NCBI GenBank assembly: GCA_003281405.1
Contig: QCCD01000006.1
Span: 1 to 64,000, forward strand
Direction: 5' to 3'
DNA: 64,000 nt
Source: Prochlorococcus sp. AG-347-K16
Lineage (GTDB): Bacteria > Cyanobacteriota > Cyanobacteriia > PCC-6307 > Cyanobiaceae
Below the pieces are notes generated by a model that ran no database searches, was not told the DNA's origin, and saw only the letters and a program-made list of their open reading frames with translations. Every line of letters begins with the position of its first letter. The stretch's first letter is position 1. Positions 1 through 64,000 of the stretch are shown in pieces. A program made the translations under genes and the position numbers.

Positions 1-724
1 AGCCAGTTCTAATTGAAGTTTTTCTAACTTCAGAACTAATTTCTAGTTCCCATTGTTTTTTATCAATTTTCTTTAAATCTATTAATTCTGTTTTGTATCT
101 AATTTCAACATTTTTGTTTAAGGAAACTAATGACAAATACTCTTTAGTTAAAGCCTCAAAATTAATATCAGTTCCTCTGCCTATTCTGGTAGCAGCAATT
201 TGAGTAGATGGATTTCTATCTTTTGTTATTAGAGGAGCCCATGATGAAATTTCATCAAAAGATGTAGAAAATTCCATATCGATAAATTCAGGATTTTCGG
301 TCATTTTCTGAAATCTTTTTTTTAAAAAAGAAATATTATCCTGACCAGACACAAAGCTAATATGAGGAATAAATTTTAGAAACTTCTTAATATCAATTTT
401 CCCTGCTTCATACAATGAGGCCCATAAAGACATGGATGTTTCAAAAGAACGATTTATTGAGAGCGCTTTATCTATTTTTAGATTTCCTTTTTCATCTAAA
501 GGGGTATAGTTTAATTCGCAATTAGCCGCATGTCCTGTACCTGCATTATTAAAAGCGCCAGTACTTTCACTCCCTGGAGCATTTAATTTTTCTATAATAA
601 GAAATTTTGTATCTGGTAAAACTTCTGAAATTAGGAGGGCTAAAGTACTACTCATTATCCCTCCTCCTACTAAGACTGCATCAAAGTAGCTATTGTCATT
701 AGTGGGATTTTTAGATGAAGTCAC
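1..724 (-). CDS. mqo: Malate:quinone oxidoreductase, N-terminal part (cut by window edge)
   Basis: Oxidises malate to oxaloacetate and passes electrons to quinone; a peripheral membrane FAD enzyme. About 241 N-terminal residues are visible. The FAD-binding glycine motif ([18 protein letters not shown]) lies near residues 14-31, followed by the family segment [20 protein letters not shown]. The start is a GTG at 722-724 because the reading frame has no upstream ATG and the glycine motif begins soon after it. The 3' end lies before base 1, so the C-terminal half is not seen. It is divergent from the Nfu gene at 795, with a 70-bp shared upstream region. Assignment rests on the characteristic Mqo N-terminus. 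Confidence 0.9.
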
Positions 725-794
725 AACAGAAAATTATCTTTTTTGCAATTAATCAGATTTCTTTCTAGGCTTATTATAAAGTTAATCCAAAATT

Positions 795-1040
795 ATGAGT
801 ACTGAAACACTCTCGCTGACAAACGAAAATGTAGAAAAAGTCCTTGACGAGCTAAGACCTTTTTTAATTTCAGATGGAGGTAATGTAGAGATTGCAGAAA
901 TAGATGGTCCAATTGTCAAAGTCAGACTTCAAGGAGCATGTGGTAGTTGCCCAAGTAGCACTATGACTCTCAAAATGGGTATTGAAAGAAAGTTAAAAGA
1001 AATGATTCCTGAAATAAGCGAAGTTGTCCAGGTTTTATAA
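795..1040 (+). CDS. NifU C-terminal-domain (Nfu) iron-sulfur scaffold protein
   Basis: A stand-alone Nfu domain of 81 residues that assembles and transfers iron-sulfur clusters; in cyanobacteria such proteins serve photosystem I and other Fe-S proteins. The sequence shows the typical [13 protein letters not shown] stretch (residues 20-32) and the CxxC cluster ligands in GACGSCPSS (Cys49 and Cys52). Length matches cyanobacterial short Nfu proteins. It is transcribed away from mqo and is followed by a convergent small membrane gene. Confidence 0.93.
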
Positions 1041-1061
1041 AAATTTTTTTACTGAAATATA

Positions 1062-1319
1062 TTATTTAGTTTTTAATTCCTTCAACAAAGATGATTCCAT
1101 ATCAAGGCAATCAATTGGAAGTCCTTGACCAATAGCGATTAAAAGAGGTGCAAGAATTCCTAAAGTAAAAACTAAATTTGATTGGCTTACATCATATTTA
1201 CTCAAAGTAAAAGTTATCAAATAAATAATTGAAAAATAAGCATGTAGTGAAAAAAATTCTTTTGGCTTTAACACTGGCCACCTTAAAGTATTTCCCAAGA
1301 AATATAAAAAACCTGTCAT
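1062..1319 (-). CDS. Small membrane protein, unknown
   Basis: 85 residues with hydrophobic stretches near residues 27-40 and 48-64, so probably two membrane passes, and a charged lysine-rich C-terminus. It is convergent with the Nfu gene and separated from it by 21 bp. I do not recognise a family. No internal disruption is visible, and the reading frame fills the space between the Nfu gene and the noncoding stretch that precedes 1465. Confidence 0.6.
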   Translation of the reverse strand: MTGFLYFLGNTLRWPVLKPKEFFSLHAYFSIIYLITFTLSKYDVSQSNLVFTLGILAPLLIAIGQGLPIDCLDMESSLLKELKTK

Positions 1320-1469
1320 AAATAAATAGTTACATGAAGATTAAACCAAATATAAACATAATCCTTTTTAGAGACTATTTATAAAAAAATTTACCTAAGA
1401 TAATAATTAAAAAAATATTAAATCTTCGTTTCTATTTGTAAAAGCTAGACATGCAGTTAAAAATACGCT

Positions 1470-1574
1470 TATAATAATTTTGTAGCAACCGCTACTTTTT
1501 CGTTCACCCTCATTTGAGGGCGCAGTTCGAGTCATACCATGGAACGGGGGATGGCCGTGTTGTCACATCGAAAC
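1470..1574 (+). promoter_or_regulatory. Promoter and structured 5' leader of the DUF4278 gene
   Basis: A TATAAT-type -10 box lies at 1470-1475, so transcription should begin near 1482. The following 60-90 bases are much richer in G+C than their surroundings. They contain a 5-bp hairpin, CCCTC at 1507-1511 pairing with GAGGG at 1516-1520, and a second short pairing around CCAT/ATGG near 1535-1552. The element continues through the first ATG at 1539 up to the likely start at 1575. The compositional contrast suggests an RNA element rather than a plain untranslated leader. Confidence 0.5.
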
Positions 1575-1748
1575 ATGACTACTTTAACTTACAGAGGTAA
1601 AAACTACGTTCAAAACAAAGAAGCTGCTAAAAAGCAACTTGTTGAACTTACCTACAGAAGAAACGTATACACCAACAGAATGGATGACGCTTCTTCAAGT
1701 AATGAAAAAGCAGAATTAAATTACAGAGGTGTTAATTACACTAAATAA
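1575..1748 (+). CDS. DUF4278 family small protein
   Basis: 57 residues from the ATG at 1575 (69 if the in-frame ATG at 1539 is used). Two copies of the motif [LT]xYRGxxY occur: LTYRGKNY at the N-terminus and LNYRGVNYTK at the C-terminus, with a partial third copy LTYRRNVY between them. This is the signature of DUF4278, common in marine cyanobacteria and of unknown function. I prefer 1575 because the domain begins at MTTLTYRG and the upstream 36 bases belong to a GC-rich leader. A strong terminator follows 16 bp after the stop. Confidence 0.75.
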   Translation: MTTLTYRGKNYVQNKEAAKKQLVELTYRRNVYTNRMDDASSSNEKAELNYRGVNYTK

Positions 1749-1764
1749 TTTAATTAAACAAATT

Positions 1765-1794
1765 AAAAGCCCCTTTTTCAGGGGCTTTTTTTTT
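1765..1794 (+). terminator. Rho-independent terminator after the DUF4278 gene
   Basis: AAAAGCCCC (1765-1773) pairs with GGGGCTTTT (1781-1789) across a 7-base loop, and the stem runs into a T tract ending at 1794. It terminates the DUF4278 transcript and overlaps the first in-frame ATG of the next gene, which argues for the later start of that gene. Confidence 0.92.
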
Positions 1795-1825
1795 GGCTAT
1801 ATTTATCAAGAGTCCTTTAAAAAAT

Positions 1826-2620
1826 ATGTCTGAAAGTTGCTGTAATACAAACACATCGAATAAAGCATCTAATCAATTCGATCATAAAGATGCGATTCAA
1901 GAAAGATATGGTTCAGCCGCACTTGAAAAAGAAAGCTGTCTTTGTACACCAGTTGGTTTTAATCCCGTTTTACTTGAAGCAATTCCTCAAGAGGTTATAG
2001 AAAGAGACTATGGATGTGGTGATCCAACAAAATATGTTCAAAAAAATGATATAGTCTTAGATCTTGGAAGTGGTAGCGGCAAAAATGCTTTTATTTGTGC
2101 CCAAATTGTTGGAAAAGAAGGGAAAGTTATTGGAGTTGATCAGAATCCTGACATGCTTTGTTTATCAAGATCAGCCTCTAAAGAAGTTACAAAAAATATA
2201 GGTTTTAACAATACAGAATTTCTTGAAGGATCAATTGAAAAACTTGATGAAATAGATGAAGATTTAAATCCATTAATCGCCGACAAATCAGTCGATATTA
2301 TTTTAAGTAATTGCGTTTTAAACTTGGTAAGTCCAGAATCTAGAAATAACCTTCTAAGAAATATAAAAAGAGTTTTAAACGATAATGGAAGAATTGCAAT
2401 TAGCGATATTGTCTCTAACAAAAAAGTACCTTTAAGATTGCAAAATGATCATGATCTATGGACAGGATGTATTAGTGGAGCATGGTATGAACCAGACTTT
2501 ATAAGTGATTTTAAAGAACTAGGATTTAAAAATTTAGAATTTGCAGAAAGAAGTGCTGAACCTTGGAAAGTAATTGAGGATATTGAATTTAGAACAGTAA
2601 CTTTAGTGGGCAATATTTAA
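1826..2620 (+). CDS. arsM: ArsM-type arsenite S-adenosylmethionine methyltransferase
   Basis: Methylates trivalent arsenic using SAM. From the ATG at 1826 the protein has 264 residues. The SAM motif VLDLGSGSGKNAF is at residues 77-89. The three cysteines that bind As(III) in ArsM are present in their usual contexts: DYGCGD (Cys64), SNCVLNL (Cys163) and WTGCISGA (Cys215). There is also an N-terminal CC pair and ESCLCTP. An ATG at 1793 lies inside the terminator of the preceding gene, so 1826 is preferred. The aminotransferase gene follows after 30 bp, probably as one unit. The phrase DYGCGDPTKY resembles the ArsM subgroup linked to arsenosugar synthesis; that link is an inference. Confidence 0.85.
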   Translation: MSESCCNTNTSNKASNQFDHKDAIQERYGSAALEKESCLCTPVGFNPVLLEAIPQEVIERDYGCGDPTKYVQKNDIVLDLGSGSGKNAFICAQIVGKEGKVIGVDQNPDMLCLSRSASKEVTKNIGFNNTEFLEGSIEKLDEIDEDLNPLIADKSVDIILSNCVLNLVSPESRNNLLRNIKRVLNDNGRIAISDIVSNKKVPLRLQNDHDLWTGCISGAWYEPDFISDFKELGFKNLEFAERSAEPWKVIEDIEFRTVTLVGNI

Positions 2621-2650
2621 AAAATTCAAGAGTTTAAAATATAAATTTCC

Positions 2651-3826
2651 ATGAGAAATAATCTAAGAGATCAAATACCCGCATTAAAAAATAAGTATTA
2701 TTTCAACTATGGCGGTCAAGGACCATTACCAAAATCTTCTCTAGAAGCAATAGTTAAAACTTGGGAAATTATCCAAGATTTAGGACCATTTACTAATGAT
2801 ATGTGGCCTTTTATTTATAAAGAAATATTTACCACAAAAAGAATCATTGCACAAAAATTAGGTGTCAATTCAAAGAATGTAGCTCTTACCGAAAACATCT
2901 CTTCTGGTATGATTTTGCCCTTCTGGGGAATAAAAGTAAAAGAGGGAGAAGAGTTGTTAATAAGTGACTGTGAACATCCTGGAGTAGTGGCTGCAAGTCG
3001 TGAATTTTGCAGGAGAAATAAATTAATATTCAAAATTTTGCCAATCCAAAAAATTAAAAATCTAAACGATGAAAATATAATTTTAGAGATTTTGAAAAAT
3101 CTAAATAGTAAGACTAAGATCCTAATTATTTCTCATATCTTATGGAACTTTGGATATAAAATCCCTTTAAAAAAAATTTCTATCGAATTAAAAAATAATC
3201 GAGAAGATTCTTATTTACTTGTTGATGGAGCCCAAACCTTTGGTCACATAAATATTGAAAAAGAAGTTTTTTATTCCGATTTATATTCAATAACTTCTCA
3301 TAAATGGGCATGTGGACCAGAAGGACTTGGAGCCATTTATGTCTCAGATAGATTTATTCATGAAACAGATCCAACAATAATTGGTTGGAAATCATTAAAA
3401 AAAGAACAAGGTATTTATGAGCCTTCAGATAATCTTTTTCATGATGATGCAAGGAAATTTGAAATAGCTACCTCTTGTATTCCTTTACTTGCTGGGCTTC
3501 GGAATTCTTTAGATCTTTTGGATAAAGACTGCCATGAAAAAGAAAAAAACAAAAATATCAAAAAATTAAGTGGAAAACTTTGGGATGAATTAAATCAATC
3601 AAAGGGTGTTAAATTAGTTTTAGAAAAAAAATATTTAAATGGGATTGTTAGTTTTAATATCGAAAATATTAAAGATAAGGATAAATATGTAAAGAAACTT
3701 GGAGAAAAGAAAATTTGGATTAGAGTTTTAGAAGATCCAAAATGGTTTAGAGCATGCGTACATCAAATGACTACAGAAGCTGAGATTGATTTACTTGCTA
3801 GAGAAATAAAAAAAATATTGACTTAA
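2651..3826 (+). CDS. Class V aminotransferase (cysteine desulfurase-like fold)
   Basis: PLP enzyme of fold type I, 391 residues. The PLP-binding region is clear: LLVDGAQTFGHI supplies the aspartate, and SITSHKWACGPEGLGAIYV holds the Schiff-base lysine near residue 219. The C-terminal half is typical of class V aminotransferases. It lacks the extended SufS/IscS active-site cysteine loop signature, so the substrate is uncertain; it could be a desulfurase-like or an isopenicillin-epimerase-like enzyme. It follows the arsM-type gene by 30 bp on the same strand and converges on the SDR gene downstream. Confidence 0.8.
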   Translation: MRNNLRDQIPALKNKYYFNYGGQGPLPKSSLEAIVKTWEIIQDLGPFTNDMWPFIYKEIFTTKRIIAQKLGVNSKNVALTENISSGMILPFWGIKVKEGEELLISDCEHPGVVAASREFCRRNKLIFKILPIQKIKNLNDENIILEILKNLNSKTKILIISHILWNFGYKIPLKKISIELKNNREDSYLLVDGAQTFGHINIEKEVFYSDLYSITSHKWACGPEGLGAIYVSDRFIHETDPTIIGWKSLKKEQGIYEPSDNLFHDDARKFEIATSCIPLLAGLRNSLDLLDKDCHEKEKNKNIKKLSGKLWDELNQSKGVKLVLEKKYLNGIVSFNIENIKDKDKYVKKLGEKKIWIRVLEDPKWFRACVHQMTTEAEIDLLAREIKKILT

Positions 3827-3854
3827 AGATCTATTGATATAAAAAAAATTTAGT

Positions 3855-4559
3855 TTACCAAGGTATCTCCAAGTTGTCCCATGCAATAAATTTTCCTGTA
3901 GATTCTGGTGATTGATTTTTAATAATATTTATCAGGAATTGGGAGGATTTTTCTTTACTAAATAATTTATGTTCTGGAACAAATTTATGAAAAGGTCTAG
4001 ATAAATCAGTATCTACTGTTCCTGGATGAAGCAATGTGATAACAGCCTTTGGGAAACGTCTAGCCCATTCAATACTTAAAGATTTAAAAAACTGATTTTG
4101 CGCAGATTTTGCAGCTCTATATGAATACCAACCTCCAGTTTGATTATCACCAATGCTACCAACTCTTGCACTTATACTTGCAAAATTAAAATCGCAATCT
4201 TTTGGTATAAATTCTTCAATCGCTTTAGCTAATAAAATAGGAGAAAAGGCATTTATTGAAAAACTTTCCATCATATTCTTTTTATCAAGATGTTGTAGTC
4301 TTTTTTCTGGTTGAAGCGAATCACTATGAAGTCTACCTGTAGCATTAACAACTAGCCTTAATTTTGAAGGATGATTTGATATTTTATTTTTCAACTGCAA
4401 AAGGGATTGAGAATCCTCTATATCTAATTCCCAAAAAGGATTAAATTCACTTTTTCTTCCACACAAAACAACATCTAAATCTTTTTCACTTTCATTCAGA
4501 TCTTTAGCTAGTTGTGTTCCAATTCCACCTGCGCCTACAACTAAGGCTAAGCCTTTCAT
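3855..4559 (-). CDS. Short-chain dehydrogenase/reductase
   Basis: NAD(P)-dependent oxidoreductase of 234 residues. The N-terminus has the dinucleotide motif VVGAGGIGTQLA (residues 7-18). The catalytic Ser lies in FASISARVGS and the Tyr/Lys pair in WYSYRAAKSAQNQF (YxxxK). LLHPGTVDTDLSRPF near the C-terminus is the usual post-catalytic segment. The overall pattern resembles C-factor-type SDRs. The substrate cannot be read from sequence. It is convergent with the aminotransferase gene and lies 81 bp downstream of murE on the same strand. Confidence 0.85.
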   Translation of the reverse strand: MKGLALVVGAGGIGTQLAKDLNESEKDLDVVLCGRKSEFNPFWELDIEDSQSLLQLKNKISNHPSKLRLVVNATGRLHSDSLQPEKRLQHLDKKNMMESFSINAFSPILLAKAIEEFIPKDCDFNFASISARVGSIGDNQTGGWYSYRAAKSAQNQFFKSLSIEWARRFPKAVITLLHPGTVDTDLSRPFHKFVPEHKLFSKEKSSQFLINIIKNQSPESTGKFIAWDNLEIPW

Positions 4560-4640
4560 TTTATTAAAAATAACTCCATTGATTCTAAGAAACTTTTCTT
4601 GTGATTTGCGTAAAAATCTTCCTTATTTGATTAGGAAATT

Positions 4641-6176
4641 TTATTGAGATTTATTTTTTTCTTTTAATAATTTATAAGCTATTTTTCTATCATCAAAATT
4701 AATAACTTTATCATTGAGAATTTGGTAGTCTTCATGTCCTTTTCCTGCAATTAAAATAATATCTTTTTTTTTGGCAAATTTAATAGATTCATTTATTGCT
4801 TTAAATCTATCAATTTCAATTGTTATTTTTTCTCTTTTTTTTATACCCATCAAAATATCATTCACTATCTTTTGGGGTTCTTCTGATCTTGGATTATCTG
4901 AAGTTATAAAAAGTTGATCAGACAACTCTTCAGCTATTGATCCCATTAAAGGCCTTTTACTACGATCACGATCTCCTCCACAGCCAAAAACAGTTATTAG
5001 TTTCCCTTCACAAAGTTTTTTAATTGATTGCAAAACTTTTTTTAATCCATCAGGAGTGTGGGCATAATCAACAATTACTGTTGGAAGAGATCTTGAAACG
5101 TCATTATCATCAATCTGTATTTTCTCCATTCTCCCAGGAGCACCAGGGAAAGATTGTATTAGCTTTGATAAATCTTTTAAAGAAAAATTCAGTTTATACA
5201 AAATTGTTATTGCTTGAATAGCATTCATTAAATTAAATTCACCAACAAGTGGAACAAACAGTTGAATTTTTTCCCTAGGTGTATGAAAAATACAAGTGGA
5301 ACCACTTTCAGTAAATTTTTTATCTGTTACGAAAAAAAAATCATTATTTTCAAATTCACTTTCAGTAATCTTTGTAGACACTAATGAAGATCTTTTTTCA
5401 AGATCAGACGATAATTTAGATATCCAATGGTCATCGTGATTTAATACAGAAATTCCATCCTTTTCTCTTAAATAAGGCGGGAAAAACAATTTTCTTTTTG
5501 TTTGAAAATAAGATTCCATATCTGAGTGATAATCAAGATGATCTTGAGTTAAATTAGTAAAAATAGCCGCCTCAAATTCGCATCCTGATATCCTCTTTTG
5601 AGCAATAGAATGAGAACTTACCTCTAATATCGCGAATTCAGATTCAGCCTCAACAGCAGCATTTAATTTCTTTTGAAGTTTATCGGCGAAATCAGTTGTA
5701 TGAGAAGCCACTTCTGAGAAGCCAGGCCATCTATTAAACAAGGTCCCAAATAATGCAGTCTTTTTCCCTAATTTTTTTAAAAGATATTCCAATAAGAAAG
5801 TAATTGTCGTTTTTCCATTAGTACCAGTAACACCAATGAGTTTAAGTTTTCTTGAAGGCCTATTCCAAAACTCAGCGACAATTTGACCAAAAATATAATC
5901 TAAATTATCCTCAATAACCAAAATCCTTTCTCGATCAATAGATCCAATTCTCTCTTTTGCAGCAGACCCAATAATGGCAGCCTCCGCGCCATTTTCAATT
6001 GCCTCAATACAAAATTTTCCTCCATCGACATTTAAACCAGGCATTCCTAAAAATAAAGTTCCTTTTTGTACTTCTTTAGAGTTAAAAGAAATATTATTGA
6101 TTTCATGATCGATTAAATCTAATGAAGGAATAATTCCTACTAAATCTAAAAGTTTATGTAATTTTATAGATCTCAT
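4641..6176 (-). CDS. murE: UDP-MurNAc-L-Ala-D-Glu:meso-diaminopimelate ligase
   Basis: Cytoplasmic peptidoglycan precursor ligase that adds the third amino acid. The 511-residue protein has the Mur ligase P-loop GVTGTNGKTTITF (about residues 115-127), the conserved HSIAQKR and TNLTQDHLDYHSDME segments, and the C-terminal TSDNPRSEEP. DNPR is the motif that marks specificity for meso-diaminopimelate. Length is as expected. It stands 10 bp downstream of a glutaredoxin-like gene, which follows yidD, so these three may be cotranscribed. Confidence 0.96.
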   Translation of the reverse strand: MRSIKLHKLLDLVGIIPSLDLIDHEINNISFNSKEVQKGTLFLGMPGLNVDGGKFCIEAIENGAEAAIIGSAAKERIGSIDRERILVIEDNLDYIFGQIVAEFWNRPSRKLKLIGVTGTNGKTTITFLLEYLLKKLGKKTALFGTLFNRWPGFSEVASHTTDFADKLQKKLNAAVEAESEFAILEVSSHSIAQKRISGCEFEAAIFTNLTQDHLDYHSDMESYFQTKRKLFFPPYLREKDGISVLNHDDHWISKLSSDLEKRSSLVSTKITESEFENNDFFFVTDKKFTESGSTCIFHTPREKIQLFVPLVGEFNLMNAIQAITILYKLNFSLKDLSKLIQSFPGAPGRMEKIQIDDNDVSRSLPTVIVDYAHTPDGLKKVLQSIKKLCEGKLITVFGCGGDRDRSKRPLMGSIAEELSDQLFITSDNPRSEEPQKIVNDILMGIKKREKITIEIDRFKAINESIKFAKKKDIILIAGKGHEDYQILNDKVINFDDRKIAYKLLKEKNKSQ

Positions 6177-6186
6177 ATAAAAAAAA

Positions 6187-6489
6187 TTATTTCTCCAGAA
6201 TGGTACTAATATTTTTTTTAAACCAATTCTTTAATTGATCATCTTTTAATCTTGGAGAAATGCGAGGCAATTCTATGATCTCCTCAAACCTAATTCTTTC
6301 AATAGCAATAACAGGTACTTCATAATCATATTTTTTATATTTATCTTTATATAAATCGACCCTATCAATATCAATTTCTTTAAGCTCTTCTAGATTAGGG
6401 AATAACTCATTAAGATTTATTTTTGCCAGTTTGTTTTTTAATGAATCACAAAGGCAACATCCCTGCCTAACAAAAATAAATATTTTCAT
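6187..6489 (-). CDS. Glutaredoxin-like (DUF836-type) thioredoxin-fold protein
   Basis: 100 residues beginning MKIFIFVRQGCCLCDSLK. The cysteines at 11 and 14 form a CxxC redox motif at the usual place after the first beta strand, and YEVPVIAI supplies the cis-proline loop. This matches the glutaredoxin-like DUF836 family. Its partner is not known. It lies 4 bp after yidD and 10 bp before murE, all on the minus strand. Confidence 0.8.
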   Translation of the reverse strand: MKIFIFVRQGCCLCDSLKNKLAKINLNELFPNLEELKEIDIDRVDLYKDKYKKYDYEVPVIAIERIRFEEIIELPRISPRLKDDQLKNWFKKNISTILEK

Positions 6490-6493
6490 TCAT

Positions 6494-6730
6494 TTAGTCA
6501 GGCACAGGGTCACATCCACAGGGAGTTAAAGGATGACATCTGCTTAATCTTTTTAAAGTTAACCACCCTCCCTTCCAAGGACCATGTCTAGTAATTGCCT
6601 CGTATCCATAAGAGCTGCAACTTGGAATAAATCTGCATCTTGGTCCAAAAAAAGGAGAAAACCACTTTTGATAAAACGAAATCATAAAAAGAAGTATAGA
6701 AGTAATTGATTTATTAATAGTTTTGAACAC
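6494..6730 (-). CDS. yidD: YidD membrane protein insertion efficiency factor
   Basis: 78-residue membrane-associated protein that assists YidC-dependent insertion. The family core is complete: [19 protein letters not shown] then [20 protein letters not shown], and [13 protein letters not shown] at the end. It is divergent from rpsD and heads the yidD / glutaredoxin-like / murE run. Confidence 0.95.
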
Positions 6731-6825
6731 TTTAATGATGTAAAATAATATTTCCAGTAGTAATTAGTTTAATTGAATTTAATCAATTATCCAATTTATT
6801 GCAAATTTCTATTGAATTTAAAATT

Positions 6826-7434
6826 ATGTCAAGATACCGCGGCCCCAGATTAAGGGTTACGCGTCGCTTGGGAGAACTACCAGGTCTCACCAGGAAAGCT
6901 TCAAAGAAGTCTAATCCTCCAGGTCAGCACGGCCAAGCCCGTCGCAAGCGATCAGAATATGCAATTCGTCTAGAAGAAAAGCAGAAACTTAGGTTTAATT
7001 ATGGAGTTTCTGAAAAACAACTAGTTCGTTATGTAAAAAAAGCTAGAGCTCAAGAAGGATCTACAGGAACTAACCTACTAAGACTTTTGGAAAACAGACT
7101 TGATAATGTTTGTTTTAGATTAGGTTTTGGAGGTACCATTCCAGGCTCAAGACAATTAGTAAATCATGGCCATGTAACCGTTAATGGAAAGGTTCTTGAT
7201 ATTGCTGGTTATCAATGCAAATCAGGCGATGTAATCGGAATTAAAGAAAACAAAGCAAGCAAAAAACTTGTTGAAGTTAATATAGAATTCCCTGGCTTAG
7301 CAAATGTTCCACCTCATCTTGATTTAGACAAACCTAAATTAACGGGAAAAATAAATGGGAAATGCGATAGAGAGTGGGTGGCTCTTGAAATAAACGAACT
7401 ACTAGTTGTTGAATATTATTCAAGAAAAGTTTAA
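6826..7434 (+). CDS. rpsD: 30S ribosomal protein S4
   Basis: Primary 16S rRNA-binding protein of the small subunit, 202 residues from the ATG at 6826. [20 protein letters not shown] is the usual cyanobacterial S4 N-terminus. The S4 RNA-binding domain ([20 protein letters not shown] then [12 protein letters not shown]) occupies about residues 90-155. An in-frame ATG 27 bp upstream would add nine residues absent from the family, so I reject it. A hairpin terminator follows. Confidence 0.97.
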
Positions 7435-7456
7435 TACTACTTTTCTTTGGATTATT

Positions 7457-7490
7457 AAATCTCTCATTAAAAAAAATGAGAGATTTAATT
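7457..7490 (+). terminator. Hairpin terminator after rpsD
   Basis: AAATCTCTCATT (7457-7468) is a perfect 12-bp match to AATGAGAGATTT (7475-7486) with a 6-base A loop, then a T-rich tail. It lies 23 bp past the rpsD stop. Confidence 0.8.
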
Positions 7491-7511
7491 TAATTCTTAT
7501 TTTTAAAAATA

Positions 7512-8675
7512 ATGGGAAATAAGGAAAATAATATCAAAAAGCCAGGTTTTAAGACCCTATCTATTCACCATGGGGAAACATTTGCAGAAGAAACTGGATG
7601 CGTTATGCCTCCTATTTTTTCTACATCCACTTTTAAACATGGAAATAAAGATAATTTCGACTACACCAGATCAGGCAATCCAAACTTTAGAATTCTAGAA
7701 AGCGTCCTTAAATCAATAGAAGATTCTAAATACTGTACAGTTTTTGGATCTGGAATTAGTGCGGTAACTGCAATTTCATCAACACTAAAATCAGGTGACA
7801 AGATACTCTGCGAGTCAAATCTCTATGGTTGTACAGTGAGGATGTTCGAAAAAGTTTTCAAGAAATTTGGGCTAGAAGTTTTATACACAGATTTTACAAA
7901 CGAAAATAATATCAAAAAGATTTCATACTTCGAGCCAACCTTGATATGGCTAGAAAGTCCAACTAATCCACTTTTGAAGGTACTTGATATTAAGGCGATT
8001 TGTGATGAAGCGAATAAACTACAAATCCCAGTAGTAGTAGACAACACCTTTTCAACGGCACTTATTCAAAAACCATTGGACCTTGGTGCAACACTATCAC
8101 TCGTAAGCACAACAAAATTCATTAATGGACATAGTGATGCACTTGGTGGAGCAGTACTTACAAATAATGAGGTATGGAATAATAAGATGCTTTTCTCTCA
8201 AAAAGCTCTAGGGCTTCAACCATCTCCTTTTGATAGTTGGCTCATTACGAGAGGAGTAAAAACTCTTCCTTTAAGAATCGAACAACAAACGCAAAGTGCA
8301 AAATTAATTTCTGAAGAATTAGACAATCATAAAATAATTAGTAAAGTAATTTATCCTTTTAATCAAAAACATCCGCAATTTAATTTAGCAAAATCGCAAA
8401 TGCGATCTGGAGGTTCGATGATCACCATAAAATTAAATTTAAATAAAGAGGATACTTTTAAATTTTGCAAATCACTCAAATATTTCTCGCTAGCAGAAAG
8501 CCTTGGAGGAGTTGAAAGTTTAATTTGTCACCCCGCAACAATGACTCATGCTTCTGTTGATGATGAAACAAAAAATCTTTTAGGGATAAATGATGCTCTT
8601 GTCAGATTATCGATTGGATGTGAAGAAACAAACGATTTAATCTCAGACATATTATTTGCTTTAAATAAATTCTGA
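7512..8675 (+). CDS. Cys/Met metabolism PLP enzyme (cystathionine lyase/synthase family)
   Basis: 387-residue trans-sulfuration family enzyme. The PLP lysine is in STTKFINGHSDALGGA; DYTRSGNPNFRILE and FGSGISAVTA are the family phosphate-binding segments, and SLGGVESLICHPATMTHA is the conserved C-terminal substrate loop. It probably acts on cystathionine or an O-acylhomoserine. Lyase and synthase cannot be separated safely from sequence. The next gene is a second family member only 3 bp away, so the pair could provide cystathionine synthase and lyase; cysK follows. Confidence 0.88.
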   Translation: MGNKENNIKKPGFKTLSIHHGETFAEETGCVMPPIFSTSTFKHGNKDNFDYTRSGNPNFRILESVLKSIEDSKYCTVFGSGISAVTAISSTLKSGDKILCESNLYGCTVRMFEKVFKKFGLEVLYTDFTNENNIKKISYFEPTLIWLESPTNPLLKVLDIKAICDEANKLQIPVVVDNTFSTALIQKPLDLGATLSLVSTTKFINGHSDALGGAVLTNNEVWNNKMLFSQKALGLQPSPFDSWLITRGVKTLPLRIEQQTQSAKLISEELDNHKIISKVIYPFNQKHPQFNLAKSQMRSGGSMITIKLNLNKEDTFKFCKSLKYFSLAESLGGVESLICHPATMTHASVDDETKNLLGINDALVRLSIGCEETNDLISDILFALNKF

Positions 8676-8678
8676 AAA

Positions 8679-10148
8679 TTGAGAGATTTACTTAAAAACC
8701 CTATATGGAAAAATTTAGAGTTGGGATATTCTATTCCTGACAGTATTCATGCTGTTTCTGTAGCATTACCAACTTGGAATGATGTAATAAATTACGAGGA
8801 AAAAAATCAAGTATGCATGAATTTATTGAAGTCCATTTACCCAAGATTCGGGCTAAACCCCATAGTGAAAAGATTATGTGAAAAAGTAAAAAAGGAAAAT
8901 TATTACAACAATAAAAGTATCTGGCCATATCCGAATGAAAGCATAGCTTTTAAAGCTAAAAAATACATTGATAGAAATACTTCTGAAAAATTCTCATTAA
9001 TTGAAAAAAGAGATAATCTAGCTTTCTTAATAACTGAAAAAGAAGGCAGTATTTATGCAAAATCTTTTTGGCAACATACTGGTCTTGGCATATCTTCAAG
9101 GGCTGCTGCTATAGAACTAGGTCTTGAAGATTGCCCCCCAAAATCTTACGTAAATGAATGTTCTCAAAGAATAAAAAATAGAATTTCTAAATCTACAAAA
9201 ATTAACTCTAATGATATTCACTTAACTTCATCTGGCATGTCTGCATTGCATACATCATTAGAAATCATATATAAATTATTTCCAGCTAAACCAACACTAC
9301 AAATTGGTTTCCCATATGTAGATGTACTGAAATTACCAATGAATATCTTTTATGGAGCCAAGTTAATTACAGAAGAAAATTGCGAGGATATTGAATTAGA
9401 AATCAAAAGCATAAATCCATCAGCATTAATTATTGAACTACCGAGTAATCCAATGCTCAAATGTGTAAACATTAAAAAAATTTCAAAAATAGCTAAAAAG
9501 TTAAATATCCCATTAATTGTTGACGATACGATTGGGTCAAATTTAAATATAAATTCCCTAGAACATGCAGATATAGTTTTTACTTCACTTACAAAAATTT
9601 TTTCAGGTAGTGGTGATATTCTTGCGGGATCATTAATACTAAATCCAAAAAGCAAATGGATTGATCAATTTAGAAATGCATTAAACGACATTAATCTTCC
9701 AACACTTTCCGATGGAGATAAAGTTTATCTAGAGAAAGTTAGTAGAGATGTAAATCAAAGAGTTTTTGAACAAAATAAAGCATGTTTAGAATTAAAAAAA
9801 AGATTAGAGACCCATAGCGAGATTAAAAATATTTACCATCCTGAAAATTGTCCAAATTTTAATTCTTTACTTACTTCTGATGGAGGGTACGGCTGCTTAT
9901 TATCATTTGAATTAAATGGAGGATTGAACAAAGCTAAAAAATTTTATGATTCTCTTCAAGTATCTAAAGGACCTAGTTTAGGTACAAAATTTACTCTAGT
10001 TTGTCCTTATGTTTTACTAGCTCATTATGACGAGTTGGATTGGGCTGAAAGTTTTGGTATACCATCGCACCTTATTAGAGTATCAGTTGGATTAGAAGAC
10101 CAAGATCAATTGTGGAAAAGCTTTTCTGAAGCACTAAATAATTTCTAA
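8679..10148 (+). CDS. metB: Cystathionine gamma-synthase-like PLP enzyme, long form
   Basis: 489 residues starting at a TTG that follows the previous stop by 3 bp, indicating translational coupling. The segment GYSIPDSIHAVSVALPTWNDV and the YPRFGLNP phrase resemble the long fungal-type cystathionine gamma-synthases, which carry about 100 extra N-terminal residues compared with E. coli MetB. The PLP lysine is in VFTSLTKIFSGSGDI, and the C-terminus IPSHLIRVSVGLEDQDQL is typical. It probably makes cystathionine from an activated homoserine and cysteine, matching cysK downstream. Confidence 0.8.
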   Translation: MRDLLKNPIWKNLELGYSIPDSIHAVSVALPTWNDVINYEEKNQVCMNLLKSIYPRFGLNPIVKRLCEKVKKENYYNNKSIWPYPNESIAFKAKKYIDRNTSEKFSLIEKRDNLAFLITEKEGSIYAKSFWQHTGLGISSRAAAIELGLEDCPPKSYVNECSQRIKNRISKSTKINSNDIHLTSSGMSALHTSLEIIYKLFPAKPTLQIGFPYVDVLKLPMNIFYGAKLITEENCEDIELEIKSINPSALIIELPSNPMLKCVNIKKISKIAKKLNIPLIVDDTIGSNLNINSLEHADIVFTSLTKIFSGSGDILAGSLILNPKSKWIDQFRNALNDINLPTLSDGDKVYLEKVSRDVNQRVFEQNKACLELKKRLETHSEIKNIYHPENCPNFNSLLTSDGGYGCLLSFELNGGLNKAKKFYDSLQVSKGPSLGTKFTLVCPYVLLAHYDELDWAESFGIPSHLIRVSVGLEDQDQLWKSFSEALNNF

Positions 10149-10232
10149 ATTCCTAGTATTTACCGTATAGAAACTTATGTACTCTTTTTCTGAATAATAG
10201 TTAGTATTAGAATATATTTTCTCAATATATAA

Positions 10233-11219
10233 ATGGCAAAAATTTATGAGGACAACAGTTTTGCTATTGGAAACACTCCATTAGTAAAATTAAAATCAGT
10301 TACTAAAAACGCGAAAGCTACAGTACTTGCAAAAATTGAAGGTAGAAACCCCGCTTACAGTGTCAAATGTAGGATTGGCGCGAACATGATCTGGGATGCA
10401 GAGAAAAGTGGGAAGCTTACAAAAGACAAAACTATTGTAGAGCCAACTTCTGGAAATACAGGAATTGCTCTAGCTTTTACTGCTTCAGCAAGAGGTTATA
10501 AACTCATCCTTACAATGCCAGAATCCATGTCAATTGAAAGAAGAAGGGTTATGGCAGTTTTGGGTGCTGAAATTGTTTTAACAGAGGCATCTAAAGGTAT
10601 GCCTGGAGCAATAGCTAAGGCTAAAGAAATTGCAGAAAGTAATCCCTCTCAATATTTCATGCCAGGTCAATTTGATAATCCAGCAAACCCTGAAATTCAT
10701 TTCAAAACTACTGGACCAGAAATCTGGGATGATTGCGATGGTGAAATTGATGTCTTAGTCGCAGGGGTTGGAACTGGCGGTACAATTACGGGAGTTTCAA
10801 GATACATTAAGCAAGAAAAGGGTAAAAATATTACTTCTGTAGCTGTAGAACCCTCACATAGTCCTGTTATTACACAAACGATGAATGGAGAAGAGGTTAA
10901 ATCTGGACCACATAAAATTCAAGGAATTGGAGCAGGATTTATTCCCAAGAACCTTGACTTATCAATTGTCGATAAAGTTGAACAGGTGACAAATGACGAG
11001 TCAATCGAGATGGCTCTTAGATTAGCAAAAGAAGAAGGTCTATTAGTAGGAATATCTTGTGGAGCTGCTGCCGCTGCTGCTGTTAGATTAGCTGAACAAG
11101 ATGAATATGCGGGGAAAACTATTGTAGTTGTTCTACCTGATTTAGCAGAGAGATATTTATCATCAATTATGTTTACTGAAGTTCCAAGCGGAATCATTCA
11201 AGAACCAGTCAAAGCCTAA
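10233..11219 (+). CDS. cysK: Cysteine synthase A
   Basis: Makes cysteine from O-acetylserine and sulfide. The 328-residue protein has the PLP lysine at Lys45 ([14 protein letters not shown]), the substrate loop [12 protein letters not shown] and the phosphate-binding [27 protein letters not shown] and [14 protein letters not shown] are the usual C-terminal motifs. It is the last gene of the rightward sulfur amino-acid run and converges on queA with a 2-bp gap. Confidence 0.96.
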
Positions 11220-11221
11220 AT

Positions 11222-12352
11222 CTATTTTTTCTCCAGTAATGAATCTGGTGAAATATACATCGCATCGCCATAAGAGAAAAATCTAAATTTTTCTTTTATG
11301 GCTTTTTTATACAAATCTAATAATCTTTCTCTACCAATCATTGCACTTACTAAAAGTAATAATGAACTTTTAGGAAGATGAAAATTAGTTAATAACCCAT
11401 CAACTACCTTAAATTTATAACCTGGCTTAATTACTAAATCCACGTATTTCGCAATGGGAACATAGTCATTAATTTCATGAGAATAACAACTTTCAAGAGC
11501 TCTTACGCTAGTTGTACCAATAGCAATTATTTTTCTATCTGTTTTCTTTATTCTTTTTATTTCCTCCACTACTTCCTTATTAACACTTACCCATTCTTTA
11601 TGAAGTTTTAAGTTACTTAAATCTTCTTGATCAATTGGTTTGAATGTTCCATAACCCACGTGCAAAGTTATCGGTAAGATTATAACTCCTTTTTTTTTTA
11701 GATTGGAAATAAGACTTTTGCTTAAGTGTAAACCAGCTGTTGGTGCAGCAACTGCCCCCGGATTAGTTGCATACTCAGTTTGATAACTTTTCTCATGAAA
11801 AGATTCTTCTTCGAAATTTTTTATATAAGGAGGAAGAGGGATTTCCCCGTATTTATCAAGAAGTTCATTCATTGAATTGAGACAAGTTATATTTTCCGGA
11901 AAGTTAATAAATCTCCCTCCAGTTTCCTCATCAACTCCATCAACAATCAAATTAATTTCTTGTGCTAAAGGAGATTTTGATTTTAATTTTAATTTTCTAT
12001 TTATTTTTAACTTTTTCGCTGGCTTTGCCAAACATAACCAAACACATTCATGGGATCTTTCTAAAACTAATAATTCGACTAATGTCTTATTTTCTAATTC
12101 AACCTTTAACCTAGCTTTCATAACTTTAGTATTATTTACAACTACAAGATCCCCTTCTCTAAATTCATCTAAAAGATTCTTGGTAAATTTATTAGTTGAG
12201 CAGTCTTTTTCTAAAACACTATTTCTAACTATCATCAACCTTGATTCATGCCTAATTGCAGAAGGTTTACTAGCAATTAATGAAGGATCAAGTAAATAAT
12301 CATAAGCTTCAAGCTTATAATCTCTTTCTTCATTATTAATTTGAGAAATCAA
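11222..12352 (-). CDS. queA: S-adenosylmethionine:tRNA ribosyltransferase-isomerase
   Basis: Builds epoxyqueuosine in tRNA by transferring the ribose of SAM to preQ1. The 376-residue protein contains YDYLLDPSLIASKPSAIRHE, VVVNNTKVMKARL, the YGEIPLPPYI loop, YQTEYATNPGAVAAPTAGLH and LLTNFHLPKSSLLLLVSA, all diagnostic of QueA. Length and ends match the family. It is 6 bp downstream of pdhC on the same strand. Confidence 0.97.
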   Translation of the reverse strand: MISQINNEERDYKLEAYDYLLDPSLIASKPSAIRHESRLMIVRNSVLEKDCSTNKFTKNLLDEFREGDLVVVNNTKVMKARLKVELENKTLVELLVLERSHECVWLCLAKPAKKLKINRKLKLKSKSPLAQEINLIVDGVDEETGGRFINFPENITCLNSMNELLDKYGEIPLPPYIKNFEEESFHEKSYQTEYATNPGAVAAPTAGLHLSKSLISNLKKKGVIILPITLHVGYGTFKPIDQEDLSNLKLHKEWVSVNKEVVEEIKRIKKTDRKIIAIGTTSVRALESCYSHEINDYVPIAKYVDLVIKPGYKFKVVDGLLTNFHLPKSSLLLLVSAMIGRERLLDLYKKAIKEKFRFFSYGDAMYISPDSLLEKK

Positions 12353-12358
12353 TTAAAT

Positions 12359-13726
12359 TTAGGAGACGAGAGTCTCTGGTTCATTTTCAATCAGGGAAGC
12401 CAATTCTTTTAAGAATGAAGCTCCATCAGCTCCATAGATCACTCTATGATCAGCTGTTAGATTCACTTGCATTATTTTTTTAACAGATATTGAACCATCA
12501 CTATTAGCAACAACGGTTGGTTTCGATGATGCTATGGCTAAAATAGCACCGGTACCTGGAGGAAGAATTGCGTCAAATCTATCAACACCAAACATACCAA
12601 GGTTAGATAAGGTAAACGTTCCCGTTGAGTATTCATCTGGTTCTAATTGTTTTGATCTCGATCTTTTTACGAGATCTTTCCATTCCCTAGATAATTCAAA
12701 TAAATCAGTATTGCATGGTTCTTTTAATACTGGAGTTATTAGTCCCCCATCTTCCATTGCAACAGCAACAGCAATATTTATATTTTCTGGATAAGAAATT
12801 CCATTTCCTGAAAAGCTTGAGTTAACTTGAGGATGTTTCTTTAGTGTCTTTGCAACTGCCTTTACAAGTAAAGCAGTCATAGTAACTCCGTTCTGTTTTA
12901 CCTTTTTGTAGAAATTATCTAATTTATCTGTATTGATAGAGTAACCCACCCTAAAACATGGAACATCTAAACTAGATTCCATATTTTTATTTACCGCTTT
13001 TTGAAGAGTATTAAATTGAACTGTTTCTCCAGGATTACCAAAACTATTTCCTGAAGTTTCTGGTTTACTTTCAACTCCCAAATTTGCACCAGGAATACTT
13101 GCAGGAGAAGCACCTTCTCCTATCCATGGTATAGAAACAGGTTGGCCTTTAGCTTTTAAAATATCATCGGCTTGAATCCTTCCGTGAGGGCCAGATCCAT
13201 GAACCTTTGCCAAATCAACACCCATTTGAGAAGCTAGTTTTTTAGCTCTTGGAGATGCAATTATCCTCGAAGAAACATTACTTGTTGCGGCATTTGTTTG
13301 ATCAACATTAAAAGATGGGACAGGCTTTTCACTCTTTAAGACGACTTCTTCAGCTTCTTTCTTAATATTTTCAGTCAGGACTACTGGTTTTTCTTCAGTT
13401 TTATTGCTTACCAATTCAAGTTGGTCTGAAGTTGAGACTTCGGGTTGATTTCCTTTATTTTGTTCTTGGACAGAAGCTATCTCATCCTCATTTTCTACAA
13501 TGAGGCCGATAGTTTCTCCAACAGGTGCAGTGCTGCCGGCAGGCATTAAAACTGCTGCAAGATATCCATCTTGAAAAGATTCAACATCCATATCTGCCTT
13601 ATCAGATTCAACAACCAAGACAGATTCTCCTCTTTCAACCTTATCTCCCGGATTTTTCAACCATTCCACAATCTTGCCCTCCGTCATAGTAGAACTCAAG
13701 GCAGGCATGAATATTTCGTGAGACAT
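12359..13726 (-). CDS. pdhC: Dihydrolipoamide acetyltransferase (E2) of pyruvate dehydrogenase
   Basis: Acetyl-transfer core of the pyruvate dehydrogenase complex, 455 residues. The lipoyl domain is at residues 1-80 with the lipoylated Lys43 in ESDKADMDVES. A flexible linker rich in Glu, Thr and Val follows, then a peripheral-subunit binding domain (SPRAKKLASQMGVDLAKVHG, about 160-195). The catalytic domain runs to the C-terminus with ADHRVIYGADGASF holding the active-site histidine. It depends on octanoate supplied by lipB, which is encoded 2.7 kb away on the same strand. Confidence 0.96.
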   Translation of the reverse strand: MSHEIFMPALSSTMTEGKIVEWLKNPGDKVERGESVLVVESDKADMDVESFQDGYLAAVLMPAGSTAPVGETIGLIVENEDEIASVQEQNKGNQPEVSTSDQLELVSNKTEEKPVVLTENIKKEAEEVVLKSEKPVPSFNVDQTNAATSNVSSRIIASPRAKKLASQMGVDLAKVHGSGPHGRIQADDILKAKGQPVSIPWIGEGASPASIPGANLGVESKPETSGNSFGNPGETVQFNTLQKAVNKNMESSLDVPCFRVGYSINTDKLDNFYKKVKQNGVTMTALLVKAVAKTLKKHPQVNSSFSGNGISYPENINIAVAVAMEDGGLITPVLKEPCNTDLFELSREWKDLVKRSRSKQLEPDEYSTGTFTLSNLGMFGVDRFDAILPPGTGAILAIASSKPTVVANSDGSISVKKIMQVNLTADHRVIYGADGASFLKELASLIENEPETLVS

Positions 13727-13946
13727 AGGAATTAGTTATAGCAATGGTTTTCAAGGACTGTCTACCAAAGTGTCTACTATTTATGAGGTTAGACGCCTTT
13801 TAAACACTTGTTATTATTATACGAAATCTTGTTCTCAGTGGAAACTCTTAAAACTTAAGAAAGTAATAATTTAGATCGATTAGAATTTATAATTTTTCGC
13901 AATATAAGATTTACTTATTTTTATCAAAAATACTAAATCTTTTTAT

Positions 13947-14390
13947 TTAATTATTATCTATAGATTGAATAACTCCATCTTTAACAGTAATTGAGACTTG
14001 CATTTTTTCAATAAGATTGTCGCCCACAGTGACATCACAGACACTATCAACTTGTCCTTGATCAACTATTTCGTCCATTTTTAATTCACGAACTTGACTC
14101 TGTTGTTTAAGAAGATTTCTTTTTTGTTCTTCAATTTCATTTCGTTTTGCTGCGACTTGTTGTTGCACCTGACTAACCTGTTCTTGAACCCTTGGATCTA
14201 GGGGATTAACCGATTGGGATCTAATATTATTTACTATTTGCTGCCCCTCTTGCTCCAGTTGCGATAATTGCTGATCAATGTTTGAAATTGCTTTACTTAA
14301 TTCTTTTTCAGCATCTTCCTTCCAAGTTGGTGTAACTACAGCTTTAATAGCTATTGAGCGCTTTATAGATATTGAGTTTTTTGTTTCCAT
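13947..14390 (-). CDS. YlqD-family coiled-coil protein
   Basis: 147 residues. The N-terminal segment SIAIKAVVTPTWKEDAEKEL is followed by a long Gln/Glu-rich coiled coil (about residues 35-105) and a small beta-rich end, VTVGDNLIEKMQVSITVKDG. This is the layout of the YlqD family, whose role is unknown. It stands alone between pdhC and the acyl synthetase gene, 38 bp after the latter. Confidence 0.75.
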   Translation of the reverse strand: METKNSISIKRSIAIKAVVTPTWKEDAEKELSKAISNIDQQLSQLEQEGQQIVNNIRSQSVNPLDPRVQEQVSQVQQQVAAKRNEIEEQKRNLLKQQSQVRELKMDEIVDQGQVDSVCDVTVGDNLIEKMQVSITVKDGVIQSIDNN

Positions 14391-14428
14391 AAAAAATTAA
14401 ATTACCTTTTTAATATAGATAGAACAAA

Positions 14429-16372
14429 TCAAATTTTCTTACTAAATTTGTTTTCATACATATTTTCTATTTGTAATGAATACTTTTTTTCTATTTCTTT
14501 TCTTTTTTGTTTAAGAGTTTGTGTTAATAACCCATTTTCTATAGTAAAGGCATCAACAAAATAACAATCTAATATTTGTTCTTCTGATCTTGCTCCTAAT
14601 CGACTTTTAAGCAAATTATTAATTTGTGATTTGAAAAATTTACCAATTTTCTTATTCAGGTTTAATTTTGAAAGGTCTTCTTCCAAAAACTTGCTTTTAA
14701 CCAATTCGACATTAGGAACTACAAGGGCTGTTAAACATTTCTTATCTTGTCCTACTAATTGAATCTGATTAATAAATTCAGAACTAAGAATTTCAGTCTC
14801 AAGCGGATTCGGTTCTATATTTTCACCACTTGATAGCACTATTGTATCCTTGGCTCTTCCTGTTATAAAGAGAGAACCATTTTGTATTAGAAAACCTAAA
14901 TCACCAGTATCAAACCAACCATCCTTGGATAAAACATCATTTGTAGCTATTTCATTATTAAGATAACCTTTCATTACTTGCGGCCCCCTAACAAGAATTT
15001 TCCCGACTTCTCTGAACTTCAGAATCTTTTTTTTATCATCATTCACTATTTTAATTTCAGTAAATGAAAGAGGCTGCCCAGATGATCCTCTAACATTTAA
15101 TTCTCTTCTCCTACAAGTTAATACTGGACTAGTTTCTGTGAGTCCATATCCCACCAAAACATCCACACCTAAAGATTCAAAAAAAAGATCTACATGTTCT
15201 GGCAATGCACCTCCACCATTAATGGGAAATTTCAGTTTTTCTCCGCATAGTTGTCTAAGAATATTCGGCCATAAAAAAATAGTAGACAATTTATGTAAAG
15301 GATATCGGCTAATAACAGAACCCAGTAAGGGGATTTTTGATTTAAAAGTTATTTGATTTATATCTATATTTCTTATCTTTCTAAGACTTCTTTTGAAAAC
15401 CGAACTATTGCTTATCAAAAACTTAATAAGTTTTTGCTTTTTGGAAGGCATTTTTTTCAAAGCCTGAAAAAAACCATCATGTATTGCTTCCCATAGTCTC
15501 GGTACAGTAGCCATGACAACAGGTTTTATTTGTGTAATATCATCTTTAAGAAATTTTGGAATTGTATAGTATTGAGAACAACCGCATGAAAAAAAGAAGT
15601 ATTCAGCACTTCTCTCATAAGAATGCCAGATAGGTAAAACGCTCAATACAGAGGTCCCTGGTTCTGGATCAGCGATATAGGCTAAATTGATTATTTGATG
15701 TAAAAAATTTGCATGAGTCAAAGGCACACCTTTAGGTTTTCCAGTCGTCCCAGAAGTGTAAAGAATAGTAGCGACATCATCAATTTCTGGATTAAATTTT
15801 TCAAGATTATTATTTTGTGAATTTTCTTTTTCTACTGAACTTATGAATGCACTCCAACTTATTAAACTTTCAAATTCTTCATCTTCTAAATTGATTATAA
15901 ATTTCAGTCTTTTTTTTAATTCTTCTTTGTTGTTTAACTTTAGCCAAATATCCTTAGATTGAACTATTAGTCCTACTGAATTAGAATGCCCAATAATATA
16001 GTCTAATTCTACTGAAGGAGAATTAATACCTCTCACTGCATTTATAGCCCCTAAACGCATTAAGCCTTGATCTACTGCTAGCCATCTTGGAGAATTTTCA
16101 GATATAACAGTAACTACATCCCCCTTTTTTAAACCATAATTTTCGAAAGAAAAAGAGACTTGTGTTATTAAATCAGCCAGCTCAGAATAAGAAAATTTTT
16201 CTTTGTATTTCCCTCTTAAATCGGAAACAGCTATAGTATCACCACATTTAAATTTTAATTTTTCCCAAATTTGATCTATATGATCAAGGTTCTTAATAAA
16301 ATCTCTATTTTTGGCAAATATATTTTTTTTAGAAAGAGGTTTGGCTGCAGGCCAATACGCTAAATCACCCAT
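14429..16372 (-). CDS. aas: Acyl-ACP/long-chain acyl-CoA synthetase (AMP-forming)
   Basis: Activates fatty acids through an acyl-adenylate; in cyanobacteria the usual role is recycling free fatty acids onto acyl carrier protein. The 647-residue enzyme has the AMP-binding loop ILYTSGTTGKPKGVPLTH (about residues 205-222), the VLVGYGLTETSPVL motif, GWFDTGDLG and the C-terminal GRAKDTIVLSSGENIEPNPL hinge. It lies 27 bp downstream of lipB, also fatty-acid related, on the same strand. ACP versus CoA as acceptor is inferred from cyanobacterial relatives. Confidence 0.9.
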   Translation of the reverse strand: MGDLAYWPAAKPLSKKNIFAKNRDFIKNLDHIDQIWEKLKFKCGDTIAVSDLRGKYKEKFSYSELADLITQVSFSFENYGLKKGDVVTVISENSPRWLAVDQGLMRLGAINAVRGINSPSVELDYIIGHSNSVGLIVQSKDIWLKLNNKEELKKRLKFIINLEDEEFESLISWSAFISSVEKENSQNNNLEKFNPEIDDVATILYTSGTTGKPKGVPLTHANFLHQIINLAYIADPEPGTSVLSVLPIWHSYERSAEYFFFSCGCSQYYTIPKFLKDDITQIKPVVMATVPRLWEAIHDGFFQALKKMPSKKQKLIKFLISNSSVFKRSLRKIRNIDINQITFKSKIPLLGSVISRYPLHKLSTIFLWPNILRQLCGEKLKFPINGGGALPEHVDLFFESLGVDVLVGYGLTETSPVLTCRRRELNVRGSSGQPLSFTEIKIVNDDKKKILKFREVGKILVRGPQVMKGYLNNEIATNDVLSKDGWFDTGDLGFLIQNGSLFITGRAKDTIVLSSGENIEPNPLETEILSSEFINQIQLVGQDKKCLTALVVPNVELVKSKFLEEDLSKLNLNKKIGKFFKSQINNLLKSRLGARSEEQILDCYFVDAFTIENGLLTQTLKQKRKEIEKKYSLQIENMYENKFSKKI

Positions 16373-16399
16373 ATTAAATTGATTTTGAAATTTTAATTT

Positions 16400-17050
16400 C
16401 TATTTTGATATAAAATCAAAATTAAATTCTTCCTCGATGGTTTTTTTAACAATTCTCTTGACTTCTTGAATATTTAAATTTTTGTTGTAATCAATCATAT
16501 TTGCCATAAGACAATTTTCTATTCCGCAAGGAACAATCTTATTAAAGTTTTCTAATTCGCAGTCAATATTTATTGAAAATCCATTTATCGTAATCCATCT
16601 TTTACACCCAATTCCAATTGATGCGATTTTCTTATTTCCTATCCAAACACCCGTAAACCCTCTTCTAGAGTGACAATCTATATTAAAAGCTCCAAGGATT
16701 TTTATAATAATTTCTTCAATTTTTCTTAAGTACCAATTTAAATCTTTATTAAAATTTTTCAAATCTAAAACCAAATACGTTACTAATTGTCCTGGCATAT
16801 GACAAGTTACCTCACCACCTCTATCAATCTTAAAAACATCATATTTAGCATCATTTAGAGAAAATAGTAAATTATCGTAATTAGATCCTCGCCCCAATGT
16901 ATAACAGAGTTGATGCTCCCCTATCCAAATAAAATCAGGGTTAGAATTATCTAAAATCAATGCCTCCTGATATTCTTTTTGTAATTTATAAACATCATTA
17001 AAAGAAGAAATATTATCAGGTTGTTTAATTATTGCTGTTCTATTATCCAT
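16400..17050 (-). CDS. lipB: Octanoyl-[ACP]:protein octanoyltransferase
   Basis: Transfers octanoate from ACP to lipoyl domains such as that of PdhC. The 216-residue protein has [20 protein letters not shown], the catalytic lysine region [17 protein letters not shown] and the catalytic cysteine in IVPCGIENC. Length matches LipB. It is divergent from hpf, with 44 bp between the starts. Confidence 0.95.
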
Positions 17051-17094
17051 ATTTAAGTAGATTTAGAAAGTAAGTAAATATTTTTAGATTTGTT

Positions 17095-17679
17095 ATGAAA
17101 ATTTTAATCCATGGGAAAAATCTTGAGCTCACTGGAGCATTAAAAGAATATACTGAGGCAAAGATAGAAAAAGCAACACATCACTATAAGGATATCGTTA
17201 AAGAAGCTGACATACACCTTTCAATTGAAAAGAATCCAAGAGTCTCGTTCCAAACTGCAGAAGTTACTATTTTTGCAAATGGTACCGTAATTAGAGCTGA
17301 AGAAAAAACTGAAAATCTATACTCAAGCATTGATTTAGTTTCAAATAAACTTTGTAGAAAATTACGCAAATACAAAGAAAGAACCAATAAAACAATTCAT
17401 AATAAACAATTTAAAAATAAAGATTCTTTACCAATTGAAAGTATGGAATCAAATTTTTTAGATAAAGCTTTTTTTAAAGAAGGAATTGAAGCGAGTCTTC
17501 CTGAGCCATCTATAAAAAATAAATACTTTGAAATGACTCCAATTTCATCAGACGAAGCAAGAAAACAATTAGATCTAATTGATCATGATTTTTATGTTTT
17601 TCGAAACAAGAAAAATAATGACCTTCAAGTTATATATAAAAGAAATCATGGAGGTTATGGACTGATTCAATCTAAATAA
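17095..17679 (+). CDS. hpf: Ribosome hibernation promoting factor, long form (LrtA-like)
   Basis: Binds 30S subunits and dimerises ribosomes in slow growth or darkness. The protein is 194 residues, the long form. The N-terminal S30AE domain (MKILIHGKNLELTGALKEY to about residue 100) is joined by a linker to the C-terminal dimerisation domain (ISSDEARKQLDLIDHDFYVF and YKRNHGGYGLI). In cyanobacteria the orthologue is light-repressed lrtA. It starts a rightward run with the deoC-like gene and recO. Confidence 0.94.
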   Translation: MKILIHGKNLELTGALKEYTEAKIEKATHHYKDIVKEADIHLSIEKNPRVSFQTAEVTIFANGTVIRAEEKTENLYSSIDLVSNKLCRKLRKYKERTNKTIHNKQFKNKDSLPIESMESNFLDKAFFKEGIEASLPEPSIKNKYFEMTPISSDEARKQLDLIDHDFYVFRNKKNNDLQVIYKRNHGGYGLIQSK

Positions 17680-17686
17680 ATTTTAA

Positions 17687-18346
17687 ATGCCCAATATTGA
17701 ATACGAATTAAACGAGAAAATTCATGCGATTATTATTAACCCTTATCTATCCTGGGAAGATTTCTGTGTGAATTGCGATTTAATAAGAAAATACAATATC
17801 AAAAATATTTCTACTTCACTAAATTATTTGATTGATCTTAAAAACTGTTTGGGTAATTACAGTGCGGATATAAACGCACTTATTTCTTACCCTTTAGCAG
17901 ATTTACCAGTTTCATTTATTGAAGAATTAGTTTGTTTTGCAAAAGATAAGGGCGCAAAAGGAATTGAATATATCCCAAACTTTATCAATTTATCCAAAAG
18001 AAATTTAGAAACTTTCGCTGCTGAAATTGAGCAAGTTAAATTATCTGGATTACCAATTTCAATAATCATAAATAAATCAAAACTACAAGAAGAAGTATTT
18101 ATTAATGCGTTAGAAATATGTTTGGAATTAGGAATAAAAAATTTTCAATTCGGGGACGGATTTGGGTCTCCTCTTGCATCTAATGATATCCCCGAAATAC
18201 TAAAAATAACAGGCTCACAAAATCAAATCAAAGTTGTTGGTGGCGTAAAAAAACTATCGCAAGTAATTGATTTGTTTGATAATGGAATTAGTTGCGTGGG
18301 AACTTCCAATTTTTGTGAAATTTTTGAAGAAGTAAACGTTATTTAA
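17687..18346 (+). CDS. deoC: DeoC-like aldolase family protein, catalytic lysine apparently replaced
   Basis: 219 residues aligning with deoxyribose-phosphate aldolase by its barrel segments: IEYIPNFINLSKRN, the LSGLPISIIINKS strand and VVGGVKKLSQVIDLFDNG near the C-terminus. In classical DeoC the Schiff-base lysine is in VKTSTGF. Here that position reads FQFGDGFGS, without a lysine, while the second active-site lysine region (KASGGIR in the family, KVVGGVK here) remains. Activity on deoxyribose phosphate is therefore doubtful. The stop directly abuts the recO start, so the two are probably coupled. Confidence 0.65.
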   Translation: MPNIEYELNEKIHAIIINPYLSWEDFCVNCDLIRKYNIKNISTSLNYLIDLKNCLGNYSADINALISYPLADLPVSFIEELVCFAKDKGAKGIEYIPNFINLSKRNLETFAAEIEQVKLSGLPISIIINKSKLQEEVFINALEICLELGIKNFQFGDGFGSPLASNDIPEILKITGSQNQIKVVGGVKKLSQVIDLFDNGISCVGTSNFCEIFEEVNVI

Positions 18347-19132
18347 ATGTCTGGTTCTGGTGAGTGCAGACTTAAAGGTCTCTGTATTAAAGCTTCTCCA
18401 TTAGGCGAGCATGATAGATTAATAACTATCCTTACCGATGAGCAAGGGATTGTTAGATTAGCGGTACCTGGGGCTAGGCGTCCTAAAAGTAGTCTTGCCG
18501 CAGCTACTCCTTTAACATATTTAAGTATGCAGATTTTTGGGAAAAGAAATCTTAAATCTGTACGTCAACTTAAAATATTAAAAAGCTATTCTGGTTTAGG
18601 AAAAAATATTGAATGTCTTGCAGCCGCACAAGCAATAACTGAATTAACATTTTTATTAGTAGGTAATAATGACAAGCAACAAGACTATTTATCTTGTGTT
18701 CTTGCACATCTTGATAGGATTTATTTATATAAAGAGTCTCAAGAAGAAGATATTAAAATGCTCTCAATGAGTATTCAATCTTTAATACATCTTTTAGCCA
18801 TCGGGGGTATTAATTTACCAATTCATCATTGTTGTAAAACTGGAGAACCTATTATTCCACCTTTAGGAAATTGGGAATGGAGTTGTTATTATTTACCAAC
18901 TGAAGGGTTTTCATCCATAGAGGATCCTCAAAGTAATCTAAAAATAAATGCATCTGAAGTTGCTCTATTACAAAGACTTCTTTTCCCAGAATTACCAATA
19001 AAATCTAATGGTGACTTGTTGGGGCCAAAAAAAGTCTGGCTTAAAATTTTATTCATTATTGAGACATGGATCTCTAATCAATTAGAGAAGGATCTATCTT
19101 CGCTAAAAATGTTGAGAGAAATATATAGTTAG
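18347..19132 (+). CDS. recO: DNA repair protein RecO
   Basis: Loads RecA on SSB-coated DNA in the RecFOR pathway. The 261-residue protein starts with the OB-fold N-terminus (KGLCIKASPLGEHDRLITIL) followed by VRLAVPGARRPKSSLAAATP and a helical C-terminal domain with CKTGEPIIPP in the place where many RecO proteins carry a zinc ribbon. It begins directly after the deoC-like stop at 18346. Confidence 0.93.
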   Translation: MSGSGECRLKGLCIKASPLGEHDRLITILTDEQGIVRLAVPGARRPKSSLAAATPLTYLSMQIFGKRNLKSVRQLKILKSYSGLGKNIECLAAAQAITELTFLLVGNNDKQQDYLSCVLAHLDRIYLYKESQEEDIKMLSMSIQSLIHLLAIGGINLPIHHCCKTGEPIIPPLGNWEWSCYYLPTEGFSSIEDPQSNLKINASEVALLQRLLFPELPIKSNGDLLGPKKVWLKILFIIETWISNQLEKDLSSLKMLREIYS

Positions 19133-19217
19133 CATTTTCATGAAGCATTAAAAAATTTAAAAAATATGATCATGGCGCCTTTGCCTGTTAACTTAATAAA
19201 TAGTTAATTCAATTAAT

Positions 19218-20375
19218 GTGGTTCATATTGCCTGGTTGGGAAAAAAATCACCTTTTTGTGGAAATGTAACTTACGGTAATTCAACTACTCAGGAATTAAA
19301 GGCCAGAGGCCATAAAATTAGTTTTATTCATTTCGACAATCCCTCTGGTTCCAATTCATTAAACCCATTATTTCTTGCAAATGATCCTGATGTAAGTCTC
19401 CCATATTTAATTAAATCTCAAGTTTATACAATACCCTCACCAAGGGCAGAAAAAGAGCTAAGGCTATCATTGGAAAGATTAAAACCTGACATAGTACATG
19501 CAAGCCTAACTTTATCTCCTTTAGACTTTAGACTTCCAGAGCTTTGTAATGAACTTAATGTTCCTCTTATAGGAACATTTCATCCACCATTTGATGCAAA
19601 AAATAGAAATCTAACTGCGAGTACTCAACAATTAACATATCAACTTTATGCTCCCTCATTAGCAAAGTTCGATAAAATAATTATTTTTTCTGAACCTCAA
19701 AAAAATGTTCTTGAGAAATTAGGAGTACCTAAAGAAAAACAAATAATTATTCCAAACGGCGTTGATGAAAATATTTGGAAACCTTTTTGCGAAAAAAGTA
19801 AAAAATATGATCAGGTAAAAAACAAACTTGGAAATGAAAGAATCTTTATATATATGGGAAGGATTGCAAATGAGAAAAATATCGAGGCACTTTTACGTTC
19901 TTGGCGCCAAACAAAAACTCAAAATTGCAAATTAGTTATTGTTGGGGATGGACCAATGAAGCCAACACTTGAAAATAGTTTTTCTAACATTGGTAATGAG
20001 AAATTAATTTGGTGGGGTGCCGAATTAGATTTAGAAACTAGGATAGCAATAATGCAAATAGCAGAAGTATTTTTCTTACCAAGCTTAGTAGAAGGTTTAT
20101 CATTATCACTTTTAGAGGCGATGTCTGCTGGTACTGCTTGTGTAGCTACAGATGCCGGAGCTGATGGTGAAGTTTTAGATAACGGAGCAGGAATAGTAAT
20201 ATCAACCGATAATGTGGCTGCACAATTAAAAACTATAATCCCAATTCTTATAGAACACCCCTCATTTACAAAAGATCTTGGAGAAAAAGCTAGAGATCGT
20301 ATACTTGAGAGATACACGATTGCCAAAAATATAAATTCACTTTTAAAAGTTTATATGAAATTAAAAGATAATTGA
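19218..20375 (+). CDS. GT4 glycosyltransferase, possibly digalactosyldiacylglycerol synthase
   Basis: 385 residues with a GT-B fold. The start is a GTG at 19218. The N-terminus IAWLGKKSPFCGNVTYGNST resembles cyanobacterial DgdA-type enzymes as I remember them. The C-terminal GT4 donor domain has YMGRIANEKNIEALL, VIVGDGPMKPTL and the EX7E signature around FLPSLVEGLSLSLLEAMSAG. The DgdA identification is tentative; another lipid or cell-wall glycosyltransferase is possible. It is separated from recO by 85 bp and converges on proC. Confidence 0.8.
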   Translation: MVHIAWLGKKSPFCGNVTYGNSTTQELKARGHKISFIHFDNPSGSNSLNPLFLANDPDVSLPYLIKSQVYTIPSPRAEKELRLSLERLKPDIVHASLTLSPLDFRLPELCNELNVPLIGTFHPPFDAKNRNLTASTQQLTYQLYAPSLAKFDKIIIFSEPQKNVLEKLGVPKEKQIIIPNGVDENIWKPFCEKSKKYDQVKNKLGNERIFIYMGRIANEKNIEALLRSWRQTKTQNCKLVIVGDGPMKPTLENSFSNIGNEKLIWWGAELDLETRIAIMQIAEVFFLPSLVEGLSLSLLEAMSAGTACVATDAGADGEVLDNGAGIVISTDNVAAQLKTIIPILIEHPSFTKDLGEKARDRILERYTIAKNINSLLKVYMKLKDN

Positions 20376-20380
20376 AAAAA

Positions 20381-21193
20381 CTAACGAAACTCTTTACTTC
20401 GATTACTAGCTGAAACTATTGATTCGATTAATGCTGACCTTACACTCTTTTTTTCTAAAACCCTTAAAGCAGAAATAGTTGTTCCACCTGGAGAGGTTAC
20501 TAAATTTTTAAGCTCAGAAGTAGTAAGTTTATTTTGCTTTATAAGACAAATAGTCCCTAGTATCATTTCCATAACAAGTTCCTCTGAAATTATTTTTGGT
20601 AATCCCCCGCTTAATCCTCCATCACTTAATGCTTCTATAATTAAAGCAATAATTGCAGGACCTGATGAAGTTAAAGCTAAAAATATATCAAGGTAATCTT
20701 CAGTAAATTCATAAATTTTACTAGTATTTTCAAATAATTTTTTTGTAAATTGTTTCTGATCTTCTGTAATTACTTCTCCCCAAGAAATCCCTGTTAAACC
20801 TTTTCCAATAGTTATTGGAATATTTGTAACCACCCTCACACATTTATGATTAGGAAACTTTTGAGTAAGTCTATTTATGGAAACCCCTGCAAGAATTGAA
20901 ACTAATAAATTGTCCTTATTTTTTATATGATGAACCTCACTTATATCATTTAATTGTTGGGGTTTTATTGAAAGAAGTTTATATTGACAATCCCAAATTA
21001 TTTTTGACTCTTTAGAACCTGATTTATAAACGTTTATGTTATGTTTATAATTTTTTTTTATGTTTTTTAAACTTTTTTCTGTATTTACAACACAAAAAAC
21101 ATTCTCTGGCTCAATTAATTTGTTGTCTAATAGAGGGGTAACTATAGCACTTGCAATATTTCCAAAACCAATAATCGCAATTTTATCTGTCAC
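20381..21193 (-). CDS. proC: Pyrroline-5-carboxylate reductase
   Basis: Last step of proline synthesis, NADPH-dependent. The 270-residue protein starts IAIIGFGNIASAIVTPLL (Rossmann motif) and has the family C-terminal region ALTSSGPAIIALIIEALSDG and VTSPGGTTISALRVLE. It lies 7 bp downstream of sepF on the same strand, the arrangement found in many cyanobacteria. Confidence 0.96.
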   Translation of the reverse strand: MTDKIAIIGFGNIASAIVTPLLDNKLIEPENVFCVVNTEKSLKNIKKNYKHNINVYKSGSKESKIIWDCQYKLLSIKPQQLNDISEVHHIKNKDNLLVSILAGVSINRLTQKFPNHKCVRVVTNIPITIGKGLTGISWGEVITEDQKQFTKKLFENTSKIYEFTEDYLDIFLALTSSGPAIIALIIEALSDGGLSGGLPKIISEELVMEMILGTICLIKQNKLTTSELKNLVTSPGGTTISALRVLEKKSVRSALIESIVSASNRSKEFR

Positions 21194-21200
21194 AGATTAA

Positions 21201-21776
21201 TCATGAATAAGCACTTAATTTAGAATTACCCCATGCTGGTTCAGGAGTAGTATTTTTGCCCAAACTATATTGTGGTGTGTTTTCTGTAGTCACAGAAGAA
21301 GGAGAAGCTTCTTCTGGGGAAGAACTAGTTACATTTACACAACTTGGTGCAAAAAGAAAAATACTTTCACCGACTCTCTCTTGATGTCCATCAATTGCAT
21401 ATGTTCCCCCGGCAATAAAATCAACCGCTCTTTGAGCTTGATCAGGATCCATCATAGTTAAATTGAGAATTACAGTTTTTCTCTCTCTTAATGCTTGTAT
21501 AGCTTGAGGCATCTCATCAAAACTTCTTGGTTCCATTAAGCTTACTTCTGAGGATGAATTTGAGATTCCAGGCATACCAACTACTTTTGATGATCTGTTG
21601 TTATTCATAAAATCGAAGGGATTTGAATTTGCAAGGGCATTTGCATTCTTTGGATTTTTTTTGAAATTATTAATATCATTCAATTCATCATCTGAAGCAT
21701 AATCAAACTCATCAAAATCATCATCGAGATACTCATCGCCAGCAACAACTGCCTTTAATCTAGAAATAAGTGACAC
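21201..21776 (-). CDS. sepF: Cell division protein SepF
   Basis: Links FtsZ to the membrane and bundles its filaments. The 191-residue protein has an N-terminal amphipathic region ([20 protein letters not shown]), a low-complexity acidic linker, and the SepF core: [40 protein letters not shown] and [11 protein letters not shown]. It is followed by proC and preceded by pipY-pipX with a 149-bp gap. Confidence 0.95.
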
Positions 21777-21925
21777 CTTTTAAATCCTCTTGAAATTGAT
21801 TACTAAGGTTTAAGAACCTTGAGTAATAGATTCATTTTTTAAATGAATAAACTACCTATACTTAAATAACGTTAGTTGAACTTTACTGCAAGTTTATAGA
21901 TAAGATTTTTATAAAAAACAACTAA

Positions 21926-22561
21926 TTAGGATCTGCCTCCAAAAATTAATGATCCTAATCTTAACCAAGTTGATCCAGCGTCAATAGCTTCCTCCCAATC
22001 ACCTGACATCCCCATGGAACAATCTGGTAGTTGCAGAGAATCAGCTAGAGCGCGACATTTTTTGAACAAACCTGAATTTTCTTTAGAGCTAAGTCCTTTA
22101 GGATTGATAGTCATCAAACCCGTTAATGAAATATTTTTCAACTCTTGAATTTCTCTCCATTTCGAAATTAAAAATTCAGGATTAAAGCCTCCTTTAGTAG
22201 GGTCATCACTCAACTTAACCTGCAACATTATTAATGGATTTTTCTTCTCTTCACGTGAAATATTAGAAATCTTTTGCAACTTTTCAAATGAATCTACTGA
22301 ATGAATATATTTAAAATTTTGAACTATTTTTCTTATTTTATTACTTTGTATTCTTCCAATAAAATGCCAATTTATTTGTTTAAGATCTTGTAAGTTTAAT
22401 TGTTTTTCAAGCGCCTCTTGAACCTTACTTTCACCAAAATCCTTCTGACCTATATTTTGAATAGTCTTGATTTCTTGACTTTTAAATCCTTTACTTACCG
22501 CAAGAATATTTACATTTGATGGTATTTTATTTTTTATTTTTAAATAATTTGAAGTATTCAC
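21926..22561 (-). CDS. pipY: YggS/PipY-family PLP homeostasis protein
   Basis: PLP-binding alanine-racemase-fold protein (COG0325) affecting vitamin B6 and amino-acid balance. The 211-residue protein has ILAVSKGFKSQEI with the PLP lysine, INWHFIGRIQSNKIRKIV, and GMSGDWEEAIDAGSTWLRLGS at the end. It lies 3 bp after pipX, and the pair is a hallmark of cyanobacteria in which PipX and PipY are co-expressed. Confidence 0.95.
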   Translation of the reverse strand: MNTSNYLKIKNKIPSNVNILAVSKGFKSQEIKTIQNIGQKDFGESKVQEALEKQLNLQDLKQINWHFIGRIQSNKIRKIVQNFKYIHSVDSFEKLQKISNISREEKKNPLIMLQVKLSDDPTKGGFNPEFLISKWREIQELKNISLTGLMTINPKGLSSKENSGLFKKCRALADSLQLPDCSMGMSGDWEEAIDAGSTWLRLGSLIFGGRS

Positions 22562-22564
22562 ATT

Positions 22565-22831
22565 TTATAAGAAAGTTTGCGTAAATAAATTCTCCCATTT
22601 AGATAGTTCTTCAGATCCTTTTCTTCTAGCTTTTTGAAGGTTTAATTCGGCCTGATTACGGGCATCTAAATAAGGTATAACCTCAAAAAAAACTTCTCTC
22701 TGTCGGACTTCTACCAAAAAAAACATTTTTTGAGCGTATAAAGTCGCATAAATATCTCTCCCATCATTTCCAGGAGAAACTTGGTATAACATGCCAAATG
22801 TTGGATGGTTTAAATAACGCTCAGAACTCAA
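22565..22831 (-). CDS. pipX: PipX, PII-interacting NtcA coactivator
   Basis: 88-residue Tudor-like protein that shuttles between the nitrogen regulator NtcA and the PII signal protein according to 2-oxoglutarate. The sequence carries YLNHPTFGMLYQVSPGNDGR, YATLYAQKMFFLV and FEVIPYLDARNQAEL, which are unmistakable. It forms an operon with pipY and lies just downstream of the EcfT/CbiQ-like gene. Confidence 0.97.
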   Translation of the reverse strand: MSSERYLNHPTFGMLYQVSPGNDGRDIYATLYAQKMFFLVEVRQREVFFEVIPYLDARNQAELNLQKARRKGSEELSKWENLFTQTFL

Positions 22832-22850
22832 ACCTAAAATATTGTGTTAT

Positions 22851-23765
22851 TTATAATGCACCATACAGTTTTCTAAGAAAAATTGCTATGCAAATAAAAA
22901 AAATCGATAATGTATTAACAATTACATTGAGAGATTTTGAGGGATAAAGAGTTCTAAATCTGTTAGTTTTTATAATAATTTTTTTCTTTGAGAGTAATGA
23001 TTCTGCTCCATGATCAATTCTCAGAAATATATTTTGAAATAACCTTTCCACTAAGATTAATAAAACATTAAAGGATTTCTTTAGTCCTAAATTTCGAAAA
23101 TTTATTGATCTAACTGACACTGATTTAATGATATTTTGAAGTTCTTCCTGCACTAGAGGAATAAAACGTAATGCAATTAACAACTGAAAAAGCCACTTAC
23201 TAGTTGGTAATCCAATCTTTCTTAATGGATACATAAACCAACTTAATCCCCATACAATATCTTCCTGCAATGTGGTTAAAAGCATCAAATTCACACTATG
23301 AATAACGGTAAATATCAAAGTGGAGGTTTTAATTCCTAGTTCAAAAGCTTTTCTTGATAAGTTATAGGGACCAAAATTAATAAACCATATCTTCTGCGAA
23401 GGAATTTGCAAAATATTCCATTCTTTTTGGCTTTCCAGTATTACTTCCAACTCATTGGGATTTCTTAAGTAGCCATCAAGAGATTGAATATCAGACGAGG
23501 CAAGTATTGATATACATCCAACTAATAGTGATAGACATGAGAGAAAAAATAATGATCGCCACCATACTCTAGATGGCAATAAACTTAAAAAAGTAATTAA
23601 TAGTAAAAAACCAACTAAACTCAATCTCCATATTGGACCTGCCCAAATTGGAGTGATTAAAAATATCATTACCATAATTATTTTTAATCTACTATCTATA
23701 ATTCTTAGCCAACTTCTATTACCATGAACGTATTGACCAACAGAAAATTTAGTTAGCAAATTCAT
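22851..23765 (-). CDS. Energy-coupling-factor transporter transmembrane protein (EcfT/CbiQ family)
   Basis: 304-residue integral membrane subunit of an ECF-type vitamin or cofactor transporter. It has strongly hydrophobic segments near residues 28-45, 47-64, 70-92, 145-170, 190-205 and 275-300. LLIALRFIPLVQEELQNIIK is the conserved cytoplasmic helix that contacts the ATPases. No ATPase or S component lies nearby, so the substrate is open. Its start overlaps the der stop at base 23765. Confidence 0.85.
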   Translation of the reverse strand: MNLLTKFSVGQYVHGNRSWLRIIDSRLKIIMVMIFLITPIWAGPIWRLSLVGFLLLITFLSLLPSRVWWRSLFFLSCLSLLVGCISILASSDIQSLDGYLRNPNELEVILESQKEWNILQIPSQKIWFINFGPYNLSRKAFELGIKTSTLIFTVIHSVNLMLLTTLQEDIVWGLSWFMYPLRKIGLPTSKWLFQLLIALRFIPLVQEELQNIIKSVSVRSINFRNLGLKKSFNVLLILVERLFQNIFLRIDHGAESLLSKKKIIIKTNRFRTLYPSKSLNVIVNTLSIFFICIAIFLRKLYGAL

Positions 23766-25138
23766 TAATCTTTTTGAATTAACTCAATATTTTCTCTTTC
23801 GACTTCTTTATTTAAAGCTCTTTGCTGTTTTCCTCTCCAAAGTAAAATGAGGGGTGTGCCTTCAAAGCCTAAATTTACCCTAATTTGTTTTTCAATATAT
23901 CTTCTATAAGTTATTCCGAATAATTTAGGGTCATTCACAAAAAGAGTAAAAGTGGGAGGTTTATTCTTTACTTGAGTACCGTAATAAAGCCTACCTTGCT
24001 TGCCGCTTCTCTTCGTTGGGGGACTTTTCCAACTGATTGATTCTTTAAGTACTTCATTAACTACAGATGTTGTAACTCTTCTTCTATGTTGATTTACAGC
24101 ATTAAGAGCATGCTCAAAAATATTATCAACTCTTTGACCAGTTAGAGCAGATATAAAAATCATTTTTGACCAATGTAAAAAATAAAGTTTAGATCTAAGT
24201 TCTTTTTCTACTTGATAAATTGTTGAACTATTTTTTTCTACAAGATCCCATTTATTAACAACAATTATGCAAGCTCTGCCTTGTTCTTCTATGCGCCCAG
24301 CAAGCTTCTGGTCTTGATCAGTTACTCCATCTATAGCGTCTATAACTAAAACACAAACATCACTTCTATCTATAGATTTAAAAGCCCTATTAATACCAAA
24401 GAATTCAGTACCATATTTAACATTTTTCTTTCTTCTAATTCCTGCAGTATCAATAATTTTCCAATGATTATCACCTTTTTTAATAAGCGTATCTATTGAA
24501 TCAGTTGTCGTGCCACTTATATCACTAACTATTGCTCTTTTTTCTCCACAGATTGAATTTAACAAACTAGATTTACCAACATTAGGCCTACCTATAATTG
24601 ACATCATTATCTTTTCTTCATCATCCTTGATATTATTTTCAGGAAGTTCGTCAATAACGAGATCTAAAAGATCTCCAGTACCTGAACCATGAATAGCCGA
24701 AACAGGGTTAGGTTCGCCCAATCCTAATTTCCAGAACTCCGAAGCTAAGGATATTCCTAGATTGGTCGATTCGCATTTATTTACAGCAACAATTGTTTTA
24801 CAGCTTGAGTTTCTTAACCATTTTGCTATTGATAAATCCCCATCAGTAACGCCTTGATTCCCATCTACCACCAGTAACGCGAGTGAAGCCTCTTCTAGAG
24901 CCAAGAAGACTTGTGTCCTTATCTCTGGGAGAAATTCACTATCATCATCAAAAACTAAACCTCCAGTATCAACTATTTGAAACTCCTTACCTCCCCATGA
25001 AGCATTTTGATAAGTTCTATCTCTTGTAACACCAGGCTTATCAAATACTATTGCATCATTACTTTGGCAAAGACGATTAACTAAGGTAGATTTCCCAACG
25101 TTAGGTCTTCCGATAATTGCTATTGTAGGAAGAATCAA
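23765..25138 (-). CDS. der: Ribosome-assembly GTPase Der (EngA)
   Basis: Double-GTPase needed for 50S assembly. The 457-residue protein has two complete G domains: [16 protein letters not shown] near residue 8 and [14 protein letters not shown] near residue 184, each with its own DTGG or DTAG motif and N/TKxD motif (VNKCES, VVNKWD), then a KH-like C-terminal domain ([18 protein letters not shown]). Length is normal. Confidence 0.97.
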
Positions 25139-25211
25139 TTCTTCTCTCCAAAGAAAATAGTATCCATTACAACTATACCTTTAATAGAATCATTTACCTT
25201 TTTCAAAAAAC

Positions 25212-25697
25212 TTATTTAATTTCTGGATCACCAAAATGTCCTTTAACTGGATTTACAGGTGGTGAACTAGGACTTGGCATTAATCCATTATCTTCTGAAA
25301 AACAATCATTTTCAATCGCCCAATAAATTAACCAATTTACTGCCGTCGCTCTTCTAGTTCTTCTTGGATAGAGTTCATTAATCTTATAGCCTTTAAAATT
25401 AAGAAAAATTTTCAATCCCTGTTTATACTCTTTTGGAATTGATCGAGTCAAATGTACTGAGGCTGGTCGCTCTGAAATGATTTGAGGAGCTTTTTCAAAT
25501 TTGTCTGACCAATAAGAAGGAGTTAATGCGCTAAAGGACCAATCATTTATAGAGAGTTCTTTAGTATAAAAAAGTCTTTCCCAAACCAATTCACAAACAA
25601 AAACATCACTAACCCTATCTTCGAGAACAAGAAATAATAGATCCTTACATATTGGCCATGTAAATTTATTTTCAACTAATTTTTCTTTTTTATACAT
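25212..25697 (-). CDS. DUF1823 family protein
   Basis: 161 residues, a cyanobacteria/plastid-lineage family of unknown function. Recognisable phrases are VSDVFVCELVWERLFY, SALTPSYWSDKFEKAPQIIS, YKQGLKIFLNFKGYKI and RRTRRATAVNWLIYWA. It shares one base with the cobI stop/start junction at 25697, so translation may be coupled to cobI upstream. Confidence 0.8.
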   Translation of the reverse strand: MYKKEKLVENKFTWPICKDLLFLVLEDRVSDVFVCELVWERLFYTKELSINDWSFSALTPSYWSDKFEKAPQIISERPASVHLTRSIPKEYKQGLKIFLNFKGYKINELYPRRTRRATAVNWLIYWAIENDCFSEDNGLMPSPSSPPVNPVKGHFGDPEIK

Positions 25698-26452
25698 TAA
25701 TCGAACCTTATCAAAATCAAAGAAAAATAAGGCATAAATTCCTTATTATATTGTGATGCATATTGAATAATTTGATCAGGCATCCCAACACTCAAAGCTA
25801 TTAATGTTGTATTGATGATATCCTCTTTTTTTAAAATTTCCCTAACTAAATTCCATCTTTTGCCAACTTTCATAATGGCCAATACCGTTTTATTTGCCTT
25901 ACTTTCTCTAATTAGGGTTGTTAGTTCAGATTCTGAAGAAGTGCATTCTTTGATGATTAATGTCTCGCCTTTTTTTACCAAATCAAACTCATTCAAAGCT
26001 GCTGCCGCTGAAATAGAGGAAATACCAGGTATTGTTTTGGTAATAATTTCAGCATGATTATTTTTTATTAACCTCAAGATATTAGAAGAACTTGCAAATA
26101 GTGAAGTATCTCCAAGACAAAGTAAAACAACTGATTCGCCATTTTGTATAAATTTCACAATTTTTTCTACAGCATTAGACCATATCTCATCTGGATCAAA
26201 ATCCTTCCTAGCCATTGGAAAGATGATAGGGATATTTTTTTTGAATTTGGTGTATTTCTTGACTATTTCCGCAGCAAAACTCTTTTTATTATCATCTGAT
26301 ATTGGGAAAACTATAACTTTCGCTTTTTTTATTGCATCCACAGCAGCAATTGTTAAAAGCGATGGATCTCCAGGGCCTACCCCAACGATGGTGAATGTTG
26401 GTAAATCAGTTTTATATGGATTAAGTAAACTTAAGAACTTTTTTATTATCAT
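25697..26452 (-). CDS. cobI: Precorrin-2 C20-methyltransferase
   Basis: SAM-dependent methylase of the corrin (vitamin B12) pathway. The sequence starts with a short cluster and then FTIVGVGPGDPSLLTIAAVD, the tetrapyrrole methylase motif. VVLLCLGDTSLFASSSNILR and IPGISSISAAAALNEFDLV are the C20-methylase core. I choose the ATG at 26452; an in-frame ATG at 26494 would overlap the upstream MiaE-like gene by 26 bp. Confidence 0.9.
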   Translation of the reverse strand: MIIKKFLSLLNPYKTDLPTFTIVGVGPGDPSLLTIAAVDAIKKAKVIVFPISDDNKKSFAAEIVKKYTKFKKNIPIIFPMARKDFDPDEIWSNAVEKIVKFIQNGESVVLLCLGDTSLFASSSNILRLIKNNHAEIITKTIPGISSISAAAALNEFDLVKKGETLIIKECTSSESELTTLIRESKANKTVLAIMKVGKRWNLVREILKKEDIINTTLIALSVGMPDQIIQYASQYNKEFMPYFSLILIRFD

Positions 26453-26468
26453 TTTTATTTTATTAACT

Positions 26469-27077
26469 TTAGCTATGTACCCTTGGTAATACAAAAGTTT
26501 CAGCTAGTATTGATGACTCAATTTCAGACAATTCCTGTAACCTTTTAAAAGTTTGATTTTTAGAGAATTTAGTTTGCGCTAGTTTCCAGTAAACTCCAAA
26601 ATGTCTTGCCTCACTCTCAAGCAGAGACTCATAAAGGGATTTAAAAGATTTATCTTCAGAATTCAGCGCAAGCAAGCTTAATCTTTCATGACTTCTTGCT
26701 TCAATAAGTCCTGCTATTAAGAAACTATCAAGCATTCTATTGGGCTCTCCCTTTCTTATATTCTTGGACAATTCAGCTCCATATGGAGGCGGTTTTAAGG
26801 ACTCAAGAGAATGTCCAAGATCCTTTAAAAAATAAAGTATTTTTTCAAAATGCTCTAATTCCTCTCTCGCTATTGGACTAAGAACTTCTGCCAGATTTGG
26901 TTCTGATGGATATCTAAACATCAATTGAATAGCTACTCCTGCTGCTTTTCTTTCACAATGAGCATGGTCAATAAGAATATCTATTGGATTAGATAATGCG
27001 AGTTTAATCCACTCATCTGAGGTAAATGACGATAAATATTTAATATGAGAAGTAGGCCTTTTAAAATCGACTAGCAT
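26469..27077 (-). CDS. miaE: MiaE-like tRNA hydroxylase (diiron)
   Basis: 202-residue ferritin-like diiron protein related to MiaE, which hydroxylates ms2i6A at position 37 of tRNA. Metal ligands are visible in HAHCERKAAGVAIQL, REELEHFEKIL, EARSHERLSLL and ESEARHFGVYW (paired E..ExxH motifs). The exact tRNA substrate is inferred from the family. Its start abuts the aroQ stop at 27078, so the genes may be coupled. Confidence 0.88.
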   Translation of the reverse strand: MLVDFKRPTSHIKYLSSFTSDEWIKLALSNPIDILIDHAHCERKAAGVAIQLMFRYPSEPNLAEVLSPIAREELEHFEKILYFLKDLGHSLESLKPPPYGAELSKNIRKGEPNRMLDSFLIAGLIEARSHERLSLLALNSEDKSFKSLYESLLESEARHFGVYWKLAQTKFSKNQTFKRLQELSEIESSILAETFVLPRVHS

Positions 27078-27518
27078 TTAATTTTTACTACTTAAATATC
27101 CAATAATTCCTTCAAGAGCTAAGGAATAACTTGATATGCCGAATCCACTAATAATTCCTATAGCTTTATCTGTAAGAAAAGATTCTTTACGAAAATCTTC
27201 TCTACTGAAAATATTTGAAATATGTAACTCTACAAAAGGAATTTTTGATCCAATTAAAGCATCGCGAATAGAAATCGAGGTATGAGTAAAAGCGCCAGCA
27301 TTTATAAGAATGCCCTGTATACTTTTTACAGAATCCTGAATTTTATCTACTATTTCTCCTTCGTGATTACTTTGAAAACATTCAAGATTTATACTCTTTT
27401 CTAGGGCAACTTTTGTTAGATCTTGTTCTATATCACTCAATGTTTTATTACCATATATTTCAGGTTCTCTAGTTCCCAATAAATTTAAATTTGGGCCATT
27501 TATCAATAAAATATTCAT
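27078..27518 (-). CDS. aroQ: 3-dehydroquinate dehydratase, type II
   Basis: Third step of the shikimate pathway. From the ATG at 27518 the enzyme has 146 residues, normal for type II. The N-terminus [21 protein letters not shown] and the segments [29 protein letters not shown] and [17 protein letters not shown] are diagnostic. A GTG at 27584 in the same frame would add 22 hydrophobic residues without family support. Confidence 0.96.
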
Positions 27519-27620
27519 CATCAATAAAGTCTTTTCTTTACAAATGCTATCTAGAAAGAAACAAAAAAACCAAAACATTTTCACACAAAGTGTCCATTAA
27601 CTGATAAGTTCAAATAGTGG

Positions 27621-27702
27621 GGGTCGGTGCCCGAGTGGTTAAAGGGGGCGGACTGTAAATCCGCTGGCTCTGCCTACGTTGGTTCAAATCCAACCCGGCC
27701 CA
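27621..27702 (+). tRNA. tRNA-Tyr (anticodon GUA)
   Basis: Class II tRNA of 82 nt with a long variable arm. The acceptor stem pairs GGGTCGG (27621-27627) with CCGGCCC (27695-27701), allowing one G-T pair. The anticodon loop holds GTA within ACTGTAAAT. The T loop is GGTTCAAATCC. It lies 10 bp upstream of tRNA-Thr. Confidence 0.95.
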
Positions 27703-27712
27703 CTTTAAAATT

Positions 27713-27784
<72 letters not shown>

Positions 27785-27845
27785 TGGCCAAAAGCATTGC
27801 TACAAAAGAAATTATAAGAAATAAGGTAAGATTAATTTATAGCCG

Positions 27846-27863
27846 GATATATCTAGATATATC
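27846..27863. repeat. 18-bp perfect palindrome near the island left end
   Basis: GATATATCTAGATATATC reads the same on both strands. It lies 62 bp inside the island, beside the TGCACTAA repeats. It could be a binding site for a dimeric regulator or an excision factor; no binding data exist and AT-rich palindromes arise easily. Confidence 0.4.
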
Positions 27864-27879
27864 GACAATATAGCAATTC

Positions 27880-27902
27880 TGCACTAATATTTGCACTAAT
27901 TA
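27880..27902 (+). repeat. Left copy of the TGCACTAA double repeat
   Basis: Two direct copies of GCACTAAT spaced 11 bp apart form a 23-bp element. The same 23 bp recurs at 39352-39374 near the island right end with a single mismatch. A third single copy (CTGCACTAATTTT) occurs at about 27963. Paired short repeats inside both ends of an integrated element are typical of recombinase arm-binding sites, which I propose here. Confidence 0.55.
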
Positions 27903-27912
27903 CACTTTTAAA

Positions 27913-28047
27913 ATGACTAGTGCTAACAGCACTTCTTGGGAAAAAGAATTAAGAAAAAATATCTGCACTAATTTTGGTCGTGGGATTAGGGTGAATGGCG
28001 AAAATGGTGGTAGAACAAAACTTTTATATGGTTCCAAAAAATCTTAA
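27913..28047 (+). pseudogene. Short open frame, possible remnant of the element recombinase N-terminus
   Basis: A 44-residue frame beginning ATG at 27913 with WEKELRKNICTNFGRGIRVN and then NGGRTKLLYGSK. In tRNA-integrated elements the recombinase usually lies next to the tRNA, and many cyanobacterial tyrosine recombinases begin with a short WxxEL... region followed by a beta strand rich in K/R/L. The resemblance is weak. It may equally be a small gene of its own or noncoding. Confidence 0.25.
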
Positions 28048-28161
28048 TTAGATTTTTGTACATGCGGATTGGTGTTTTATTTTTTTTTAATAAATTATTA
28101 ACCTTATAAAGTTTCGAATTAAAATATAAACTAATCAATTCTCATATCCGAAAAATAGAAG

Positions 28162-29205
28162 TTGAACAAAAATAATATTGGTTTTATTTATTTCATGACA
28201 GAAAGGGATTTATTTGGTTATCCCTGTGGCCCTTATGTGAAGATTGGTCTTGTAAAAGGTAATGCCGATGGAAGATCATCTTTTGAGAGAAGAAAAGAAC
28301 ATCAAACAGGTAATCCAAGAGAAATAATTGTAGAAGCAGAAGTTAAAACCTATGCTCAAGTTTCAACGTTAGAATCTCTTATTCATCAAAGATTAGCAAA
28401 GTACAGAATCCATGGAGAATGGTTCAATTATGGAGAAGATGGAATAGAGCCATATGTAGAGTTAACTAAAGAAATCAATAAAGATTTAGAAGGTCAAATA
28501 AAGGATAATTTATTAATAAATCAATATGCATTAATTGAAGATAATGGAGAAGAATTAAAACCATCATCTGACGCAAAAGATATCCATAATGAGTTACTAG
28601 ATGCAAAAAAAGAAATCATAAAAATAAAAAATGAGAAAGATTTAGCAAATTTAAAACTTCGATCTATTGATAAAATTTTTTACCGAGATATTGAGGGAAT
28701 TTGTTTTTATGAAAAAATAAAACCACAAGAAAAATTTGATAAAGTAAATTTTGAAAAAAATCATCCAGATATTTTTGAAGAACTATCAGTTGAAGTTATT
28801 ACCCCAAATTTCACTATAAAAAAAGATTTAAAAAATAAAAAAAGCGAAGAATTTAAAAAGTTAGAAGAATTAATTGAAGATCAAAAATTTATTAATGAAG
28901 ATTCATTCAATTCAATAAATAGAAATGAAGATTTAATAAAATTGCACTCAAAATGGCTTGATGCGCATGTTGAACTTCAACCATTCGAATTAAAGAAAAA
29001 GTTACTTGAAAATAAGTTAAAAGTTTTAGTTGGAGAAAACCAAGGAATAAAAGATATATGTTCTTGGAAAAGGAAAAAAAAGAAACAAATTACAAAAAAT
29101 GCTTTATTAAAATTTGATCCTGAATTAGCAAAAAAATATATCTCGATTGGCGAACCACAAATAAGATTTAAGGTTAATGACTTTAGGCCATATCATTTTG
29201 AGTAA
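28162..29205 (+). CDS. T5orf172/MUG113-type (GIY-YIG-like) domain protein
   Basis: 347 residues starting at a TTG. The N-terminal 110 residues form a T5orf172-like domain: GFIYFMTERD, the PYVKIGLVKG strand, RRKEHQTGNPREI and STLESLIHQRLAKYRIHGEWF with the conserved Glu, His and terminal WF. This family is related to GIY-YIG nucleases and is frequent in phages and mobile elements. The rest is a charged helical region, probably coiled coil, with a lysine-rich end. It is convergent with the helicase gene, 36 bp apart. Nuclease activity is inferred, not shown. Confidence 0.75.
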   Translation: MNKNNIGFIYFMTERDLFGYPCGPYVKIGLVKGNADGRSSFERRKEHQTGNPREIIVEAEVKTYAQVSTLESLIHQRLAKYRIHGEWFNYGEDGIEPYVELTKEINKDLEGQIKDNLLINQYALIEDNGEELKPSSDAKDIHNELLDAKKEIIKIKNEKDLANLKLRSIDKIFYRDIEGICFYEKIKPQEKFDKVNFEKNHPDIFEELSVEVITPNFTIKKDLKNKKSEEFKKLEELIEDQKFINEDSFNSINRNEDLIKLHSKWLDAHVELQPFELKKKLLENKLKVLVGENQGIKDICSWKRKKKKQITKNALLKFDPELAKKYISIGEPQIRFKVNDFRPYHFE

Positions 29206-29241
29206 ATATTCAGAAAAATTATTTAATATATTTGAGAAATC

Positions 29242-32157
29242 CTAATTAATTAAATATTTATATAAGTTATCTTCTACAGGTTTATCAAGATACATCTTCA
29301 TTTTTACTATTTTTTCACTCTTTTTATTCTTTTTGTCCGTAATAAAAGTCTCCACTAAGCAATTTTTATCAACTTCCAGATTACCTAAATAATAAAATTC
29401 CTTTCCTTCATCATCATCTTTTTTTACGAATAAAGGTAATCGCATATTATTGTCTTTACTATTAATTATTTCTTGAACATCATTACTCTGTAATGTTCTT
29501 TTTTGTTTGGAAAACCATTCTAGTGTTTTTTTGTTTAGAAATTTATCCTCGTATTTACTGGTATAAGCAATATCTTCTGATTTCTTATAAGTCACATATA
29601 TAGGACAATTTTCTTTATCATCTGATACTCCATAGCCCCCAACATTCTGATGAATTGGTTCAATTGGCCAATTTAAGATTTTATGAATATCTCTTCGAGT
29701 ATATTTTTCATATCTGAGAAAACCATCAACAAAATCTGTATTTTTAATTTTATTTTCAAAAGCACTTAAGGAATAAGCGATTGAATCATGAAAATAATTA
29801 AAGAAAACTTTTTCTTTAAGTGCATTTTTAAGAGATGATCCAATTCTTAAATTATTATTTTCATAATTTACTATTTCAAAATTATATATACTTCGTAGTG
29901 GTGTTCTTTTCTTATCTTTTCTATCTATAAAATAGTTCAAATTTAGAATATTAAGGATAAATTCTATTGAATTATTACCAAATTTAATTTGATATTTTTC
30001 AAAAATTCTTTTCTCAAGGTTTTCAATAGATATAATTTTTTCTTCACTTATTACTTTAAGAACAAAGACCTCTAAAAAACTACAACCATTATTAATATCT
30101 CTTGAGAAAATTTGAAGTAATTTTAGATTAGTTGAATCTAAAATTTTATCTAAATCATTTTCAACAGAACTTACAAAGTCTAAATATGAATTTGAGTAAT
30201 TTACAAACTGAATAGGATCTCTTGAATTATTTTCAAGGAAATCAATCATCATTGGTATTCTCCCAAGACGATTTTTTAAAAGTTTATAATCATTTATTAA
30301 ATTTCTTTTTGTTTGCAGATTGGCGCTAGAAATTGAATCAAATATTTTTTGTTTAGAAATTTCATCAAAATTTATTGTGCTTGCCCCTGGAATTTCAGAA
30401 TTTCCAGAAACAACTAATTTCCTTAAATTATCTTTACTGTAAGAAGTATCTCCAAATAAAGCTACAGGTATTAAAAAATTATTTTGATAATTACCAATAA
30501 AATCTATTACCGTAAGATATTCTTTATTTTCAACCTTTCTTAATCCCCTCCCAAGCTGCTGAATAAAAATTATATTTGATTGAGTTGGTCTTAACATTAT
30601 TATTTGATTTATTTTTGGTATGTCAATGCCTTCATTAAAAATATCTACGGTAAAAATATAGTCTAATTTTTCATCTAAATTATTACTTTCTAATCTTTGA
30701 ATTGCTTCTTCACGTTCCAACTCAGTATGTTTTCCAGTTAAAGCGATTGATTTAAATCCTCTTGAATTAAATTTATTTGATAGTTCGATTGCTTCCTCTT
30801 TTCTAGAACAAAATACTAAAGCTCTTATATTATTATCATCGCATCCATATTTCATTGATTTAGCGATAATTTTTTCTACCCTTTCTTCTCCAGTTAAATT
30901 TTGAAAATCAGCATTCTCATCTAGTAATGAACCATTAACACTTATATCTGTAATGCCAAAGTAATGAAAGGGAACAATAAGCTCCTCTTCCATAGCCTTT
31001 TGCAATCTAATTTCATAAGCAATATTATGTTCAAAAAGCTTAAAAATATCATAGTCATCTGTTCTCTCAGGGGTTGCAGTCATACCCAAAAGAAATTTAG
31101 GTGAAAAATAGTTTATTATTTTTTGATATGTTGCTGCTCCAGCTCTATGTGTTTCGTCGATAATTATATAATCAAAAAATTTAGGGTCAAATCTTTTCAA
31201 GTTTTCAGTATTACTTAAAGTAAGATTTGTTGTAAATATAAAATCATCTTTTATCTCTTTTGAAGAACTTTCAAAAAGACCATAAGTTCTTTCATTTTGA
31301 AATATTCTACGAAAGGAATCCATTGCTTTTTTTGCAATATTCCACCTGTGTACAACGAAAAGTACCCTTTTTGCATTACTTTGTTTGACATCAAATGCAG
31401 AAAGATATGTTTTACCAGTAGCTGTAGCTGATATTAATAAGGCTTTATCAATTTTTAAATCCCTTAAAAATCTTAAATTCTTAAGTGCTTTTTCTTGCAT
31501 TGCATTAGGACTTAATTTATCAAAAAGATTTTTATTTTTTAAATTAATTTCTATATTCAGATTTTTATATTTATTAAAAAGAATCTGATATTCATTTAAA
31601 AATTCTTCACTTATATTTACCCCTTTTAAAAAATATCTTTCGAATATTGATAATGCCTCTTCAATTAATTTACTATTATTTGATAATGATAATTTGAGAT
31701 TATATTCTGTATTTTTGCTTAAGGCATCTTGAGTTAAATTACTACTCCCAATAATCAATTCATAACTATTTTTAAGCTTGAAGAGATAGCCCTTTGCATG
31801 AAAGTTATTTTCATCAATCAACCGTACTTCAATATTTGAAAAATTTAATAGGATTCTTAATGCAGAAGGATCGCTAAAATTTTGATATTTTGAAACTAAT
31901 ATTTTACCTTTAATACCAAGTTGCTCTATTTTTTCAAGTGTATTAAAGAGACTTATAACTCCGCTCTTAGTTACAAAAGCAACATTGAAAAAAAATTCAT
32001 CACATTCTTGCAAAAGAAAATCTAATGTAGATAAAACTTTCTCTTTCTTGGCATAATTATTAGTAATTATTTTTGGTTGTAAAGATATTTCAGACTGAAT
32101 ATTTTTATTAATTAAACCAGTTTTAATAGACTCTAATAAATTATTTTCAAATTCCAT
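29242..32157 (-). CDS. PLD-nuclease/DEAD-like helicase with DUF3427 C-terminus
   Basis: 971 residues, three parts. Residues 35-185 form a phospholipase D-like domain with NFHAKGYLF (HxK at 120-122) and GSSNLT. A superfamily 2 helicase follows with SATATGKTYLS (Walker A), IIIDETHRAG (motif II), LGMTATPERTDD (III) and FIQQLGRGLRK (VI). The C-terminal third, ending around NVGGYGVSDDKENCPIYVTY, resembles DUF3427. Only one HxK half-site is visible, so the nuclease part would need to dimerise. Its start overlaps the NUDIX gene by 11 bp, indicating coupled translation. Such proteins are usually found in defence islands; a defence role here is inferred. Confidence 0.82.
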   Translation of the reverse strand: MEFENNLLESIKTGLINKNIQSEISLQPKIITNNYAKKEKVLSTLDFLLQECDEFFFNVAFVTKSGVISLFNTLEKIEQLGIKGKILVSKYQNFSDPSALRILLNFSNIEVRLIDENNFHAKGYLFKLKNSYELIIGSSNLTQDALSKNTEYNLKLSLSNNSKLIEEALSIFERYFLKGVNISEEFLNEYQILFNKYKNLNIEINLKNKNLFDKLSPNAMQEKALKNLRFLRDLKIDKALLISATATGKTYLSAFDVKQSNAKRVLFVVHRWNIAKKAMDSFRRIFQNERTYGLFESSSKEIKDDFIFTTNLTLSNTENLKRFDPKFFDYIIIDETHRAGAATYQKIINYFSPKFLLGMTATPERTDDYDIFKLFEHNIAYEIRLQKAMEEELIVPFHYFGITDISVNGSLLDENADFQNLTGEERVEKIIAKSMKYGCDDNNIRALVFCSRKEEAIELSNKFNSRGFKSIALTGKHTELEREEAIQRLESNNLDEKLDYIFTVDIFNEGIDIPKINQIIMLRPTQSNIIFIQQLGRGLRKVENKEYLTVIDFIGNYQNNFLIPVALFGDTSYSKDNLRKLVVSGNSEIPGASTINFDEISKQKIFDSISSANLQTKRNLINDYKLLKNRLGRIPMMIDFLENNSRDPIQFVNYSNSYLDFVSSVENDLDKILDSTNLKLLQIFSRDINNGCSFLEVFVLKVISEEKIISIENLEKRIFEKYQIKFGNNSIEFILNILNLNYFIDRKDKKRTPLRSIYNFEIVNYENNNLRIGSSLKNALKEKVFFNYFHDSIAYSLSAFENKIKNTDFVDGFLRYEKYTRRDIHKILNWPIEPIHQNVGGYGVSDDKENCPIYVTYKKSEDIAYTSKYEDKFLNKKTLEWFSKQKRTLQSNDVQEIINSKDNNMRLPLFVKKDDDEGKEFYYLGNLEVDKNCLVETFITDKKNKKSEKIVKMKMYLDKPVEDNLYKYLIN

Positions 32158-32542
32158 TTTTATTATCTAGTAATCTAATTAATTCAAGATCAGCAGGTAT
32201 CCAATCTAAAGATTTTAGTTTATTTTTTTGAATTAATTTATAAGAGATATGTTCATTTAATTTTATATCAAATTTTTCGACTGAACATAAATAACAGTGC
32301 ATTTTTATATTGAAGTCAGGATAGGAATAGTTAATAGTTGAGAAAAAACTTTCTATAGATATAGATAAAGAAAGTTCTTCTTTAATTTCTCTAATAAGTG
32401 CTTGTTCATTAGTTTCATTATCCTCTACTTTTCCACCAGGAAATTCAAATTTTCTAGAAAGATAATTATATTTATTTTTACTTCTTTGGCAGCAAAGAAA
32501 TTTATCATTTACTTTTATTATTGCTGCTACAACTTCTATCAT
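32147..32542 (-). CDS. NUDIX hydrolase (MutT-like)
   Basis: 131 residues with a nearly perfect NUDIX box from Gly37: GKVEDNETNEQALIREIKEE matches GX5EX7REUXEE, with Ser in place of the last glycine. EVVAAIIKVNDKFLCCQRS at the N-terminus and LDWIPADLELI at the end are typical of MutT-like nucleoside triphosphate pyrophosphohydrolases. It overlaps the downstream helicase gene by 11 bp, so the two form a unit. Its presence as a helicase partner is unlike a housekeeping mutT. Confidence 0.88.
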   Translation of the reverse strand: MIEVVAAIIKVNDKFLCCQRSKNKYNYLSRKFEFPGGKVEDNETNEQALIREIKEELSLSISIESFFSTINYSYPDFNIKMHCYLCSVEKFDIKLNEHISYKLIQKNKLKSLDWIPADLELIRLLDNKNGI

Positions 32543-32779
32543 TTATTTGGAAATATATTTTATTTGAATATTCTAATGACCTTTACTAATAATACAAATT
32601 TACTTCTTGCTAAGAAGAATTTATTTTGGCACTATTAGTAACCGACTCTAAAATTGGCACATCTAATTGAGATGTTACCTTTAATGGCCAGATTGAACTG
32701 AAAGATTCGAGATCAGGGGATTTAATATTTTTCTTTCGGTTCAGCTGTTAAAAAGTTCCTACACACATACCTATAGAAA

Positions 32780-33562
32780 ATGAAAATTTTAAAAAATATC
32801 AGGTCGCTTCCAGGCGATTCTCTGAGAGTTATTCGTCGTACTCCACCACTTGTTTTTGCAATGGCTGTATTATCACTTGGTGGTTTTATTGGGGCATCAA
32901 CCGTTCTTGTTAGAGGTTTTCGGATGGTTGAAAATTCAATCACTGTTACTGGTGCTAGTACGGAAAGTTTTGAAAGTGATATTGCCAAATGGTCCGTTCA
33001 GGTCAGGGCTACTGGTAAAACTCAAATTGACTCTTTTAACAAGCACAAAGAGTCAATGAAAAAGACTATGAATTTCCTTAAAGCCAATGGAATTGTAGAT
33101 GGCATTAAACAAGAAGTTTATCTTGGACCAGCGAGCATCAAGGAATATGAAACCAAGCATCCGAAGACAAATGAAATTATAAGAACGGAATGGATTACTT
33201 ATCAGAGTATAGAAATACAAAGTAATGATGTTTATCGCATTCAAAAGACCCACAGTAAGATAACTGAACTTCTTGGTGATGGTGTTTTAGTAAGACCAAG
33301 TTCACCAGAATTTACATATTCAAAGCTTGCTGATAAAAGAGTAGACATGCTCGCCAAGGCTGCAAAAGATGCACGTATCAGAGCTGAAGCTATTGCTCTT
33401 CAGGCAGGATCTGAAGTGGGAGGTTTAAAGAAAGTGAACACTGGGGTATTTCAGATCACAGTTCCTAATTCCACAAGAGTAAGCAGCTGGGGTTCTTATG
33501 ATACTTCAACAATTAAGAAAGATATTACTGCTGTAATGGGAGTAACTTTCGCAGTTAAATAA
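32780..33562 (+). CDS. SIMPL (DUF541) domain protein, membrane-anchored periplasmic
   Basis: 260 residues. A single N-terminal membrane anchor (about residues 22-45, LVFAMAVLSLGGFIGASTVL) precedes a SIMPL domain that starts SITVTGASTESFESDIAKW, continues through DKRVDMLAKAAKDARIRAEA and ends DITAVMGVTFAVK. The fold resembles BP26/SIMPL periplasmic proteins of unclear function. Base composition looks less AT-rich than the neighbouring helicase and RM genes, so it may have joined the island from a host chromosome. Confidence 0.85.
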   Translation: MKILKNIRSLPGDSLRVIRRTPPLVFAMAVLSLGGFIGASTVLVRGFRMVENSITVTGASTESFESDIAKWSVQVRATGKTQIDSFNKHKESMKKTMNFLKANGIVDGIKQEVYLGPASIKEYETKHPKTNEIIRTEWITYQSIEIQSNDVYRIQKTHSKITELLGDGVLVRPSSPEFTYSKLADKRVDMLAKAAKDARIRAEAIALQAGSEVGGLKKVNTGVFQITVPNSTRVSSWGSYDTSTIKKDITAVMGVTFAVK

Positions 33563-33567
33563 TTGAC

Positions 33568-33663
33568 TTAGGGGGTCTTCTTTTTGCCTTTTAGGATCAT
33601 CAATAAAGGTAGTCCAATAAGCATTAGGCTCCCATCAATTAACAAAAAAGTGTTCAGATTCAT
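33568..33663 (-). CDS. 31-residue membrane peptide, cassette copy 1
   Basis: Begins with an ATG whose ATGA overlaps the stop of the 63-residue gene at 33660. The peptide MNLNTFLLIDGSLMLIGLPL continues to LMILKG and a basic end. One hydrophobic helix spans residues 6-24. It matches the peptide at 39762-39857 in 28 of 31 residues, better than the partner gene does, which supports translation. Function unknown. Confidence 0.65.
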   Translation of the reverse strand: MNLNTFLLIDGSLMLIGLPLLMILKGKKKTP

Positions 33664-33851
33664 TTATCCTTACCTTCATTAATTTCAAAAGATAGAGGGA
33701 TACCTTTTTTTACTGGATCTTTCTTCATATCTTCCATTTCCTTCCTTAATTTCTTGTAGTATGCAAGTTCCTCAGGATGATCAGAACCAAGGCCATAGCC
33801 CATGGTCGCTGCCAGATAAATCCTATGCATTCTGTAAGAACTTAAAGTCAT
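33660..33851 (-). CDS. 63-residue small protein, cassette copy 1
   Basis: Starts MTLSSYRMHRIYLAATMGYG and continues LGSDHPEELAYYKKLRKEME with a lysine-rich C-terminus. It is 45/63 identical (by my alignment) to the protein at 39574-39765. The downstream 31-residue gene overlaps its stop by four bases. I do not recognise a named family. The pair sits between the SIMPL gene and a secreted small protein, on the opposite strand to both. Confidence 0.75.
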   Translation of the reverse strand: MTLSSYRMHRIYLAATMGYGLGSDHPEELAYYKKLRKEMEDMKKDPVKKGIPLSFEINEGKDK

Positions 33852-33915
33852 ACTGAGATCATAAACAACTAAATGTTAAATCAGGAAAAAAGTTATTTTT
33901 AAATCTTCTACCAAA

Positions 33916-34422
33916 ATGAAAAAATTATTTCTTCTATCACTATTAATAAGTTTAATTTCTCCAATTAAAACTTTTGCTGGTTTTCCAGAGGGAGAAAAAG
34001 GATTTGATCTTAAGAAAATTGAGGAGTCTTTTAAGTTGCCTTGCGATGAAATAGGTAATGATGAATGTATAGCTAGAGCTTTTGGAGTAGGAGCTTGCAC
34101 CTGGGTATTTGGAATTAAAAAGGGTAAAGAATCAAAAGAAGCTTTAAGGATTGCAGATGAAGTTTTAATAGCTCTTATGAAGGGAAATAATCTAGATATA
34201 AATTCTATTTTTGAGAAAGATGGTTCTATAAAGGAGGCTATAAAAAAAGAAGCAGTTTATAGAATCAATTTTTGCAAAGATGCTACAAAATTGGCTATTC
34301 CAAAATTAATAAAAAAACTTCCAGAAGGCATTGAATTAGATGAAGAAAGAATCGAGAATTTAGCAAGCGTTTTCCCTCTCCAATATTTGATAATGTTTGA
34401 ACAAATGAAAAAGGGTAATTAG
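33916..34422 (+). CDS. Secreted small protein, unknown
   Basis: 168 residues with a clear signal peptide (MKKLFLLSLLISLISPIKTF, cleavage probable after Ala22) and a mature part with three or four cysteines (LPCDEIGNDECIARAFGVGAC, NFCKDATK). Mature length is about 145 residues. I know no family. It is divergent from the cassette at 33660 and is followed by a 60-residue gene 9 bp downstream. Confidence 0.7.
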   Translation: MKKLFLLSLLISLISPIKTFAGFPEGEKGFDLKKIEESFKLPCDEIGNDECIARAFGVGACTWVFGIKKGKESKEALRIADEVLIALMKGNNLDINSIFEKDGSIKEAIKKEAVYRINFCKDATKLAIPKLIKKLPEGIELDEERIENLASVFPLQYLIMFEQMKKGN

Positions 34423-34431
34423 AGTTAAAGT

Positions 34432-34614
34432 ATGAAAAACTTATGGACCAAAAGAAACATTATGGACTATCTAAGCCACCCTGATGAGAGCTTGGATAAG
34501 AACTACAGCCCACTTAGACAGAAGTACAGAAAAGAACTTAGAAGGATGGATGAAGAAACCAAAAAAGATGGAGGAGTTGTTGATTGGAACTATATATTGA
34601 ACGATTTCATGTAA
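34432..34614 (+). CDS. Small charged protein, unknown
   Basis: 60 residues, MKNLWTKRNIMDYLSHPDES followed by basic and acidic residues and ending VVDWNYILNDFM. It lies 9 bp after the secreted-protein gene and its stop almost touches a tRNA-Ala fragment. No family recognised. Confidence 0.5.
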   Translation: MKNLWTKRNIMDYLSHPDESLDKNYSPLRQKYRKELRRMDEETKKDGGVVDWNYILNDFM

Positions 34615-34616
34615 TA

Positions 34617-34660
34617 GGTAGTGAGGATTTGAACCGCAGACCCCTGCATGCCATGCAGTA
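34617..34660 (-). repeat. Degenerate 3' fragment of tRNA-Ala (GGC)
   Basis: On the minus strand the sequence contains CTGC-ATGGCAT-GCAG, the anticodon arm of tRNA-Ala(GGC), then the variable bases and a T arm with GGTTCAAATCC, and a degenerate acceptor end. The 5' half is missing. It looks like a leftover attachment site from an element that used tRNA-Ala. Confidence 0.7.
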
Positions 34661-34787
34661 ACCAAAAGCCTTGCAAATACTGGGAATCACAGGGTTTATG
34701 ACAGTACTTTAACATAGCTGAGAGCAGGAATAAGTGCAGTTTTGTCTAAGCGTTTATAAGTAAGTAAATCTATTGTAAAAAAATTAC

Positions 34788-34800
34788 TTTTTTTTTTTTT
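34788..34800 (+). repeat. 13-base poly-T tract upstream of the type III methylase gene
   Basis: An uninterrupted run of 13 T lies about 100 bp before the mod start, followed by a TATAAT-like box near 34812. Such a run could vary in length by slipped-strand pairing and change promoter spacing. Confidence 0.6.
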
Positions 34801-34900
34801 ATAAAATTTTTTTATAATAATAATTCTAATTATTATTTTCAAATTAGTATAAGTACAAAATCTTTTGAAATCAAATAAAAAATAATTTAAATAAATAATT

Positions 34901-36595
34901 ATGAAAACACAAGATTATACTAATTGGACTAAAGAACAATTAATTGAACAACTCAAAAGTTTTGAAGAAACTAAAAAGTATGGTTTAGTTTGGGTTAATA
35001 AAAAAGAAGATGTTAAAGAAAAATTTAAATTGTATTCTCCTTTATTATCTTTAAATCCTAAAAAGTGTTTTTTTGAAAATGATAAAAGCGAAAATAATAT
35101 TTTTATAGAAGGCGATAATCTTGATTCATTATCAATATTAAATTACTCACACAAAGGCAAAATTGATGTAATTTATGTTGATCCGCCTTATAACACAGGA
35201 GCTACTAACTGGAAATACAACAATAGTTATGTTGATTCAGAAGATCCTTATAGGCATAGTAAGTGGATTTCATTTATGTATTTTCGTTTGCGCCTAGCAA
35301 GGACTCTTCTAAGTGAAGAAGGTATTATTTGTATCACCATTGATGATTACGAGTTTCCAAGATTATTTATGGTTATGGAAGAAATTTTTGGGAGTAATAA
35401 TTTTCTTGGTAATGTAATTATTAGAAACAACCCAGGAGGAAGAAAATCTAAAAGGAAAGTAGCAGCTCAACATGAATATGCTATTTTCTTTTCAAAAAAT
35501 CCTCAAGTATCAGTAGCTAAAATAGATATTGAAATAGAAAACAAATCACATAAATATGAGAAAAATGATAAAGGTGAATTGATTGAATGGAGAAACTTAA
35601 GAAAAGAAGGATCTGACTCTATGGCCAAACCAGGTTCAGATAGATTTTATCCAATTTATTTTGATTCAGATACAGGTGAGATAAGCTCTTCAAAAATTCT
35701 ACCTATTAAGATTCTTCCTCTTGATTCCAAAGGTGACAAAAGGATATGGAGGAGATCAAAGGATGATGTAGATGTTTTATTTAAAAAAAATGAATTAAAA
35801 ATAAAAAAAACAAGCTATGGAAATCAAGTTTATTTTCAATTTAAAGGAGGATTAAGTGGAGAGACGCCTAAAAGTTTACAGTTAGATAATAAGTTTTCAG
35901 CAAGCGAATATGGCACAAAAGAATTAGATAATATTTTAGGGGAAAGAGAAAGTTTCAATTTTCCAAAATCCAAACATGCAGTAGCGCAATGCATAAAAAT
36001 AGCATCATCAAAGAAAGATGCAATAATTCTAGATTTTTTTGCAGGATCTGGAACAACTGGTCAAGCTGTTTTGGAACTAAATAATGAGGATGGTGGAAAT
36101 AGAAAATTTATATTATGTACAAATAACGAAAATAAAATTGCTGATGAAGTTTGTTATCCAAGAATAAGTAAGATTATGGGAGGTTATCAAAATAAAGGTG
36201 GAGAGTTCATAAAAGGTTTAGGAGGAAATTTAAAATACTTTAATATCATCCATGTGCTCAGAGGGAAAAAAGATAGTGATAAAAAAATCCTAGCTAATAA
36301 TATTAATGATTTGATTTGTTTGAAAGAAAATACTTTTAATAAATTTTTAGTTAAACCTGATTTTCAAATATATAAGTCAATTTTTTTATATGTGGTAATA
36401 ATCCATGATATTTTAAGCATTAATGAAGTTAAAAAAGAATTAAGAAATCTTGATTTACCCATTAAAATTTATGTATTTTCTCTTGGTGATGATGATTTAG
36501 AAGATGAATTTCTTGATATTAAAAACATAGTAAAAATTGATATTTTTCCTAATCCATTGTTTAAAACATATACACGAATTATAGAGAAACTTTAA
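34901..36595 (+). CDS. mod: Type III restriction-modification methylase (Mod)
   Basis: Adenine-N6 DNA methyltransferase, 564 residues. The catalytic DPPYNTG (residues 94-100) precedes the SAM motif DFFAGSGTTGQA (near residue 378), the beta-class order used by type III Mod subunits. The N-terminus TKEQLIEQLKSFEETKKYGL and GDNLDSLSILNYSHKGKIDV are typical. The C-terminal part has the variable target recognition region between the motifs and a terminal extension. Two base pairs separate it from the Res gene, so they form one operon. No frame disruption is seen. Confidence 0.93.
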   Translation: MKTQDYTNWTKEQLIEQLKSFEETKKYGLVWVNKKEDVKEKFKLYSPLLSLNPKKCFFENDKSENNIFIEGDNLDSLSILNYSHKGKIDVIYVDPPYNTGATNWKYNNSYVDSEDPYRHSKWISFMYFRLRLARTLLSEEGIICITIDDYEFPRLFMVMEEIFGSNNFLGNVIIRNNPGGRKSKRKVAAQHEYAIFFSKNPQVSVAKIDIEIENKSHKYEKNDKGELIEWRNLRKEGSDSMAKPGSDRFYPIYFDSDTGEISSSKILPIKILPLDSKGDKRIWRRSKDDVDVLFKKNELKIKKTSYGNQVYFQFKGGLSGETPKSLQLDNKFSASEYGTKELDNILGERESFNFPKSKHAVAQCIKIASSKKDAIILDFFAGSGTTGQAVLELNNEDGGNRKFILCTNNENKIADEVCYPRISKIMGGYQNKGGEFIKGLGGNLKYFNIIHVLRGKKDSDKKILANNINDLICLKENTFNKFLVKPDFQIYKSIFLYVVIIHDILSINEVKKELRNLDLPIKIYVFSLGDDDLEDEFLDIKNIVKIDIFPNPLFKTYTRIIEKL

Positions 36596-36597
36596 TA

Positions 36598-38802
36598 ATG
36601 TTATTGAAGAATTATCAAGAAAAAGCTAAAGATGAATTGGTTGAAAAAAGTATTGATCTTCTTTCGTCTAATTATCCATCTAAGTTAATTTTAAAAGCAC
36701 CAACAGGATCTGGGAAAACAATTATAACTGCTGAATATCTAAGGCATCTTGCTGGTAATAATAATCTAGAAAAACCAATATCAGTAATTTGGGCAGCTCC
36801 GCGTCAACTTCATCTTCAAAGTAAAGATAAATTAAAAAATTATTTTTCTGATAATTGCGTATTGATTTGCTCAGATTTTGAAGACCTAGCTGAAAACGAA
36901 ATTTCAGAAAATGAAATTCTTTTTTTAAATTGGGAAAGTATAAACAAAAAAAATAATATTTTAATAAGAGAAAACGAGAAAAATTTTTATCTTGGGAAAG
37001 TCTTGGATAATACAAAATTTAATTCTAGATATTTAATTTTGATTATTGATGAAAGCCATCATCATGCAACTAGTGAAATATCTCAACAACTTATAAAAGA
37101 TATATGTCCGGATTTAACATTGGAAGTATCAGCAACCCCAGTGATAAGTTCTCCAGATGGTTTTGTCAATATTCATTTAAATGAAGTAAAGAAAGAAGGT
37201 ATGATTAAAAACTCCATAATTATTAATGAAGGTTATGAGAATCAATTGTCAGGAGAATTTCTAGATACCGCTCTTAAAGAAGGAACAAATTCTTTAGTAA
37301 TTCAATGTTCTTTAGAAAAAAGAGAAAATATTAGAAAGGAGTTTATGAAAAATAATATTAGAGTTAATCCTCTTTTGTTAGTACAGCTTCCAAATAAACA
37401 ATTAAAGAATGATGAAGATGCTCTTAAACAAGAAATTATAAATCTTTTAAAAAAACAAAATATTACTACTGATAATGGGAAATTAGGTATTTGCTTATCA
37501 AATCAAAAAGTAAATTTCCAAAATATTCAAGATAATAACAATAATGTAGAAGTACTTATTATTAAACAAGCAATAGCTTTAGGTTGGGATTGTCCAAGAG
37601 CTCAAGTATTAGCTTTATTTAGAGAATGGAAAAGTGTGACTTTTTCAATTCAGACTTTAGGAAGAATTATGAGGATGCCTGAACCGGAATTTGGGCATTA
37701 TCAAAATTATCTCTTGGACAATTCTTTTGTCTATACAAATTTAGAAGAAATTGAACTTCAAGAAGATGTTTCTTATGGTTATTTAAGAATTAAAAATAGT
37801 ATTAGAAAAGAAGATACTAATCTCGCTTTAACCTCATTTTATCGAAAAAGAATAAGAGAAAAAACAAGGCTTAGTCCGCAGTTTATTAGATTATTTTTAG
37901 AGTCTTCAAAGGAATATCAACTTGCAAGTAAGATAAAAACAAAAAACCAGCAAGTAAATTTGTCAATTCTCCAAGAGACTTCAATTAACAATTTAGATAC
38001 CACTTATGAATTAAAGAAAGATCAATCTTTACTCAACCTTGAAAATGCTGATGATCTTCAAAAAGCTTTTGATACCTTTACAAAACAAAATTTAGATCCT
38101 TTTTATCCAGAAGAAAGATCTATTAAAAGACTAAATCAAGCAATTTATAAATTTTTTGAATTAGAGTTTAATATTCATTATGAAATAGATTTAAGATCAA
38201 TTATTAATATAGTTTTGAGTTCAAATAATCTTATTCATTTTAAAAATGTCATTTATAGTTCAAAACAAAAATATCTTAAAATAGTAGAGAAAACAAAAGA
38301 TTCTCTCATTAAAATTGAAGATTGGAACATACCATATGAAATCAGTTACTATGCTCAAGTGAAAGAGTGGCCAGTTAAAAATTCAATTATGCAGCCTTTT
38401 TTTATAAGTAAATTAACTGAAATTGAAAAAAAATTTATAACTTTCTTGGATAAATCAGAAAAAATTAAATGGTGGTTTAGGAATGGAGATAGCGATGCTA
38501 CATATTTTGCAATTCCATATGCAGAAAATGATAAATTAAGAACTTTTTATTTAGATTTTATAGTATGTACAGTAGACAATAAATTAGGTTTTTTTGATAC
38601 CAAGAGTGGTATTACTATCATGGATGCAAAAGAAAAACTTTCTGGTCTTAGAGAGTTTTTAGCAAGTAAAAAAAATTATTTTGGAGGTTTAGTCTCAAAC
38701 ACCGATCAAAAAAATTATTTAAATTCATGGATTTATTTTAATCAATGCCCTTCTGAATTAAAAAAAGATAAATTTGAGAATTGGGAATTTATTGATTTTT
38801 GA
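36598..38802 (+). CDS. res: Type III restriction-modification ATPase/nuclease (Res)
   Basis: 734 residues. The helicase core has APTGSGKTIITAEYL (Walker A, 34-41), LILIIDESHHHA (motif II), EVSATPVIS (III) and TLGRIMRMPEP (VI). The C-terminus contains FYLDFIVCTV and GFFDTKSG, the D...DxK pattern of a PD-(D/E)XK nuclease, which the Res family requires for cutting. It follows Mod by 2 bp. Both genes look intact, so the system is probably active. Sequence specificity cannot be read from the sequence. Confidence 0.9.
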   Translation: MLLKNYQEKAKDELVEKSIDLLSSNYPSKLILKAPTGSGKTIITAEYLRHLAGNNNLEKPISVIWAAPRQLHLQSKDKLKNYFSDNCVLICSDFEDLAENEISENEILFLNWESINKKNNILIRENEKNFYLGKVLDNTKFNSRYLILIIDESHHHATSEISQQLIKDICPDLTLEVSATPVISSPDGFVNIHLNEVKKEGMIKNSIIINEGYENQLSGEFLDTALKEGTNSLVIQCSLEKRENIRKEFMKNNIRVNPLLLVQLPNKQLKNDEDALKQEIINLLKKQNITTDNGKLGICLSNQKVNFQNIQDNNNNVEVLIIKQAIALGWDCPRAQVLALFREWKSVTFSIQTLGRIMRMPEPEFGHYQNYLLDNSFVYTNLEEIELQEDVSYGYLRIKNSIRKEDTNLALTSFYRKRIREKTRLSPQFIRLFLESSKEYQLASKIKTKNQQVNLSILQETSINNLDTTYELKKDQSLLNLENADDLQKAFDTFTKQNLDPFYPEERSIKRLNQAIYKFFELEFNIHYEIDLRSIINIVLSSNNLIHFKNVIYSSKQKYLKIVEKTKDSLIKIEDWNIPYEISYYAQVKEWPVKNSIMQPFFISKLTEIEKKFITFLDKSEKIKWWFRNGDSDATYFAIPYAENDKLRTFYLDFIVCTVDNKLGFFDTKSGITIMDAKEKLSGLREFLASKKNYFGGLVSNTDQKNYLNSWIYFNQCPSELKKDKFENWEFIDF

Positions 38803-38981
38803 AATAAAAACTTTGTTTACATTTTAGACTTACATAAGAATTATGTAATTCTTAAAAAGAAAACTCAAAGTGCATTTTAGAGAGCAGAATCGCATAAACA
38901 AGCTTGGACAAGTGGGTACAAAAGTTATTTTATTACTAAACGCTGTCTGAAAACTATTGGTATGACTGAAAAAATTAAGTT

Positions 38982-39034
38982 GAGCCATGCGGATTCGAAC
39001 CTGCGACATAGTGCTCCCAAAGCACCCGCGCCAT
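38982..39034 (-). repeat. 3' fragment of tRNA-Pro (UGG)
   Basis: On the minus strand GGTGC-TTTGGGA-GCACT is the anticodon arm of tRNA-Pro(UGG), followed by a variable region and a T arm GGTTCGAATCC, then a degenerate acceptor end. The 5' half is lost. It lies 7 bp beyond the 3' end of the frameshifted gene at 39041 and is another probable attachment-site remnant. Confidence 0.75.
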
Positions 39035-39040
39035 AACTTT

Positions 39041-39327
39041 TTATTTTGCTTCCAAACCAACTAATTTCATAAGAACTTTTGCATTACTAGCAACCGCAGA
39101 ATATTGTTTTTCTCGCATTGCTCTATACATTGCAGTTTCTAAAGTACATACTAATTTTGCTGCCATTTCAGGGCGATTTAAGTGATCTGCCTTGCTCATC
39201 TTCTTGATATTCCATATTTCACGGCAACAAGGGAAGTAATAGATGAATAGGCTTGTCCTTCAGCAACTAATTCAGCAGCATGAGCAACTCTTAATTCAGT
39301 TTCTTGTTTAGTTGCTCTTTTATACAT
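39041..39327 (-). pseudogene. Frameshifted small DNA-binding-type gene (small-terminase-like)
   Basis: Two overlapping frames read as one former protein. The first, from 39327, is MYKRATKQETELRVAHAAEL then VAEGQAYSSITSLVAVKYG and ends ISRR at a TGA at 39196-39198. The second, from an ATG at 39199, reads MSKADHLNRPEMAAKLVCTL and ends VGLEAK at 39041. ITSLVAVKYGISRR looks like a helix-turn-helix. The layout resembles small terminase-type proteins carried by phage satellites; that relationship is a guess. A deletion at the junction is likely. Confidence 0.6.
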
Positions 39328-39351
39328 ATTTCAAGCTAAGTAACCTTATTA

Positions 39352-39374
39352 TGCACTAAAATTTGCACTAATTA
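39352..39374 (+). repeat. Right copy of the TGCACTAA double repeat
   Basis: Same 23-bp element as 27880-27902 with one mismatch (position 9, A instead of T). It stands 65 bp inside the attR copy, whereas the left copy stands 95 bp inside attL. It has the same orientation as the left copy. Confidence 0.55.
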
Positions 39375-39439
39375 AGTAATATTTAACATATTTTACTCTT
39401 CAACCTATTGCAAATACTTGCTTTTATAAAGTATTATCT

Positions 39440-39485
39440 TCCCTTGGTAAGGGAGAGGTCTCGGGTTCAAGTCCCGACGAGGGCA
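39440..39485 (+). repeat. Right attachment repeat (attR), tRNA-Thr 3' fragment
   Basis: Exact 46-base copy of the 3' part of tRNA-Thr at 27739-27784. It lacks a tRNA 5' half and cannot encode a tRNA. It marks the right border of the island. Confidence 0.93.
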
Positions 39486-39573
39486 CTTGAGCAATTGATT
39501 AATATAACTGAGATCTCGTAAATCAGTATTTTAACTAGAATTCAAATATATTTAAAATAGTTTGTCTTTAGTA

Positions 39574-39765
39574 ATGCCACTATCGTCATACCGGATGCAC
39601 AAAATATATATAGCAGCAACCATGAATTATGGTCTTGGTTCTGATGATCCAGAGGAGTTGGCCTACTACAACAAAATCAGAAAAGAGATGGAAGAAATGA
39701 AAAAACAACCAATTAAAAAAGGAATTTCCCTGAATTGGAATACCCCAGATGGAATGGATAAATGA
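39574..39765 (+). CDS. 63-residue small protein, cassette copy 2
   Basis: MPLSSYRMHKIYIAATMNYG and LGSDDPEELAYYNKIRKEME match copy 1 at 33660-33851 in about 45 of 63 positions. I choose the ATG at 39574, which gives the same length as copy 1. An in-frame TTG at 39562 would add four residues. It lies 88 bp outside attR, on the chromosomal side, in inverted orientation relative to copy 1. Confidence 0.78.
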   Translation: MPLSSYRMHKIYIAATMNYGLGSDDPEELAYYNKIRKEMEEMKKQPIKKGISLNWNTPDGMDK

Positions 39766-39857
39766 ACCTCAATACTTTTTTATTAATTGATGGGAGTCTA
39801 ATGCTTATTGGTCTGCCTTTATTGATGATTCTCAAAGGCAATAAAAAATTTAGCTGA
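39762..39857 (+). CDS. 31-residue membrane peptide, cassette copy 2
   Basis: Its ATGA overlaps the stop of the 63-residue gene, as in copy 1. The sequence MNLNTFLLIDGSLMLIGLPL followed by LMILKGNKKFS differs from copy 1 in only three residues, all near the C-terminus. One membrane helix and a basic end. It is too short for most gene callers. Confidence 0.68.
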   Translation: MNLNTFLLIDGSLMLIGLPLLMILKGNKKFS

Positions 39858-40038
39858 AGATAATTTTGTATCCAAATATTTATATTATTCCATTTATTAA
39901 ATGTCACGATATTTTAACCATATTCAAGTTCAATTGTTGATCCTTTATCCGTATTTGGAAGTACTTCAAACCGTACATATTTTTAAGTCAGATGGCTTGT
40001 CTGACTAGTTAGAACATAGCTGTAGTCGTAATGAGCAA

Positions 40039-40176
40039 ATGTCTACCAAATCCAATTTAAAAGAAGATCATAAATCTGAGATTGAAGAAAGATCAGAAGA
40101 AGAACTTCTTGAGGAAGAAATCAGGAATCAGCAAACATTGGATAGCTTTGTTAAATCTGATAAGAACTGGAGCTGA
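40039..40176 (+). CDS. Small acidic protein, unknown
   Basis: 45 residues starting MSTKSNLKEDHKSEIEERSE, rich in Glu and Lys, ending DSFVKSDKNWS. Highly charged and probably disordered or helical. It begins a pair with the 61-residue gene 27 bp downstream. No family known. Confidence 0.5.
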   Translation: MSTKSNLKEDHKSEIEERSEEELLEEEIRNQQTLDSFVKSDKNWS

Positions 40177-40203
40177 TGAAAACTTATTTATTTGGAGAAA
40201 GTT

Positions 40204-40389
40204 ATGAACTTAAAAAGATCACCATTCTCAATCTTGAATAAAGAGAGTAGAGAAATTGACTATATCAAGGGAGTATACAAGAGAAAAATTCAAGCTGAAA
40301 TTGAATCTTATAAAGATCCCGAAGACGAAGATAAGAGGGATACAATCCAAGCTCAAGATGTATTGATGCTTGATAGGATCTCAATTTAG
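40204..40389 (+). CDS. Small protein, unknown
   Basis: 61 residues from the ATG at 40204, MNLKRSPFSILNKESREIDY and ending DVLMLDRISI. A TTG 12 bp upstream is possible but less likely. The C-terminus overlaps the end of the convergent lysine-tail gene by four bases. Charged, no membrane segment, unknown function. Confidence 0.55.
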   Translation: MNLKRSPFSILNKESREIDYIKGVYKRKIQAEIESYKDPEDEDKRDTIQAQDVLMLDRISI

Positions 40390-40688
40390 TTATTTTTTTT
40401 CTTCTTCTTCTTTTCTTTCTTTTTCTTCTTTACCTTTTCATAAACCTCATCAGCCCTCTGTTCAATACTGTCAAGCTTATTTGAGATATCTTTTATAGCT
40501 TCTGCTTTTCCTTCTTTAACTAAAGTATCGCTTACCTCAATAATTTTAACTGGCTCTCCTTTAACTACAGGATCTTTTATCTCTTCAGTTTTAATTCCAA
40601 ACTTACCTTTAATAAAATTGGCTATAAAAATAAGAACTGGCACATGAGCTAAACCGCCTATTACTATTCTTGTTTCTGAATAAGCCAT
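40386..40688 (-). CDS. Membrane-anchored protein with lysine tail
   Basis: 100 residues. One N-terminal hydrophobic segment (IVIGGLAHVPVLIFIANFI, residues 8-26), a charged middle with a helical heptad-like stretch (KDISNKLDSIEQRADEVYEK), and a C-terminal tail that is almost only lysine. The tail may bind membrane surface or nucleic acid. No family known. Confidence 0.6.
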   Translation of the reverse strand: MAYSETRIVIGGLAHVPVLIFIANFIKGKFGIKTEEIKDPVVKGEPVKIIEVSDTLVKEGKAEAIKDISNKLDSIEQRADEVYEKVKKKKKEKKKKKKNN

Positions 40689-40829
40689 TTAATAGTTAAA
40701 AGAACTTAGATATTTAAGCATAAATTTAATTTTTAAATTCGTTTTATTAAGCCAATAAACATTAATAATCATTTCTTGATTCGTAGATCAATAATCTTGC
40801 TATTAATTAGGTAGAGACTTTTTTATTAA

Positions 40830-40919
40830 ATGCCTTTAGACATATTTCTAATGAACATGTGTGTTGTAGTTATAGCATTGCTTATCAGAAGAGAAATCAA
40901 ACTTAAGAAGGCGAGATAA
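40830..40919 (+). CDS. Tiny membrane peptide
   Basis: 29 residues, MPLDIFLMNMCVVVIALLIR and a basic end REIKLKKAR. One membrane helix with positive end. It precedes a second membrane peptide by 3 bp. Coding status is inferred from the hydrophobic-plus-basic pattern. Confidence 0.4.
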   Translation: MPLDIFLMNMCVVVIALLIRREIKLKKAR

Positions 40920-40922
40920 ATT

Positions 40923-41042
40923 ATGAAAACACAAATTTTAAAAGAGCATTACATTCCAAATATCCATGCTATTACTCTTTTACTAATGCTTCTTCTATGT
41001 CTATGGTTACCTCTAGCACTCAGATTCTTATTAATAATTTAA
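40923..41042 (+). CDS. Tiny membrane peptide
   Basis: 39 residues, MKTQILKEHYIPNIHAITLL then a leucine-rich helix to LALRFLLII. It begins 3 bp after the preceding peptide stop, so the two may be translated together. Confidence 0.45.
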   Translation: MKTQILKEHYIPNIHAITLLLMLLLCLWLPLALRFLLII

Positions 41043-41164
41043 TCGAATTAATTAATTAATACTCTTATCCTTAAACTCTTCTATACCCTAATTTTGTTTT
41101 AAAGATCTTTTTTGGAAATCGTGTTTCGAATTATTTGTATGGATTTAAATAGTTAGTATTTCGA

Positions 41165-41449
41165 CTAGTCAGAAACCCAACTTGTGATTTTCGTTGTGCT
41201 ATAAATATGCCCTCCAGACTCTATATTCTTAATAGTTTCAGGATCTGAAAAAACATGCTTAGCCACACCTTCTTCAGCTTGATGAATAACAATAACTTCT
41301 TTTGGATCAATTAAACTTTTGCCACGATATAGAGGAGTAAGTCCTACCGTTTTATGAAATTCATCTATTTCTGGACTATCAAACATTTTTACCCACTCCT
41401 CAAATGTATTTGAAAGTTTAAAGGTGAAAACAGTAGTTTCAATAGTCAT
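41165..41449 (-). CDS. DUF3764 family protein
   Basis: 94 residues starting MTIETTVFTFKLSNTFEEWV, with LTPLYRGKSLIDPKEVIVIH and GHIYSTTKITSWVSD. This matches the DUF3764 family found mainly in marine picocyanobacteria. The predicted shape (two beta-alpha-beta units) suggests a dimeric ferredoxin-like barrel. It is first downstream of two other genes of similar size and type on the same strand. Confidence 0.75.
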   Translation of the reverse strand: MTIETTVFTFKLSNTFEEWVKMFDSPEIDEFHKTVGLTPLYRGKSLIDPKEVIVIHQAEEGVAKHVFSDPETIKNIESGGHIYSTTKITSWVSD

Positions 41450-41493
41450 AAAAAAAAGCTAATTGCTATTTATTTTAAATCGACTGTCAATAA

Positions 41494-41841
41494 TCAAGAA
41501 AAAACTGGTGGATAAGGTGTTTGTCCATTCATTAATGATGTGTCAATTGGTTTACAGATATTCATCAGAGCATCTTGTCCAAAACCTGGACCAGAGGGAC
41601 CGTCTATAAACTCCTGAAAATCCTCAGCTGAAATACCCTCTTTTACTTCCCAAAAACAATATACAGGACCAGTTTTAGTTACGGCATTTGCAGAATGGTT
41701 AAAAAACCCTTTTTCTTTATTAGCTGCTACCGCATCATCCCATCCACCGCCTGGTGACATTGCTGCATAAGCTGTTTCCCACCATTTTTCAGCTTTTCCT
41801 GCCTTAAATTCATGATGAACAATATAAAAAGTTGATGTCAT
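41494..41841 (-). CDS. Small dimeric-barrel-type protein, unknown
   Basis: 115 residues, MTSTFYIVHHEFKAGKAEKW, followed by an unusual Gly/Ala-rich segment AAMSPGGGWDDAVAANKEKG and CFWEVKEGISAEDFQEFIDG. The layout (beta strand, helix with WW, beta strand YCFWEV, helix) suggests an ABM-like ferredoxin fold. Function unknown. It lies between DUF3764 and the ABM-domain gene. Confidence 0.65.
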   Translation of the reverse strand: MTSTFYIVHHEFKAGKAEKWWETAYAAMSPGGGWDDAVAANKEKGFFNHSANAVTKTGPVYCFWEVKEGISAEDFQEFIDGPSGPGFGQDALMNICKPIDTSLMNGQTPYPPVFS

Positions 41842-41971
41842 AAAAATAATATTCGAGCTGATAATAAATTTACTTGATATAAGTAAAGGGAAAATTAATT
41901 TATTTTGAATTTCTAAATAAAAAGTGAGCTAAAAGTCCCTAGCAATCGAATGTCAATGGATACAATCTAAA

Positions 41972-42346
41972 TCAGAATCCAGATATTGCTTCATAGAAAT
42001 CAGCGTCTGGCAGTATTTCCTTCAAGGGTTCAATCTCCTTAGCTGGGCCTTGCACCTGCACAGTAATATCTGACACTTCAAAAAGCTTGGGAATCATATG
42101 TCCCATATTTTTGAGATGAAATAAAGCGGCAGCGCCATCTTTATATGCCTCTCTTACATAAGCCTTATCTGAACCGCATGTAGTGATATTAAAAAAAAGG
42201 CAGTCAGGTTCATTAGCTTTTGTCATTACCAAAATTTCTTCTAAAAGAGCTATGCACTGATCCATCTTCCCATCCTTAATTGTGAAGTTGGGATGTATAG
42301 AAACCATGGTTGTATCTAGAGACATAAATTTATTGATATTTCTCAT
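41972..42346 (-). CDS. Antibiotic biosynthesis monooxygenase (ABM)-like protein
   Basis: 124 residues. The segment MVSIHPNFTIKDGKMDQCIA begins the first strand and helix, FFNITTCGSDKAYVREAYKD supplies the second pair of strands, and HLKNMGHMIPKLFEVSDITV the last helix and strand, the usual ABM/quinol monooxygenase pattern (YgiN-like). A later start at 42325 is also possible. Substrate unknown. Confidence 0.7.
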   Translation of the reverse strand: MRNINKFMSLDTTMVSIHPNFTIKDGKMDQCIALLEEILVMTKANEPDCLFFNITTCGSDKAYVREAYKDGAAALFHLKNMGHMIPKLFEVSDITVQVQGPAKEIEPLKEILPDADFYEAISGF

Positions 42347-42465
42347 ATCTTTTTAGCAACTAATCTTCATGAATGAGCTAAAAATATGGATTATTTAAAA
42401 ATTAAGAATTTTGATTTGGTAGCGCATGTACCGTTTAATCGTTTTTTGGAAGCTATTAATTGGAT

Positions 42466-42648
42466 ATGAGTTATTTTGCTGAACCAAACCATATTGAATA
42501 TGATGCATGGTTCGATGAAAACATCGACCCAGTGGATCTTGTTAATTACTCAGATGAAAAGGAGTTCAGTGATTCAGTACACTTTAAGTTCCATAAGATG
42601 TCCACTAGAAATTTAACGATTGGTTCTTCTGATAATTTTCACTGGTAA
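42466..42648 (+). CDS. Small acidic protein, unknown
   Basis: 60 residues from the ATG at 42466, MSYFAEPNHIEYDAWFDENI, rich in Asp, Glu and aromatic residues, ending TIGSSDNFHW. No membrane segment. Family not recognised. A TTG 6 bp upstream is an alternative start. Confidence 0.5.
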   Translation: MSYFAEPNHIEYDAWFDENIDPVDLVNYSDEKEFSDSVHFKFHKMSTRNLTIGSSDNFHW

Positions 42649-42684
42649 GTAAAAGATTTTTCACTCCATAGATATTTATTAATC

Positions 42685-43062
42685 TTATGCAGAATATGTT
42701 CCATCACTTTCTCTTCGTGCCCTAGCTAATACAATTTCATCTACAACTTTTTTAATCATGTAAGCACACTTTTTACCAAAGCATTTTTCTTTTTTTATAC
42801 TCTCAAAATCATTTGGGATTAAATTATTATTTTCACAACAATCGCATTTAATATCAATTTTCTTACCTCTGCAAACCTCCAAAGCTCTAGAAAAAATCCA
42901 TTGCTGAACTGAAATACTTGCCCAACTATCAAAATTGGACCATTCATCAAAATCCCTATTAAGGATGCCTTTTAATCCATCAGCCTGATTTACATAGACT
43001 AAGTGTGAATCTTTTCTTGGTTCATCATTAATACCGATTGTTTTGACAGAATTTTGATTCAT
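42685..43062 (-). CDS. Cysteine-containing protein, unknown
   Basis: 125 residues with a possible metal-binding cluster KCDCCENNN and CFGKKC about 20 residues later. The rest is helical (WASISVQQWIFSRALEVCRG). Unknown family. It is one of several single small genes on the minus strand between 41.1 and 43.6 kb. Confidence 0.6.
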   Translation of the reverse strand: MNQNSVKTIGINDEPRKDSHLVYVNQADGLKGILNRDFDEWSNFDSWASISVQQWIFSRALEVCRGKKIDIKCDCCENNNLIPNDFESIKKEKCFGKKCAYMIKKVVDEIVLARARRESDGTYSA

Positions 43063-43128
43063 TAAATATAGATTGATTGAGTAGCCTTATAAATCTAGAG
43101 GATAATTTCAAAAATATAAAAAAATGTC

Positions 43129-43596
43129 TCAAATAAGATCATTAATTGCTTTATCCAATCTAGAAGTATGATTTGTATTTCTGAGTAATTCAAAATCCTT
43201 AAAATCAAAGCCAGGGCCAACACAACAACTCACTAAAGTAAATTCGCCTGTACTTTTTGCAGCTTGCCAATATCCAGATGGGATCATTTCTACTGGATTA
43301 TTGGAATCTAAAATTAAATTTCTTATTAACTTATTATCATTATCTAGGCACCATAAATTCAGAGGATCGCCCCTTAAATAAATCCAAATTTCGTCAGCAT
43401 TTTTTACTCTGTGCCAAGCACTTTTTGCATCTCTCTCCAAAAGATAATAAATTCCCGTAATAAAGTTTCTACTTTGGCCATCTTCCCTTATGAGAGAATT
43501 CTCACTCCTTACTATCTCTCTAAACCATCCACCCTCAGGATGAGGAGATAAATTGAATTGTTTAATTATTTCTATATTTATTTTATTAGGATTCAC
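43129..43596 (-). CDS. Cupin, DUF985 family
   Basis: 155-residue cupin. Typical phrases: FNLSPHPEGGWFREIVRSE, FITGIYYLLERDAKSAWHRV with HR, ADEIWIYLRGDPLNLW, and VSCCVGPGFDFKDFELL. DUF985 cupins are often annotated as ChrR-like or sugar-related; the substrate is unknown. Complete by length. Confidence 0.88.
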   Translation of the reverse strand: MNPNKINIEIIKQFNLSPHPEGGWFREIVRSENSLIREDGQSRNFITGIYYLLERDAKSAWHRVKNADEIWIYLRGDPLNLWCLDNDNKLIRNLILDSNNPVEMIPSGYWQAAKSTGEFTLVSCCVGPGFDFKDFELLRNTNHTSRLDKAINDLI

Positions 43597-43677
43597 ATCA
43601 CTAAATATCTTTTAAATTTCTCTTATAGTTAAAAGCTAACTGAAAAAAAATCAAAATAAACTATATTTTCTAAAAAA

Positions 43678-43821
43678 TTAAGAACAAATAACTGACAAAT
43701 CTACAAAATTTTTATTTTCATCTGCCAGTTCAGTAATGATTCTATTGAGCCATTCAGAGGTCGTTTCACAATAGCCTACATTTAAAATAGTTTTTTGCTT
43801 TGATGTTTCTTCTTTATTCAT
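43678..43821 (-). CDS. Small protein, unknown
   Basis: 47 residues, MNKEETSKQKTILNVGYCET then TSEWLNRIITELADENK, ending VDLSVICS. The N-terminal half is charged and the middle is helical. No family recognised. Surrounding 43597-44003 otherwise looks noncoding. Confidence 0.45.
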   Translation of the reverse strand: MNKEETSKQKTILNVGYCETTSEWLNRIITELADENKNFVDLSVICS

Positions 43822-44003
43822 AGTTAAAGTATTTTTATATAAATTAGTATTTAATTAAATCCATGTGAATAAGTCTTAATTACTATCTATTTAAAAAAGT
43901 TGTATTCAATACATATTTAAGAACTGCTAGTAAACAAATAAAATTAAATCGTTGACAAGAAAATGTATACAAGTAAAAGTAGAAAAAATTTATTATTTAA
44001 CCT

Positions 44004-44189
44004 ATGAATAGCATCAAGATTGAGGAATTGATGAAAGTAAGGTTTGATGGTATTGCTAATAGAATTGGGAAATTAAGCAAAAGGGAAAGTGAGTCTTTAT
44101 TACTTGAGCATCTTGAGTGGTTGGAGGGAGGATGGGAGACTGAAGAAATCTTATTTTTAAAAAAGCCCTACAGAAAATGGTGGTTCTAA
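44004..44189 (+). CDS. Small helical protein, unknown
   Basis: 61 residues, MNSIKIEELMKVRFDGIANR followed by IGKLSKRESESLLLEHLEWL, with a tryptophan-rich end YRKWWF. It resembles small cyanobacterial helical proteins without known function. It converges on thiD. Confidence 0.55.
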   Translation: MNSIKIEELMKVRFDGIANRIGKLSKRESESLLLEHLEWLEGGWETEEILFLKKPYRKWWF

Positions 44190-44207
44190 CTCCACTTCTA
44201 TAAATAA

Positions 44208-44987
44208 TTAATGATGGCCTAAGGGACCAGGGCCAGAGCCTATTTTATAAGAATTGTCTAAAGATTTCTCAACAAATAATTTAGCTTTTTGAATGGAATC
44301 AAATAGATCAAAACCTAAAGCCTTGTAACCACAAATAGCTGCACTCAAAGTACAGCCGCTACCATGGGTATTTTTTGTATTTATAAAATTATTAAATAGC
44401 CACTCTTTTCTACCATTTAAGTCAAGGAAAAAATCCTTCCCTTTCATATCTTTTAAACCGCCACCTTTTATGAGTACTGCTTTAGCTCCAAGACCAATAA
44501 TTTTTTTTGCAGAATTTTCGATATCTTCTTTACTCCTTATTTCTAAACCAGAAAGTAGATTTGCTTCATAAATATTTGGAGTTAACAAATCAGCCATTGG
44601 TACTAAGAGTTTTTTATAAGCATTAATAGCAGAATCTTCAAGTAATTTAGAACCAGTTCTTGTAACCATTACTGGGTCAATAATTTTGGTTATTTTGTAG
44701 GTATTTAATTTTGAAGCAGTATCATTAATTATCCTTTCATTTAACAACATTCCAGTTTTTAAGGCATCTATAACAAAATCAGCAAATAAAGTATCTAACT
44801 GCTTTAATAAAGTATTCTTCTCTACTGGTTGAACGCATGTAACTTCTATACTATTTTGTGCGGTAATACATGTAATAACAGAACATCCATGTACTTTAAG
44901 TGCCATGAAAGTTCTCAAATCAGCCTGTATGCCTGCTCCACCCCCGGAGTCACTACCGCCTATTGAAAGTGCAATTTTAGAATACAT
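44208..44987 (-). CDS. thiD: Hydroxymethylpyrimidine (phosphate) kinase
   Basis: Phosphorylates HMP and HMP-P in thiamine synthesis, 259 residues. ALSIGGSDSGGGAGIQADLR is the N-terminal substrate motif, DPVMVTRTGSKLL the middle one, and NTHGSGCTLSAAICGY the ribokinase ATP/anion-hole motif. It lies 49 bp downstream of tenA, which is consistent with thiamine salvage. I saw no TPP riboswitch upstream. Confidence 0.95.
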   Translation of the reverse strand: MYSKIALSIGGSDSGGGAGIQADLRTFMALKVHGCSVITCITAQNSIEVTCVQPVEKNTLLKQLDTLFADFVIDALKTGMLLNERIINDTASKLNTYKITKIIDPVMVTRTGSKLLEDSAINAYKKLLVPMADLLTPNIYEANLLSGLEIRSKEDIENSAKKIIGLGAKAVLIKGGGLKDMKGKDFFLDLNGRKEWLFNNFINTKNTHGSGCTLSAAICGYKALGFDLFDSIQKAKLFVEKSLDNSYKIGSGPGPLGHH

Positions 44988-45036
44988 AATTTATAAACTC
45001 GTTTTTGAAAATACTTTAAATAAATTTTAATTTAAA

Positions 45037-45660
45037 TCAGAAATCTGAATATGCATTAAAAAAATCTAACTCCAATTCCATAGCTCTCCTGTATAAATAT
45101 TTGGCCTTATTAATATCATATGTTTCTTTATTGGTCTCAATAAGATTTTCAAGTGAATTTGCTAGCTTTTCAAAGCTCTCATCAGAGTAAGTAATTATCC
45201 ATTCTTTATATTTAATGTCAAAATCCTCCTTATATAAACTTTTACCTATCCAAGAATAAAGTCGCATACATGGAGTCATTGCAAACATTATTTCAACGGA
45301 GCTAAGTCTTTTGGAAGTATCATCAAGAAAATCTGTATAATTTTTAGTAGCTATTTTTATATAGTTATTAGACAAATCAATATCCCATTCTTTTGCATAC
45401 TTTTCATGAAGTATTAACTCCTCTGAAACGCCCATTAATAGTTCACTTAACTTCCTTATTGAGTACTTATCTTTTGATTTTGAAACAGCAAGACCATAAG
45501 CCTTGGCAAAAGTCTCTAAAAAGAAATAATCTTGAGCTAAATATTCTTGAAATATACTTTTAGGGAGACTTCCATTCTTTAAACCTTGTACAAATTTTGT
45601 ATTTAAACTTAATAAAGCAATCTCATAATTATCCTCCCAAAGTTTTTTGGTTATTTTCAT
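45037..45660 (-). CDS. tenA: TenA/thiaminase II family protein
   Basis: 207 residues. Residues FVQGLKNGSLPKSIFQEYL, AQDYFFLETFAKAYGLAVSK, and YSWIGKSLY with later ITYSDESFEKL match the TenA fold that hydrolyses thiamine breakdown products to HMP. The canonical catalytic cysteine region is not clearly seen, where the sequence reads MFAMTPCMRLYSW, which probably supplies it. Cotranscribed with thiD. Confidence 0.88.
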   Translation of the reverse strand: MKITKKLWEDNYEIALLSLNTKFVQGLKNGSLPKSIFQEYLAQDYFFLETFAKAYGLAVSKSKDKYSIRKLSELLMGVSEELILHEKYAKEWDIDLSNNYIKIATKNYTDFLDDTSKRLSSVEIMFAMTPCMRLYSWIGKSLYKEDFDIKYKEWIITYSDESFEKLANSLENLIETNKETYDINKAKYLYRRAMELELDFFNAYSDF

Positions 45661-45746
45661 TTTTTTGATTTTTATTTATTCTAAAATTTTTTATATTTAT
45701 TAACTACAAACTTAATCTTATTTTTCTAGGATTAAAAGAAAAAATT

Positions 45747-47243
45747 ATGAAAGAAATAAATATCTTATGGTTTAAGAAAGATTTAAGAATTTTTGATAAC
45801 GAAGCTCTCTGTGAGGCTATAAAAGATAATGATATTTTACCTATTTATATTATTGAGTTAGATATTTGGAGCCAAAATACTCATTCAGATAGACAATGGC
45901 AATTTTGCAAAGAAAGTTTAATAGATTTAAGAAATGCACTTGCTGAGATTGGACAACCATTAATTATTAGGACTGGGAATGTTATTAATATATTTGATGA
46001 AATTAGTTCAAAATTTAAAATCAAAGGTATATTTAGCCATCAAGAAACTGGAGATTGGCTTACTTATAAAAGAGATCAAAAAGTAAGAGAATGGGCTTTA
46101 AGCAAAAATATTATTTGGAAGGAATTTCTACAATTTTCAGTTTTTAGAGGAAATTTAGATAGGAATAATTGGTCTAAAAAGTGGCAAAAAAATTCCGACA
46201 AAAACTTACTTAAAGCTCCATTAAGAATTAATTCTATTAACTTCAATATTGGAGAAATACCCTCAGACGAAATTTTTTCCTTTAAAAAAGAAACTTGTCC
46301 AGGAAGAATGCAAGGTGGAAGAAAGAAAGGTTTAGAGAGAATGCAATACTTCTTTATTAATAAATTAGATTCTTATTCAAAAGATATATCTAGCCCAGAA
46401 AAATCATTTGATAGTTGTACAAGACTATCCCCATATATTTGTTGGGGATGCATTTCATTAAAAGAAATTTTTAAAAAGGCAAATATATCAAAAAACAATA
46501 ATTCTAGGATGTTAAAAAGCAGATTAACTTGGCATTGTCATTTTATTCAGAAACTTGAAAGTGAACCAGAACTAGAGTTTAGAGAATACCATCCTTTTTT
46601 TAAGAATATTAGAGAAAAAAATAATGAATTACTTTATTCATGGAGTTCAGGTAATACGGGCTTTCCTTTTATAGATGCATGTATGCGTTCATTAAATTTC
46701 AATGGATGGATTAACTTCAGGATGCGAGCGATGTTAATGTCTTTTGCTAGCTATAATTTATGGCTACCATGGCAAGATTCAGGTTCTGAATTAGCAAATA
46801 AATTTGTAGATTATGAGCCTGGAATACATTGGAACCAATGCCAAATGCAATCTGGAACTACGTCTATAAATACCAATAGAATTTATAATCCTATTAAGCA
46901 GGGAAAAGATCATGATCCTCAAGGAAAATTTATAAAAAAATGGATACCAGAATTAAAGGATATATCACTTAATTTCATTCATGAACCATGGCTACTATCT
47001 AGATTTAATCAAGAAAAATATGAACAAATTAATTACATAAGACCAATAATTGACATACCAAATAGCACTAAAACTGCAAAGAAGAAAATTCAGGAAATCA
47101 CTAAAAAGGATGGATATTGGGATATCTCAAAAGAAATTTATTTAAAGCATGGCTCTAGAAAAAGGCTTAGAAAAAATATAAATAATAAAAAAACTGTTTT
47201 TAAGGAAAAGGAAAAACAATATGAACTGAAATTAGATTTCTAA
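45747..47243 (+). CDS. phr: Photolyase/cryptochrome family protein
   Basis: FAD-binding, 498 residues. The N-terminal DNA photolyase domain begins NILWFKKDLRIFDNEAL. The FAD-binding domain has SCTRLSPYICWGCISLKE, LTWHCHFIQKLES and FIDACMRSLNFNGWINFRMR, then AMLMSFASYNLWLPWQDSGSELAN and WNQCQMQSGTTSINTNRIYNP. Sequence is like class I photolyases, which split pyrimidine dimers; a blue-light receptor role cannot be excluded. It is divergent from tenA by 86 bp. Confidence 0.9.
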   Translation: MKEINILWFKKDLRIFDNEALCEAIKDNDILPIYIIELDIWSQNTHSDRQWQFCKESLIDLRNALAEIGQPLIIRTGNVINIFDEISSKFKIKGIFSHQETGDWLTYKRDQKVREWALSKNIIWKEFLQFSVFRGNLDRNNWSKKWQKNSDKNLLKAPLRINSINFNIGEIPSDEIFSFKKETCPGRMQGGRKKGLERMQYFFINKLDSYSKDISSPEKSFDSCTRLSPYICWGCISLKEIFKKANISKNNNSRMLKSRLTWHCHFIQKLESEPELEFREYHPFFKNIREKNNELLYSWSSGNTGFPFIDACMRSLNFNGWINFRMRAMLMSFASYNLWLPWQDSGSELANKFVDYEPGIHWNQCQMQSGTTSINTNRIYNPIKQGKDHDPQGKFIKKWIPELKDISLNFIHEPWLLSRFNQEKYEQINYIRPIIDIPNSTKTAKKKIQEITKKDGYWDISKEIYLKHGSRKRLRKNINNKKTVFKEKEKQYELKLDF

Positions 47244-47370
47244 ATGTTATTTTCAGAAATTTCCAGATTCCTTTTAGCTCCAAGGAAAGTTTTTTAAATT
47301 TTGAAATTAAATATATAAATCCACGATGAACTAATGAAAACTTTAATGTATTTAATAGATTTTATTAATT

Positions 47371-47544
47371 ATGTCTGAAAGATTTGAATGGGACGATACC
47401 AATAGTTCAGGTATATGGTGGAGTACTAATGTAAGTATTAGAGACGAGTGCATTTTGCTCAAAGAAGATACTCAATGCGAAGATTCTGATGTCGTCGAAC
47501 TTCTTAGGAGTATTGCACAAAATATTGAAGATAATGGCCTTTAA
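47371..47544 (+). CDS. Small acidic protein, unknown
   Basis: 57 residues, MSERFEWDDTNSSGIWWSTN followed by VSIRDECILLKEDTQCEDSD and a helical end. Two cysteines. It precedes the convergent pip gene by 23 bp. No family recognised, but the length and composition look coding. Confidence 0.5.
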   Translation: MSERFEWDDTNSSGIWWSTNVSIRDECILLKEDTQCEDSDVVELLRSIAQNIEDNGL

Positions 47545-47567
47545 TTTTGAGAGGAATATTCTCTCTT

Positions 47568-48518
47568 TTAGAGATTTGGAATTCCTTTTACAGCTTTTAT
47601 TAATTCTTTAGTAATGCCCTTTTCACTCATTGAATGACCAGCATCATTAACAATAATTAATTCAGAATTCTTTAATTTCTTATTTAGATCCCAAGCGCTC
47701 CTAACAGGACAAACAACGTCATACCTACCTTGAATTATTTTTGTTGGAATCGATTCTATTGTTTTTATATTTTTCAAAATAAAATCATCTTCTAAGAAAA
47801 TATTATTAATAAAATAATGACATTCGATCCTTGCAAATGCATCTGAAAAAGAATTAACTTGAGACTTATCAAAATCGAATTTTTTATTTATTAAATGACT
47901 AGTTGAGAGTTCCCATTTTGTCCAAGCTGCTGCTGCTTTTGATCTCAGATGTGCATCTGATGATGTTAGATATTTATAAAAAGAACTTATCAAATCATTT
48001 CTTTCTTCTTTTGGTATCACTGAAATATATTCTTCAAATTCATCTGGGAATATCTCACTTGCACCATATTGATAGAACCACAATAATTCAAACTTTCTAC
48101 ATAAAAATATTCCTCGCAAAGTTAAGCTTTTAACTCTTGAGGGATTTTTAATTGCATATATAAGTGAAAGTGTTGAGCCCCAAGATCCACCAAACAAATG
48201 CCAACTATCTATTTTTAATAGAATCCTTAATTTCTCAATATCATCAACTAAATGATTAGTCGAATTTTCTTTTAATTCTGAGAAAGGAGTTGAAGAACCG
48301 CAACCTCTTTGGTCAAATTGAATAATATCGAATTTATCTGGATCAAAGTATCTTCTATATCTTGGTTGACTTCCTCCTCCTGGGCCTCCATGAATAACTA
48401 GTATTTTTTTACCATTTGGATTGCCTGATCTTTCCCAATAAATCTTATGAATATCACTTACTTGTAAAAAACCCTTTTCACGAACTTCAATTTTAGGAAA
48501 CAAAACTTGATCTTTCAT
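47568..48518 (-). CDS. pip: Proline iminopeptidase
   Basis: Alpha/beta-hydrolase that removes N-terminal proline, 316 residues. HGGPGGGSQPRYRRYFDPDK is the oxyanion region, HLFGGSWGSTLSLIYA the nucleophile elbow with catalytic Ser, IIQGRYDVVCPVRSAWDL the aspartate loop and VNDAGHSMSEKG the catalytic His. DQRGCGSST is the family phrase. Length is normal. Confidence 0.94.
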   Translation of the reverse strand: MKDQVLFPKIEVREKGFLQVSDIHKIYWERSGNPNGKKILVIHGGPGGGSQPRYRRYFDPDKFDIIQFDQRGCGSSTPFSELKENSTNHLVDDIEKLRILLKIDSWHLFGGSWGSTLSLIYAIKNPSRVKSLTLRGIFLCRKFELLWFYQYGASEIFPDEFEEYISVIPKEERNDLISSFYKYLTSSDAHLRSKAAAAWTKWELSTSHLINKKFDFDKSQVNSFSDAFARIECHYFINNIFLEDDFILKNIKTIESIPTKIIQGRYDVVCPVRSAWDLNKKLKNSELIIVNDAGHSMSEKGITKELIKAVKGIPNL

Positions 48519-48589
48519 TATGAAATATTTTTAAATACTTAATAAATGCATATTATCCAAAAAGAAGACTAGTTTAGAAGTAATTTGTT

Positions 48590-48620
48590 AAAAAAAAGGA
48601 CTGGTTGTACAGTCCTTTTT
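48590..48620. terminator. Bidirectional hairpin terminator
   Basis: GGACTG (48598-48603) pairs with CAGTCC (48610-48615) and the stem extends through flanking A and T runs. The minus-strand U tract is longer. It isolates pip from anything transcribed leftward from the 48.7-48.9 kb region. Confidence 0.7.
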
Positions 48621-48685
48621 GATATTTGATTTCCTTCTAACAGGATATAAAATTACATATTTTAAAGTCTATTTACTCATAAACC

Positions 48686-48948
48686 TAGAATACGTGAATT
48701 CGGGGATTTCTCTCGATAATTTCAGTCCCTGTTGTCGCTAGTAATTATAAAACGAAGTCTTATCAGACTAATTGATTGAACTTTAATTTTCGAATAATCC
48801 CATTCTCAGGAATACGCTTCCTATATTTTGGAATTTGCTAAATTTCAGGCGGACTATCAATCATTTAGATTGCCTCCGAACTCAACATTTATAAATTACT
48901 CCTTTTTGTATTTTCAGTAAATCCGTAAATATGCTGATTTACTTTTTT
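48686..48948 (+). ncRNA. Structured noncoding RNA candidate, about 200-250 nt
   Basis: Long-range stem: bases 48695-48705 pair with 48874-48884 (ten pairs, one mismatch, one G-T). Inside are hairpins AGTCT/AGACT (48756-48769), AGGAA/TTCCT (48808-48822) and CAATC/GATTG (48858-48872), the last abutting the closing stem. A TAGAAT box at 48686-48691 fits a start near 48697, and a terminator (48916-48948) follows. No reading frame of useful size is present. Size and the long closing stem recall 6S RNA, but I recognise no conserved bases, and transcription in the other direction is also possible. Confidence 0.5.
48916..48948 (+). terminator. Rho-independent terminator
   Basis: AGTAAATC (48916-48923) pairs perfectly with GATTTACT (48936-48943), 12-base loop, then TTTTTT. 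It sits just past the closing stem of the structured RNA, which supports rightward transcription. Confidence 0.8.
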
Positions 48949-49024
48949 CTTAATTTGTAGGAGGATTTTAGTGATCTTTTGTTTTAAATAGATAAATATA
49001 AAAATTAAAATCTATAATCCTTAG

Positions 49025-49200
49025 TTATTTATATTCATAGGGCAAAATAGATTCAATTATTCTTTTATCACTATCAGAAAGTTTTTAATATTCCAATTTC
49101 TACTGAGCAAATTTTACAAAATTATCAAAAGATGGATTCTTATCAAGGCATTTTCGCAACTCCCTAATCCAATCTTCTAAAGCAAAAGTTATTTTTGTAA
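49025..49200 (-). pseudogene. Decayed gene with in-frame stops
   Basis: Minus-strand reading gives FALEDWIRELRKCLDKNPSF DNFVKFAQ, then TAG, KLEY, TAA, and finally LSDSDKRIIESILPYEYK before TAA. The two stops in one frame, with coding-looking sequence on both sides, point to a decayed gene. Related-looking fragments (FYEEHLFGDLNYTVC) continue in other frames to about 49300. I cannot name the family. Confidence 0.45.
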
Positions 49201-49312
49201 TAAGAATATTTAACAAACTGTGTAGTTTAAATCTCCGAATAGATGTTCTTCATAAAATTCATTCTTTTTATCCCTTTGTCATATTTTTCAATTACCTTTT
49301 TTATAAGATGCA

Positions 49313-49393
49313 ATGGAAGGGACTAAATCCTCTACATATATTGGTTCCATCGTAATTGTTATAATATTTTTAATTATTTATTATTTTATATAA
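49313..49393 (+). CDS. Tiny membrane peptide
   Basis: 26 residues, MEGTKSSTYIGSIVIVIIFL then IIYYFI. A short polar N-terminus and one hydrophobic helix. Coding is plausible only by analogy with other picocyanobacterial membrane peptides. Confidence 0.35.
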   Translation: MEGTKSSTYIGSIVIVIIFLIIYYFI

Positions 49394-49424
49394 GAATTTA
49401 ATAAATAGATTATTAATATGAATT

Positions 49425-49520
49425 ATGGATTTCATCAAAAAGAACAAGATCTTAACTCTAATGGCAGTTATTGCAGTTTTATCATTTGCATTAGAAAAAG
49501 CAGGCTTAATACACCCTTAA
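49425..49520 (+). CDS. Tiny membrane peptide
   Basis: 31 residues, MDFIKKNKILTLMAVIAVLS then FALEKAGLIHP. A basic N-terminus precedes one helix. It lies 31 bp after the preceding peptide. Confidence 0.45.
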   Translation: MDFIKKNKILTLMAVIAVLSFALEKAGLIHP

Positions 49521-49549
49521 ATTAGTTGAGATTATTTGATAAATACTTC

Positions 49550-49639
49550 CTAATGAAATAAGTAAACAGAAATTATTACTATAAAAATAAGCAATGGAGA
49601 TAGTAAAGTAAAAATTAAAGTTGAAAGATTAATAGCCAT
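49550..49639 (-). CDS. Tiny membrane peptide
   Basis: 29 residues, MAINLSTLIFTLLSPLLIFI then VIISVYLFH, hydrophobic along its length. On the opposite strand to its neighbours. Coding is unproven; the pattern is typical of small thylakoid or plasma membrane peptides. Confidence 0.4.
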   Translation of the reverse strand: MAINLSTLIFTLLSPLLIFIVIISVYLFH

Positions 49640-49801
49640 AAATTTTATAAATATATAAATTAAATAAACATCATTTTTAATCTTTTTCAATAGTTGGAAT
49701 CTAGAGTATTAGAAAGAAAAAACATTTTGAATAAAGAAATATAAAATTAGGGCTCAGATTAATGTGAACCGGTACAAAAGAAGATAATGTCAAAAGATAT
49801 T

Positions 49802-50569
49802 TTAAATAAAATCTTTCTTATGATATTTTCCTTTTTTTCTTATTTCTTTTGCAGCCAATATTTGTTGTTTTCTTCTTATTTTATGATCACTGATGGGGTT
49901 TTCATCGTTATATACATATAAAACTTCCTTAACAAACTCTTGACGTGAACCGGCCATTTCTAACATCGGGAACATTATTGCTAGATCCCAAGCGACAGAA
50001 TAGTATTTTCTATTTTCATCTAATAAATCATGCTTATTTACAGATAACCACAAATCATGCCTAAAAGTTCTTAAATGGGTGGCATACCAAAAATATTTCC
50101 TATATAAGTTAAATTTTCTTATTAAGCCTGGATATTTATGACCTCGAACACCTTTTGAGCATAAATACGAACCATATGTTATTAAGCAATCTGTTTCTGA
50201 ATACTTTTCGTGAAGAATATCTAGAACATCACCGCTATATAAGTAATCATCGCCATCAATTAAAATATCAATAGTCCTAGATGGTTCTTTTATTTTTTTA
50301 TTAAGCAAATTAAAAATATTATTTAATGCTCCTAATCTCCTAGAATTTTTAATTATCTCGAAATTCTTATGCTTATTACATATTGAAGAAGCAATATCAT
50401 AAGAAGAGTCAGTAGAACAATCATCAACTATTTGGACATGAAAATTTTTATAGGATTGTTTAATAATTGAATTAAGGCACTTTTCTATATATTTCTCCGC
50501 ATTAAATAGAGGGACTACTATATTAAATAAGTAAGATGAGTTTTGTTGAGAAATAGGATATTTTTCCAA
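49802..50569 (-). CDS. Family 2 glycosyltransferase
   Basis: 255-residue GT-A enzyme. FNIVVPLFNAEKYIEKCLNS starts the nucleotide-binding half, HVQIVDDCSTDSSYDIA supplies the first aspartates and IDILIDGDDYLYSGDVLDIL the DxD-type motif. It transfers a sugar to surface polysaccharide or lipid; donor unknown. It is divergent from the GT11 gene, 96 bp between the starts, so both may be part of a surface-glycan set. Confidence 0.88.
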   Translation of the reverse strand: MEKYPISQQNSSYLFNIVVPLFNAEKYIEKCLNSIIKQSYKNFHVQIVDDCSTDSSYDIASSICNKHKNFEIIKNSRRLGALNNIFNLLNKKIKEPSRTIDILIDGDDYLYSGDVLDILHEKYSETDCLITYGSYLCSKGVRGHKYPGLIRKFNLYRKYFWYATHLRTFRHDLWLSVNKHDLLDENRKYYSVAWDLAIMFPMLEMAGSRQEFVKEVLYVYNDENPISDHKIRRKQQILAAKEIRKKGKYHKKDFI

Positions 50570-50665
50570 TTAAAATTTAAATATTATTAAGTTAAAATTA
50601 TATACTTAATACAAAATTAGAACTATCTAAAGATTTTTTTTCTTAACTTTATATTTATCAAAAAA

Positions 50666-51499
50666 ATGCTTTTTTCTAGAATGATTGGGGGATTAGGTAA
50701 TCAATTATTTCAAACCGCAGCATTTTTAAAATATCGAAGTAAAAAAGAAAAAGTAATAATTTCCTTTCTAGGAGATATTCACATCCCAAAAAGAGAAAAT
50801 TGTCTCAATTATATTTTTGAAATTCCTGATTGGCTTTATTATGATAATTCAAGAAAAATAAATTTATTCACAAGATTTTTAGCCAGAAGTTCTGCAGGAC
50901 TAAGGTTTGGCAGTTATGCGCCGTTTATAGGAGTAAATGATAGGAACTTTTATTTGAAAAATTCTTATTTTTTTAATAAAAGAATTCTATTTTTCGATGG
51001 TTATTTCATCCATAACTGGAAGTATGAAGAAATAAATGAATTATTTAGTCAATTAAAATTAAGACCTATTTATTTGAATAGAGAGCATATTAAAATTTGT
51101 AATGAGAATGTAATTATTCATGTCAGGGGTGGTGACTTCCTCAAAATAAAACACTTAAATATTTGCGATAATTACTATTATAAAAAGGCAGTTGAATATG
51201 CACTTAGTAAGGGATTTAATACTTTCAAGGTAATTTCTGAAGATCGAAAATATGCTAAAGAAATTATAAAAGAAATGAAAAAATATTTTATAGATTTAAA
51301 AATTTCAATTCTTGAATCAAATTCTATAAAAAATGATTTTAATATTATAAGATCCTCAAATTTAGCTATATTGAGCAATAGTACTTTTTCTTGGTGGGCT
51401 TCTTTCTTATCAAATTCCAAAAAAGAATTCTTAGTTCCCTCTAATTTCTCTCTACAAGAAAAAAGAATTATTCTTCCTAATGAAAATGTAATTGTTTAA
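50666..51499 (+). CDS. Family 11 glycosyltransferase (alpha-1,2-fucosyltransferase-like)
   Basis: 277 residues. MIGGLGNQLFQTAAFLKYRS is the GT11 N-terminal phrase. VIIHVRGGDFLK is the HxRxxD-type donor motif and AILSNSTFSWWASFLS the conserved C-terminal motif. Such enzymes usually move fucose, but the donor is not proved by sequence. Likely modifies LPS O-chains or another surface glycan. Confidence 0.88.
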   Translation: MLFSRMIGGLGNQLFQTAAFLKYRSKKEKVIISFLGDIHIPKRENCLNYIFEIPDWLYYDNSRKINLFTRFLARSSAGLRFGSYAPFIGVNDRNFYLKNSYFFNKRILFFDGYFIHNWKYEEINELFSQLKLRPIYLNREHIKICNENVIIHVRGGDFLKIKHLNICDNYYYKKAVEYALSKGFNTFKVISEDRKYAKEIIKEMKKYFIDLKISILESNSIKNDFNIIRSSNLAILSNSTFSWWASFLSNSKKEFLVPSNFSLQEKRIILPNENVIV

Positions 51500-51592
51500 T
51501 AAATATACGTAAGTAAATATTCAAACAATCAAATTTCGCCTAAAATCAGGCTATATATCTTTTAAAAAATAAACTAGATTTCGATCTTCATA

Positions 51593-52459
51593 ATGAATAT
51601 ATTTTTTAAGAGAATTAGATCCATATATCTTAAAACTTTTGTTTTAAGGCCTAAAGTAATTTCAACGATTATATTCATTCCTTTTTTGTATTTTCTAGGT
51701 TGGATTTTTGCAAGTCCTCTTATTTTTCTAGGTATTGAAAAGGAAAATATCTCTTTAATTGGGACGATTATAACGTTTTTAATTTTTGTAATTTCATTAC
51801 CTAAATGGTTTGAAGTTAGATGGAAATTAAATAATGTTTGGAAATTAGTTGGAATAAAGGAAAAAAATAGAAATAGGAAATCAAGTTTTTACTTTTTAAA
51901 AGGTTTATTAGGGGCAATCAGTCTATTATCAGCAATTTTAATTCCTATAATTCTCTTTAAAGACGGTATTTGGTTAGGCGAAATATCAATAGATATTTTG
52001 ATAAATAGCTTACTCTTGATCTTTGGAGTAGGATTTGCAGAAGAACTTATCTTTAGGGGCTGGCTTCTAGAAGAATTAAAAAATCAATTTGGTCTAAAAA
52101 AAGCCTTAATTTTTCAGTCAATAGTATTCAGCATAGTACATATTGGGTTTAATTTACCTCTTTGGCAAATGATAAGCATATTATCTGGATTATTTTTGCT
52201 CGGTATATTTTTAGGATTTTTGAGATTAAAAAATAATAACTCATTATGGGGTTGTATAGGATTACATGGGGGCCTTGTAGGAGGTTGGTTTTTAGTAAAT
52301 AATGGTTTAATTGAAATTTCAAAGGATATCCCAATTTGGTTAGTAGGACCAGGGAATATAAATACAAATCCATTAGGTGGTTTTGGGGGTATTTCAATAT
52401 TATTTTTTTTATGTTTTTTATATTTTTTCATTTTGAAAAAAAATCAAAAATTTAATTAA
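51593..52459 (+). CDS. CPBP-family intramembrane glutamic protease
   Basis: 288 residues with about seven hydrophobic segments. The catalytic motifs are present: FAEELIFRGWLLEELKNQFG (EExxxR) in one helix, VFSIVHIGFN (FxxxH) in another, and LGCIGLHGG-type histidine (SLWGCIGLHGG) in the third. Acts in the membrane, substrate unknown. It is the last sizeable gene before several small ones. Confidence 0.88.
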   Translation: MNIFFKRIRSIYLKTFVLRPKVISTIIFIPFLYFLGWIFASPLIFLGIEKENISLIGTIITFLIFVISLPKWFEVRWKLNNVWKLVGIKEKNRNRKSSFYFLKGLLGAISLLSAILIPIILFKDGIWLGEISIDILINSLLLIFGVGFAEELIFRGWLLEELKNQFGLKKALIFQSIVFSIVHIGFNLPLWQMISILSGLFLLGIFLGFLRLKNNNSLWGCIGLHGGLVGGWFLVNNGLIEISKDIPIWLVGPGNINTNPLGGFGGISILFFLCFLYFFILKKNQKFN

Positions 52460-52547
52460 ATCAAATATAGATTTCTTAGGATTAGAGATAAATACCGATT
52501 GATTTTTGATAAATAATTGTCAGATTAAAATAAAGATCAATACTAAT

Positions 52548-52712
52548 ATGAACTTTGAAGCAGGTATAAGATTTATTGTCTTTTTACTAATTTTTGGATT
52601 TACAAACTATCTAATGATGTTGAGAAGATATGAAAAAAATATCAAAAAAAAGAAATTTTTACAACATAAAAAAATTTCCAAGCTTTATCCTAAAGGTTCA
52701 TTTATTTTCTGA
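52548..52712 (+). CDS. Small single-pass membrane protein
   Basis: 54 residues from the ATG at 52548, MNFEAGIRFIVFLLIFGFTN, then YLMMLRRYEKNIKKKKF and ISKLYPKGSFIF. One helix and a strongly basic cytoplasmic part. A TTG 42 bp upstream is possible but less likely. Family not known. Confidence 0.55.
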   Translation: MNFEAGIRFIVFLLIFGFTNYLMMLRRYEKNIKKKKFLQHKKISKLYPKGSFIF

Positions 52713-52740
52713 AATTAAAAAAATTTATTTTTGAATTTAC

Positions 52741-52989
52741 TCACCATTTTTTATTAGTTTTTTGCCAACCTTCATTTAACAATTTTTGCCATAGTAATCT
52801 TGCTTCTTCAATGACAATTTTTTTTCTAGTTTTCATTAATGGAGGATTCTCTCCATGAATTCCCATTACTATACCTTCCTCAATAAACATATAAGTAATA
52901 GATTTATCAGGATGCTCATTATCTTTATAAAAACGCATAACCCCTACAAAATTGGAGTCAATTATCCAAAAATCATTATTTGAATTCAA
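52741..52989 (-). CDS. DUF1651 family protein
   Basis: 82 residues. FWIIDSNFVGVMRFYKDNEH, NPPLMKTRKKIVIEEARLLW and LLNEGWQKTNKKW match DUF1651, a small family restricted mainly to marine Synechococcus and Prochlorococcus. Function unknown. Complete by length. Confidence 0.82.
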   Translation of the reverse strand: MNSNNDFWIIDSNFVGVMRFYKDNEHPDKSITYMFIEEGIVMGIHGENPPLMKTRKKIVIEEARLLWQKLLNEGWQKTNKKW

Positions 52990-53057
52990 TAAACCAAAAT
53001 GAAATTAAATTAATCATATGCTTTCATTACAATTTGCGGGGTAAATATTTATTTTTC

Positions 53058-53486
53058 TCATACTTGATATATTTTTTCTTTTTGCCTACTTTTTTTCAAT
53101 TCGCCACGTTTTTTCTTAAAATCAACTCTTTTCTGTTTCGATGCTTTAGTAGGTTTTGTATATTTTCTAAATTTTAATGGTTTATTTAAGCCATCTTTTA
53201 TTATTGAACTAAATTTCATTAAAGCTAGCTGCTTATTTAGTAATTGATTTCTATGTTTTTGAACCGCTAAACATAAAATATTTTTCACTAATTTGTTTTT
53301 CAAATTAATCTTAAGAATTGTTTTCTGATAATCATTTAGAACTTTTGAATCTTCTAAATTAAAAATAATCTCTACTCTGCTTTCAATTTTATTTACATTC
53401 TGCCCTCCAGGTCCTGAAGATCTGGAAAATCGCCATTTAATTTCTTTGGATGGTATTACTAATGTTTTAGTAATTTGCAAATCCAT
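53058..53486 (-). CDS. arfB: Peptidyl-tRNA hydrolase ArfB (GGQ rescue factor)
   Basis: Releases peptides from stalled ribosomes. 142 residues with WRFSRSSGPGGQNVNKIESR holding the GGQ loop and a very basic C-terminal tail (KPTKASKQKRVDFKKKRGEL) that occupies the empty mRNA tunnel. Length and layout match ArfB/YaeJ. Confidence 0.94.
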   Translation of the reverse strand: MDLQITKTLVIPSKEIKWRFSRSSGPGGQNVNKIESRVEIIFNLEDSKVLNDYQKTILKINLKNKLVKNILCLAVQKHRNQLLNKQLALMKFSSIIKDGLNKPLKFRKYTKPTKASKQKRVDFKKKRGELKKSRQKEKIYQV

Positions 53487-53576
53487 TTTAAGATCTTTTT
53501 AAAATTTAGAATTTTTGAATTGTCTCTAATACTCTAGGACATATCTTGAAATTTGATCGGTAAATACTGTGCGGTT

Positions 53577-53927
53577 ATGTTAGGTAAACCGAAATTCGGT
53601 GTATTTGCCGTATCAATATCTTCGGTATTTATCCTTTCATATTTCAAAGAATTATTAGATATTGAATTTGTACTAATTCAAAGGTCACTTATGTATTCAA
53701 TGTTTGATCTTCTTTTTGAAACACCTTCATATCTCCCAGTATTTGTTATTTCCGATAGCGAATTGAAGGAGCTAAAGAAAAACCAACATCAAGAAGAGCT
53801 TGATGAAATTACTACACAAAAAGTAAGACTTGAAGATGCTTTTAAAGCTCAACTAAAACATCTTGAAGATAGGGAAAAAGAAGTAAAGAAAAATCTTAAA
53901 TTACTCTCAGCCTCAAAAAATAAATAA
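53577..53927 (+). CDS. Small protein with coiled coil, unknown
   Basis: 116 residues from the ATG at 53577, beginning MLGKPKFGVFAVSISSVFIL, a probable membrane anchor, and ending in a coiled coil (VRLEDAFKAQLKHLEDREKE, continuing VKKNLKLLSASKNK). A TTG at 53553 would extend it by eight residues. Function unknown. A hairpin follows at 53954. Confidence 0.6.
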   Translation: MLGKPKFGVFAVSISSVFILSYFKELLDIEFVLIQRSLMYSMFDLLFETPSYLPVFVISDSELKELKKNQHQEELDEITTQKVRLEDAFKAQLKHLEDREKEVKKNLKLLSASKNK

Positions 53928-53953
53928 TTTATTTTTAGAGAAATTACTTTTTA

Positions 53954-53980
53954 AAGACGGTTTTTAACCGTCTTCTTTAA
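53954..53980 (+). terminator. Hairpin terminator
   Basis: AAGACGGTT (53954-53962) pairs with AACCGTCTT (53966-53974) over a 3-base loop, followed by CTTTAAT. It closes the transcript of the coiled-coil gene. Confidence 0.7.
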
Positions 53981-54044
53981 TTCTTCTAGTTTTAAGATAT
54001 CCACTAAATCCACAGATTTTAAAAATATTTTCCATAATTAATAA

Positions 54045-54146
54045 ATGAATAATGAAGAAAAAATAAGAATGTTCTTACCCTTTAGTTGGTTAATTTGTGC
54101 CGGGATATCCTTTGCTTATATAAATTCACATTTAATAAATACCTAA
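54045..54146 (+). CDS. Small membrane peptide
   Basis: 33 residues, MNNEEKIRMFLPFSWLICAG then ISFAYINSHLINT. One hydrophobic helix with a charged N-terminus. It precedes the next membrane protein gene by 5 bp, so cotranslation is possible. Confidence 0.45.
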   Translation: MNNEEKIRMFLPFSWLICAGISFAYINSHLINT

Positions 54147-54151
54147 CATAA

Positions 54152-54496
54152 ATGTCTTATCCCTCAAGAGACGAAATACTTGCATCTTCAAAAGGGTGGG
54201 TAGCATCTTTTTTAAATTTTCTTCCTGGTTTAGGATCGGGTTACTTATATCAAAGAAGATGGAAACCCTATTTTTTTACCCTCACTGCTAGTACTGCTTG
54301 GTTCGCTTTAGGTATTTTTTTACAAGGTGATTCAGAGCCTTCTCAAAATGAACAAATAATTGGGATTTCTGGTCTTTTTTTCGTATCAATAGTTACAGTT
54401 ATAGAAGCCAACTTGGCTTTCAAAAAAGCAAGTAATAAAACAAAAGCTGAAAATGAGAAAATAATATCCACTACCAAAAAAGGATGGTTTAAATAA
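54152..54496 (+). CDS. Multipass membrane protein, unknown
   Basis: 114 residues with three hydrophobic segments (about 18-34, 42-58, 69-86) after a soluble start MSYPSRDEILASSKGWVASF. NFLPGLGSGYLYQRRWKPYF resembles the TM2-domain glycine/aromatic pattern (G..GxxYxxR) seen in small membrane proteins. No known function. Confidence 0.6.
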   Translation: MSYPSRDEILASSKGWVASFLNFLPGLGSGYLYQRRWKPYFFTLTASTAWFALGIFLQGDSEPSQNEQIIGISGLFFVSIVTVIEANLAFKKASNKTKAENEKIISTTKKGWFK

Positions 54497-54595
54497 TTCA
54501 AAAAATTAGATCTAAAAAATATTTTATTAGTTCTAAGTTTTTTAATATAAGTAAAAATTCTCATATATAATTTTTAAGATAATTTAAAATTTTTT

Positions 54596-54868
54596 TTAGT
54601 TATAAAAAAATAAAATTTCCTTTTCTTTGAGACCTTCCCATCCCGAGTCTATTAAAAATTGATTCAATGTTTCTTTATCAAAATGCTTAGAACCTGTTCT
54701 GACACATCTATTTCTCATTGATTTTTTAACACCACTCCTTTGTCTTTTATTCTCCTCATCCATAATTCTATTGTATAGATCTAGCATTTTTTGAGGGATT
54801 GGAGTACCGTCAAGATCCACTCCATTTTGAATAGCAAGATCAACAGCCTGCATTCCCATTTTCTCCAT
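54596..54868 (-). CDS. Small basic protein, unknown
   Basis: 90 residues, MEKMGMQAVDLAIQNGVDLD then GTPIPQKMLDLYNRIMDEEN and a basic middle with RNRCVRTGSKHFDKETLNQF. No membrane segment. Family not recognised, but the length and composition look coding. It is divergent in orientation from its neighbour on the left. Confidence 0.6.
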   Translation of the reverse strand: MEKMGMQAVDLAIQNGVDLDGTPIPQKMLDLYNRIMDEENKRQRSGVKKSMRNRCVRTGSKHFDKETLNQFLIDSGWEGLKEKEILFFYN

Positions 54869-54934
54869 ATATTAAAAAAAGCTGAAACTATAATAAAACA
54901 AAACTTATTAATCTAAAATTCTTTGAATAATAAT

Positions 54935-55384
54935 TTATTGATTTTGAATTTCCTTAAGTACTCTAATAGCCTCTTTAATGTGTTCAGGACCATTCAATAA
55001 ATCTCTAAAAATATGCCTAATTGTTCCTTTGCGATCAATAACGTAAGTTACCCTACCATCCATGAAACCTAATACTTTAGGAACTTTAAAAGTTTTCCTT
55101 AGAGAGTCATTCGTATCACAAAGTAGTGGATATTGTAATTTATTTTTATTAGCGAATGCCAAATGACTTGAGGTACTTCCATTACTTACTCCCCAAACTT
55201 GAGCCCCTAATACTTTAAATAAGTCATATTTATCTCTAAATCCGCAAACTTCTATAGTGCAACCTGGCGTATCATCTTTTGGATAAAAAAACAAAACAAG
55301 GGGCGTTTTTAAACCCTTATTTGATCTTTTAACTCCATTTTGATCCAGTAAAGAAAAATCTGGAATTTTATCTCCAATCTGCAC
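54935..55384 (-). CDS. bcp: Thioredoxin-dependent peroxiredoxin (Bcp/PrxQ)
   Basis: Reduces peroxides, 149 residues. FYPKDDTPGCTIEVCGFRDK shows the peroxidatic Cys in PGCT and the resolving Cys five residues later, the atypical 2-Cys PrxQ pattern. VWGVSNGSTSSHLAFANKNK and FMDGRVTYVIDRKGTIRHIF are the usual later segments. Complete by length. Confidence 0.95.
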   Translation of the reverse strand: MQIGDKIPDFSLLDQNGVKRSNKGLKTPLVLFFYPKDDTPGCTIEVCGFRDKYDLFKVLGAQVWGVSNGSTSSHLAFANKNKLQYPLLCDTNDSLRKTFKVPKVLGFMDGRVTYVIDRKGTIRHIFRDLLNGPEHIKEAIRVLKEIQNQ

Positions 55385-55533
55385 AACGATTCTTATAAAA
55401 TTCCATATTAGAGGTTAATATGTTTTTTTTGTGGCCTTAAAGTAAATAACTGATATTAAAGTCAGTTTTTTTGTTTTAAAAGATACTAAAAAATTATTGA
55501 AATAAACTAGGGTGAATTTATTAATTCAATAAT

Positions 55534-55668
55534 ATGGAATTAATAATATATATTTTTTTATTTCTAATTCTTTTTTTGGGAGTTATTTTTAACTTAAAAA
55601 TAACTAATTTTAAAAAAATTAAAGAAATACGAAACAAAGCCAAAGATTATTCAAAAAAGAATAATTAA
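55534..55668 (+). CDS. Small membrane peptide
   Basis: 44 residues, MELIIYIFLFLILFLGVIFN then a basic tail KKIKEIRNKAKDYSKKNN. Single N-terminal helix. It converges on the secreted gene at 55685. Confidence 0.45.
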   Translation: MELIIYIFLFLILFLGVIFNLKITNFKKIKEIRNKAKDYSKKNN

Positions 55669-55684
55669 ATAAGTATTGCTAAGA

Positions 55685-55924
55685 TTAAAATTCAATTTTT
55701 TCATTTGGAGTAAATACTGAGCAATATTTTTTTACAATGTCCCTTGGCTGAATAGTGGAAGGATTCGTTAATTTTAATTTTAGTTTTTCTATAGCCTCAT
55801 TAGCATTAATCTCACCTAGTCGATATCTTGCACACGTATCCAATACTTTAAACATTTTTGTGGTAACGGCTTCAGCTGGATAAATTAGAAAAAAAAGGTA
55901 AAAAACAACAAATAAGTACTTCAT
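55685..55924 (-). CDS. Small secreted protein, unknown
   Basis: 79 residues with a signal peptide (MKYLFVVFYLFFLIYPAEAV, cleavage after Ala). The mature part VTTKMFKVLDTCARYRLGEI has two cysteines (residue 31 and near residue 67), possibly forming one disulfide. No family recognised. Confidence 0.6.
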   Translation of the reverse strand: MKYLFVVFYLFFLIYPAEAVTTKMFKVLDTCARYRLGEINANEAIEKLKLKLTNPSTIQPRDIVKKYCSVFTPNEKIEF

Positions 55925-56101
55925 TTTTTTTGATAGTAGATATTTAGCAAATGGTTTCGATATTTTAGAAAAAAAATTAATTTAGAAAAGATTAAAATTT
56001 AATAGAATAATCTATTGTGGATTGAATCTAGGATTTCTATAAAATAATAATAAAAGAAATTAAGATAAAATAAGTGTTAGTAATAAATAATCTCGGTGAA
56101 A

Positions 56102-56239
56102 ATGAGAAAATTAATAGACAAACATAAAACTCTTATAAATTGGTACCAAAAAAAATTCAAATTGAGTGATTATCAATTACTTTGGTTAGTTTTCTTTAAA
56201 GGAGTATTAATAACAATAATATTTTTCAAAATTTTTTAA
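56102..56239 (+). CDS. Small membrane peptide
   Basis: 45 residues, MRKLIDKHKTLINWYQKKFK then LSDYQLLWLVFFKGVLITII, basic start and hydrophobic end. Two short helices are likely. Unknown function. Confidence 0.45.
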   Translation: MRKLIDKHKTLINWYQKKFKLSDYQLLWLVFFKGVLITIIFFKIF

Positions 56240-56330
56240 TATTAAAAAAAGCTCTTCCGAGAATGAAATTTTCACATGATTTGACTATATTTAATAGTAG
56301 ATTTCCTAATTAGTTAAATAGTTATTAGTT

Positions 56331-56597
56331 ATGAATATTTTTGGTGTAGGTTTGCCTGAAGTTACTGTAATACTTATCTTAGCTCTTTTAATTTTTGGTC
56401 CAAAAAAGCTTCCAGAATTAGGGAAACAGCTTGGTAAAACTTTGAAAAGTCTTAAAAAAGCATCGAATGAATTTCAAAATGAAATCGACCAAGTTATGAA
56501 CGAAGAAGATAAAGATGAATCTCCTAAATCTATAGAAAGCAATCAAACCAACGAAATTAATCAAGAAAAAATAGATTCAGAAAACAGCAAAAAATAA
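56331..56597 (+). CDS. tatA: TatA-family twin-arginine translocase subunit
   Basis: 88 residues. MNIFGVGLPEVTVILILALL is the N-terminal membrane helix, IFGPKKLPELGKQLGKTLKS the hinge and amphipathic helix, and an acidic tail follows. This is the TatA/B pattern; TatA and TatB are not separable with certainty. Forms the pore for folded proteins across the thylakoid or plasma membrane. Confidence 0.9.
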   Translation: MNIFGVGLPEVTVILILALLIFGPKKLPELGKQLGKTLKSLKKASNEFQNEIDQVMNEEDKDESPKSIESNQTNEINQEKIDSENSKK

Positions 56598-56601
56598 TAT
56601 C

Positions 56602-56994
56602 TTGGATAGGCCCATAACCCCCATAGACGAATTTGAAAGAGCATTAGATAATGCAGATCTTACTAAAGAAGAATATGAATTGATAGACTACATCCGCTAT
56701 ACAAGTGTTTTTACACAACCTAGTCTTATTAAAGATTTAAAAAGGCCATCAAAACCTCCTCTTTTGTCAGTTCTATGTCAAATTTGCAGAAAAATTGGTT
56801 CGGAGATGCCAGATCATTTCAAAAAAGTAATTGAGTGGTCAATTGAAATAAGTGATCATAATACAAAATGGGATGCTCATTTAATTTGTGCAGAAGCATT
56901 AAATATAGACAAAATCCCATTAAGTCCTATTCATGGAACAACTTTATTTGATGTTCTTGTTGTACACAAAGAATTATTTCTTGGCTTTGATTGA
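56602..56994 (+). CDS. Conserved small soluble protein, unknown
   Basis: 130 residues from a TTG start, 4 bp after tatA, so coupled. DEFERALDNADLTKEEYELI, RPSKPPLLSVLCQICRKIGS and KWDAHLICAEALNIDKIPLS are readable blocks. The mid region has two cysteines (CQICRK) in a CxxC spacing. No named family comes to mind. Confidence 0.65.
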   Translation: MDRPITPIDEFERALDNADLTKEEYELIDYIRYTSVFTQPSLIKDLKRPSKPPLLSVLCQICRKIGSEMPDHFKKVIEWSIEISDHNTKWDAHLICAEALNIDKIPLSPIHGTTLFDVLVVHKELFLGFD

Positions 56995-57005
56995 ATTAAA
57001 TTAAA

Positions 57006-57323
57006 TTAATCATCTAAAGGCACAGAATCAGTATCTATAACTTCCGAATCATCATACTTATTTATTTTATTTTCAATCCATTTATTTATATAACTAACTA
57101 AAGGCAACGAACCTCTAAAAATAAAAATAGAGGTAGGCAAAGCGCTTAATAATCCGACTACAGGACTTTTAAAAAGTAATCTTCCTGCTTTTATGTTAAA
57201 TAAAATAATAAACGCTGAGGGGACTATAACTTTAACTACTGTTTTGAGCGCCTCAAGCCAACCAACACGATATATCCACCATATTAAAACTATGCCAACT
57301 ATATAGAGGAATAAGTAAGTCAT
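57006..57323 (-). CDS. Small membrane protein, unknown
   Basis: 105 residues with N-terminal helix (FLYIVGIVLIWWIYRVGW), a second hydrophobic region (VIVPSAFIILFNIKAG) and a third near 58-78, and an acidic C-terminal tail ending DTDSVPLDD. Unknown function. Convergent with the gene at 56602. Confidence 0.6.
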   Translation of the reverse strand: MTYLFLYIVGIVLIWWIYRVGWLEALKTVVKVIVPSAFIILFNIKAGRLLFKSPVVGLLSALPTSIFIFRGSLPLVSYINKWIENKINKYDDSEVIDTDSVPLDD

Positions 57324-57414
57324 AAAAATAGTATAATGATTATCTATTTATCTTGTTCTTACTAAGAAAAAGATTTTATAAATTTCTTTTACATCAATCA
57401 ATCAAATTCTAGTA

Positions 57415-57630
57415 ATGAGTTTTTCTGAAATAAGAAAATTTTTAATCAAGATGCAATCTGATGAAGACTTAAAAAAGCAGGTTACAAAATCCTCTACAGC
57501 GGATGATGTAGCCCTAATTGGTCAACGCTTAGGTTATGACTTTTCCGGAGATGATCTCTTAAGATTTAATGGACAAAAAGTTGATAAAGTTACCGTAAGA
57601 AAGGTAGATCATCCAGGAGAATATCACTAA
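57415..57630 (+). CDS. Nif11-domain small protein
   Basis: 71 residues. MSFSEIRKFLIKMQSDEDLK and the block STADDVALIGQRLGYDFSGD match the Nif11 domain, which also forms leader regions of some lanthipeptide precursors. Here there is no Gly-Gly or Gly-Ala cleavage site and no Cys-rich core, so this is a stand-alone Nif11 protein, not a peptide precursor. Confidence 0.85.
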   Translation: MSFSEIRKFLIKMQSDEDLKKQVTKSSTADDVALIGQRLGYDFSGDDLLRFNGQKVDKVTVRKVDHPGEYH

Positions 57631-57631
57631 A

Positions 57632-58141
57632 TTAAGACCTAACCCATATTGCAAGCCCTCCGCCCCTTCCTCTTGCACATAACCAATTATCTTTAGTGCT
57701 AATTCCTACAAGAGAGAAAAAAGGCATTTTTTTTTCTTCTGGTTTTTTTAATTCCTTATTAAATACTGGAAAACTACTAATACTAATTTTCAATTTTTCA
57801 AAATAAAAAGCCAATAAAGGTCTAAGTCCTTTTAATTCTGCACTGCCTATAAAAGTAATATTTAATAATCCGAAATTAATTGAATTTTTTATTTCATAAT
57901 TTATTTGATCCTCTTTATTTTTACTTTTTAATTCTAGTCTTGCCGACAATACTTGGAGAATAGAACTCGGTATATTTTTGATTTCATCTGACTCCTTTCC
58001 CCATACATACTTAAACTTCCATATTCCTAACAATTCCTCATATAAAATTCCGCTACCGTTTTTTTGAGAATTTTTTTCTAAAAGTTTTATCTCATTAATA
58101 TTAGGAAATTGTTTCATAATAGATTTTAATCTAAGAATCAA
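57632..58141 (-). CDS. PAP/fibrillin-like protein
   Basis: 169 residues. YEELLGIWKFKYVWGKESDE, SINFGLLNITFIGSAELKGL and the C-terminal DNWLCARGRGGGLAIWVRS give a lipocalin-like pattern seen in plastid lipid-associated proteins. The match is partial. Could bind thylakoid lipids or pigments. It ends 1 bp from the Nif11 gene in convergent orientation. Confidence 0.55.
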   Translation of the reverse strand: MILRLKSIMKQFPNINEIKLLEKNSQKNGSGILYEELLGIWKFKYVWGKESDEIKNIPSSILQVLSARLELKSKNKEDQINYEIKNSINFGLLNITFIGSAELKGLRPLLAFYFEKLKISISSFPVFNKELKKPEEKKMPFFSLVGISTKDNWLCARGRGGGLAIWVRS

Positions 58142-58232
58142 ATACTAAGATAACTCTATAAAAAATGTTCTTAGTTAAAAATATCTCCAAATAGATTTCT
58201 TTATTTCAAAATATTTCCAAAAAAATAATTTT

Positions 58233-58400
58233 ATGACACACATAAGGAACAATATCTCGTTATTATATTTACATTATGTAACTAAATCAATGGATTTTAT
58301 TTCTAAAAGCCAAGGATACATCCCTCTAAAAGCAGTTCCTTACATATTTTTCCTAGCTGTTGTACTAAGTATTACAACTTCAACCAATACATTTGTCTAA
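58233..58400 (+). CDS. Small membrane peptide
   Basis: 55 residues from 58233, or 36 from the ATG at 58290 (MDFISKSQGYIPLKAVPYIF). One hydrophobic helix in PYIFFLAVVLSITTST. The shorter form looks more natural. It precedes the CrtISO-like gene by 39 bp. Confidence 0.45.
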   Translation: MTHIRNNISLLYLHYVTKSMDFISKSQGYIPLKAVPYIFFLAVVLSITTSTNTFV

Positions 58401-58439
58401 AACTAATAAGTTCTGCGAGAAGAGTAAAGTAAATATTTA

Positions 58440-59969
58440 ATGGAAAAGTACGATGTTGTAATAGTAGGTAGTGGAATAGGGGGATTATGTTGCGGTTCGA
58501 TTCTCGCTTTATCAGGCAAAAAAGTACTTATATGTGAAGCTCATAGCCAGCCAGGAGGCGTTGCCCACAGTTTCAGAAGAAATGGTTACACTTTCGAATC
58601 AGGTCCTTCATTGTGGAGTGGAATAGGTAAATGGCCGACAACTAATCCCCTTGGGCAAATTCTTAAATTACTTGATGAAGAAGTTGAACTATTTCAATAC
58701 AAAGGTTGGCAAGTAATTGTCCCAGAAGGCAATTTTAACCTTGATGTGGGGGAAGAACCTTTTAAACATACTATTAAAACTTTAAGAGGTGAGAAATCTG
58801 TTAAAGAATGGGAATCATTTATTTCCGGAATAAAACCTCTTAGCCAATTAATAAATGAAATACCTTTACTCTCATTTTCTCCCGAATCAATAAATTTCTT
58901 AGATTTAATAAATTTAACCTCAAAATTTTTACCTAATATCAATCAAATACCAAAAATTAATAAAGGCTTTGGGAATTTAGTAAATAATCATCTAGAGGAT
59001 CCTTTTCTCAGGAATTGGGTTGATTTATTGAGCTTTTTGATAAGTGGCATGTCAATGCATGATACAAATACAGCTGCGATGGCTACTTTATTTAACGAAT
59101 GGTTTGAACCAAATTCATACCTTGAATACCCCAAAGGAGGTAGTGAATCTATCGTAAAAGCTTTAATTAATGGATTTAAAAAAAATGGAGGAGAATTAAT
59201 TCTTTCTTCGAGAGTAAAGACAATTAACTTCAATAAAAATTTAGCCACAGGTATAACTCTGAATAATGGTTCTAGTTATAGTTGTGAATCTGTTGTCACG
59301 AATACAGATGTTTGGAATTTAAAAAAGTTAATTCCAAATGAAATTTCAAAAAAATGGAATACAAAAGTTTTGAACCCTGATAAATGTGATTCTTTCCTTC
59401 ATATACATCTAGGTTTTGATGCTGATGGTCTTGAAAATTTGCCAATACATGCAATACATGTTGATGAGTGGGAAAAAGGTATAACCGCAGAAAGAAATAT
59501 AGTCGTATTTTCAATCCCATCTGTTTTAGATAAAAATATGGCTCCTGAAGGGAAACATGTTCTTCATGGATATACTCCCGCAAATGAACCTTGGGAAATT
59601 TGGGAAAACCTAAATCCAAAGGAATTAGAATATAGAAATTTGAAAGAAGAAAGATGTTCAATATTCCTTAATGCAGTGCGAAAATTCATCCCTGATATAG
59701 ATGAAAGGATTGATTTAAAGATGCTAGGAACTCCAATCACTCATAAAAAATTCACCAATACCTATTGCGGTAGTTACGGCCCTGCATTATCTGCAGCAAA
59801 AGGTCTTTTCCCAGGCTGCAAAACTCCAGTGAAAAATTTATTTACTTGCGGCGCAAGTACATTTCCAGGTATTGGAATTCCTGCTGTTTCAGCAAGTGGC
59901 GCTTACGCAGCTGAAAAAATTATTGGTAAAAAAGAGTTTAAAACTCTTCTTAAGAAAATAAATTTATGA
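58440..59969 (+). CDS. CrtISO/phytoene-desaturase-like FAD oxidoreductase
   Basis: 509 residues. VVIVGSGIGGLCCGSILALS is the FAD-binding start, HSQPGGVAHSFRRNGYTFES the family phrase, and LFTCGASTFPGIGIPAVSAS GAYAAEKI the C-terminal FAD contact. Relatives include carotenoid isomerase (CrtH/CrtISO), desaturases and retinol saturases. It is probably carotenoid- or isoprenoid-directed, but the substrate cannot be fixed. Confidence 0.85.
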   Translation: MEKYDVVIVGSGIGGLCCGSILALSGKKVLICEAHSQPGGVAHSFRRNGYTFESGPSLWSGIGKWPTTNPLGQILKLLDEEVELFQYKGWQVIVPEGNFNLDVGEEPFKHTIKTLRGEKSVKEWESFISGIKPLSQLINEIPLLSFSPESINFLDLINLTSKFLPNINQIPKINKGFGNLVNNHLEDPFLRNWVDLLSFLISGMSMHDTNTAAMATLFNEWFEPNSYLEYPKGGSESIVKALINGFKKNGGELILSSRVKTINFNKNLATGITLNNGSSYSCESVVTNTDVWNLKKLIPNEISKKWNTKVLNPDKCDSFLHIHLGFDADGLENLPIHAIHVDEWEKGITAERNIVVFSIPSVLDKNMAPEGKHVLHGYTPANEPWEIWENLNPKELEYRNLKEERCSIFLNAVRKFIPDIDERIDLKMLGTPITHKKFTNTYCGSYGPALSAAKGLFPGCKTPVKNLFTCGASTFPGIGIPAVSASGAYAAEKIIGKKEFKTLLKKINL

Positions 59970-60086
59970 ATCAAGTTATTTTTTATAACTCTACAAATAA
60001 TTAGTTAAGAAATAAGAATAAAGAAAGCAAAAACGTTCAATAATGATAATCTTTATCTGAACATAAACTTAACTTATAGCTCTTAT

Positions 60087-60290
60087 ATGTTTTTCTTATC
60101 AATTCCTCAAGCCTGGCATTTAGTTGGCACTTGGTCAGAACAACTTCCAAACGAGTCAAATCTTATAGGAATGGGCCAAACAGAATTAATGATGACTTTG
60201 CATTCAATATTCGTTCCTCTCTTACTTGTAATTTCATATTACCTATTCAATAGACTTAACAAAAACGAATCAAAGAAAATTAAAGGATGA
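60087..60290 (+). CDS. Small membrane protein, unknown
   Basis: 67 residues, MFFLSIPQAWHLVGTWSEQL, then a helix SIFVPLLLVISYYLFN and basic end KNESKKIKG. One clear membrane segment near the C-terminus. No family recognised. Confidence 0.55.
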   Translation: MFFLSIPQAWHLVGTWSEQLPNESNLIGMGQTELMMTLHSIFVPLLLVISYYLFNRLNKNESKKIKG

Positions 60291-60301
60291 TCGTTTAAAG
60301 T

Positions 60302-60592
60302 TTATTTAGCTGAACTTCTTCTAACTACTTTTCTGCCTGTAGAAGTATCAACTCCGCTTGAATCTTTAGTTTGTGAATTAGATTCAACATTATCAACATC
60401 ACTTTTATCCATTTCTGCGCAAACACCTACTACCATGGCAGCTTGCATTTGATCTGGTAAATCTCCAATAGTTAATAAGGCCTTTAAAACTAATTGAAGT
60501 CGAGTTTGCCGATCTATTTCAGGTCTTAGTTTTTTTACGGTATTCCAAAGTTCTTGGGTAACTTCTTTTAAAAGTTCTCGATCAACAGCCAA
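60302..60592 (-). CDS. Small helical protein, unknown
   Basis: 96 residues: MAVDRELLKEVTQELWNTVK followed by RLQLVLKALLTIGDLPDQMQ and a disordered basic tail ending RKVVRRSSAK. Folded helical start and flexible end. Family not recognised. Confidence 0.55.
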   Translation of the reverse strand: MAVDRELLKEVTQELWNTVKKLRPEIDRQTRLQLVLKALLTIGDLPDQMQAAMVVGVCAEMDKSDVDNVESNSQTKDSSGVDTSTGRKVVRRSSAK

Positions 60593-60682
60593 ATTAAATC
60601 CTTCTTGTATTTCTACTAATCTAACAAAAAATTGGATCTCGTAAAATAATATTCAATAAAAAGATTGTTAGTTAATATTTTT

Positions 60683-60889
60683 CTATCCGAATACGAGTTG
60701 CATTTGTTGGTGCAATGCATTCTTCTCTTGCAAAAGTTTATCTTTTTCAGTCTTTTTTAGAGTAAAAGTTCTATAAAATTTTTTTTGAATCTTTATTGGA
60801 GTATTTTCAAACTTTACATTTTTGCTTATTAGAGAATTCCACTCTTTTGAATTAAAAGGGGCATAGGGAGAAGATGAAATCACTTTCAT
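60683..60889 (-). CDS. Small protein, unknown, under a possible LexA-like operator
   Basis: 68 residues, MKVISSSPYAPFNSKEWNSL then basic FYRTFTLKKTEKDKLLQEKN and HQQMQLVFG. No family. Its start lies 13 bp from a 10-bp inverted repeat that overlaps an AGTAC-type site, so it may be inducible. Confidence 0.5.
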   Translation of the reverse strand: MKVISSSPYAPFNSKEWNSLISKNVKFENTPIKIQKKFYRTFTLKKTEKDKLLQEKNALHQQMQLVFG

Positions 60890-60902
60890 GTCTTAACAAT
60901 AC

Positions 60903-60931
60903 ATCTGTACTAATAATAGTACAGATTTACT
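60903..60931. promoter_or_regulatory. 10-bp inverted repeat with LexA-like site
   Basis: ATCTGTACTA (60903-60912) and TAGTACAGAT (60917-60926) form a perfect 10-bp inverted repeat. The 14-mer AGTACAGATTTACT (60918-60931) matches the cyanobacterial LexA form RGTACNNNDGTWCB at all fixed positions but one. A similar site occurs at 63940. Regulator not proven. Confidence 0.35.
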
Positions 60932-61191
60932 ATTATGCAACAACTGAGTCGACTTTTCTTAAATTTTAAAATGTCTTTGATAATGGATTGATTTTTTTTA
61001 TCTAATTTATGGGAATTATAAGTTTGATAAATGAATAAAAGTATCATAAGTAACTTATTGATCCCTTTTTTTAGTGTCTTAAGACTTTTATTGCTTAAAA
61101 ACCTCTTAAAGTAGTTAATTTGTTGAAATTAACATTGACAAGATATATTTAGTAATCCTTCCTATAAAAAGAATAATGAATTGATTGCAAA

Positions 61192-61500
61192 ATGCTTCTT
61201 AGTAATTCAAAAAGACTAAAAATCCAAGGAATAATTAAAAGAATTGCTCAAGATAAATCAATTACATTAGAAGAAAGAATATATGTCGAGAAATTTGCCC
61301 ACCATAACTCTACAATTTCTCTTTGGCTGAAAAAAGCTAACAGTTTTAGAAGGAATGGTACGAAAAATGATGGGGGGATTGATAACCTCTTACAATCATT
61401 TGGGATAGATGGACTAGATAAAGAAAATCATTTCAACCCTAATGAAGATGATATATCGGATTGGTTTGGCGGTGCTCCTGGTTGGCTAAGGAGAAGCTAG
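61192..61500 (+). CDS. Small soluble protein, unknown
   Basis: 102 residues, MLLSNSKRLKIQGIIKRIAQ followed by TLEERIYVEKFAHHNSTISL and an acidic end DDISDWFGGAPGWLRRS. The mid segment is helical. Unknown family but an ordinary coding composition. Confidence 0.6.
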   Translation: MLLSNSKRLKIQGIIKRIAQDKSITLEERIYVEKFAHHNSTISLWLKKANSFRRNGTKNDGGIDNLLQSFGIDGLDKENHFNPNEDDISDWFGGAPGWLRRS

Positions 61501-61773
61501 ATCCATTAATTATTCAATTTACCCAGGCTATCTTACACAAATATAAACTCATAAAAGATATAAATACCCAAAAAACCCATGGTATAAATTTAATCGGAAC
61601 TAAATATTTTTTTGAAAAGGTTTTCATATTTATTTTTCTTTTAGATTATTTCTTCCTTACAGTTTTTGAAAATAGGTTTAATTGCTCTATTTATAAATTA
61701 AACAATATTCGAAACCTCAAAGAGGTTAAATCACTTTAAGTAGATAAACTTAATTAGCCTTAATCTTCACAAT

Positions 61774-61914
61774 CTAAGCAACTTTATTTTCAATTTTCTT
61801 TGAAAAATTTACTATTTTTGCCTCATCATGGTCTGAATCATTCCAAAATTTTATAAGTCTTTCTAATTCATCAATCCTTTTTTTGGCATTTGCAATTTTT
61901 TCAGCAGTTGTCAT
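61774..61914 (-). CDS. Small charged helical protein, unknown
   Basis: 46 residues, MTTAEKIANAKKRIDELERL followed by IKFWNDSDHDEAKIVNFSKK. A short coiled coil. It is convergent to 61192 and is preceded by noncoding sequence. Confidence 0.45.
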   Translation of the reverse strand: MTTAEKIANAKKRIDELERLIKFWNDSDHDEAKIVNFSKKIENKVA

Positions 61915-62069
61915 ATAAAATTTTTATCTATCCAATTAATGCATGAAAAAAAAATATTTCAATGGAAGTAACAATTTTTAGACTATAAATATTAATTTTT
62001 GGTTAATTACTTCAATACATCATAGCCCTTGAGCGGCTGAGTAATTATACTTAAAGAAAAACTAAATCT

Positions 62070-62579
62070 ATGAAGAAATTAAATTCTTTGATTTTGAGTA
62101 GCACAGTTAACTTCTTAGACTTCATATACTCTGGTAGATCTTTACAAAGATTTTGGGTTTTAGAAGTTATAGCTAGATCACCTTATTTTGCATTTCTTTC
62201 AGTTCTTCATTTTAAAGAATCTCTAGGAATTAAAAATGAGAAAACAATGATTTTAATGAAAGAACATTTTTATCAAGCTATTAACGAAACTGAGCATCTT
62301 AAAGAAATGGAGAAAAGAGGAGGAGATAGGTTCTGGATTGATAGATTTTTTGCGAGACACCTTGTTCTTGTGTATTACTGGATCATGGTTTTTTATTATT
62401 TCTTCTCTCCAGCTAATGCTTATGATGTCAACATAAAAATCGAAGAGCATGCATTTGAAACTTATTCCAAATATTTAATAGATAATCCAAATGATCAAAA
62501 AATAAAGGAAATTGCTCAAGATGAATTAAATCATGCCCAAGAACTTAACGAAGCTTTGTCAATGCTTACAAAAGTTTAG
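62070..62579 (+). CDS. Plastid-terminal-oxidase-type alternative oxidase (PTOX)
   Basis: Diiron membrane oxidase that moves electrons from plastoquinol to oxygen. 169 residues, shorter than plant PTOX. Iron ligands are seen in WVLEVIARSPYFAFLSVLHF, INETEHLKEME, IEEHAFETYSKYL and AQDELNHAQEL. Common in high-light picocyanobacteria as a safety valve. It overlaps the convergent gene at 62576 by four bases. Confidence 0.9.
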   Translation: MKKLNSLILSSTVNFLDFIYSGRSLQRFWVLEVIARSPYFAFLSVLHFKESLGIKNEKTMILMKEHFYQAINETEHLKEMEKRGGDRFWIDRFFARHLVLVYYWIMVFYYFFSPANAYDVNIKIEEHAFETYSKYLIDNPNDQKIKEIAQDELNHAQELNEALSMLTKV

Positions 62580-63010
62580 ATTAGTGCTGAGAAGTCTATT
62601 AGCAATATTGAGAGTATCACCGAAGAAGAAATTAATCCTAGGCTGATCATTAATGAGACGTAACCTTTTTTTCTAGGCAATTTATAAAAAGATATTCCAA
62701 TAATTAATATCATTATTAATGAGAAAAAAATTATAATTTTTTCATTTACTAAATTGAGATGTATAACTAAATTTTTTTCTTCAAAAAATTTGAGAAATTC
62801 AGATAAAACTAATTCTTCTTCTATTTTCTTAAAATAGTCAAATAAGCTTATAAAAGCAGAACTTAATAAAGATAATGCAACCAGTGCAGTAACTGGTTTT
62901 GTTAACCTGTTAAGTGTTCTGTTAAAACTTGCCAATAAAATAAGAATAAAAAAAGAGGTTACTAACGGTATTAAAGGTATAAGAGTTGTTGAATTTATGA
63001 AATTTCCCAC
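62576..63010 (-). CDS. Four-helix membrane protein, weak NdhF N-terminus likeness
   Basis: 144 residues, hydrophobic segments near 8-26, 38-54, 87-106 and 117-140. The beginning (LIPLIPLVTSFFILILLASF, then NRTLNRLTKPVTALVAL) looks like the start of NdhF/NuoL antiporter-type subunits, but the protein is far shorter. Adjacent to the PTOX gene, also plastoquinone-related. The likeness is a guess. Confidence 0.55.
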   Translation of the reverse strand: MGNFINSTTLIPLIPLVTSFFILILLASFNRTLNRLTKPVTALVALSLLSSAFISLFDYFKKIEEELVLSEFLKFFEEKNLVIHLNLVNEKIIIFFSLIMILIIGISFYKLPRKKGYVSLMISLGLISSSVILSILLIDFSALI

Positions 63011-63156
63011 GGAAAAATATGTATCTAACTTAAAATTTTATATTATTTCGACGCGTTATTTTATTAAATAAGATTTTTTAAAATCTAAAATGTAATTAGT
63101 ACCTATTGCATTCTGTGTAAATTGATACCAAAATTAAATTAGTATTGAAAAATAAA

Positions 63157-63258
63157 ATGTTAGCCATTTCTGAAATTATTATTGCAAGTGCTATCTTCCT
63201 AGGAGTTGTATATTGGGAAGTCAAATTCCTATATACCAAAACTACAGTAGCGAAATAA
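63157..63258 (+). CDS. Small membrane peptide
   Basis: 33 residues, MLAISEIIIASAIFLGVVYW then EVKFLYTKTTVAK. One hydrophobic helix with basic C-terminus. Family not known. Confidence 0.45.
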   Translation: MLAISEIIIASAIFLGVVYWEVKFLYTKTTVAK

Positions 63259-63374
63259 ATTCACTCAAAACAGGAAAATTAAAAGCGTAGAAAATTTAAA
63301 TAAAATTTAAGAATTTAAGTTGACAAAAAAAGCTCTAAATATGAGAGAATAAACACAAATATTCAGCCCTTCTA

Positions 63375-63512
63375 ATGAGCGAAGTCCAAAATCCTAATAC
63401 TAACTCAACTCAGCAGCAGCAGCAGCAACAGCAACAATCCTATTCAGACAGCAAAATTAACTCTGCTGAGAGCGAGAGACTTTATCTTGAGATGAAAGAA
63501 GCTTGGCTTTAA
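63375..63512 (+). CDS. Small protein with polyglutamine run
   Basis: 45 residues. MSEVQNPNTNSTQ is followed by a run of nine glutamines in all (mixed CAG and CAA), then SYSDSKINSAESERLYLEMK and EAWL. CAG repeats of this kind are rare in this AT-rich genome. Function unknown. Confidence 0.55.
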   Translation: MSEVQNPNTNSTQQQQQQQQQSYSDSKINSAESERLYLEMKEAWL

Positions 63513-63624
63513 ATTTAATTCGTGTTTGAAATAATATTTCTATAATTTTTTTTTATTTTGAAGTAATCAATACTTTTTTATTTTCTATACCCTTTAAATT
63601 TTGTTTAACTACAAGATTAATTTG

Positions 63625-63756
63625 TTGAGAAAACTTAAGCAGTTAGAGAAAATTAACGGAAGGCTCGCAATGGGAGGGTTGATATATTTAGTTTTTACAA
63701 AACTAGTTTCCAACCGTGCCGACATATTAGACCAGCTTAAATCTTATTTAATTTAA
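63625..63756 (+). CDS. High-light-inducible (Hli)-like peptide with TTG start
   Basis: 43 residues with one helix: LEKINGRLAMGGLIYLVF contains the ExxNGRxAMxG chlorophyll-binding motif. No ATG is in frame; TTG at 63625 (or 63622) would start it. The tail RADILDQLKSYLI is atypical. Thylakoid stress peptides of this kind are abundant in Prochlorococcus. Confidence 0.65.
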   Translation: MRKLKQLEKINGRLAMGGLIYLVFTKLVSNRADILDQLKSYLI

Positions 63757-63777
63757 GAAATGAATTAGAAGTATTTA

Positions 63778-63870
63778 TTATCCAGGAATATTTCGTTCTA
63801 TATAAGCGTCAGTTAAAGCTAAAATTAACCCCAATAATGTTGAAAATATAGCAATTTCAGTTGATTCCAT
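63778..63870 (-). CDS. Tiny membrane peptide
   Basis: 30 residues, MESTEIAIFSTLLGLILALT then DAYIERNIPG. One helix with a polar end, like the small photosystem subunits in shape but without a match I can name. Convergent with the Hli-like gene. Confidence 0.45.
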   Translation of the reverse strand: MESTEIAIFSTLLGLILALTDAYIERNIPG

Positions 63871-63939
63871 TTTATTTTTGAATTATCCCTAGTTTGCTAA
63901 ATAATTCAAAGTGCAGCAACAAAACTAATAACTTACTAT

Positions 63940-63953
63940 AGTACGTATATACT
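63940..63953. promoter_or_regulatory. LexA-like site before the last gene
   Basis: AGTACGTATATACT matches RGTACNNNDGTWCB at all fixed positions but one, and its TATACT end can act as a -10 box. The surrounding ATAGTA/TACTAT is a 6-bp inverted repeat. It is 15 bp before the GTG at 63969. Confidence 0.35.
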
Positions 63954-63968
63954 ATTAGTTATTTATTG

Positions 63969-64000
63969 TGAGCTCAGCAACTCCTGAGTTTCTTTTCGTT
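63969..64000 (+). CDS. Start of a gene cut by window end
   Basis: A GTG at 63969 opens a frame MSSATPEFLF that runs off the window. Only about ten residues are visible, so no function can be given. It stands behind the LexA-like site at 63940. Confidence 0.4.

Follow-up and report, generated by a model that had tools for sequence, protein, structure and literature searches.

Prochlorococcus is reported (Hackl et al., Cell 2023) to carry tycheposons, cargo-carrying elements that reside at tRNA genes and remodel genomic islands. A summary of tycheposons is to be found in PMC10872708. For islands detected by Islander, crossovers in the anticodon loop, in the T-loop and at the T/acceptor junction are all recognized, the T-loop being an accepted integrase sub-site (PMC4383910). 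Integrative elements are also known to use secondary sites and to integrate in tandem, as with SGI1 at sodB-purR (PMC2297512).

The window considered here, the whole stretch of 64,000 nucleotides that was analysed, comes from the draft genome of Prochlorococcus sp. AG-347-K16 (1.57 Mb in 37 contigs) and was compared with a set of 266 genomes of the genus, cited below by handles beginning with G (contigs with C, loci with L). It quite probably records the recombination of an Ala-type element, with the type III restriction-modification genes Mod and Res as cargo, into a tRNA-Pro scar at the distal tip of a defence island bounded by tRNA-Thr, two tRNA fragments within that island being the hybrid ends of the newcomer. 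The features are collected in Table 1.

Table 1. Features of the Thr-bounded island and of the insert at its distal tip (positions are those of the window)
Feature	Position	Strand	Basis or remark
Intact tRNA-Thr(GGT), proximal island border	27712-27785	+	ARAGORN, Rfam
Tandem 12-bp-spaced repeat TCTGCACTAATATTTGCACTAAT, inside proximal Thr border	27878-27900	+	Candidate integrase arm site, P' side
T5orf172/GIY-YIG-like protein, island cargo	28162-29205	+	Pfam PF10544, E 1.6e-8
Type IV methyl-directed restriction enzyme-like PLD/helicase/DUF3427 protein, island cargo	29242-32157	-	PADLOC mREase_IV, 738 bits; Pfam
NUDIX protein adjoining the type IV-like restriction enzyme	32147-32542	-	PADLOC PDC-S07; Pfam
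Small cargo ORF X, 60 aa	34432-34614	+	Stop codon 10 bp from core; non-tRNA side of original Pro/X site
Hybrid junction Ala/X	34615-34658	-	tRNA-Ala positions ~27-62 (34625-34658), then X
Inserted Ala-type element, core to core, 4,366 bp	34625-38990		In-silico removal restores continuous alignment to relatives
P arm of Ala-type element	34661-34770	-	Precedes distal Ala remnants in relatives, 75-88%
Mod, type III DNA methyltransferase, insert cargo	34901-36595	+	PADLOC MTase_III, 274 bits; PF01555
Res, type III restriction subunit, insert cargo	36598-38802	+	PF04851, E 2.6e-18; PADLOC REase_III
P' arm of Ala-type element	38854-38979	-	Directly after intact tRNA-Ala in own contig C11 and in relatives
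Hybrid junction Pro/Ala	38980-39031	-	tRNA-Pro(UGG) to T-loop (38991-39031), then Ala 3' end (38980-38990)
Frameshifted small HTH-like gene ending at Pro remnant	39041-39330	-	113 aa, intact in relatives; conserved island tip
Tandem TGCACTAAAATTTGCACTAATTA repeat, distal island end	39350-39374	+	Candidate arm site, P side
tRNA-Thr 3' remnant, distal island border	39440-39485	+	46 bp, identical to 3' part of tRNA-Thr(GGT)

The outer frame is an island of 11.7 kb (27712-39485) whose Thr border, already recognized in a first-pass annotation, is borne out by the identity of the remnant to the intact gene. Just within both of its ends lie TGCACTAA repeats in tandem with 12-bp spacing; the score of the proximal one was reached by 3 of 300 shuffles and its sequence is matched at the distal end. 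This is the pattern expected for integrase arm sites, for which the repeats are candidates. The cargo includes a SIMPL protein in addition to the proteins tabulated, and the type IV-like restriction gene with its NUDIX neighbour (29242-32542) suggests a defence role for the Thr island, with two restriction modules in it. An inverted repeat of 265 bp (77%; 33578-33840 versus 39586-39847) with a small ORF inside flanks the distal part of the island and also adjoins the Thr-island tips of several relatives; elsewhere in the window there is an Rfam match to Yfr8 at 48661-48886.

Inside this frame the first-pass annotation had described minus-strand 3' fragments of tRNA-Ala(GGC) and tRNA-Pro(UGG) and had taken them for two more remnants, such that the island might be a mosaic of several stacked elements. 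The fragments are real, lie near where they had been placed and match the intact genes of the host beyond chance, with 98% over 41 bp for Pro (38991-39031, E 2.7e-12) and 95% over 38 bp for Ala (34622-34658, E 1.7e-8). Neither has a 5' half, as had been noted; both begin in the anticodon stem, at about position 27, and run into the T-loop. Their extents needed amendment: the 38980-38990 portion of the supposed Pro fragment is the 3' end of tRNA-Ala, and the 34617-34624 portion of the supposed Ala fragment is not tRNA-Ala. On the minus strand the Pro part (39031 to 38991) takes in tRNA-Pro(UGG) from the anticodon stem as far as GGTTCGAATCC and gives way to the 3' end of tRNA-Ala(GGC) and then to about 125 bp of an Ala-element arm; the Ala part (34658 to 34625) likewise takes in tRNA-Ala from its anticodon stem as far as GGTTCAAATCC and gives way to X. 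Both change identity at one T-loop position and together they bound a single insert of 4.37 kb, which disposes of ‘two more remnants’ and of their stacking. What survives of the mosaic is that attachment sequences of Thr, Pro and Ala type are combined in one island, but not as independent leftovers of two further Ala and Pro islands. That X might be the 3' end of yet another tRNA was considered and rejected, a 36-gene tRNA set holding no match to it (best edit distance 5 of 11). With up to 2 mismatches allowed, a search of the 266 genomes returned no Ala/Pro hybrid besides the window's copy, and the reciprocal hybrid was absent from the same genomes.

How closely can the point of exchange be placed? 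Ala and Pro have GGTTCRAATCC in common, which is the generic tRNA T-loop. At position 57 Pro has G and Ala has A, and at either junction this base has remained with the left half; the base that follows AATCC has gone with the right half in both cases, so that both exchanges are confined to the same AATCC. Put back together, the Ala halves yield a single site that departs from the host allele, CTGCGG-TTCAAAT-CCGCATGGCTC, by no more than one deleted nucleotide and one substitution. Such junctions are to be expected if an Ala site and a Pro/X site recombined once, conservatively and reciprocally.

The Pro/X site exists in uninterrupted form. G049 and G201 have it beside a Thr remnant, with the T-loop of the Pro remnant running straight into X, and here too the notion of independent Ala and Pro remnants founders. 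Adjacent to the same core X is 99% identical in G049 and 90% in both G201 and G175. With 34625-38990 removed in silico the window aligns continuously to G049 over 1,667 columns (90.8%) and to G201 over 743 columns (85.2%), whereas the unedited alignment to relatives breaks at the core; the 60 bp to the left of the core are identical in both genomes. After this removal the left flank is 95% and the right flank 82% identical to G049, a disparity that may reflect separate recombination histories of the Pro tip and X. In all, Pro/X is present in three genomes (G049, G201 and G175), with two different left contexts, as against a single genome for the insert. At the core two left halves and two non-tRNA right halves are found in all four combinations: HTH/X1 in G049 and G201, HTH/X2 in G165, the other left half with X1 in G175 and with X2 in G157.

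In many relatives the HTH-like gene of the island tip, 113 aa long, ends at a tRNA-Pro remnant, with a Thr or an Ala remnant on the other side, and it is seen beside tRNA-Pro remnants at island tips in more than 25 genomes. It has a weak match to PHROG_34910, and it is possible that it encodes a directionality factor or is a satellite gene. Downstream of the genome's own tRNA-Pro(UGG) (G000:C14:166-6658, L012) come two Pro-bounded segments in tandem, both with a Pro remnant at the end. The first contains genes for an ArsR-like regulator, GAPDH, an MFS transporter and a PstS-like protein and the second genes for small high-light-inducible-type proteins and hypothetical proteins; 11-bp tandem GGGCGATC repeats lie near the borders of these segments.

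The insert resembles an element whose ordinary home is tRNA-Ala. Sequence of the 38854-38979 type directly follows intact tRNA-Ala in the genome's own contig C11 (89%), in G017 (92-93%) and in G040, G067 and others, the C11 match extending over 149 bp (38854-39001, 89%). Sequence of the 34661-34770 type precedes the Ala remnants at the distal ends of Ala-bounded insertions in G017, G040, G067, G104, G047, G061 and others. Both are found, in this order, in the Ala insertions of G017, G040, G067, G118 and G061, and because they bound tRNA-Ala insertions in relatives they are designated P' and P arms. That the 137 bp past the Ala 3' end might be the native flank of tRNA-Ala was rejected, as G017, G040 and G067 place this sequence between the intact tRNA-Ala and the P arm with its remnant. 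The G040 version is of about 1.6 kb and has one methyltransferase-like gene between both arms. The window's segment, with both arms, both halves of the Ala site and the Mod/Res cargo, thus looks like a complete Ala-type element, but one away from tRNA-Ala. Candidate arm repeats in the window's Ala copy were not significant on their own in a shuffle test. A tandem Ala-type structure is present in L141 (G243:C4, 2571-8580), where intact tRNA-Ala and its P' arm are followed by a P arm and then by a second Ala remnant, to which a further P' arm belongs.

The adjacent Mod and Res genes constitute a type III restriction-modification pair by Pfam and PADLOC; the PADLOC scores for Res (734 aa) are weak at 51 bits. 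The likeness to known type III systems lies in neighbouring mod and res genes that encode N6_N4_Mtase and ResIII/DEAD domains, and the difference in that they are here the sole recognizable cargo of a minimal element bounded by attachment sites. No relative of Mod was detected in 264 other genomes of the genus, and the only relative of Res found outside the window, at 22%, is in a planctomycete. As to mobility or packaging in vesicles or phage particles, a trait of tycheposons, the viral contigs of IMG/VR yielded no match to the hybrid sites, to Res or to the tip protein, an absence that amounts to weak evidence. Given that the Ala/Pro hybrid and the Mod gene are each unique in the genus genomes searched, the insertion is taken to be a rare event.

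The sequence itself shows the hybrid junctions and the arms, as well as the crossover interval and, in relatives, the uninterrupted site; from these a course of events can be sketched. An integrase-less cargo element (P' arm, Res and Mod, P arm) would have circularized via its tRNA-Ala attachment site, and the circle, an intermediate that we infer, would have recombined with the tRNA-Pro-derived scar, with its Pro/X core, at the distal island tip. A single conservative, reciprocal crossover within the AATCC of GGTTCRAATCC would then have generated the hybrid sites Pro/Ala and Ala/X. Catalysis would presumably have been by a tyrosine recombinase supplied in trans. No tyrosine recombinase (PF00589) was found among the main ORFs of the insert or of the Thr island; the two PF00589 genes of the genome, one near tRNA-Ser(GCT) on C2 and one on C7, are both unlinked to the insertion. 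Downstream of tRNA-Ser(GCT) on C2 (G000:C2:128055-131840, L160) there are a serine resolvase and a phage-type tyrosine integrase; the locus is probably a small integrated element and its integrase a candidate for a recombinase acting in trans.

The T-loop is apparently not where Ala-type elements usually cross over, which is a point against the course of events just sketched. In six relatives (G017, G067, G242, G106, G104 and G061) the T-arm alleles of the intact tRNA-Ala and of the remnant differ, each being self-consistent, which puts their usual crossover before the T-arm, at or close to the anticodon arm. A crossover in the anticodon loop or nearby fits these normal insertions; for that in the window the junction sequences rule out the anticodon loop. 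An Ala remnant in L146 (G190:C33, 7966-8011) has a mixed T-arm, CAGCGG on the left and TTCAAATCCGCATGG on the right, possibly as a T-loop recombinant of two Ala alleles, or else by point mutation. Pro scars are another matter. Among the loci examined all 15 incomplete Pro junctions (14 in relatives and that in the window, several being kin by descent, with about 10 distinct right halves) have their break within Pro positions 57-65; in two others it lies at 71-72. As the breaks fall there and left and right halves occur in all four combinations, exchange in the T-loop seems to be recurrent for scars of Pro type.

Is a site-specific enzyme needed at all? In the main rival view no site-specific recombinase took part, and the junctions were made at the conserved T-loop by short-homology or template-switch events or by ordinary homologous recombination; we regard this as possible if somewhat doubtful. 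The shared GGTTC-R-AATCC is, after all, the longest stretch common to all tRNA genes, the normal integrase crossover appears elsewhere and the Ala/Pro hybrid is unique. Nevertheless, both junctions are conservative and reciprocal: the Pro/X site has kept every base, once each, and the imperfect identity involved extends over only 5-11 bp. The same loop is where many Pro junctions break, and it is a recognized integrase sub-site (PMC4383910). Direction is a separate matter. Integration and excision are the same reaction and sequence alone does not give its direction, so that G049 and G201 might be the derived forms, with an ancestral insert cleanly excised through its T-loop cores. This is unlikely, with an empty site in three genomes and two left contexts to set against an insert in one, and with Mod and Res otherwise absent from the genus; gain in the window's strain rather than loss elsewhere is what parsimony indicates.

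Two further explanations were considered. Stacked remnants are common enough in the genus, tandem Pro remnants occurring downstream of tRNA-Pro on the genome's own C14 and single loci of G047 and G019 holding several of them, for the fragments to have been imagined as independent decayed vestiges of two earlier islands, at tRNA-Ala and tRNA-Pro, brought together by successive integrations. Such an origin is very improbable and was rejected: the fragments switch identity at a common T-loop position, the Ala parts are complementary halves of one site, and the flanks are directly joined in the uninterrupted sites of G049 and G201. Hardly any credence can be given to an assembly artefact, in which unrelated contigs were joined at the short common T-loop. 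The genome is indeed a draft in 37 contigs, but standard assembly would not join contigs over an overlap as short as 11 bp, the genome is without a second copy of the insert's P arm, of the Mod gene or of the Pro/Ala junction, and the flanks are collinear with G049.

With recombination of an Ala-type element into the Pro scar as the preferred reading, the window offers a base-level snapshot of how a defence island bounded by a tRNA grows, a small restriction-modification element having ‘parked’ in the scar of a different tRNA, where functional tRNA genes are spared. Foreign tRNA remnants within an island then need not imply separate islands, and such elements are missed when fragments are mapped to cognate genes. 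A bolder and decidedly tentative proposal is that the conserved T-loop serves as an exchange core common to element families of different tRNA specificity, by which cargo modules bounded by attachment sites may be swapped between Ala-, Pro- and Thr-type elements in picocyanobacterial islands through a crossover unlike that of normal homing. If general, T-loop exchange between families would explain the mixed remnants in these islands.

Among described systems SGI1 at its secondary site (PMC2297512) provides a parallel in that a site-specific element uses a non-primary site and leaves hybrid repeats, the difference being that the site here is the tRNA scar of another element with the T-loop as apparent core. 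With integron gene cassettes there is an analogy only, cargo ends abutting a recombination core, the sites seen here being tRNA-derived. The Thr island fits the Islander pattern (PMC4383910) of a tDNA with its cognate 3' fragment, whereas the insert has, in place of a cognate tRNA and its displaced fragment, the ends Pro/Ala and Ala/X, and in place of an integrase only Mod and Res as recognizable genes; since each end combines two tRNAs, a search for cognate fragments would overlook the insert or label it wrongly. The closest likeness is to tycheposons, as cargo elements at tRNA genes of a marine picocyanobacterium, bordered on one side by the intact tRNA and on the other by a remnant. The Thr island (27712-39485) and the Ala-type elements of G017, G040 and G067 have such borders and the window's Ala-type copy does not, sitting as it does in the scar of another tRNA, away from tRNA-Ala, by way of a T-loop crossover. 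Island and insert alike differ from tycheposons in having, among their main ORFs, no match to PF00589, the tyrosine recombinase hallmark, for which reason the label is ‘tycheposon-like’. The insert is a tycheposon-like tRNA-targeted element, and its unusual part is the junction across two tRNAs at the T-loop.
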